In this document: positions 1 to 51,943 of the stretch, piece by piece
Layout: every line of letters begins with the position of its first letter
Position numbering within the stretch: position 1 is the stretch's first letter
Assembly: GCF_000003605.2 (NCBI RefSeq)
Contig: NW_003140815.1
Span: 292,886-344,828, forward strand
DNA: 51,943 bases
Source of the DNA: Saccoglossus kowalevskii
Taxonomy: Eukaryota; Hemichordata; Enteropneusta; Harrimaniidae
Reading direction: 5' to 3'
Position numbers and translations under genes: made by a program
Notes under the pieces: generated by a model
Database searches by the model: none
The model's input: only the letters and a program-made list of their open reading frames with translations
Told to the model about the DNA's origin: nothing

Positions 1-7102
<7,102 letters not shown>

Positions 7103-7335
7103 GTTCAACTGGAGATGGGCGGATGAACACATTGATGGAGCCTTGGATCTGTGCAGATGTGATTTAAAGGTGCGAAGAGAAACCAAGGAACACTCATGAT
7201 CTATGCATTTAAATTGTTGGACCATTTAAAAAAAAAAAAAAATGTAGGTATAATGTGAATGCAAAAACTGACATCCTGAGTGATATACTAGGACTTTGTT
7301 TATTGGTACTAGCATTTAAAATCTGATGTGAAAAG

Positions 7336-7870
7336 CAATCAAAAGCTACCCTGGTTAGCTTAATAGATTTCTGCATTTGTGTGTTTACACGATATGCAAT
7401 CAAAAGCTACCCTGGTTAGCTTAATAGATTTCTGCATTTGTGTGTTTACACGATATGCATTTGAAAGCTAACCTGGCTAGCATATGAAAGCTAACCTGGC
7501 TAGCATATGAAAGCTACCCTGGCTAGCATATGAAAGCGATGACGAGCATTCAATAGCTAGCCTTGTTGGTTTATGGAAAGCTACGATGACGAGCATTCAA
7601 TAGCTAGCCTTGTTGGTTTATGGAAAGCTACGATGACGAGCATTCAATAGCTAGCCTTGTTGGTTTATGGAAAGCTACGATGACGAGCATTCAATAGCTA
7701 GTCTTGTTAGTTTATGGAAAGCTACGATGACTAGCATTTGAAAGCTGCTTGTCGACGCTCAACAGAAAGCTAATGTGGCTAGCCTTCGAAGGTACAAGTT
7801 GACTGGCATTATATAGCTACCCTGGTTAGCATGTGGAAAGCTAATGTGGCTAGTTATGAAGGAAGTTAAT
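7336..7870 (+). repeat. Composite minisatellite built from AAGCTANCCTGGNTAGC units
   Basis: Two exact 61-bp copies (7336-7396 and 7397-7457), then three 23-bp units (CATATGAAAGCTAACCTGGC type), then four 47-bp units (GATGACGAGCATTCAATAGC...) from about 7537, then degenerate copies to about 7870. All share an AAGCTA...GGCTAGC core, so the three arrays look like nested expansions of one ancestral unit. Confidence 0.9.
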
Positions 7871-9632
7871 GTGACTTGTCTCCATATTGAACGTTTGACA
7901 GTTGATTAACCTGCAACCATCTATCACATGTAGAACCATGAGAAAGAAAAATACCCTTTTGAAGGAGCAGTAAAAAAAATTTCAGTTTTAAATAGGACCA
8001 TAGCAATAGATCATTTTCCATGGAAATCTTTTTAATGTAGTATATTATAAGAGTGTTTAATTTATTGTCTGTTACATTTGACAGCAGTAGTGTTTTTTTA
8101 TTCACTTAAAAATGTTAGAGACTTGCTCTTTATACCAATTCTTTCGAATTTTACAGTTCTTTTGAACTTGTTACCAAGCAATAAAAATACTACCAGTTGA
8201 AGACGAGAGGAGATTTATTTTGATGCTGAGGGAAGTTGTCAACTTTTTTATGGCTTCCTTTACCTCATTAATATTTTTTTTCTCCATTGCCACCAAATAA
8301 AACTTTTGAACTTCTCCTCTCAGTCAATTCAGATTACCTCCCCTCCCTCCCGCTTTGCAGCTGTACTGATACCTGTCAACACTGCAGGGAAACCACAAGG
8401 CTAAAACAAATATTCACTTTTTAAAGGGGTGACAACAGGGTACTTCTTTGTAATATAAATTGTACAGCCACACTATCACCTTGTGAAAAAAAAAATATTT
8501 AAATGTTAGTGTATGGATGGAGCCACCAAACCTTTTCCCGGTGCCAGTGCATTGTCAGAGCTGTGGCGAACTGGTTTTCATGGACGTCATCGCAACTGTA
8601 TTCAGCAGATTACAAATTGTGTATACATTTGGAATAAATCAAAATACTTTATTGTAACTGATTATCACACCCTCCTTAGTTACCCAGCATTGTAGATTGT
8701 CATTGTGTTCTGACATTGATGGAAACTACAAAGTGAAATGTGATGTTTTTGCCATCTTTCGCTTGTGAAAATATCTCTGAATGTAATAATTTCATAAGAT
8801 TCCTTTTTACATATGTGTTTGTGATTGAGCAGTTGCCATTATCCAGTTCCCACCTAAATAACTTGTGTAAATCGCGCAATGAAAAAAAAAGGGCAGACAA
8901 TTCAAAATGGCGAGAAGGAATAAAGATGTGCACTGAAAACCAGTATTATAAAAAATAAAAAAAATTACTATTGACACAAAATGGTCAGAAAGCTTTATAA
9001 AATGACAAATTTCAGTTCATGCTTATTTCTGCAATCTTTCACCTCCATGATATTGAATAGTTCATCCTTTAATGCAGGCAGATCTATTGTATACCAGTAA
9101 TTCTGTACTGTAAAAAGTGAACTGTATGTACCTACTCTATTCTTTCATTGCCACTACAACTGATGAGCAGTAAGGTACATTGGCTTCAGACTAACTATTG
9201 GGGTGGGGCATTAAAAATTGCTCATTTATAAAGCAAATTGATAAAATATTCAGTGACAAAACTAATGACTAGCATTGTGTGATCAGTACAGCTACTGGGT
9301 TACACAACAACCCCCCCCCCCTCCCAGTAGTGTTGTATGTGGCGGCAATTTTGAATTGAAAAATACCATGTATTCAAAAGTACAGGAAATGTAGTCTTTC
9401 AAGAAGTTCATCTTGACTGTCAAGTTTCTGCAGCTGCTCCTTGTACCAAATTTGTCGGAGAATGGATTTGAAAGGATTGTATTTTATAGTATCCTCTCTG
9501 GAGTTGTGTGATTTATTAGCTTTATATATAAGCAGTGTCCTTGTACAGTTCATTCCTGTCTTTTCTTGTTGTCCTTAAGTAGACCTAACTAGAAAAAAAA
9601 CAAATTGTACATTACTGGGATTGTTTCAATCA

Positions 9633-9652
9633 CAGTCCCTCTAGAGGGACTG
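9633..9652. repeat. 20-bp perfect palindrome between short direct repeats
   Basis: CAGTCCCTCTAGAGGGACTG is its own reverse complement and is flanked by TGTTTCAAT at 9622-9630 and 9651-9659. In RNA it could only fold with a minimal loop, so a DNA-level or dimer role is as likely as a hairpin. Confidence 0.8.
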
Positions 9653-11270
9653 TTTCAATATTCAACAGTATTACTCCCCATTTGATATATTAGATGTATT
9701 TTAAGAACCAAAAAAAAAAATTGCACTTTTTTCTAGATCTGACAATTCACATCAAAAAACTATATGTAACATTATTGTTGGAGTCTGCTGTAGTTTTGTT
9801 TTTAAAAAATGTTTAAAAATTATGCTTGTTTTATGTATGTTCTTTGGAGATTCAGACTTGCTTTCTGCAAGTTCAATGTGTACAAACCTAAATGATGATT
9901 GGACCGAATAGCTGACTGAGAACATATTCTGTAGATAATATTAGTGGGCTCAATGTCTTTCACAAGTCATTTACACAATAAGATTGTATGTTGGAGGACT
10001 ATAATTTTTTCTTAAAGCTTACAGCGTTTGTACGTCAAGTTTGATATGGGTCCCATACGATTGTATACAACATATAAAAGAAGTGTTTATTGACTAGTAA
10101 TTGAAAAATCCTGAATCAATGTTTTCACGAGTTATTGAGGGTTTTCTCTGCAGCAGAAAAAAAAATTGTATGGGTACAAAATCATCCTTTGACTTGAGTC
10201 ATTTCAGTCTGGCAGTTTATTTGCAGTTTGTCTCACTGAACTTGTGAAAGGCAAGTCTGGGTTTTTGAACTAATTTTCAATATTGTACAGTGTAATGTTT
10301 TCTTTAAAACTAATCTATTTCTTACCAAAAAAAAATAAAAATCTTGTAGGAAGTTTTTTTTTTTCAGAATAAACAAAGAAAAAAAAGTTTTTCTCTGAAA
10401 AGAAAAAAAACAAAACAAAACAAAAAACTTCTGACATTGACTTGTAATATTTTTTTTTCTAAATTGTCTGTACAATTTAGTTTTGTACATTAATAGTAAT
10501 AATTTTAGGGGTTGTTTTGTGTGAAGCTTACTCTCGTTTGAAAAAAAAAATGAAATATTTTGTGGCAGATTCAAGTGGCGGGTTTAAATAAAAAATAGTT
10601 TTTAGAAAATTTCATACTTTTTTAAATTGGAAATTGTTTGCACCTTTCAGTGTGCAATTTTTGTTTTCAGGAATGCCTTTTTTTAAAATTATCTGTATGG
10701 CCAGTGATTAGAAAAACCACCTGCCACTACATATGTGCACAACTTGCAGCAATGTACACGACTATATGAAGAACCAATCAAATGCATGCTTGCAAATCTT
10801 ACCAAAAAAAAAAGTGCATCATTGTTTATAAGGCTCTTCCTGATTGGTCATTGTTTTGATCACATAACCTATCGACATGATCAAGAGGCGAGACAATTGT
10901 TAGGTATTACAAAAGTACAAGGTATTGATGCAGTTCCACTCCCCCCCCCCTTGTTTTTTTTTTAAGAAAAAAAAAATAGTTTTGCAGCTGAGTGGGTAAT
11001 AGCTAATTTGCATGTGACATGACCCCACTATTTGCAATAATCTTGTAGCTTTATATCACATTTTGCTCATTTGCATATTGGTACACTATGCAATATTCCT
11101 AATGCTTTGTATGAAACCATGGCAACAGCAGCATGACAATATTTTGATACCATACTTGGGACAGCAAATTTATTTGCTCATTAAATATATTTCTGCGTGT
11201 TGATTTCAATTAAACGTTTTTTTTTGGTCTGTAATTTATGAATACTGGATGTGTTATCTTCATGTTGTAG

Positions 11271-11276
11271 AATAAA
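11271..11276 (+). promoter_or_regulatory. Candidate distal poly(A) signal of SERCA
   Basis: AATAAA followed 25-60 nt later by a GT-rich stretch (GTAGTTGAAATTGTTGTTG). It is about 4.2 kb after the stop of the short isoform; SERCA mRNAs with long UTRs are plausible but not shown here. Confidence 0.35.
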
Positions 11277-12232
11277 GGTCTTCTTTGTATAAAAGCCTCA
11301 ATAATGTAGTTGAAATTGTTGTTGAAACTGCTGCCCTCACCGGCAGAATGTGTGAATGCTTTCTGAATGTATTTTGGTAAGGTAGAAGTGTCTGAAATCT
11401 ACCGGTGCTGCTGTAAGACTGTTTTTTGGGTTATAACTTTCATGATTTGGCAACAAGCTGCAGTTTAATATACCCGTACTATATTTGCTCTACAAGAAGC
11501 AGATCTACAATAGAAGCGTGCGTAAAACTTTAACTGCATTTATGTACTTACTGTAATTCTAAAATGTAAATTATTTTGGCCATAAACAAACCTGATATTT
11601 AAATTGGCACGTGTGCTAAAGTGAAAGTGTGTTTACCATTAGATCAGAGGTCAAAATATTGAATTTAAATGAGTGAAAAATATTAGAGGCTGTGTGACCA
11701 CTGGTCTTGTGGTTTGCGAATTGGTAATTTTTTTTTATCGAGAATTGACACTTGGGCTTATTAGCCAATAAAAGAATCCCTGGGTACCCCTTGTGAAATG
11801 TACCAGTCCCCTCCATTTGAACATTGAGGGGGATGAGTGGTATAAGATAAACGAATCTCAAAATCCCAGCAATCAGTTTACGTCTTATTGCTTGTGCCAG
11901 GTTGTAGCAGACAGCCAGGTACATTGTAAGTATGGCTCTTCAACAGAAGTGAATTCTTTCATGATGCATTACCAGGTACCTACGCTTCACATTAAATGAC
12001 TCTCTCATAGATGTACATTTTTTTTGTGTTGCCTGGAAAGGAAATGTATAGGATTTTGAAATAATCGCGCATGTCATTGGAGTTGACAGTTCTCAATTTA
12101 CTTAACAAATCCTAATGTGATTATGTTGACATTCATCTGTATAAAATCTCGTCAAAGCTTGATTTTCATTTCAAATATTACAAATTTAGAGAAATTAGTT
12201 GTTAAATTGCATGTAATTTGTAGCCATTTTGA

Positions 12233-12376
12233 TTAAAGCGAGAGAGTAGTCACCTGCGCATGCGTCAGATGGCTATAGCATTTCATTGCATCTACCCATG
12301 AGCCTTTGTGTTTTTAGCATGAGTTGTCGTTGCTTGGGACTTTATGCATGTGCAGGTGACGACCCTCCCGCTTTAA
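12233..12376. mobile_element. TTAA-bounded MITE, family A, copy 1
   Basis: Begins TTAAAGCGAGAGAGTAGTCA and ends GGTGACGACCCTCCCGCTTTAA (last 6 bases CTTTAA). Terminal inverted repeats of about 25 bp contain CACCTGCGCATGCG on the left and TGCATGTGCAGGTGACGACC on the right. The second copy is at 29257-29402. TTAA at both ends suggests TTAA target duplication, as in piggyBac-like elements; no transposase is present. Confidence 0.8.
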
Positions 12377-15300
12377 GATAGTGTTGGCGTTGACATAAAA
12401 TAACTTTCTTTGGTAAAGTATCATGTACATATTAAAATTGATATGTAGAAATCCTATAATTACATTTCAAAATTACATTTGAACTTTGATCCTCAAAATG
12501 GAGAATAAGGTACTGATTTAACATTGCCATAAAACGCCAACCTTTCCAAAGATGTTTTGTACGATTAGGCCCAAGTCGTTGGTCATGAAACCAATCTTGT
12601 GTGAATGTGAAAAGTTTCAAGGTAACTGTTTCACTGGCAAATCTGAATTTAAAATTCAGTGAATTTCCCAAATGTCATTTTCATAATACACTTTACAGTA
12701 TGGTAGGAAATAACCAATTATGTATGTACATGTACAAACAGTATGCAGAAAGCAACGAGATAGATCTATAGCTCTGACAGATCTGTGCCATTTGGATGAT
12801 GATCTGTGCTAACGTTTTGCAGTTTTTCTCAAAGTCCTTGTTTTGGACAGACTATTAATTGTCCATTTGTCTTTCTGGTTTGTAGCCATTTGTTGATCAT
12901 GTTTAGACCAGTCACATTCTAAATTAACACTTAGTATGGTGTGTATTGCTGTCATGATTTGAGGCTATGATGCAAGTTCAGTTATTTGCATAATGATATT
13001 GATACATTGTTTGCCAAGCAGTTGAATAAATAAATATCTTAGCTACAAGTGCTCCTCTCCTACAGTGTATGCATGATTCTCTTCCTGAATTTAGTGACTA
13101 ATATTCACTTTGTTCACTCAGTTCTCAGTTTACAATTGGGTTGCAGGTGCAAATATTTTTTTTTTTTTTTTTGAGATTTAAACTAAAATGGCCAAATGGA
13201 GGCCATTTAGTTTTTATTCATGCCAATGTCTCTCTTGTATATCGCCTGATTCAGTTGAAAGTTTCCACATTATGTACTATGGTCATTGGTAATATCATAG
13301 GTTGTGAATGCACGCATGTCATTTTAACAACTATTTCGACTATGTACTGGATTGTGGTTGCACATAAAATTTTTCTATGCTCAGCCCATTACAGTACATT
13401 GCCAGCAAAGACTTGTTAAAGCACTTTTTATCCAAATGTACACTTGGGTTGGCATCAGCCTGCAAAATTTCATAGTTTGCGATCTGAACTATAAGCAATG
13501 CATTTTGTCTGTTTGGCCCAAAATTGAACTTGGTGAAAATGACAGAAAATGTTATCAATTTTTCATGCAGAATTTTTTTCTTAAAAACCCATCTCTTCGT
13601 GTGCATATCATTTTCACAACCACACCCATCTCAGCACTCCACCTCAAAAATAAATTTGGCACACACACACAAAATATAGGAATCTCAGATATTTATATTG
13701 TTGTTTTTCAACCATAGTCTACAAAGTACAATGTAAAGCTGCAAAACACTGAGTAAAATATTGATCTATGAAGAACTCCTGTTTACAATGGAAACTAACA
13801 GACTTCACACGACTATGTACAATTAAATGCCTGAAAAACTTCAGAAAAACCTAGCCAAGTTGTACAATTTCTTTTTTTCAATATTTAAGCATTTTTACCT
13901 TGCCCGTAATAATGTGATGAGGTATAGGGGTTGCCATAATTGACATCGTTATCCGGTGGCCAGGATGACTTAAGACATTTTTTTTTCAAAAAATCGGTTA
14001 AATTTGTTTGTATAATTACAGAATGTAACTATCATGTCTGTCAGTGAGTGCAAACATGAAACCAACAATTGTGTAATTGGATACTGATGAAATCTGTTTC
14101 AGCTTACCTTGAAATTTCAATTAAATTAAAGAAAACATGCCAAGAATAAGGGAAAATAATAATGTTGTTTTTCTATGGGAGGAATGAGTTAGCAATTATT
14201 TTTTCTGATCACTGTCTTTTGTTCTGTGAAAAATCACTTTTTATATAAAAACAATACAAAGTAATACAAGTTGGACTGGAAGATTATTTGTTTTCAAATT
14301 TTCTCAAACTAAGTGATATAGTTTTAAATGTAACCATCTTGCAACTTTGACTATCCTTGAAAGGATATCTTTGAACTAATTAGATCCCGTAATTTTACAC
14401 TCTCAAAGATTTGTTACATAAACAGGTACTGATCAGGTACATTGTATACAATGTTTGTTTACTTGAAATTTGAACACTCATTGCACGACAATCACAGCCC
14501 TTTAATAGTTCAAAAAATGCATCAAAATTCAACAATTTCTGCCATTCTTGAACAGGATCTTTGTCGTGTATGGACGGATTGAATCAAACATTGTGGATTT
14601 TGAAACAAGTCTCATGTTTGGTAGACAGGATTAAAAATGGCCGACCAGAAGCCATTTTGTTGTCTGCAATTTAGTGATCACATTTCAGCCACAGTATCAG
14701 TTTTAAAGTTGTTTCTCTCCTAGTTCAATTGCAATTACGGGCAAGGTTGCTTTTGAAGCTAAAAATAATCCCATCCAGTCCAAAAAAAAAAAAGGATGCA
14801 AGTATTGAATCATCATGAACTAACGGACAGTGGACATATTTTTTTTTTATAAAAAAAAATGATAAGCAACATATATCATGAAAAGATTGCAAAACATCTC
14901 AAAATATTTTGTTAACAATGTTTATAGGTGTATGAAGATAAGTTGGAAGAATTTTGTGCCACTTTTCACAGACTGCACTGTTGGCTATTTTGTTTCTCAA
15001 AAAAAAATAATGTTTCATGTCAGTCATCTTTTCAAAAATGTATGTTGCGGTCCATAGTTTGACATGATATCAGACACGGGACAATTGTTTATCAATAAAA
15101 CGTGTCTCCACTTCTTTCTGCATTTAGAAAATCAAATTTATTTTTCAAACCTGCATTACAAATATGACTGTATGGTTTGTTTGTTCATCCCACCAATAAT
15201 AAGACATAAACTGATTTTTTAGTTGTGGCCACATCTTTATCATGTGACCACAAATTCCTGTTTTGATTGGTTGCATCATGATAGTTAAAACAGCACAAAT

Positions 15301-16339
15301 CATCAGAGCAATAAAAACTACAAACTCAACACTACATTGTTTTTATTAAAACTCTATAAAATGTAACTGTGAAAAAATGTCAAAACTTTCTTTTTCAGTA
15401 TTATTGAGCTCAGTTTTAGATTTATACCACTGCGACTACACCCTCCCCATACATGGAAAACAACGACAAACATATATGTACTTGAACTTTGACCCAAACA
15501 TCTACATGAAACTCTAGGTATTGCATAATTTATATTGAATATTTTTTTTTGATAAAAATTATGGCTTAATTTTATTTCTCAAATCAATAACGTTCATCTT
15601 ATTTCAGTCTCTATTGCACACTTCAAATGTTGCACTGATTTTTTTTTTTCAGAATCAGCATGCTAGAAACATTTCACTTCACTCAGTATGGCTGTGAACA
15701 TCTTTGTAAAATATACACTGCCTGCAATAGACTATGAGGGAGGGCAACTATTTTTGATTTCATTGAAAAAAAAAAGTGCTGTAGTATAAGTGCAATCATA
15801 AAGAAAGTCAACAATAACACTCTCCTGTTCTTGGATACAAATATTTACACTCAAGCTACATTAAACAGCAGCTCATTTGTCGGAGTTCTGTCGTTGCCAT
15901 GGTGATCTCACATATAGGCTTCCAAAACACCTCTACTTTGAATTCTTGCAGAGCAGTGACTTCTTGCTAAGCTGTTTTATCAGGCGTCAAGGAAAAACAT
16001 TTTAGTAAACTGCCCAGGGATGACAACATGGGACTTTAAAGTTTACAGATACTGTGATGCTTTGTCTCTTTCCTGAAATATTACAATTTGTTTTTGATAC
16101 GCAATCTTGCGATGAAGCGCTTCTGTGCCTTAAAAAGTATGTGTACGGCTGAAAGCATTGTTATTCAAATTGACAACTGTTTGGTTGTGTAGCATCAAGA
16201 ATAAAGTCAAATTTCCTAAATATATAACCTTCACCAATGGACGACTACAGATCAAAACAATGTCAGCATTCTTGACAGCCTTTACGTCACGAATTTACCT
16301 CGGTACACAATAGAAGCACTTCATCACTAGATAGAATTC

Positions 16340-16440
16340 CCGGGGCGGACATCCGGGCATTTTCACCACCTGGCAACCCTCTCAGTGAAAACAAAAGCCG
16401 AAACTCCCAAAAAACAAAACTCTCAGAAAACGGTAGTTTA
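16340..16440. repeat. Dispersed repeat containing GCGGACATCCGGGCATTTTC
   Basis: Shares GCGGACATCYGGGYRTTTTC, a CTGRCAACC block and TGAAAACA with 43531-43608. Ends of the element were not found. Confidence 0.55.
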
Positions 16441-19331
16441 GGATGGTTGTTGAGAGTCCCCTGAACAGTGTAACAAGATCACCCCCGCATGTGAAACGTA
16501 TATAAATTTTGTTGTTCGGGATTACTTATAGGTTATTTTCTCGCATGTATTTTCACCGGCTCTTCGACCGGCATTCCACAGCAGCTCGTGCAGAGCCCAT
16601 AGAAATACATCGGACAGTGGTGCGCGTCTTGGCAACGTGGAACATCTTGTGACATAGCTCCGCTCCCGAGGATAGGATAATTGAAAATCGCTTACTTTGA
16701 AAGCATATAAATAAAGTGTGCCCTCACAGTTGACATACATAACTCAAATGATAAAACAATAGTTTTTCGTTTAAATAAAGTCTACCTTCTGGTGATTACA
16801 GAAAAAATGTGACTTTAATTAATTTTCTTACATTTCAGTTCAAACCAATCCTCCAAACAGTTTTTACCATCAAAATAACAATCACGGAAAATACTTCAAA
16901 GGTGTACTGTCTCCATCAAAATCTGCTACTCGGATATACTGGTATATATATATATATATATAAAAAAAATCACATTTAAAAAGAAAGAATATTTGGCCAT
17001 TACTTATTTTGCAATGCATGCTGGATACTTCTATTATACCGCATAGCGCATGTACGGCATGCAAATATTCCCTTAGACCAAATATGGGAGATATAGATAT
17101 TAAATAGAAACACATTTTACCCAGCATACAACATATTACTATGTACATTAAAATGACTGACAGAATATTCGACAAAAAGTGTAATCAGAGTCAAACTTTT
17201 TCTTAAAAAGCCAGAGAAATGACAGACTGTAATAGCAAACATACAAGGCATTCCCCTTCATATTGGCTTCATAATATGGTTGGGTGGTATGGGTTGGAAT
17301 CGCCATTGAAGGAAAGTCTCGTAAGTTACTTCTGATTCCTTATTTGTGCGTTAAAAATTTGCTGTCCTGCGTCAACTGACGATGCGTCATTTCATTCGTA
17401 TGGGACAGAATAACTTATAGTACTGTTATTCAAGAAGTACACTGTATTATAAAGGATTTGACACATCATAAAAAAATGGAAAAATTGGTACATAAAGAGT
17501 AAAGATTCTTGACTATAGATGTGAAAAAACATTGTAATATGTAATATAATATGTACAATAACCTTATATACTTTCTAAAAGTTAGGAAGCTAGACCCCAC
17601 TTAATATATTGAAAGATACGAGTCCCAAAACGTTATTTTTAATGAGCCAACTCAAATAATTTCCATGGTTACATCCTGTCATGCAACCAAGCAATTCATT
17701 TGATAAAACCGATCTGAATATAGTTTGAAAAAAAAATAATAATCCTGTGGGTGACCAAATTAGTTGTTCAATTATCAGAGAACGCAAATGACCTGAACAT
17801 GGCTACGCTTCCAGTCAGTGTGCTAACGTGTACACTCATCTATGCTAAACTGCCCATAGTCTCTTGATGTAAGCCAATTTTCAACATGCATGAACCAATC
17901 AGCTGTTTTAAGCATAATTTGGAATCCTGTGTCATGTGACAGATTGATTTTTTTGTCTTGCTTCCCAAGATTTTAGAAATATATTTTATTCTTTGACATC
18001 ATGATACGTTTTCAATCTTCTAATACCATACTTCATTAATATCAGAGACAGTACAACTTTAAACAAACACAAGGAGAAAGCTGCGCTAGGATTGGTTGCC
18101 AGACCTAATCACCATGACCAATCACATAAGTCCTTACACCAAATTTCATTGAAATTAGTTTCAGAACTACTTCAACTAACTAAACCTTTCACCACCATTT
18201 TCAGTTTTTGTATTCTTCCACATATAAACTAGTCCTGGTCAAATAAATACTAAACTTAATTGATCAAAATTTGAAATCTTTGTTCTGAAAAATCATAGCC
18301 ATAACATTTCCTGTTTGTTTTGAAATTAAAATAGAATTCAGAAAATATCCAGAAGACCTACATTTTTTACAGGCAACAATATGGCCAGTGAAAGAGTTAA
18401 GAATGCTGCAGTAGTTTTGAATCCAAAGTGCTGCTGTATTGTAAGTAAATGTTGTACCTTGAATCAGGCTCTAACTCGAAGAACTGGAATTTCATTGAAA
18501 CAAATTCCCTTGGATGATGTAGAGGGATTTTGAAAACCCAACTAAATATCCCTTTTTTACAACACCCCTGGTTAAAGGCAGTTCACAACAGTGAAGAAAA
18601 AAACACATAATTTCTGTTTCTCAATTGAACTCAATGTGAAGTTAAATTGTTTCTTTTAAAGCTCATTTGGAAAGCAGTTTTCAAACAGAAAACAACTGCA
18701 CTAACATCTATAACTGCCTTCAACATTCAATAGTCTAGTTTCTATGAAACTGAAATTTATCCTTGGAAGAGAAACTTTGACAAACCAGCCCCGTCATTTA
18801 GATGCTCCACACCCCACATCTCCAGAGTGGAACAACCTCACTCATACAAAAAACTCAGGGACTGCACCAACATGGAACACGCTATGGGGGAGGGAGCACA
18901 GAAGGGAGGATAAAGTACACAGAATAAACGGTTAAGATTGTAAGAGTTGATGACATACACAGCGGTCACTCACATATAGCACATATTTTACTCAAATTAT
19001 TTGTTTTTTTCATATACAAGACTTTACAGTTTGAATGTTATGTAAAATTATTGCATCTTAACCCATAAATTCTTTCAAAAGAGGAGAGCAGCTGGGTATA
19101 TATGATATATATATCTACCCAGAATTACTTTACAAATAAGTAAGTAAATAAATTAATTAAAACAAACATACAACAAAAATTAACAAGACAATGTAGTTAC
19201 AGCATGCTTGTCTTCAACTGTCTGTTGTTATGAACACACATACTGTCGGAAGGAGGGGGGATGCGTCAAAGGGATGGGAGAGGAAAGAGAACAGAGATGA
19301 AGGGAAGAATGGAGGGTTGAGAAAGTAAGCT

Positions 19332-19409
19332 TCAACCGAAGACGCCACCAAAGGTCGCAGCAATCACCACCCCGAGAATAACACAGCAGATTAGAATGAT
19401 AATTTTCTT
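19332..19409 (-). CDS. STX1: Syntaxin-1 alternative last exon, membrane anchor variant 2 (canonical)
   Basis: Acceptor GAACTCTGTAG, phase 0. Encodes 25 residues, [20 protein letters not shown] then GGVFG, and stops at TGA. This closely follows the vertebrate syntaxin-1 anchor (KKIMIIICCVxLG....GG). It lies 8 kb beyond the other last exon; using it requires skipping 27355-27438. Confidence 0.93.
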   Translation of the reverse strand, partial: KKIIILICCVILGVVIAATFGGVFG

Positions 19410-22400
19410 CTACAGAGTTCCAGTGGAATGCATGAATGTGGAAAAGAGAATACAGAAAGAGATGGTTGTTAGTTATGTGTATTTTTATAAATGTTTACCT
19501 TAAACTCCTATTACCAGTGCATCATGGGACATAATGATGTAGTAAAATACAGGCCTAGACCCCAGAGGTCACACATCCTGGTACTATCTGGGTTGGGTCA
19601 GATTCACAATCAACAGAAACTCTCAGAAACTATCACTGAAGTTCAAACATTGCAAAAATTGAAGTGTAATATTTAAAACTGTTAATATTATAGAACAATC
19701 TTCCAGAAAGTCCCAGGATGACCTTTGACCTTTAGGGATCATGATGAATATTTGGCGGACATGAACACAGAGAAAGATAATAAATAATTAACAATGCAAT
19801 AATGGCAGTTGCCATGGATTTGAAAATGTACGAAATATTATTGCGCAAGAATAAATATCAATATTGAATAAATATCAATATTGCTTCAAGCAATATCACA
19901 CGTTGTTTCCATGTGACCTCTTTATCATATGTACAACTGTAACGGCGCGAAATTCTCAACGAGCGTAAAAAGTAGCAACCAAAACCTGTGAGAGTGACAG
20001 AGAGCATGGTACGCGTTCTCCAACATGCATATTTTTTGTGGAATATGCAAATATATGATTTGAAGATTACTATTGAACATCGAGCGAGTATTTCTAAAAC
20101 TAGCGTCATCTCACAGACTCTGGTAGGTATTACATGGGCTTATACTATAAACTGACTAACACTGGCAAGGTTGCAGAAAAAAGAAAAATCTGTGGATTCA
20201 GAGTTGTGCTTTTTGTGCTGCCGTTTACCCTGGGTCAAAAATGGGGTGAATTGATCATACTTTCTCATTGTCAATGTATTTTAATGACTGCCCACATTAG
20301 TGCCAAATAATTATTGACACTCATGTGACAGAGATGATAGAAAGTGGAGCCAGTTTATTTGTGTGATTCCTTCCTTTATTATGTCAATGACATTCATAAT
20401 GCATTTTTTTAGCACAAAAATGATGGTCCGCCATCTTGAATCAGATTCACCATGTTAGCAATGTGGCTCTGAAAACAGGATTTGTTAAAAATAAAATGGC
20501 CACAAGTCAGCCATTTTGAATCAAATCTGGGGAAAAAAATGATGTGCATCAATTATGTTTAAAGGACATACCAAGTTAGAATGAAATATGCCCATACATG
20601 ACTGAGATCCAGTTCTGGAAATGCTTGATTTTGATGAATTTTAGCACTAAAATGGCTGCCATTTGGTCATCTTGAATTGGATCATGAAACAAATACATGT
20701 GCATATGTATGATATGATGTGTGTGTGTGTGAAGTTTGAATGTGATAGGTCAAAGATGTTAGATTTAGACCCTGGAACTGCATTTGTTAAAACAATTCAA
20801 TCTGCAAACAAAAAAATTGTGCATCAAAAACACAATGGTCAATGGACATACCAAGTTTGATTTGAAATCTGTCCATACATTACTGAGATCCAGTTCCAGA
20901 ATGGCAGAAATGCATGATTTTGACGAATTTTTAGCACTAAAATGGCCAACATCCGGCCATCTTTAAGTGAATCATGAAACAAATGCATGTGCCTATGTAT
21001 AATATGATGCGTGTGTGTGCAAAATTTTGAACTGAAATGTAAGAAATGAGTCAGGCATGACTGAGACCCAGGTGCAGATGGACATTATAAGTCCCCGTTT
21101 TCAGCCTGTCTACATACATTCTTAATATTCATACAAGACTGTATTAGGTGGAATTGTGCACCAAAACACCAACTTTCTCATGTGCAGAAAATGCACTATA
21201 AATTCAAATAGAGAGGCCAGTAACACACAAAATAACGTTAGAGACAAGACACTGATTGGATTTTACACTTTTGAATTACATCGCTCAATATTTAAGTGTT
21301 TCGGTGTTGAGATACCCTTACTTCATCAAAATAGACCATAATCAAATGATTTCATTCATAACATGGTGGGCTTATATGTGGGTGTCACCGGGAATTCAGG
21401 CAGATTTTGCCATGACCTACATCATACATAAAATCAACCCAGAAATTAATCACAGCTTGCTGCCCAGTCCCAGATATAAATAAACGACAATGGAGAATTA
21501 AACAGCTTATAAGGAATTTACAAGTGTAGATCATATGCTGCCATCTTGTGACTAAATCCCTGTATGAATGGCCGAAGAAATCATTTGTTTTTTATCAGAC
21601 CTTTTTTCAGGCCTTTTTATCTGGTTTCTGCTAAAATATAAAATTATTATAAAAATATTATTTCAATCATACCGTAAACATTTCATACAAATAAAGACAA
21701 AACCTCAACGAATATATATTTCAGGTAGTTTTATTCACCATAAGACTGAAGTCCAAAAGCCTCAACACTATGAACACCACAATTTTCCACCAAAACATAA
21801 CACATAATTATGTATTGGTCTGTCATATTTTTTTAAATTTTGAACCAAGTTTACATAATTTACCATTTATTCAAGGTCCAGATTATAATCGTTGAAAAAG
21901 CTTTAGAAAAAATTAGGCTGGTTTATTTTGCAAAAGCTAACAACTCTTGATTGTGGTATTCATAGGTTTAAGAAATGGACAAGTAATCTAACACCCTTTT
22001 CTCTATTGCAAAATAATACCATGTGTTCTTATAGTAACCAGGAAAAGAAATTATTCTCTGAGAAAGTCTTTTTTTTACCAATGGTTGATGATAGAGGAAT
22101 AACTACCAGTAGTCAGAAATAGGAAAAAAAACAATAAAATGGCAGTGCCAAATATATTAGCAAAAGACATAAATAAAACTAAATCAACTAAAAATTGCGT
22201 GAAATGGACTATTTTACATATACACAGTTTAAGTACATAATAATAATAAATACAGAAAGTCAAGCTATATTGAGAGGAAATTAAATTTGTTTTTATAAAT
22301 ATCACCAGATTTCCGTCAATTTAGATTTTCCAAATCTGGCTGCATGCTCACTGTAGAATATAGATACGTTGACAAGTGTGAACAAAATGACATAAATGCA

Positions 22401-25400
22401 AACATTCATCATATTCGATTATTCAAAATGTTTCATCGCAAAATACAAATTCACAAGCGTTCGTTTGGTTTATTATTAACAGTAACTCAAATTACAGTAG
22501 TCATGTCAGTAGTGCATTTCCCACTTTGCATCTTATAATTTGAGTTGTCAAAAACATTCATATTTGTTTCAAAACACAGAGCAGTCTGCTATAATCACCT
22601 CGGAGTACAACATAAAGTATGCAATACAAGAAATAACATATTTAATTGTTTATCAATTTTCATCAGTTTATTGGACTATATAGATTCTGAAAGCTTTAGA
22701 ATACGAGAATATACACGTCATTTTTGAATTAGACTAAATGCCGAAAAATCTTCCAATGTAAAACTGACGAACCAGATTGCTCATAATAAACATTCACTGT
22801 ATTAGCGTCATTTATTTCGTCAAACACAAAACAATATCACTACCATGTAATTGAACTCTCAACATTTTCGAAGTTGTTTTCTTATATGCAAACTTCAAAT
22901 GAATATTACTAGACTCGTATTAAATATACCATAAAATAAGACGCACTAAACAAGTCAAGCGATAAATCTAATGTAATTTTATGCGATGACAAACGTATAC
23001 ATATCTACAAATATTGGCGGTGTCTGTGCGAATGACTTACGGTTAAATGTAAAAAACTACATAATTTATTTCTGACAATGCTTTTTTTTTTTTTAAATGA
23101 GTAATGCCATAATACAGAAGGGTAAATGTGCTTTTGAGAGAGGGCGCGTAGTAAAATACGACAGTTTTTTTAAAAAGCTTTTAATGTTGTCGTACTAGCT
23201 GGCATGTAATTTGCATAAAACAACTAGTATTTAAATTAAATACAGAAACCCATCAAAGTCACATTATTTACAAGTTCTGAAATGCCGCATGTAACATCTC
23301 TTGAAATTCAAACACGATTTTAGCGACATGAACCGACCAGTGAAAGAAGCAATGATTTATTTTATTTTCCCCCACAAATGCAGAAACAAACTTTTACAGA
23401 CAGAAACTACAATAATGCTGCACTTGTTGCGGGTTCAAATGTAGCGCCCAGGTGTGAAAAGATCGGTTCATAATCAACAATTCTAAATTTTAAAGTTCAG
23501 AGTAAGAGATAAACAAACTGAAAAAAACAGTTTGAAAACATAACCAAATAATCTTTTTCATTAGATTGAAAGAAAAAACTCCCACAGGGTAATACAACTA
23601 AACTTTTTTAGCAGAAATTCCAGTCAAATTTGAAAAATTTACTTTTCAATATGTAAATTTAAAAAAGAAATATTATTTGTCACTTTTATATCAGGAATGA
23701 ATTTTTTTTGATCAAAAATACCTATTATAATGCATTATTTGATTACCGATAAATTTGACAATAATTCGTTATTTGAAGAAATACAATATACATATCAACT
23801 GTTAAAACACATGCTACCCGCCTTCCGTAAAATATGAGTTTCTTGCATTATTCAAATGAGTTCAAAAAAGGATTTTGTTATTTAAGTAGAACAAATACTT
23901 TGAAACAGTCCACTTCGTCAACTGAGAGTGTGCCTCTGCTGATGCCGATGTAATACCACTGTGGACTTCTCTACGACTGCACGCAAGCATACACCAGTCA
24001 TAATAATAGTTATTTTAGTCAATAAATTTAAATTCATTAAGCAGTACCTAGAAAAGTAAAACAATAAATTTGTTCTCGCCAAATTCCCACACAAAAAATC
24101 GTCAATATTTACACACAAAAAACACAAATAATTACTTCCCAAACACCTCAAATCGCTATGGTAACAGGGTACTTTCTTAAACTAGCATAAACAACAATTT
24201 ATTATGATAATTAGTAACAGTAATATGCAGTTTAATAAGACTGTTACTGTTAATCAGTTGTTACACATGCAAATTTAATAATAATTGTTATGGGTCATCA
24301 TAGCGACCATATGCATTTGATTGTTTTGAAAACAAGTCATGTTATTTCGTAGCATGAAAACCATTTCAAAAGCAATATATGATCTCTTCCTTCAAACTAA
24401 CTAGTATATGCAGTATTCCTTTTGTTAGTTAGTGGGGGAAGGGATGTTACACCAAATGTAGAGTGTGGAAGGGCCATAAATCATATACCACTTTCATTCC
24501 AAACATTTGAACCCAGTGCCTCACCACATGCACCATGTACATTGGAATGGGGAAATTTTGTAGATCCAAACCATTTAATGCATGTATTCAATAAATGTCA
24601 AATGTTGAACATTTATTTTTTTGTTGTGGTATTGAATAATCTCAATACAAGCAAAAATATTTTTAAAAAAATTAAAAACATGTCATCAACATTTTTTTCA
24701 AGTTTTCCCTTGGTCGAGAAACAAAATCTTTTTTCCTTTTGGCCTTAGCTTTCAAGCAGAAATGGTAGTTCCTTACAAAACCATACAACAAATTTCAAAA
24801 TAAATGTTGCTTGCCAACACAAAAAGTTATCTTAAAGAACAAAATTAACAGAATAATAAATAAATAAATCTCCATGTGTATGGGACAGATTAGTTTGATG
24901 CCCTGAATGAAAAAAGGAAGAGGACTTTTATAGTGTTGCTAAAAGAGCACCCTCTATGGCGAACATCACCTTCCATGAATCTGCAACAGTAGCAACCGTT
25001 TTGCAAATAACATGCCAGCACCATATGATCGCTCTTATTATCAAAATTATGCCACTGAATACAACAATTCTTGAAACATTTCACGTACGTTTCGACATAA
25101 TTCTATTTACAAAAAAAAAAAATTATCATCATTTTAATATTTAAAATATAAATTCACCTAGCTATCGTGACTAATATTTTTCAAACATCAAAACTAAAAT
25201 TGCCTTTTAATTTATTATTAATAAAATAATATTTTGAAAAAAAAAAAATGAAGCTAGCAGAATTGTCTGGTGATCACTGCTTTATTTAATGATCCAACAC
25301 CCTGTTATTTCATGTTACTTCATGTGAGTCACATACGTGTACAATTCCATCTAAACAGCAAAATATTCTGTATACACATTCATGGTACTGGTCAGGTTCC

Positions 25401-28400
25401 AGTTCACTGCAAATTGTCTGTATCAACCTTTGATCAAATTCTTAAATCTTAATTTCACTAAAAAAATTTTTTTTATAATTGCAATGTCTGGATGTACCGG
25501 TAATGCTCGTTAGCCCTCTTAAACCTGGAGGGGGATCATAGGTCAATCCGAGAAGACAGATGTTGCAATAAAACTGCCAAAGGTCTATCTATGTCATTCT
25601 GAATGTTATTGCTCAGATATAGCATCTATAGTTCAAGATTTCTCATAAACATTAAGGGGCGATGATCATCACACAGCATGTCTTAAAATAGCATGTAAAC
25701 AAATAATGTGTTTTACATACATTGTGTACGTCCCTATGAATCTGATATCGAACAAGACTGTCGTGACGACACGGTGCGGTGAACACCGCCCTTTAACATA
25801 AACATCTAATCCAGGAAGGGCTTGTGACATAGCGTGAAAAACCTCCATGTGTTCCATAAAAAACGCACACATAACAGTTACGTTTATAGAACATACTGGC
25901 CAAAGTATATAGAGATGCTAATGCTGTGATAAAAAAAAATATACACAACTATTTTCTGAACCTTTACATGCTCTGATTATTCTATAAAAATAATATCTAA
26001 TACAAATAATTAATTTCTGACATTATTCATAATTTACTTCAAATTACTATGCCTTGGATTTGTTCAGTTGATTCGACTGACATCTAAATATGGACAAAGT
26101 TTGAATGGACGGGTTTGAGTGGTTGAAAAACAGTCAAAAGATTGTAAAGTGGCGATGTGTTTCTCGGTTTGTGGACGAAATCTCAACACATGTATTGTGG
26201 CATCAAATTTCTGCTGTAATATTTAGTCAAATTTATTCAATTTTATCTATAATCTAATGAAACGTTGTTTTTCCAAGAAATTGATGAGAACAGTTTACAG
26301 CACTGTTTAGATTCCAATATAAAACTGGGCCTTTAAAACAGGGATTCATGGTGGCTTTCACACAATTATGTCAAATCAGAAAATAATGAAAATCACCCCT
26401 AACACCAAATTGTAAGACATTCCTTGTGATCCCAGGTTTGTTTATTTCAAATTAAAATTTACCAAAACTTCAATATTTCTAGCAGATTTTGATGAAATGT
26501 CTTACAAGGGTGTAAATTTAATTTAATTTAATTTTGTAATATTTCAAGTTTAAGTTTTTTCATTATACTGGTAATCTATCAGGATCAACCGATGAAAGGT
26601 TTGTCACATTCACGGTGAAATGAATCATGGTCATGTGATTTGAAGCAATTTATCATATCAGAGATAAATGAAACCAAAATAACAGAAATTATAACTACCC
26701 TGCTCTGGATGAAAAATCCTTTCAGTAAAAAAAAATACATTCACAAATAATTAGCCATTTTTTATCTGAATTCCTTTCTGAAATGAACAAAACATTGGTA
26801 CCATTTGATACTTTTTGAATAGTTCAGAGGTCAAAGGTAATGTAATGAGGGTGATGCAAGGTCAGAGGTCAGAGGGCAAAGTAATTCTATAAAATGTCAG
26901 CTCCAGTGATTGGATAGTCTGATTATAATTTTATGCTAATTATATATTCCTTTAAAGGGAAACTTCAGATTGGATGAGAAAATCACATGTCAGAATGCAA
27001 AATTTAGAACCAACAAGAATGTAACAAAATATAAGCTGAAAGTCATTTGCGTCAATGAAACTTTTTCTCCATTTCCTTTGAAATTTCTACAACTTCAGAG
27101 GAAGTAGGTGCAAAGAATCCCTGAAGCAATTTTTCACAAAAGCACAAGTGCTTGACCATTTCAGAAAGGATATTACAAAATATTCACAAGAATTACATTT
27201 TTTCTGCTGGTACAACAAAGTAAACAACATATTTAAAAAAAAAATACTAATTTTGGGTTGCACAAGAAAATAAAAAAAAAAAATACCAAGACTGGAATGA
27301 AATGGTAGAGGTACACTGGACTGTTAGGACACTAAAACAAGATGGCCGCCCACATCAGTTCAAGCCAAGGCTCAGACCAATAATCAGAGCTATAACACCA
27401 AGGAGAATAATACAGCATATCACGATTAAAAACTTTTTCTGCAGATAAAAAAAGAAAAGAAAATAGAACAAATAAAATTATTTCAAATAAATATGCTCAA
27501 CGACTGTTGTCATGGAAACTAAAAACTAAGTTTTGAAACTTTTGCTCATTGGAATGAGAAAAGTGAACGAATTTTTCATCATATTTAAGCAGATATTTCA
27601 AATTTGTTACCGAACTCAAATATTTCCACTTTATATACAAGCGGACACTGAACATCATTTCTTCATGCAAGACTATTTACATCATTTGCAAGTTTCAAGA
27701 GCGAGTTTTATAATATTTTATTTAATTACATCACCAACTTAGGTTACAAATTTGTGAATGCCAAAGTCAACATTTGGGTGGGAAAATGTTAACAACGTCT
27801 GGATCATGTTTACTGGAATTTCAAATCTCAAATTTATTTGCCAAGTCATGGTATCCATATAACAAAATGGCACCTTTGATGAAGTACTCAGACTAAAATA
27901 TCATGCAAAATCTGATAATGATAATGGAAGCTAATATCACTACAAACTGATGATCTGAAGTTGTACAAAGAGACGCACACTGAACATCAAGATATTTAAA
28001 CAAGACAAACTCTGTAATGATGAGTGCAGTGAAATGTAGGACATGCTTGATAATTGAATTATGAGAGAAAGTGAAAAAAAAGGGAAAGAAAGCAATTAGG
28101 TAGGTAGGATTTTGGTGGTCAATCCATTTTTATTTAGATGCATGCACTGTGAACATTGATGCATTTAGGGACAGTACTCTTAGGTTTAATGATGCTTTGA
28201 ATTCTACACACGAAATTATAGTTCACAACACTCTTTTTCAAATGCTTTTGCAATGTGTTCCTTTACATGTCTTCACAAATATTCATTTCAGTTCAGTTCA
28301 AAATAATTTGAGACTCAGGCAAATCTGGACAAATCTTCGTACATTTTAATATTCGAGCACATATTTGTATTGTCAAACATGTCAAATATTTGCGCCAAAA

Positions 28401-31400
28401 CACCAAGAAACCTTAGTACTAGTATCACAAAATGCAATTTAAAAAAAAATACACACGTCACAGGGAGCACTTTTATTTGAGGAAGAAAGAAAAAATTGTA
28501 ACACGAATACTGATGGTAAAAAGTTGAGAAAGGTATAACATGAACGCTGTGACTTTACATCAGAGCGTAACGCTAGGAGATATCACAGGGATTAAAATTT
28601 ATATTAATTGTAAATACATTTTAATACTGACCATTTTGTATCAAATTATAAAAAATAAAATTGTACAAATGAAACATAAAGTTAACGTCTTCTCTCTGCA
28701 ATTTTCTCTGTTTGTAAAACACTACTGGTTGTGATTCTGGTTACAGGACTGAAAAATATATCCACGCCATGCCACGTGACCTTTTGTTATTTTTCTACAG
28801 CTTGATTTATACTAACAAACAGCGATCGCGTTTCCCATCTTGTAGTAAGCATCACCTCGGGTAGTCATAGCGATTGTTCATGAATATTCATGTTGTCTTT
28901 GACAGAGGATTGAGCAATGATAAGAAGAGGACAAAGGTTTCCATGCTTAAGTGTAGCATAGGTGTAGGAGTCAGAATTCCACAGTTATGGCAGTGAATTA
29001 CGATAGTGATTTGCGATTGCTTGAAACCCCAATGTTGCCACCAGAAAAGCACATTCATTAGTAAGAAAGACAGTGCGCATAATATATATATAGCAGACAG
29101 TGCTGAGTGCAGGCAGTTTTGAATCGTATATTGACGCTTGATCATTCTCTACAGAATACATAGTATTGTTATGCAAGTACAGTTGATGTTGATGAACATG
29201 GTTACTTTAAAAATGTTGACCAACATCAACATGCCAACAGCAGTTTCCAACATTGCTTAAAGCGAGAGAGTCGTCACCTGCGCATGCGTCAGATGGCCGT
29301 AGCGTGTCATTGTTTAAAAAACAAGTGTCTACAGCGTGTGTTGTTATCGTCGCTTGGGACTCAATTCCCGTGTGTGTACAGGTGACGACCATCCAGCTTT
29401 AACACACCAACAGTCATAACTCGACTGTTAACGTCTCCCAACACGATGGTATAGATGCTGACTGGCTGTGCTGGTCTCTCGCCTAATAATATGAAAATCA
29501 TACTCAACAAACTCACAACAATCAGCACATTCAACATACAATCTATATGTGCAATATCTCAACAGTTACGTGGGCAAACATTTATTGTAGCAAAGCAACA
29601 ATGTTCAAAACATGGTTATGGAAAATATTGCGCGTTTGATGTGTCAGCACTTGGACAGAAAGATGATATGTACATGTGTAAACCATCCGGCAACACCATG
29701 AATCATGGAAATGGATCAAGGATGTTATGTCACATTACAAGACTATATTTGCTGAACATGTAACATGTTTTGTAATTACAAAATACACAGCAAAAATTGT
29801 GAAAACACACTGTAGAAAATGTGGAATCGTGAGGTCTCCTGAACTGGTCATTGAAAATATGACATAAGGCTATACAGATTAGACCAATTTATAAAAGGTC
29901 TTGATTGCAGAACTAGTTTGTGACTGCAGAAATGAGTCAATTCAACCGATTTAAAATGAAACCACTTGAATTTTGACCTATCAATTGATCCCAAAAATCT
30001 ATAATACTACCCAGAATGCAACATTTTGACTTACCCTTCTTGCTTTACTTTGGTATTTGACCGCTTTCTTTGTGTCCATCTTGGCCGTCTCAACATAATC
30101 CACAGATTGTTCAACATTATATTCAATCCTATCTATCATCTCTCCCTATTAATCAAAATGAATGACAAACAATGATAACAACGACAAAACTGACAGACTC
30201 TTATCATATTAGTTGCCATAGAGCTGTATTTTTGAAAAAACAATCCGGTAAAACTCCCCATTTATCAATAAGATTTAAAAATTTATCCAAATTCAAGTTT
30301 CAACAATTTTTGAACAGTACCACAAAATAAACTAAACGTGTTTCATTCCATACATTCCATTTCCTACTGCAGATGCCCCTTTTACACTAAAAATAGTTAA
30401 TTTGAGATTCTGTCATAGATGGCGCAGTTTATACCAGGTGTTGCCACTAGGTGGCACACTTTCACCAGATTATGCCACTAGGTGGCGCTCTTTCACTAGA
30501 GTCTGCCACAAGATGGGTCGCTTTTACCAGATTCTGCCACTAGGTGGCACACTCTAACCAGAATCAACCCACTGAATGATGCTTGGTTCACAAAAATCAG
30601 TCACAAGGTATGTTCCTCGCCACCCCAGCTATTGGCGGGACAAATAACGTCAAAACATCTTACGTACTTGTTGTTCGACGAGCATCGCCATATCCATAAA
30701 CATATCGTGGAGTTCTCGGATGCTGTTTTCTAATTTGATAATGTCGTTATGTCGAGCTTCAATGTCTCCAAGTGCTTGCTTAGCTTGCTGCGTGTCCATT
30801 ATGATCTGTTAAGAAACATATGCATATTAAAAACAATAGCAAAAATCTCTTGATAAGTTAGCGCAAAATCGAATAATGGTGGCATTCAATAGAAATTGCT
30901 ACAGTCGCGGCATTACGCTGTATTCAAATTTCATGTAGTTCTCACATATTGTTTACGTCGATGTCGGTTCTATATCGAACATCGAATATCGTCACGGGAT
31001 GACAACTGCTTTAAAGTCATGAAATGACGATATTCTATTTTAACATTTTCACTAACTTTTTCATTTTTTTTCTTACAATACATGTGACAATTTTGTAGCA
31101 GGGTACTGGACTTGATTAGTGGTCTCAACATACATGTAAAATAACAATATAAAATAACTCATTGTTTCACCGATATAGTGTGAACTTAAATTCAGCGAAT
31201 ATGTAAAAAATACCAAAATACTGTAGAATACTTTATTTTTGCTATTTTCACTGAAGGAATGATTCAGTGAAAATAAAATCCAGCGAATATCCCTTTTTTT
31301 CTTATATTTCACATTCAACTCATCAAAAATCAGTTAAAATAAATTCCATACAAAACACTCGAAAAGCCTTTTCAGCGAAAATTAATTCCAGCTAAAATAT

Positions 31401-34400
31401 AGTATTTGACAGTAGTGAAATTAAATGACAGTGGCAATAAATGATTTTACAGTGTACAAAATATGTAATAACCAATTTTGGAAATCATCATGATGGCTAG
31501 TTATGCTGAATACATGTAAAAAAAATGCCATTATAGGTGAGGTTGCAATGGTTATATAAAAGCGTTCAAAGTCTGCGGCACATGCAAACACTTCTTACCC
31601 CAGATGTAAAGATCGCTGGGTTACCACTTTCCAGCATATCCTCGAGTTCATCATTTGTTGTAGTTTTACCAGCTGTAAATAAAATGGAAAGTTCATAAAT
31701 TGTAATAACAAAAAAAATAATAACAAGAACAATGGTTATTTAGTACAGCAGTCACAAATCTAACGAATAATTTTTCTTCACTGAATTAAACCGCAGTGAT
31801 CACTGTGACTGTGTACATTAAACATGGGCCCTATGCTAAAAGGAAACGTGCATGTAAACATATGGGAGTCAATTGTATTATTTATTTACTAAATTTTAAA
31901 TATACAAAGCAATAGGTAAAAAATAAATTGAATTTTAAAGGCTTGGTTCTCATATCATAGTTGATGGTACAGCCAATGCAGAGAAGAAGCAATCTTAGCA
32001 TCACCACTAGAGGGCAGTATATAAAACCAACTGTTACACAACATTGACACTGAAAATCAAATTGAGGTGGTTGAGTATCAGAATTTACAAACTTGTAAAA
32101 GGTAGGAACAAAAATGTGTTTCTTTCATCAAACCTTTTTTTTCTGTAATTTTCCTTGTAAATAATTTTTTAGAATATCCTGCCACCAAATCACACAATGC
32201 CCCCCCCCCCCCCACACATTGCAGTAGTGGAACAGCCATCAATGGCGATTCCAACAGGGTCATACCAAATGTCTTCAGTTACAAGGGGTGAGAAGGTTAC
32301 TACTCACTTATTTCCAGTTGTCTCTGTATGCGTCCTTTACACCTTTCTCTATATTCTGTTTGTGTGCCATTATATTCTGTCATTACTTCCACAAATTTAC
32401 GTGAGAGTGTGGAATGCTATGAGACAGGAATTCAAAAAAAACATTTATAATGCATCTGCCAAAAAAAATCTCTTTTCTACTTCTCGCATTGCTCTGCACA
32501 AACTCCTATCAATATGCCAGATTGTTTTGAACAGCGCCCTCTATATATTTTCACCACATCTTAAATTGACTCTCTAAGTTATTGATAATTAGTTAACAAA
32601 TTCCTCATTATGATCTTTCATATAAATTCAGTTCTCATCATATATGCTGTAATTTCCCAAGAGACAAATATTTGCAAGTCAGTGAAATCACAAAATGCAG
32701 TTAAAATTTCTCTGGGTCTTACTGATGCCGAGCAGCCAATAAGAGGTTTACAGTACTTGTACTGTATATAACAAAACATTGGGGATAACTGTAAAGTACT
32801 TTATTTTAGCTGGAATTAATTTTCGCTGAAAAGATGTTTTAGGTGTTTTGTATGGAATTTATTTTCACTGATTTTTGACTAGTTGAATGTGAAATATAGG
32901 TAAAATGGTATATTCACTGGATTTTATTTTCACTAAACCATCCCTTCAGCGAAAATGGCGAAAATTAATTCCAAGCGAAAATAAAGTATTTCACAGTAAT
33001 CTATATTTATGGCTTATTAATAGGCCACATTCATGAGTTTTAAAGGTCCTGCTGTAATATTTTCGTTGTTATGAAGATTAAAAATGATTATAGGTTATTG
33101 CAAGAGTTGGAACAAGTTAAGCATGTTATACACAAACTGAACTGTGTTTTATGTATGTATTCATTTAATTGTAGATTTCTAGAGACTCCTTTTGACGTAT
33201 TTCAACAAATCCATCACCATGTTACCAGTCACAAAATAAACCTGCATAATTTTATTCATATTTTATTATTTTATTCATATTTTTCAAAAATTCTGATCAA
33301 GAATTGTTTTTATTTGGTCTAACAACAAAACAAAATACAACAAAGTGGAACAAAATGTTGATGGGTATAAAAGTTTAAATAATGACTTTTTTAGAAATCT
33401 AGAGTAAACATTGATGAGAAAGAATTATTTCTAATGCCACTTAAATGAAATCAAAAACCATCAATGACATATTTGTCAGGATTAAATAGATTACATGGCA
33501 ACACATGGCAACACATGGCAACACATGGCAACACATGGCAACACACGTTTCTCTGTGAGATGGCAACAAGCAGATGGCACACTGAAATGTACATTTACAC
33601 TCACGATTGATAGGGTCAAATATGAATGTACCAAAAAGCTACAGGAAATTGGGTTTTGTGTGTTTTATTATAGGACATCGTGACCCTAAAAGGTCACACA
33701 TCCTGGTACTTTCAGGGAAGGGGAAATAGAAAAATTTACAATCAATGAGAATTTCTTGATTATGACGCCCCCTCCCCCTCCCAAAAATGTAAGTAGTTGA
33801 CAATGGAAATCAAAAGCAGATTAAAAATGACAAAAGTCCAATTTTCAGACAATATATCCAAGACATTACCAAGATGTGTGAATTTTAGAAGTCATGCAAA
33901 ATGCTAGAATGTGTGATCTTTTGAGGTCATGAAAAATGCCAGGATGTGTGACCTTTTGGGGTCAAACTATTGTCAATTCGAAATAATGAAAGTTTTCAAA
34001 CTAGATTTTAGAGAATACAGCTTTTTTTTTTCAACTGATGTCACTAAAGCATTGCATCATGTGATTCATTAAGAAGTTCAATTTGAACAAACAAAAATTA
34101 AATTAAATTAAATATTGACAGATGTATTTATAACTGTTGAATAGTTGAACTAATTTTTTAAAGACTTTGTTCAAGCATTAAGGGTCATTTAAATTTACAT
34201 CAAATCACCATAAATTGAAGCATGGTAACGCAGTTTGGATTTAAAATTTGAACTCTTTCACATGCTGTACCGTGTTCTATTATTACCTCAGTTTTATTTT
34301 TGATAAAGAACACAGTGAGACAAAAAAAGAATTCTTTGAAAAATATCCACAGTAAACTTGTTACTTGATGCCAGTTCAGTGTTTAGAAGTTATAAACGCA

Positions 34401-37065
34401 AGCAAAATGTATTTATCAGCAGATATAAGACCTTTCTGGCTAAAATTAGCATATTTGGTGGGAAATTAGCATATTTGGTGGGAAATTAGCATATTTGGTG
34501 GGAAATTAGCATATTTGGTGGAAAATTAGCATATTTGGTGGGAAATTAGCATATTTGGTGGGAAATTAGCATATTTGGCGGGAAATAATAACTGAGCATA
34601 AGCTTTTACTTTGATTTTCAAGATAATTAATTTTCATTTTTTTTTTCTTTTCTAAAATTCTTCTTCACAAAAAAGCTGTGGCTCACACATTTTTTTTTTT
34701 AAGTCTTAATTAGTAATCATAGGAACATTCCTTACCTGCGTTTTTCTTATTCTAATATCTGCAGATGACTTTATATCTTCCTGTTCTATACCGCTTTCAA
34801 TAACTACAAATAAACAGTAGTTACAACAATCATTATAAAATCTAGAAAAATTCTATAACCATAGCAACAGTTGAAATTAACATTAACATTACTAACTCTA
34901 AAATTAACAGCACAAACTACAACTACACACAATATTACTTATTCCTTTATATTTAACCAGGTTTTCTTCAAAGTTATGGGTGTCCTATATAAAAAGGTCA
35001 ATAACATTTATTCGTTTTCCATACATGTAACTCATAGTACCAACTGAATCCAGCAGACTTCCAGCAAATTTTGTTAATTTAAGAGAAAAATCCACATGTT
35101 TGAATGTTTGGGAACCAAAATAATTCCCGTTTTCTATTTTTGTTTTTGATTTTTATTAGAACAATATGGACATCATATTTATTATTATTTTTTATACGTT
35201 ATGTACATGTACATCATGTAGACTCTAAATTGATGATAATGTACATAAAATTGTGGAAAGAACAATAAACTCCTAAATTTTTATTTGCACTGGGTTTAAT
35301 TTATCATTCAGCTTATCAGCGAAATACTCGCAAACAAAAATAAATCCAGCTTATTTAACATAGCTTTTTACAGAAGAATATTCTATCATTATATGCAGAG
35401 TGCCCTCTAGAGGCTGCTCAATATTTTTTTTTTGTCTTTTTGCAATTTGAAACAAATCAATCAAAATTTGCAGTGTATCTAGTGTATCTAACAAAGAATG
35501 ACGCTTGTTTTACTGATTTGGATTAAATTAACAAGCACAATGTACACATGTGACAATTTGCCTTTGTATAAATGCTGAATGATGCATTGAAACAACCATA
35601 TTGTGAAGGATTGAAAAATGAAAATAGAGGCCATATGGAATTCATTATCATTTTTTTTGTCATTGTGAGGAAAATTTTGACACACCATTTGCACCAAACA
35701 TAATTTATTAAATCATTTGACAGCCACATCCTATTTTATACACGGTTACTTTATCAGCCTTATTCTTTCTAAAAATTGACAGTATATATGACATTCAAAA
35801 TCTTTTTTGAAATGGGATTATTTTGTGAAACGTGACAATAGTCGACGTATACAGGGATAATTGGAATAACATCACAAAAACATTCATATAAAACCTTGAT
35901 GGATAAACTATAATTTCAAAATATATTGAAAATACACAAAAATGCACAAATATGACACAATTTTATCTCATTTTTGAGTACCGGTACACATAATGCTATT
36001 ATTACACTCTTGTCTGGTACACATACATGCATCCACTGTCTGTCCAATTTGTTGACACCACAGACATCCATATCTGGGACCTTTAAAGGCGTTTCACATA
36101 ATTCATAATTAGTTCTTTATCTAGACACTGAAAATATATCTTAATTTATGACCTACTGTAAAGGGGGTAATTATTCACTGGGTTTTAATTTTTCTTTTCG
36201 CTGACTGGTAAATGCGCTAAATTAAAACCCAGAGAATATGTCAAATTTAGCACAGAACACATTATCTAAATGATAAAACCATGAATTTAAAACCCACTGA
36301 ATATGCCTGAATTGGTAAATCAGTGAAATTTAAACCCAGTTAAAATTAGTCATTTTATAGTACCATGAAAATTAATCACTCTTAATCACCACGATAATTT
36401 AACACTTACAGTAAAGATACCTATACGAAAAATAATCTTGAGTGGTCCATTTTAAAGGGTGGAGGTCGTCACGCAGCGTGTCTTCAAATTTCATCTAAAC
36501 AGACATTATATTTTACACGCGTTGTGTACTTTGCTATGAGTCCCATATCGAACAGGACGTGGCGCGACGACCACCGCCCTTTAATAATATTTTTGTTTGT
36601 TTGCAGAATTGTAATTTATTATGTACAATCTGTAAAGATTTAGTTTGATTAATTAAAACAGGCATGTCCCTGTTATCTGGGTGTCAAGGCAACTGTAAAT
36701 GTCAAAATCTATAATCACAATTTGACGTCACATCTATATCATGCCAAATATCGCTTGCCCAACAATAATATGTAGCAAGCAGGCAATGTCTGGCAAGTGA
36801 GCGGCTTAGAGATTTAGTGAAAATAGAACCGACGTAACCTTAGAACATTGAAGCACGTGAGCTGCAGGCATCGAGAGTTATTATTAGTTCATGTATCAGT
36901 TGAGTGGGATTCAGGATAATGCTACTTATCGTTATTATCCGAAGAACATTCCTCGTATTCAGCAACAGAAATAAACATCACTGCACATACCCTTTAATTT
37001 TCCACGAACTTTGTTTGCGGTTTTCTTGATATCTGCCATGAGTTCTTCGAGTTCTTCCTTGACTT
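19332..37065 (-). CDS. STX1: Syntaxin-1 (plasma-membrane t-SNARE), gene-level entry, 5' end missing
   Basis: Exons in transcript order: 37065-36991, 34803-34736, 32416-32308, 31672-31599, 30805-30668, 30145-30035, then one of two last exons, 27438-27355 or 19409-19332. Every junction is AG/GT and the phases agree. The ~216 codons match syntaxin-1 from the second N-terminal helix onward: Hb ([19 protein letters not shown]), Hc ([18 protein letters not shown]), linker, SNARE helix ([20 protein letters not shown], zero-layer Gln, [12 protein letters not shown]), the basic SKARRKK and a transmembrane anchor. Syntaxin-1 pairs with SNAP-25 and synaptobrevin to drive vesicle fusion. About 70 N-terminal codons (N-peptide, helix Ha) were not located. 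The SNARE part is near-identical to known animal syntaxin-1, so the family call is firm. Confidence 0.96.
19552..19745. mobile_element. Possible degenerate copy of GTGACC-type MITE
   Basis: GAGGTCACACATCCTGGTAC near 19565 matches the left end of the element at 33678, and CCAGGATGACCTTTGACCTT near 19711 resembles its right end in inverted orientation. Confidence 0.45.
20395..20966. repeat. Tandem repeat with AAAATGGCC...GGCCATCTTGAA cores
   Basis: Cores at about 20495, 20650 and 20940 are joined by shared blocks: ACATACCAAGTT, CCATACATGACTGAGATCCA, TTGATTTTGATGAATTTT and TAGCACTAAAATGGC. Spacing is about 155 and 290 bp. A single diverged copy is at 42972-43135. No TE protein is encoded. Confidence 0.7.
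25652..25796. mobile_element. TTAA-bounded MITE, family B, copy 1
   Basis: Begins TTAAGGGGCGATGATCATCA and ends GTGAACACCGCCCTTTAA. Shares CAGCATGTC / CAGCGTGTC, TATCGAACA and the CCGCCCTTTAA end with 36452-36584. No coding capacity. Confidence 0.75.
27355..27438 (-). CDS. STX1: Syntaxin-1 alternative last exon, membrane anchor variant 1
   Basis: Acceptor TTTATCTGCAG, phase 0. Encodes 27 residues and stops at [12 protein letters not shown], then [18 protein letters not shown]. It keeps KK and the ICC core of a syntaxin anchor but has a longer, more Leu/Ile-rich segment ending in LGLN. It is the proximal of two last exons, 2.6 kb after the SNARE exon. Splice signals, phase and the shared KK..ICC pattern support a true alternative exon. 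Confidence 0.85.
   Translation of the reverse strand, partial: KKFLIVICCIILLGVIALIIGLSLGLN
27439..30034 (-). other. Syntaxin intron between SNARE exon and first anchor exon
   Basis: AT-rich intron with a TTAA-bounded MITE (29257-29402). No additional anchor exon was recognised. Confidence 0.7.
29257..29402. mobile_element. TTAA-bounded MITE, family A, copy 2
   Basis: Begins TTAAAGCGAGAGAGTCGTCA and ends in GACGACCATCCAGCTTTAA. Same orientation as the copy at 12233 and nearly identical over its first ~40 bp. The middle is diverged. Confidence 0.8.
30035..30145 (-). CDS. STX1: Syntaxin-1 exon: second half of SNARE helix and basic juxtamembrane segment
   Basis: Acceptor GATTAATAG, donor AGG|GTAAGT. 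37 codons, [20 protein letters not shown] then [17 protein letters not shown]. Ends on a codon boundary, so either last exon joins in frame and adds KK to complete the polybasic RRKK stretch. Confidence 0.96.
30146..30667 (-). other. Syntaxin intron at the SNARE zero layer
   Basis: 522-bp intron splitting the SNARE helix after the zero-layer Gln. It contains the 31-bp array and otherwise plain AT-rich sequence. Confidence 0.85.
30409..30563. repeat. Five-copy 31-bp array with CTCF-like cores
   Basis: Units repeat every 31 bp (equivalent positions 30412, 30443, 30474, 30505, 30536). Cores are CATAGATGGCGC, CCACTAGGTGGCAC, CCACTAGGTGGCGC, CCACAAGATGGGTCGC and CCACTAGGTGGCAC, each followed by a TTTCACCA/TTTACCA-type spacer. 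It lies in the syntaxin intron between the two SNARE exons. The similarity to the bilaterian CTCF core is by eye. Confidence 0.75.
30668..30805 (-). CDS. STX1: Syntaxin-1 exon: first half of SNARE helix
   Basis: Acceptor CTTAACAG, donor GTACGT. 46 codons, [19 protein letters not shown] to MAMLVEQQ. The last codon is the Gln at the ionic zero layer of the SNARE bundle (Q226 in mammalian syntaxin-1A), so the intron falls exactly after the zero-layer residue. Confidence 0.96.
30878..31014. mobile_element. Diverged TTAA MITE, family B
   Basis: Shares ACGCTGTATTCAAATTTCAT with the 36452 copy (ACGCAGCGTGTCTTCAAATT), then TATATCGAACATCG, and ends CTGCTTTAAAG. The left end is too decayed to place exactly. 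Confidence 0.45.
31219..31414. mobile_element. MITE, TACTGT/ATTTTCGCTG family, copy 2
   Basis: Left end TACTGTAGAATACTTTATTT, right end AGTATTTGACAGTA; same orientation as 631-804 and alignable along its length. It sits in the syntaxin intron 30806-31598. Confidence 0.75.
31599..31672 (-). CDS. STX1: Syntaxin-1 exon: linker to SNARE motif
   Basis: Acceptor TTTACAG, donor GGG|GTAAGA. Encodes (T)[20 protein letters not shown], then FTSG. This is the conserved linker ([22 protein letters not shown]) that folds back on the Habc domain in closed syntaxin. Confidence 0.95.
31673..32307 (-). other. Syntaxin intron between the linker and Hc exons
   Basis: AT-rich intron with a C homopolymer at about 32200-32212 and one CTCF-like site at 32004-32020. 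No further element seen. Confidence 0.75.
32004..32020 (+). promoter_or_regulatory. Single CTCF-like site
   Basis: CCACTAGAGGGCAGTAT reads as a strong match to the CTCF core CCACNAGRKGGCRS known from vertebrates. It is in a syntaxin intron. No binding evidence is available. Confidence 0.4.
32308..32416 (-). CDS. STX1: Syntaxin-1 exon: helix Hc
   Basis: Acceptor CTGTCTCATAG, donor A|GTGAGT. Encodes [20 protein letters not shown], then [16 protein letters not shown] and one base A of a split Thr. It matches helix Hc almost residue for residue. The + strand reading over 32197-32577 is its antisense shadow. Confidence 0.95.
32787..32998. mobile_element. MITE, TACTGT/ATTTTCGCTG family, copy 3 (inverted)
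   Basis: Begins AACTGTAAAGTACTTTATTT and ends AATAAAGTATTTCACAGTA. Aligns to the reverse complement of the 631 and 31219 copies. It lies about 1.4 kb from copy 2, so the two face each other within one gene. Confidence 0.75.
33493..33542 (+). repeat. 10-bp minisatellite, five copies of ACATGGCAAC
   Basis: Five exact tandem copies of ACATGGCAAC. It translates as [10 protein letters not shown]... but sits in an intron on the opposite strand from the gene, so no protein is inferred. Confidence 0.9.
33678..33967. mobile_element. MITE with GTGACCCYAAAAGGTCACAC inverted ends
   Basis: Left end GTGACCCTAAAAGGTCACAC followed by ATCCTGGTA; right end TGCCAGGATGTGTGACCTTT followed by TGGGGTCA. The arms are about 33 bp and the element about 290 bp. 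The ends themselves contain a GTGACC...GGTCAC palindrome. No transposase. Confidence 0.7.
34443..34585. repeat. 20-bp minisatellite, seven copies
   Basis: Seven tandem copies of AAATTAGCATATTTGGTGGG with only two single-base variants (GGTGGA, GGCGGG). It lies in a syntaxin intron, starting about 150 nt downstream of the 34736 donor in transcript direction. Confidence 0.95.
34736..34803 (-). CDS. STX1: Syntaxin-1 exon: Hb-Hc junction
   Basis: Acceptor TTTATTTGTAG, donor GTAAGG. Encodes (V)[20 protein letters not shown] then TQ and ends on a codon boundary. SSADxRIRKTQ is diagnostic of syntaxin 1-4. A seven-copy 20-bp array sits about 150 nt downstream of the donor. Confidence 0.94.
36154..36362. 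mobile_element. TACTGTAAAG-ended inverted-repeat element
   Basis: Starts TACTGTAAAGGGGGTAATTA and ends ATTTTATAGTA; the motif ACTGGGTTTTAATTT recurs in inverted form (AAATTAAAACCCAG, AATTTAAAACCCAC). Termini resemble the TACTGT/TTTTCGCTG family but the interior differs. Confidence 0.6.
36452..36584. mobile_element. TTAA-bounded MITE, family B, copy 2
   Basis: TTAAAGGGTGGAGGTCGTCA on the left, GCGACGACCACCGCCCTTTAA on the right (final bases CTTTAA): about 20-bp inverted ends inside TTAA. Best-preserved copy of the family. Confidence 0.8.
36991..37065 (-). CDS. STX1: Syntaxin-1 exon: helix Hb
   Basis: Acceptor TATCGTTGCAG, donor G|GTATGT. Two bases complete a split codon, then [19 protein letters not shown] and RGKLK, plus one base G. 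This is the conserved [19 protein letters not shown] block of helix Hb in the autoinhibitory Habc domain. It is the most 5' exon recognised and lies about 350 bp from the N run. Confidence 0.95.
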
Positions 37066-37419
37066 CTGCAACGATAAAAATCACACAATTATTAATTCCC
37101 TCAAAATTCTGGTGCCATAATTTGAAAATTGTTTCTTTTTGATATCATTTCCCACTAAGGTAAGCCATGTTTTGATATAAATCATATTTGTTCAAAAGAT
37201 TATTATCACAGGAAGTATAACGTCACATACATGAATGCAAATTTAGTGAATTTAATCATAATTTAGGTAAACAATCATAAGTCGTTAAGTGTTCATATAC
37301 AAGTGACAACAATTTACTTAGAAATTCAAGTGGATCCGGATAAGGTCACTATGACCCTGACAAGCCTGTCTTGTGCACACAATGCATTAACCATAATTTA
37401 CTGTGAATGCAAGAAAGAA

Positions 37420-37477
37420 NNNNNNNNNNNNNNNNNNNNNNNNNNNNNNNNNNNNNNNNNNNNNNNNNNNNNNNNNN
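37420..37477. other. Assembly gap (run of N)
   Basis: Unresolved bases flanked on both sides by AATGCA / TGCATTCACAGT-like sequence in opposite orientations: GTGAATGCAAGAAAGA before and TCATGCATTCACAG after. An inverted repeat or hairpin may have caused the gap. Confidence 0.95.
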
Positions 37478-40400
37478 TCATGCATTCACAGTATTAAATA
37501 CAAATAATCTCACTCATTCATTCACTCATTGTAATTCTCTTTCCCTTCGACTTTTATTTCACAATTAGGCCAGACTTTTATTATCCGTTGTTTCGCAAAC
37601 CTGCCAAATGAACAGGAGCAGAGAATAAAATTGAAATCAAATTTTATTTCAGCATAATTTCTCGCACCCGCCGACTTGTAAGCGCAAAAAATTGCTAAAA
37701 AAATATTATTTTAATCTTCATTTTTTTTACTGCCTGCCGCCTAACAAATCCAAGTTTAAAGTACCGAAGTCTCGCGCAGATGAGAAACAAGGTTAAACAT
37801 GGAATAAAATTTTATTTCATTTCTTCTTTCCGATCAATGATCTCACTTACAATTCTTTGAGAATCACACAAATGTAATCGAAAAAAAGAAGTCTGGTCTT
37901 ATAAACAACTCTTCTTGAATTGGTAACCACCAACAGTAAATACTAAAAACCTACCGGTACCATAACTACCAAAAGATGAGGATTATGACACAAAAAAAAA
38001 ATATTCATGCCTCTTGTCATTACGCACATATCACCACAAAATATGTTTTTATTTAGAGTTAAAAAAAAAAAAAATGCAAAAAAATCCAATTTTCATAAAA
38101 AATCTAAACTGAACCACAATTTTGTAAAACACATTTGACCCGATTTATTCTTATTCTTGGTAAATCATCCTTTGGTGATTTACATGAAGGAAGTAAAGTC
38201 AATTAAGGCCACACTAAAATGACCCACTTCTCATTTTAGAATCATATGCGCATAACCTCTCAAGTACATCAGTAACTATGGCGATGCAATTATGATGATT
38301 AAGACGGATACATGTATCAATGACGTCATATTAATAAATATGAAGATAGAATTTTACGATTGTTTTCAGGATTTCATGCCAGCTGGGCTGGTCGAATAAA
38401 GGTTAATAAATGTAGCAAAGAAGCTCAATTATTTTAAATCCTTGTAATAAATGTACTGATCCAAAATGACCTCTGTAGTGCCAAATGAAAACACATGAGT
38501 TGAAATATTAGGATGTTATGCCAAGCATATGTATATACAGTTGATAAAATTAATCAGCCAAAAATTTATTTTTCTATCTATTTGCATGCTATTATCATAA
38601 ATATATGCCAAGTCACATGACATATCACCATGCATTTACTTATTCGGTGCCACAAATGTAATTACAAAATATGAACAAATTGGTGAAAAATGCTCATGCC
38701 CCGTAAAACAACAAGGGAAAAACAGAGTATAGTTCTTAGTTTATTTATTTGATACATCATGCTGATTTACAACAGATTTGTTTTGAATTCAAAGCATGTA
38801 TCAGTAAGATTTCTATAATGTCCCCTCAACTTTGACCCAAAACATGGTACTAAATTTGAGTTAGTCAAAGAGAGACCTTAAGACGGAATAGACTATTACA
38901 GTGAGTTCTCTAGGATTTGTCGTATTAAACAGACTTTTAACCGAGACAAATTGTTTAAAGTAGATTCCGTGTTACGAGTATTAAATACTGAACATGGCGA
39001 TTAACGTCACACAAAGTTGGGTACTGTGTTTACGGTCAACAATGACAGTTGTGGAATTTCAGTCTTCAGTCTTTAGCCAAATTGCATTAAATAAACATTC
39101 AAGTCACCACATAATACGTGTAGCTAAAGAAAAAAAAAAGCTGTGATATGAAAGAAACTCCCTGCGGTTCCCTCCATTCATCTATCACACATTTAGCATT
39201 CAGACGACAGTCTGGCACGCATACAAAAATCAATCTGAAGTTTAGGCCATCAAATTATTTCCGTGAGAATGCAAATCAGAATCCGTGAATGATGCTAGAA
39301 GTGGCATCATATCGCATTGAAAAGAAATGCTTACATGTATATTTCAAATCTGATTTCGAAATTTACACTATAGCGTATCTTATATTTCCTCGTTCTATAA
39401 TCATGTAAAGAATTTGTATTTCGGTACCCGAACAAACGTTTATAATTGAGAAATTTTCAGTAAAACAACCAGTATTGTAGCTCTAAATTTCTATGACAGC
39501 ACGACATACATGTATATATTAACACATACACGATACGAGAATTCAGTTTGTCCCAGAAAAGATTAATTATTCTTGTACTGTGAGTTGACACACTAGACAT
39601 ATCGAATAAGTCTATTTGACTGACTGATGCATCCATTATGTATCAGAACAAACTAACGTAGTTAGATCAGTTTACTGATCTGTAATGGCAGATTGAAGTG
39701 ATTGTTCACTGCTCGCAGTCACGTCCTACTTTTGCCATGAACTTAAGGTTGTTCATGGGCATTCAGTCTAATAAATACTGATGGATATTTATTATAAATT
39801 TTACATAATTGTTAAATTAGACACAAGTTATCAACCTTTCAGATTTTTACCAAATTCAAAATATTGTTTGGGAGAAAAAAAATGCAAAGACAGGCATTTT
39901 TTGGAACAACTATATGTACACATATAAAACCAAATATGATTTTTTTTTCACAACTTGTAACAGAAGAAAGTTTTGAAATACGATGAGACCCTTTTACTAT
40001 GGCAACCAATGGTAAAATGAATAAAAAATATTGGGGGGTTACACAGATTTTGCTGAGTTTTTCTCCAGACAGCAACAAAAGTTCACTTACACACTAAATG
40101 ATTGAAAACCATTTTTTGTATCCACACCAATTAAAAGCTTTATAAAGTGAAATGCATTGATTTAAAATATAATAATAATTTATATCTTTAAAAAGTTGTA
40201 TATTATTATTGACATGAATTTTAATATTGTTCAATTTTTTTCTACAAGAAACATTTAATTTAATATAAAGTGCCAATTTTATAACAATGAGAAGTTCTCT
40301 CCCACAATGCATTGCAGTAGTGAAATGCATCAATTTTTTTTTGTTAAACATTTTATGTACATATTCAGTATTAAGTGACTTCCCAGTTTTAAAATGCATC

Positions 40401-41539
40401 ATTAACCATTTCACCACCAGACTTTCTCACCCAAATTTTCTTGCACTTTTTTTTTAAATTCGTGAATATTTCTGGAAATTAACCATAATTTTGGAGCCAA
40501 CAGACAGTTTTCAGTTTTTACTCAAAAAAATTGGCTATTTTTGTCTCAATCTTTTGGATGAAAGTGCAAACTATAAACTATTTTCTGATAAAAACAGGGA
40601 ACTGTTGGTGAAACTGTTAATACCTTCAATGTAGCATGTTTTTATGTAAAACAAATGTTTTTGGTTCACATTTTAAGGCGACTATTAAGCTATAAATGGT
40701 GCATGCACATTATGTGGTTTGTTTGAAATTTATTTCACTACAGGAAAAAATCAATCAATACATGAATTTATGAAGTATGCTTTAAAAGATATTGATTGGC
40801 CCATTAACAGCGATTCATACGGTATAGCAGACCAAGAAATACATTCAAGGGGCCATCTACAAAGTTTACACAAACATTATGCCAGGTATCGTGTTCACAG
40901 CTCTTTTTGTGTTCAAAAACGAAAAAAAAAAAAAAAAGCTTAATTGATAGAAAAGCTGTCACACAACAATCCAGAAAAGAAGATAACAAAATGGCAAACA
41001 GTCGGCCATATTTTATAGCCTGAAAATGCAAATTACTAACATGCCTGTATATATGCTATGTAGGCCAATAGTTTCTAGGAAACAGAGATTAATAGGAATG
41101 ACTTGGGGTGGGGTGGCACCGGGGTGGGGTTGTAATAGTGAATAAGGATGCTATAAATAATGATTCTATAAAATATGATGAATCTCACTACGTTATTTTT
41201 GGCAGAAAAAAAGAAACAGATATGCATGTAGCGCCACCTGCAGTAGACAGATTTAACCAATGTTCAACACTGACAGCATTTTTTCTATTCTTTTCTGTAC
41301 AGTATCATTTACATTGTTTGTCACCACAAAATATTCAATGAAGGAAAAAATCAATATTTATTTATCGTCAGTTTCTATCAGCACAATTGAAAGTGACAGC
41401 CACACATGGGATAATTTTACAACATTATGAAAACTCAACATGCTTCTTTTGGTTTATTTTTTTTCAGCGATATATCATTACCGACACAGCTACATTTATG
41501 TTTTCTAGTTGTGTGTGTGAAATCATAATGATGTAACTA

Positions 41540-41761
41540 TGAAGACCCCCTAGCCAACAAAACACGTCATAGAGACCAGGATGTAACTATGAGGACTCCC
41601 TAAGCCAATAAAGCATATCAAAGACGCAAGGATGTTACTATGACCCCCTAAGCCCACACAGCATATCAATATGGAATAATGACCCTCTAAGCCCACACAG
41701 CATATCAATATGGAATAATGACCCTCTAAGCCCACAAAGCATGTCAATATGGAATAAGGGT
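41540..41761. repeat. Tandem repeat with 39- and 50-bp units
   Basis: Three 39-bp units (CCCTCTAAGCCCACACAGCA + TATCAATATGGAATAATGA) follow two longer ~50-bp relatives that contain CCTA(A)GCCAA and GGATGTAACTATGA. Reads open on the - strand but has no other coding sign. Confidence 0.85.
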
Positions 41762-42516
41762 CCCCAAAGATGTTTTATTTCCAGTGAATTAAATCTGACA
41801 TATAATCAGTAAATTTACATAATCCTAACAAGATTGGCATCTGATTATAATGTGATTAAATCATGCAACGACTTTGTTACTTGGTAAATAAATGAGTAGA
41901 AATACATAATGCTTTCCCATACGATTTGGAGGACACACTATTTCAAAACTACAATCAAGTGTTTCTTTTATCAAAGTTAAAGTTTATGCATACACAAACA
42001 AACTGTAATATAAAGACCACAAAAAGAGAAACAGTTTGTAGTCAATTCTGTTTTCCAAAATCTAAATATATTTTTTATTCTAAAACTGTCATTAAATGTT
42101 TGATTTTTTTTTCATTATTTCTAAAATTACCAGTATGTAGAAAACAAGGAAGCTGTGACACCCATGATGAAAAAATATCAATATTTGTTTTCTGGCCAAA
42201 AAAGTTTCCATAAAATTTGAGTATTAATACATAATATTTACTATTTGTAATAACCTGTGATACACATGCGTGTCTAGCTACAGATTTTATAATTTTATTC
42301 CTGGAATGTACGAGGAATGTGTCACATTTTGTTTTACAAAAATTTCAAATCTGTAACTGTGATAATTATTATTATTATACATCTGTCACCGTATCTCCAT
42401 AATTTACAGCGTACCACAATTTTGTGGTAATGCACAGGTTACCTAATTAGTGAATGAAATTCAAAGCGTGGAAGTTTCAATAATTGTTGGCATCTTCCAC
42501 AGTTCTGGGCTTTATA

Positions 42517-42852
42517 CAATGAACGCTTAGCTGACTTATACAATGAACGCTTAGCTGACTTATACAATGAACGCTTAGCTGACTTATACAATGAACGCTT
42601 AGCTGACTTATACAATGAACGCTTAGCTGACTTATACAATGAACACTTAGCTGACTTATACAATGAACGCTTAGCTGACTTATACAATGAACACTTAGCT
42701 GACTTATACAATGAACGCTTAGCTGACTTATACAATGAACGCTTAGCTGACTTATACAATGAACACTTAGCTGACTTATACAATGAACGCTTAGCTGACT
42801 TATACAATGAACGCTTAGCTGACTTATACAATGAACGCTTAGATGACTGGTT
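42517..42852. repeat. 24-bp minisatellite, 14 copies
   Basis: Unit CAATGAACGCTTAGCTGACT + TATA, 24 bp, fourteen copies. Copies 6, 8 and 11 carry GAACAC instead of GAACGC. Because 24 is a multiple of 3, two - strand frames stay open (SLYKSAKR and SVHCISQL repeats), which is an arithmetic effect and not evidence of a protein. Confidence 0.95.
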
Positions 42853-42971
42853 TGATAAGATGTACATGAACAAGTAATTGCATAGTCCCTAAGTTTCTCA
42901 ATATAAAATATAAAACATGTACGGTCAAAGCAAGTTACAGATATGGATCCAGAAAAATGCATTCCTTAAAA

Positions 42972-43135
42972 CAAAAAGGCCACCAGTCGGCCATTTTGAA
43001 GTCAATCTGAAAAACAAAATGATGTGCATCAAAATCTCATAACGTACCAAGTTTGAACGATATTCGTTAATGAGATCCGGTTCCGGAATAGCAGAAATGC
43101 TTGATTGTGATGAATTTTTAACCTTAAAATGAGAC
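42972..43135. repeat. GGCCAT-type dispersed repeat, single copy
   Basis: AGGCCACCAGTCGGCCATTT, then ATGATGTGCATCA, GTACCAAGTTTGAA, ATGAGATCCGGTTCCGGAA and GCTTGATTGTGATGAATTTT, the same blocks as at 20395-20966. Confidence 0.65.
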
Positions 43136-43530
43136 AGAACCTTCAATAAAGGAAATACGTCAACACTCCAATCGTGACCTACCGGTACATTTAACGCCCA
43201 CTCATGGCACAGCTTACACTCTGCCTCACATTTTGACCTTACAATACCCCCAAAGTGAGATTAAAAGAACTTTGATTCATACTTTCCAGTGTGAATTAAC
43301 CATGGTAACTAAAATCACTAATAGTGATTCCTCTCCTGTGAAGTTTGAACACTTGACCTCCGACCTTAAAAGTCAGGCACATCGAGAGCCTTAATTACAA
43401 AACCTTTACAAGTTTAAACACAAACTGAATGGTTGAAGATGTGTTTTTTTATACCATTGTAATTTTTTTTTTCTTTTTGTCAGTTTCCAGAAAATAGACT
43501 TGTGTCGCATGTACCACAGACCTACTCTCC

Positions 43531-43608
43531 AGAGCGGACATCTGGGTGTTTTCAATGCCTGACAACCACAACCAATGAAAACAGTCAAAAACTTCAGAGA
43601 ATATGGTC
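43531..43608. repeat. Dispersed repeat containing GCGGACATCTGGGTGTTTTC
   Basis: Partner of 16340-16440, with matching GCGGACATC, GACAACC and CAATGAAAACA blocks. Confidence 0.55.
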
Positions 43609-43874
43609 TATGTATGTATGTAATAAGCATGTATCAGTTATTTACAACCACTATGACCTTTCATAAGTAAGCCAAACAAAAAAAATGATTTTATCAATAA
43701 ATCTAATTGCATTTTTTTATTAAATTAATTTTTATTTATGCTATAAATTTATGATGAATGCTCAATTGAACCGGATTCCACACAGAGAAGTACGCTGATT
43801 CTGTTCTAAACATTATGAATTTCAGCATTCCCATGGTGTATCCTTGAAAAGAAAAGATGTATAACAAAGTACGC

Positions 43875-43897
43875 CGCGCATCGACCTCCGATGCGCG
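43875..43897. repeat. Perfect 9-bp GC-rich hairpin
   Basis: CGCGCATCG and CGATGCGCG separated by five bases, in an otherwise AT-rich stretch. No RNA gene is recognised here. Confidence 0.7.
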
Positions 43898-45654
43898 TCG
43901 GTTGAAACTCCAGCTGTACTGTCTTCATGCATACTTTGAGGTATTCTCATAATAACCTTATATTATTTTAACTTCAACCCCAAAATATAAGAGAGGGGGT
44001 GGGGTCTAAAAGGCGCTAGAACAGATTCTAATAATCCAACTTGATTTATTGTGTTTGTAATTAATTATAGTTAGCAAATTAGTTATACGAATAATTTTAT
44101 CACTTCAAGATATTAACAAAGGCAGAAAATGAGTATTTAATCTCTCTCTCAAGAATTTGGACACATCCTCTCTGACACCCCTCGGCCCCAACATAAAATA
44201 GTTAAGCCCAGACAAATCAGTGTGTATGAGGGAAAACTCTTGAGTAGAGATTGTCAATCTGATTTGAATTTACATCGATGTGGTGTGATCCCGTATCAAG
44301 ATTTCCTCAATCTGTCATGGATAAACTGACTGACCCGAATACAAAGCACAGAAGTAGCAATTCAAACGCTGAAAAAAAAAATACTGTTAGCTTCACCTTA
44401 TTTCCTTGCTTATGGTAACACTGTATCATGGTTATATTTACACTATCGTTGGATTATGTTTCGCCAACCGTGCCAATCCAGACACGCATCCCCCATATGT
44501 TGAATAATTTGCATACAAATAGAGCGAATGATCAAGGGAGTATTGTCAATTTCAAAGCGATTTTATCGGCAGACGATAACGTTACTTTCACAATGCAAAT
44601 CTAAAAGTGTTTTTTCTGGTATTTTTCATAAAATTTGGTTTTATGTTATTTGGACTAAAACGACTTTGTAAAATGAAAATTCGGGCTATGAAAGTGAGAT
44701 GGAAATCTCCCATCATGCATTTAGGTCACTGAAACCTTGTGAAATATACAAATAAAATTAGGAATTCAGGTCTCTTTAAATATTTTGCCTATTTTTAAAT
44801 ATTTTGTACTAAATGGACACAATTTTTTATTTACTACAGGTGTTGATCGAAATTTTGAAAAAAAAACAGTAAAATAAATGTTGGTTTTATAAATTCGGTA
44901 TTTCCTATGAGAAGTACATGTGCTATGAATATATATCACGATTATTTTTATTTCTGTCTTAAAAATAATAAAATAAAAGCAAGACCATTTTGGAATTATG
45001 AGAAGTTCGTAACGTTTGTAAATATGCCGACACGTCAACACCCTGAAAATAAAATAAAATATCCCAATGTGTCAATCAAACCAATTTTCTGAACTGTAAG
45101 GTCAACTGAGTGATCACCATAGCAACACAAAGTAACAATACTACAATACAATAGAAGATAACAAATATTGAAAGAATAGGCAAAAATATTCTTGGCAGTC
45201 AGTTGATGGTTGCAAATTGTGGGTTATATCAGTGGCTATATTCAATAACCAGAGCGTAATAAAACAGCGAGTTAGACGTATGAAGTGGGGTCAGATACCT
45301 ACAAATTACCACGTATTTAAGTGGAATACGAAATTCTTCATGCGCTCAGAATACTAACAAGGTGTCTGAGTTGATAAAACATACCATAAACAATGATAGC
45401 TTGAAAATGAAATCCAAATGCATTGTGGGATTCATCATCCCACAAATATTAATGATTATTTATCTTGGTTTATATGGGAAACAGAAAAAATTTGAATTCC
45501 ATTTCAATTTTTGGAAAGTTATTTTTTTTCTAAAGATGTACATGTTTAAAATTACAAATGGTTTTGGCACTAGGTTTTCATAAGAGGGAGTAGTTTTACA
45601 TTTTTTATTTTGAAACTTTAACACTGGGAAAGCCCTTATGTCTTGACTATAACA

Positions 45655-46225
45655 GTGAAAAGGCCCCGATGATGAATAATAGGCCTAGCACTAACACTGA
45701 GAAGGGATACGGTAATATGCCTAGAACTTACAATGAAAAGGCCCTGATGATGAATAATATGCCTAGCACTAATACAGAGAGGGCCCTGATGATGAATAAT
45801 ATGTCTAGCACTAACACAGAGAGGGCCCTGATGATGAATAATATGCCTAGTACTAACACAGAGAGGGCCCTGATGATGAATAATATGCCTAGTACATGTA
45901 CTAACACAGAGAGGGCCCTGATGATGAATAATATGCCTAGTACTAACACAGAGAGGGCCCTGATGATGAATAATATGCCTAGTACTAACACAGAGAGGGC
46001 CCTGATGATGAATAATATGACAAGCACTAACACAGAGAGGGCCCTGATGATGAATAATATGCCAAGCACTAACACAGAGAGGGCCCTGACGTTGAATGAC
46101 AATATATATCTGTGATAACACTGGTAGGGCCACTGTGCACTTCAACATGTCTAATCAATGCTGAGGGCCCTAAAACAAGGGTGAATAATATCCCCTTGTA
46201 ATAACAATGAGAGGGCCCTGATGCT
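45655..46225. repeat. 42-bp minisatellite, about ten copies
   Basis: Unit GAGGGCCCTGATGATGAATA + ATATGCCTAGTACTAACACAGA, 42 bp. Copies get more diverged toward both ends, and one has a 6-bp insertion (about 45895-45900). The 14-codon unit keeps three frames open (MMNNMPSTNTERAL on +; two on -), again through length alone. Confidence 0.93.
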
Positions 46226-47019
46226 GATTACATGTATATAATCTTATTAGTATCCTATAACGATTGCAAATTGCAACATTTTCATGCTGAAAATCGGTAC
46301 AGAGTTCAACCACAATTGAACGAAAAAACAAACTTATCATTACCGGTAGCTCTATTGAAAAAAAATCGGCAGAAATTTACAACAATGATAACAATCAACG
46401 AAAACATGACAGGATACAAGCTGACTTATAACTATTAAAACCAAGTGGAGTAATTTGCATATTAATTAATCTCGCTAGCAAGCAGGATGCATAAGCCATA
46501 AATGTTTGGTCTGCAGTAATCATGTTATATTTTATATAGTAACTGAATATTGATTCCAGCTAATGGTAGTTCGCAAAGTTTTTTCAATAAATTAAATTAA
46601 ATTTTAATCATATTTGTTCTCGTCCAGAGAGAGTTACTCTTGAGTTTTGAAAATTTGTTTGTAATGATATTCGAAGTACAGTTATTACACAAACATTTTC
46701 TTTAGGCAACTTCTGTCTCTTTTTTTTTTTAAATGATGGTGTCATGTTTGGTGTGATACCACCATTCTTTGACAAAAGTTAAAATGTGATAGATAAAAAA
46801 TTATTTTTTTGTTTATGAGAAGTTCTAAGAAAAGAAAGCAGTTTATGGATATAGTGTTTTAACCCTTTTTATGCGATAATTATTCTCGCAAAAATTATTG
46901 ACAAAAATTGTCAGGTTTACTTTGTGAAATGTGAGTTGAATTTAATGATCGGTTTTAACGGTTAACACACGAGAAGTATATGTAAAACAGTATACATCTG
47001 GTCATGAGGTCAGTTTTGA

Positions 47020-47150
47020 ATAATAATACAACCTTTATTGAGACCGTATCCCCTCTGGGATCTAGATTAGAATACAATAAGGATATGAGGAACAATAAAA
47101 TACATAGGAAATAATAATAACAATAATAAAAAAAAATATATATATAGTAA
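47020..47150 (-). mobile_element. Possible 3' end of a non-LTR retroelement
   Basis: On the - strand it reads GATCCCAGAGGGGATACGGT then CTCAATAAAGGTTGTATTATT, with TTATTA-rich sequence around it. A GATCCC..GGGGAT stem before CAATAAAG and a simple tail is typical of LINE 3' ends. No reverse transcriptase remains in the window. Confidence 0.4.
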
Positions 47151-47780
47151 AATAAATAGTAATACTGTGAAAATATTATTATATAAATATTATGGTGTTA
47201 TTTTGAGGCAGCTGGTAAATTGCTTTTTATGAAGTTTTCTCTTTTAGTAAAACAGTCACTGATAAACTTGGCAATTGCTTGCTTGGACAGTTTTAGAATT
47301 TTTGTTTGAAATACAAAATAGCACTTTTGACTGACATTTATTATGATAAATGTATATTGGAAAAAAGTTTAATTATGTTTTGCAATTAAGTTAATTATGA
47401 CGAAAATGGAATTTTCGTAATAACTAAAGCACTTACGCAAAGAAAAATAAATTAATTATGTTTGGTTATGTCAACCTCTGACCTCAAGTTGGTTAATTCC
47501 CTAAATGCTCACTTCATGTCGTCTTGTTAAGATAAGAAACCACAAGACGATGTAATTAGGTCAGCACGTACTCTCACTGACATGTTATCGATTCATATAT
47601 AACCAAACGTGATGTGTCTACTAGATCCCAGTGGATGAAAGGTTAAAACAGTGATTCCTATTGGTGGAATTAGATACATTCTTATATAACAGAGAGACAA
47701 TGCATTTGCATACTGTTTGCGATTAGGTTTCATGGGATTAATACACCAACTACCTATGATTGTTCTATCCACTAAGGTTA

Positions 47781-47852
47781 GATGTCAGGTGGGATATCAG
47801 GTGGGATGTCAGGTGGGATGTCAGGTGAGATATCAGGTGGGATGTCAGGTGA
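47781..47852 (+). repeat. 12-bp minisatellite, six copies of GATRTCAGGTGR
   Basis: Six tandem units alternate GATGTCAGGTGG and GATATCAGGTGG, with two GGTGA endings. Each contains CAGGTG, an E-box-like hexamer. Confidence 0.92.
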
Positions 47853-48414
47853 CTGCTGCATATATATTTATACAAGCTCTTATCCATAAAACATACATGT
47901 ACATGTATATCTACCACAATGACATGAATGTGCAACAAAAGTGAACCATGTGACATTATGCAAATTATGCATCACCTGAGAATTACGAGACAGACACACA
48001 TTACTGTTAGATGGCCTTGGATTCACGGCAGATTCATTCTTGTGCACACGACAGGATAAAAAACACACAATTATTTGGGATGAAATATACAGGTATTGTT
48101 ATAAAAGGCAGCTCACACTGAATTCAATTCTTGCATTACCAGAATCTTTCTAATATTAGACAAGAAATAAATAATAGTATTTAACGGTGGCTGTTGTTAA
48201 ATTGTTAAAAGAGAAATTTTAAATAACATTTTTTTTTGAGTGGTTGACTGTGGCAGGTTTTTATCATCAGTAGCATCATAGTAGATTTTCAGATGTCAAT
48301 GGTGATTTCAAAAAATTCAAAAGATGGAAACAAAAGATAGAAAGATTTAACTGGCTTTATTTTTTTTAATTAAGAAGAAACATCAACAAGAAGTGATATG
48401 ATATCTGCATGTGG

Positions 48415-48440
48415 TTATTTCTTGCCACGGGATTGAACTG
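48415..48440 (-). CDS. Possible 3'-terminal coding exon of an unidentified gene
   Basis: On the - strand an acceptor-like tract (TTTGTTTTTATGTTCCTCTAG) is followed by CA-GTT..., reading VQSRGKK then TAA. AATAAA lies about 55 nt later (48356-48361). The compact, basic end would suit a small housekeeping protein, but no upstream exon was recognised to 51943 and I cannot name a family. Confidence 0.2.
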
Positions 48441-51058
48441 CTAGAGGAACATAAAAACAAATATTTGTTAAAGCAAAAATCAGGAGGTTCAATAGAGTAA
48501 AGAAGGTAAGGTGTAGATAAAAAGGAGAGCTTTTACTTCTTGCCTTTGAAAAAAAAGTAATGTTTTGGGGGATTATTCAATATAATAACATCAAGATCGT
48601 AATTCAAACAATGTATTCATCTTTAGAACACCTTAATTAATAAATGATGTTATCTGTCACGCTTCTCCTTTTCACATATTCATAAAATTTACAAGTAAAA
48701 TAAACATTTCCTCATTCCATTTTATGTGGTATACACATCACTGGTACACGAATTGAGGCAGCGGTTTCACATTTGTCGCCTTAATAATGAGCATTTTGTA
48801 TAGTGCATTATGGGAAAAATCTAAAACGAAGGGAAACAGATAAAATAAATTTGTAACAATAAAGATGTGAAGAGATAATACACTTTAACAATTAACAAAT
48901 TTCCAAAAGATTTCATTTTTAAGTAACTTAAAGAGTTTTTTATGTACTCCACACTTTTCATTTTCTGCATCCTAATGTTAAGAATCAATATTATTAAAAA
49001 AAATGATAGGTAAACACCTTTTATTTTTAAATTTAGTTTGAGCATCTTGAATACTGAACAGAAATCTACAAATTTCAAATCCAAAAAGGTACTCAATTGA
49101 ATCCAAATAAAAATCTGAATCTGATAATAATTTTAGCAGGCACAATTGCTAAAAACAAAATGGCTGCCTTTGAAATCCCTTATGACACAAGGAGTAACAG
49201 AACAATAATCACAGTAACTTTTGTGAAATGCTTCAATCCGTGTTTGAAATTCCACAAAATTATGTTCCAGACAATAGGACTGGCAACTGTTATCAGTTCT
49301 GCCAAAAGCATTACAAGATGTTTTCCTCATCACAGTCGAGGAACACTGAACATAGATGTATATTCCTATTCAGAACTAGCTGATAACATATTTACAGCAG
49401 ATTCTGAATAATAATCAGATTGGAGAAACACTCTAGTTTGGAGTTTCATATTTGTTCATACATTTGTTCTTTGGCGTTTTTATCGCAACTAATTGTTTAC
49501 TATCATGACTATTGAAAATATCATTTTTAAACACTTTTCTTTACGTCAATGATTCACAAATGACAATTCAAATTATGTCTCTTAGGCATTACTGTGAAAT
49601 TAGTCAATAAAGTTCAATGTACTATATCTACGGAACTACCGGTATGAGGCAAATTTGAGATCCAGTTTCAAAAAACATTATCTTATAAAGCAACAGTGTA
49701 AAAATCAAACTCATAGAAAGAACGAACAACGAGAAATGGCCAAACCTGAGTAAAATCCCTATTTTTTGGGAGGTTCACAGGAATAATTTAATTCCCTCAA
49801 CATGAAACATACATGTACATGATCGTTTTCTCATATATCTCAGCTTTCTGAAAACATATACATTGCCATAGCTGCATGCTTATTGCGGGAAGGGAAGGGA
49901 AACCTAATCACAATTAAACTATTACTCATACATGTATTACCTTCTGGCTACCTTAACACACAAACTGAAAACTGAAATGTATCAGAACAGTCAAGAACAG
50001 AATACAACACAAAACAGTCTACCCAGAATGCAATGCAGTTGCTGATAGTGATGTAATTCCCGCTGTACAGTTACGCAAAAAAGGAAAAGAGACAGAGAGA
50101 GAGAGAGGCCTGAGGCAGTGGCATCATATCGCATGTTTATTTCAAAATTCTCATCTCATTGGCGATGCTGAGAAGGCCGTCTCCTCTGTTACAGCAATTG
50201 TCTGAAATTAGTACCGCATCAATGAATAAGAACTGAAAATTATCTACGTTAATAAAACCCAAATGAATTATCATCACAAAAAATCAGCCGGCTTTTAGAA
50301 TTTAACCCGATTACAGCACAGTTGTCAATTACGTGTTAATTCAAGGGAAGCCAACAGAAAAATCTCATTTAAAATATATGCTGGCACTGGTTTCAAGGTC
50401 ACTGTGTATATCAACATCTGAGTTTCAATTTTATCCATATTCAAATTAGATGCAAATGATATGTAAATTAGCATTACGAGTTCAACAGACAGTGACATAA
50501 TGCAGTTCAGAGCAAAGTGATGAGATTTTACTAATGAAAAAAATTCTTCTTTTTCTATTTTCAATATCTGAGTGCTTTGGAGATATTTATTATCATGATC
50601 TTGTCTGCGCTGCGGTAGTTCTAAGCTGATAATAGAGAGATTAGTTGAAATCTACAAGAGCATTCATGAATTTCAGAGAAGTGTTTTTACGTGATGTACG
50701 ACGTACATGTAGCTGGGAAGGAGGCCAACAGGAAGTTATCGGAATTCATGAATATCGAGATATCCCTTGTATTACATACTGATAACTATTATGACCTTTC
50801 CATCATGTTTTTCTCCCGGCAGACTTTTAGTGCAAACATTTACATGCTTTCAGTAACTTTTTCTCAATTCAGCTCTAATTTTGAATCAAGAAGATAGAAT
50901 ATGATGAAGGTTGTAGACACTTCAACTGAATTTGACCAAATATTTCTACTTTTGAAGATAATTATAAATCAAGCAGGATAATTTTTGATTGAAGAATTGA
51001 TGACTATGCAAATCACTACTTATTATGCATAGACAACATGAAAAATGGTGGCAAAGGG

Positions 51059-51410
51059 GTTGATGATATGCAAATTAGCTAAAGAACATGTACAGACAAC
51101 ATAGAACTACTTTGTGGAAGACTACATAAGTTGCCAATGGTGGTGAAAGGGTTGATGATATGCCAATTTGCTTAATTAATAAGCACAGACAAAATGAAAC
51201 TACTTTGTGGAAGACTACATAAGTTGCCAATGGTGGTGAAAGGGTTGATGATATGCCAATTTGCTTAATTAATAAGCACAGACAAAATGAAACTATTTTG
51301 TGGAAGGTTACAAATGTGGAAAATGGTGGCAAAAAGTTTTATGATATGCAAATTACCTAAAGAATATGCAGAGACAACATGGAACTACTTTTTAGAAGTA
51401 TACAGCAAAT
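51059..51410. repeat. Tandem repeat with ~93-bp unit
   Basis: GTTGATGATATGC recurs at 51059, 51151 and 51244, and in altered form at about 51336. Each is followed by CAATTTGCTTAATTAATAAG-like sequence, ACAGACAAAATGAAACTACT, TTGTGGAAG and a GGTGGYRAAR ending. The central two units are almost identical; the outer ones are diverged. Confidence 0.88.
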
Positions 51411-51698
51411 CTTCACATTCTCTGGCTGTTGAACACAGATTTCAATGAACGTGTTTAACTGGCGATTTTTTCATATTATGCAGAGTTCCATCAAATAACA
51501 ACAGAGACCAAAAAAATCATGGGTACCCAAAACCGTTTCCAAGGAAACAATGGAATTTTGATTACCCGGTACTCTTATAGCATTGACCCCCACAGTCAGC
51601 TTGCGCACAAGTGATAATAAAATAAATGCGATATTTACTATATGGGGCCGCCATCATGAATACAGCGTGAAGCTAAAAAAAAAGAGAAAAGTTGTGAA

Positions 51699-51847
51699 AC
51701 ACGTTTTTCAGAACAAAGAACACTTTCTCGGGGTATTTGAAACCAAAAATTGGCATTTCAACTCAGTAGCCAATCAGGGAAGACCTTACAGTTAGATGAC
51801 AATTTCGATTTCAAATACCCCGGGAAAGTGTTCTATGTTCTTCGTGT
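51699..51847. repeat. ~150-bp imperfect hairpin (MITE-like)
   Basis: Left arm includes AGAACACTTTCTCGGGGTAT + TTGAAA; right arm includes TTTCAAATACCCCGGGAAAG + TGTTCT. Outer ACACG/CGTGT and inner AAATTGGCATT/GATGACAATTT extend the pairing. Arms of about 50 bp with a loop of about 40. No coding content. Confidence 0.8.
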
Positions 51848-51943
51848 AATTAGGTACTCGTATGAGAGAAATTTTTCTGCACAAAAACGATTAATTCGTC
51901 CGAATCTTGTTAGCAGTTGGCTTAATAATACCTCCAAAGGACA

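What the first reader, a model, noticed from the sequence alone, without database searches (positions are those of the whole stretch)
19332..30145. Syntaxin-1 gene with two mutually exclusive membrane-anchor exons
The SNARE exon ends on a codon boundary after SKARR, and two downstream exons (27438-27355 and 19409-19332) each begin with KK, have good acceptors, and encode a complete transmembrane segment and stop. One is the classical syntaxin-1 anchor; the other is longer and Leu/Ile-rich, ending LGLN. Alternative 3' ends of syntaxin-1-type genes are known in some animals; whether this pair corresponds to those is inference. A swap of anchor would change membrane targeting or fusion-pore behaviour while leaving the SNARE helix constant.
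Basis: partly seen in the sequence, partly recalled or inferred. Interest (0 to 1): 0.72.

Follow-up and report, generated by a model that had tools for sequence, protein, structure and literature searches.

The report
Syntaxin-1 gene with alternative membrane anchors
A nerve-type membrane-fusion gene carries two alternative final exons, each encoding a different membrane anchor; such switches are known in related animal genes, so this is an ordinary but clean new example.

Summary
The minus strand carries a syntaxin-1 gene with GT-AG introns throughout the model; its common part is 76.6% identical to rat syntaxin-1A. Exons 1-3 lie beyond the window. Exon 9 ends on a codon boundary after SKARR. 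Two downstream exons, 10A (27438-27355) and 10B (19409-19332), each complete the protein with KK, a transmembrane segment and a stop, giving 290 and 288 residues. In a scan of 131.9 kb they are the only minus-strand hits of that kind. 10B is the syntaxin-1A anchor (18 of 25 identical). 10A is a mosaic: its inner half is syntaxin-1-like with CC, its outer half is closest to human STX3A (11 of 14) and STX2 isoform 1 (recalled sequences). Best reading: tandem alternative last exons, as in C. elegans unc-64 8a/8b, STX2 and STX3A/3B, so a new member of a known kind. Use of either exon, tissue pattern and conservation could not be tested. A CELF-type site was not supported, and poly(A) hexamers are too common here to count. 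The most interesting open reading is that this pair of anchor types predates the vertebrate syntaxin duplications.

The parts
36991..37065 (-). syntaxin-1 coding exon 4
   Evidence: GT-AG, in frame; tblastn match to syntaxin-1A
34736..34803 (-). syntaxin-1 coding exon 5
   Evidence: GT-AG, in frame; tblastn
32308..32416 (-). syntaxin-1 coding exon 6
   Evidence: GT-AG, in frame; tblastn
31599..31672 (-). syntaxin-1 coding exon 7
   Evidence: GT-AG, in frame; tblastn
30668..30805 (-). syntaxin-1 coding exon 8, first half of the SNARE helix
   Evidence: GT-AG, in frame; tblastn
30035..30145 (-). syntaxin-1 coding exon 9, second half of the SNARE helix, ending SKARR in phase 0
   Evidence: Pfam SNARE E 7.9e-20 when followed by 10A and 5.3e-21 when followed by 10B
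27355..27438 (-). alternative last exon 10A: anchor [27 protein letters not shown] and stop
   Evidence: inner half nearest STX1A, outer half nearest recalled STX3A
26232..26532 (-). stretch with four ATTAAA/AATAAA hexamers starting 822-1117 nt after the 10A stop, possible poly(A) signals
   Evidence: hexamer match only; such hexamers occur about 2.9 per kb on this strand, so they prove nothing
19332..19409 (-). alternative last exon 10B: anchor [25 protein letters not shown] and stop (syntaxin-1A type)
   Evidence: 18 of 25 identical to the syntaxin-1A anchor of PDB 2m8r
17985..17990 (-). AATAAA hexamer 1341 nt after the 10B stop, possible poly(A) signal
   Evidence: hexamer match only; expected by chance at this density

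Best explanation
This is a syntaxin-1 gene with two tandem alternative last exons. The pre-mRNA is spliced from exon 9 either to 10A, with its own 3' end, or past it to 10B, about 8 kb further on. The SNARE helix and the KARRKK juxtamembrane segment stay the same and only the membrane anchor changes. Shown: a complete gene model, both open frames, both acceptors, and the syntaxin-1 identity of the common part. Inferred: that both exons are used; that each has its own poly(A) site; that the pyrimidine-rich, near 10A acceptor is the default and 10B needs 10A to be passed over; and that 10B serves presynaptic release while 10A serves other secretory or plasma-membrane domains, by analogy with STX3B versus STX3A. 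Both anchors keep KARRKK and the two cysteines, so both could be palmitoylated as STX1A is; the likely functional difference lies in the outer half, where 10A is of STX3A type. 10A has 25 residues after KK with 7 Leu, 10B 23 with 2 Leu.
For: Gene model with GT-AG at every intron and two open frames of 290 and 288 aa. Match to syntaxin-1A E 3.8e-121; Pfam Syntaxin and SNARE. The scan for anchor-type last exons finds only 10A and 10B on the gene's strand. 10B versus rat STX1A anchor: 18 of 25 identical, 0 of 2000 shuffles as good. 10A versus recalled STX3A: 15 identical, score 84, 0 of 2000 shuffles; versus recalled STX2 isoform 1: 13 identical, 0 of 2000; 10B versus STX3A is near chance, 299 of 2000. 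Outer half of 10A: 11 of 14 identical to STX3A, 9 to STX2 isoform 1, 7 to STX1B, 5 to STX1A. Precedents: unc-64 8a/8b and STX2, STX3A/3B, STX3B anchor two residues from STX1A's. Residue counts.
Against: No transcript evidence for either junction. No relative of this genome could be compared. The STX1B, STX2 and STX3A anchors are recalled, not fetched. 10A also resembles STX1B (14 identical, score 70) and STX1A (13 identical, score 60), each with 0 of 2000 shuffles as good, so it could be a changed copy of 10B. In C. elegans the near exon (8a) is the neuronal one, opposite to the order assumed here. Strict UNC-75/CELF motifs are absent from the 10A-10B intron. Poly(A) hexamers are no more than chance would give.
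Confidence: 0.8

Rival explanations
1. 10A is a decaying or unused exon copy: an old duplicate of 10B that still reads open but is not spliced in.
For: 10A and 10B are alike (13 identical residues, 0 of 2000 shuffles as good); the inner half of 10A is STX1-like (8 of 13); no RNA evidence exists.
Against: The frame is intact over 27 codons. Its acceptor has the most pyrimidines of the gene's ten. Its outer half is nearest recalled STX3A, 11 of 14, against 5 of 14 to STX1A, which decay would not be expected to produce.
Confidence: 0.1
2. The pair is used, but the anchor type has little effect: the choice mainly swaps 3' untranslated regions, so the switch controls mRNA stability or localisation.
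For: Two last exons must bring different 3' UTRs. Both anchors keep KARRKK and CC. Either UNC-64 isoform rescued axon regrowth of an unc-64 mutant.
Against: Only UNC-64A rescued locomotion of unc-75 mutants in that study, though the same paper reports that Norris 2014 found only UNC-64B rescued unc-64 locomotion; either way the isoforms differed. STX3A given STX1A's juxtamembrane and transmembrane region regained synchronous release.
Confidence: 0.2

Closest known systems
C. elegans unc-64 (syntaxin-1), alternative last exons 8a and 8b
   Same: Syntaxin-1 gene; two tandem last exons encoding different membrane anchors; tissue-specific use, with an UNC-75/CELF site between them promoting 8a (PMC4946901, passages).
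   Different: [quoted passage not shown] here they are 27 and 25 codons from KK and differ in both halves. Strict UNC-75 motifs are absent from the intron here. The one UNC-64 anchor that I recalled matches neither exon.
Vertebrate STX3A / STX3B
   Same: One gene with two anchors, one nearly identical to the STX1A anchor (STX3B) and one of the STX3A type. 10B and the outer half of 10A match these two types (STX3A recalled).
   Different: In STX3 the switch covers exons 9-10, so the second half of the SNARE helix changes too; here only one exon-9 match was found. Cysteines had to be added to the STX3A anchor; 10A has CC and an STX1-like inner half.
Vertebrate STX2 (epimorphin) isoforms
   Same: Two isoforms differing in the membrane anchor, with a CELF2 site upstream; recalled isoform 1 is near 10A in the outer half (9 identical).
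   Different: Paralogue, 64.2% identical in the common part against 76.6% for STX1A (STX2 recalled). Recalled isoform 2 has an outer half that matches neither 10A nor 10B (2 identical each).

Membership tests
syntaxin-1 (Qa SNARE of the plasma membrane) | N-terminal Habc domain | tested here: met
   Pfam Syntaxin PF00804 E 1.4e-40
syntaxin-1 (Qa SNARE of the plasma membrane) | SNARE motif with the central glutamine | tested here: met
   Pfam SNARE PF05739; the Q before GEMIDR is kept (its role as 0-layer residue is recalled)
syntaxin-1 (Qa SNARE of the plasma membrane) | closer to syntaxin-1 than to syntaxins 2 and 3 | tested here: met
   76.6% to rat STX1A, 75.2% to fly Syx1A, 64.2% to STX2, 64.5% to STX3 (references typed, rat STX1A agreeing with the PDB alignments, the others from recall only)
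syntaxin-1 (Qa SNARE of the plasma membrane) | KARRKK juxtamembrane segment and CC in the anchor | tested here: met
   present in both isoforms; the roles of KARRKK and the cysteines are from PMC9183232
tandem alternative anchor exons (unc-64 8a/8b type) | two last exons in the same phase, each with anchor and stop | tested here: met
tandem alternative anchor exons (unc-64 8a/8b type) | both exons spliced into mRNA | not testable with these tools
   no RNA data
tandem alternative anchor exons (unc-64 8a/8b type) | CELF/UNC-75 site in the intron between them | tested here: inconclusive
   0 matches to T[GA]TTGTG, [GT]TGTTGTG or TGTGTGTG; 13 loose UG hexamers against a mean of 4.7, but 8.6% of 232 overlapping control intervals have as many
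STX3A/STX3B-type switch | alternative exon 9 as well as exon 10 | tested here: not met
   tblastn with syntaxin-1A and Syx1A finds one exon 9 in the window and none in the flanks L004-L011 (top hits only were listed)

The most novel reading that the evidence does not exclude
The two anchor types are older than the vertebrate duplications: one ancestral secretory syntaxin gene carried both an STX1-type and an STX3A-type anchor exon as a splice choice. This animal still holds both in one syntaxin-1 gene; vertebrates kept both in STX3 (3B and 3A) and one in STX1. The neuronal versus epithelial division of syntaxins would then have begun as a splice choice, and 10A, with an STX1-like inner half and CC but an STX3A-like outer half, would show an early state. 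Odds lowered from 0.45 to 0.4 on re-checking, because STX2 isoform 2 does not fit the STX1 type and 10A is a mosaic.
Probability: 0.4. Interest if true: 0.55.

Novelty: new member of a known kind. Interest (0 to 1): 0.36.

Why it matters
It gives an intact one-gene case in which the SNARE helix is held constant and only the anchor changes. That is a natural experiment for asking what the anchor itself does in fusion and targeting. If the pair is ancestral, it would also help explain why vertebrate STX3 makes two anchor forms, one of them nearly the STX1A anchor.

Tried and rejected
CELF regulation: loose UG hexamers first looked enriched in the 10A-10B intron (17 in 7945 nt against 0.82 per kb). 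That pattern list double-counted overlapping hits. With a plain list the count was 13, and 8.6% of 232 overlapping control intervals had as many; the strict published motifs gave 0. Rejected as evidence.

Poly(A) hexamers: AATAAA and ATTAAA together occur 150 times on the window's minus strand, about 2.9 per kb, so those after 10A and 10B are not evidence.

STX2 as a second holder of both anchor types: dropped, since recalled isoform 2 matches neither 10A nor 10B in the outer half (2 identical each).

Relatives: the search for related loci with exons 8-9 found nothing in viral contigs (10 stretches matched a pattern, none confirmed) or genome contigs (19 stretches, none confirmed). The phage collection gave no match to exon 9. 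Rfam gave no match in the window at gathering scores. PDB search with the 10A anchor alone gave only the syntaxin-1A anchor, at E 2.1.

Literature: among the papers listed by searches, I saw none on an invertebrate syntaxin-1 pair of these two anchor types. Searches listed only 15 of 23, 12 of 93, 10 of 135 and 8 of 86 papers, and only openly licensed papers are held. A search for five anchor peptides as text gave 0 papers.

Species: not identified. The taxonomy lookup was a guess that led nowhere.

Full report
Check of the observation. Exon 9 (30145-30035) reads [37 protein letters not shown] and ends in phase 0 at a GTAAGT donor. 10A (27438-27355) follows a pyrimidine-rich tract ending CAG and reads [31 protein letters not shown]. 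10B (19409-19332) follows a weaker tract ending TAG and reads [29 protein letters not shown].

The gene. The window lies in contig C3164 of a 572-Mb genome. tblastn found exons 4-9 in the window and exons 2 and 3 upstream in L006; exon 1 was found by pattern in the joined sequence. Exons 1-3 lie at window-frame positions 70802-70773, 70640-70557 and 70258-70159, outside the window. The model has GT-AG at every intron and gives 290 aa with 10A and 288 aa with 10B. The 10B form matches PDB syntaxin-1A over residues 1-266 at E 3.8e-121 ('rat' is recalled) and Pfam Syntaxin and SNARE. The common part is 76.6% identical to rat STX1A (200 of 261), against 64.2% to STX2 and 64.5% to STX3, the last two from recall. 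It is a syntaxin-1.

Chance. I scanned 131,943 bases on both strands for an acceptor followed in phase 0 by 20-45 codons, at least two K/R in the first four residues, a 19-residue stretch of hydropathy at least 2.2, and a stop. There were three hits: 10A (3.42), 10B (3.01) and one on the plus strand (2.31). The thresholds were chosen after the exons were known, so this describes rarity rather than giving a clean test.

What the anchors are. 10B is the classical anchor: 18 of 25 residues identical to STX1A of PDB 2m8r, 0 of 2000 shuffles as good. 10A scores best with recalled human STX3A (84; 15 identical) and has its highest z-score with recalled STX2 isoform 1 (13 identical), 0 of 2000 shuffles for each; but STX1B (70; 14 identical) and STX1A (60; 13 identical) also beat every shuffle. 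10B against STX3A is near chance (299 of 2000). 10A and 10B share 13 residues. The one recalled UNC-64 anchor matches neither (all). Split into halves, 10A is a mosaic: its inner 13 residues have 8 identities with STX1A and 4 with STX3A, while its outer 14 have 11 with STX3A, 9 with STX2 isoform 1, 7 with STX1B and 5 with STX1A. 10B is nearest STX1A in both halves (11 and 7). The PDB alone could not confirm the STX3A likeness. 10A has 25 residues after KK with 7 Leu; 10B has 23 with 2 Leu.

Mechanism. Each exon has its own stop, so the two anchors exclude each other in the protein. Hexamers of poly(A) type follow both but at a density of 2.9 per kb on this strand they are expected anyway. The 10A acceptor has the most pyrimidines of the gene's ten (18 of 20); 10B has 12 of 20 and the fewest T (6), while exon 8 has 11 of 20. 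The simplest model is a near, strong last exon and a far, weaker one reached when the first is passed over. Which tissue does which is inference. The STX3A/3B analogy makes 10B the neuronal form. The C. elegans order, where the near exon 8a is neuronal, argues the other way. The CELF-site test did not decide it: 0 strict motifs, and 13 loose hexamers that 8.6% of 232 control intervals equal or exceed.

Known context. PMC4946901 (abstract, outline and passages seen) describes unc-64 exons 8a and 8b, which encode different anchors, with UNC-75 promoting 8a through the intron between them; it also says STX2 makes two anchor isoforms, and that another study disagreed on which UNC-64 isoform rescues locomotion. 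PMC11476516 (abstract and passages) describes STX3A and STX3B, sharing exons 1-8 and differing in exons 9-10. PMC9183232 (abstract and passages) says the STX3B anchor differs from STX1A's by two residues, that cysteines were added to the STX3A anchor by the authors, and that STX3A and STX4 distribution depends on anchor length. PMC2639358 (passages) says the rise of vertebrates expanded the secretory SNARE set. PMC1555595 and PMC1156879 gave only reference-list entries. Saifee 1998, Ogawa 1998, Norris 2014, Quinones 1999 and Curtis 2008 were not read.

Verdict. A complete and well-placed pair of alternative anchor exons in a syntaxin-1 gene, a new member of a known kind, with use of the exons still to be shown. 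What lifts it a little above routine is that 10B and the outer half of 10A match the two anchor types that vertebrate STX3 makes as 3B and 3A, which suggests an old pair. That needs genomes I could not search.

Noticed in passing
161-3673, + strand: Exons of a P-type cation ATPase, SERCA-like by eye (name recalled). The last one (to 3673) matches Pfam Cation_ATPase_C at E 6.9e-4, below its curated cut-off, and holds a donor-like GATG|GTAAAC (GT at 3593-3594), where an alternative short C-terminus could be spliced, as recalled for SERCA2a/2b.
   Followed up: partly
42512-42848 and 45662-46097: Minisatellites whose units are multiples of three: 24-nt unit x14 and 42-nt unit x10.4, with long open frames through them, in the 33-kb intron between syntaxin exons 3 and 4.
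   Followed up: no
L001 and L003: The other two of three SNARE matches in the same genome (a lower bound), with SNARE and anchor-like stretches that look like syntaxin-5-type and syntaxin-16-type by eye (names recalled).
   Followed up: no
34803-34736: Exon 5 lacks two residues relative to rat syntaxin-1A and fly Syx1A ([10 protein letters not shown]); recalled human STX3 also appears shorter here.
   Followed up: no
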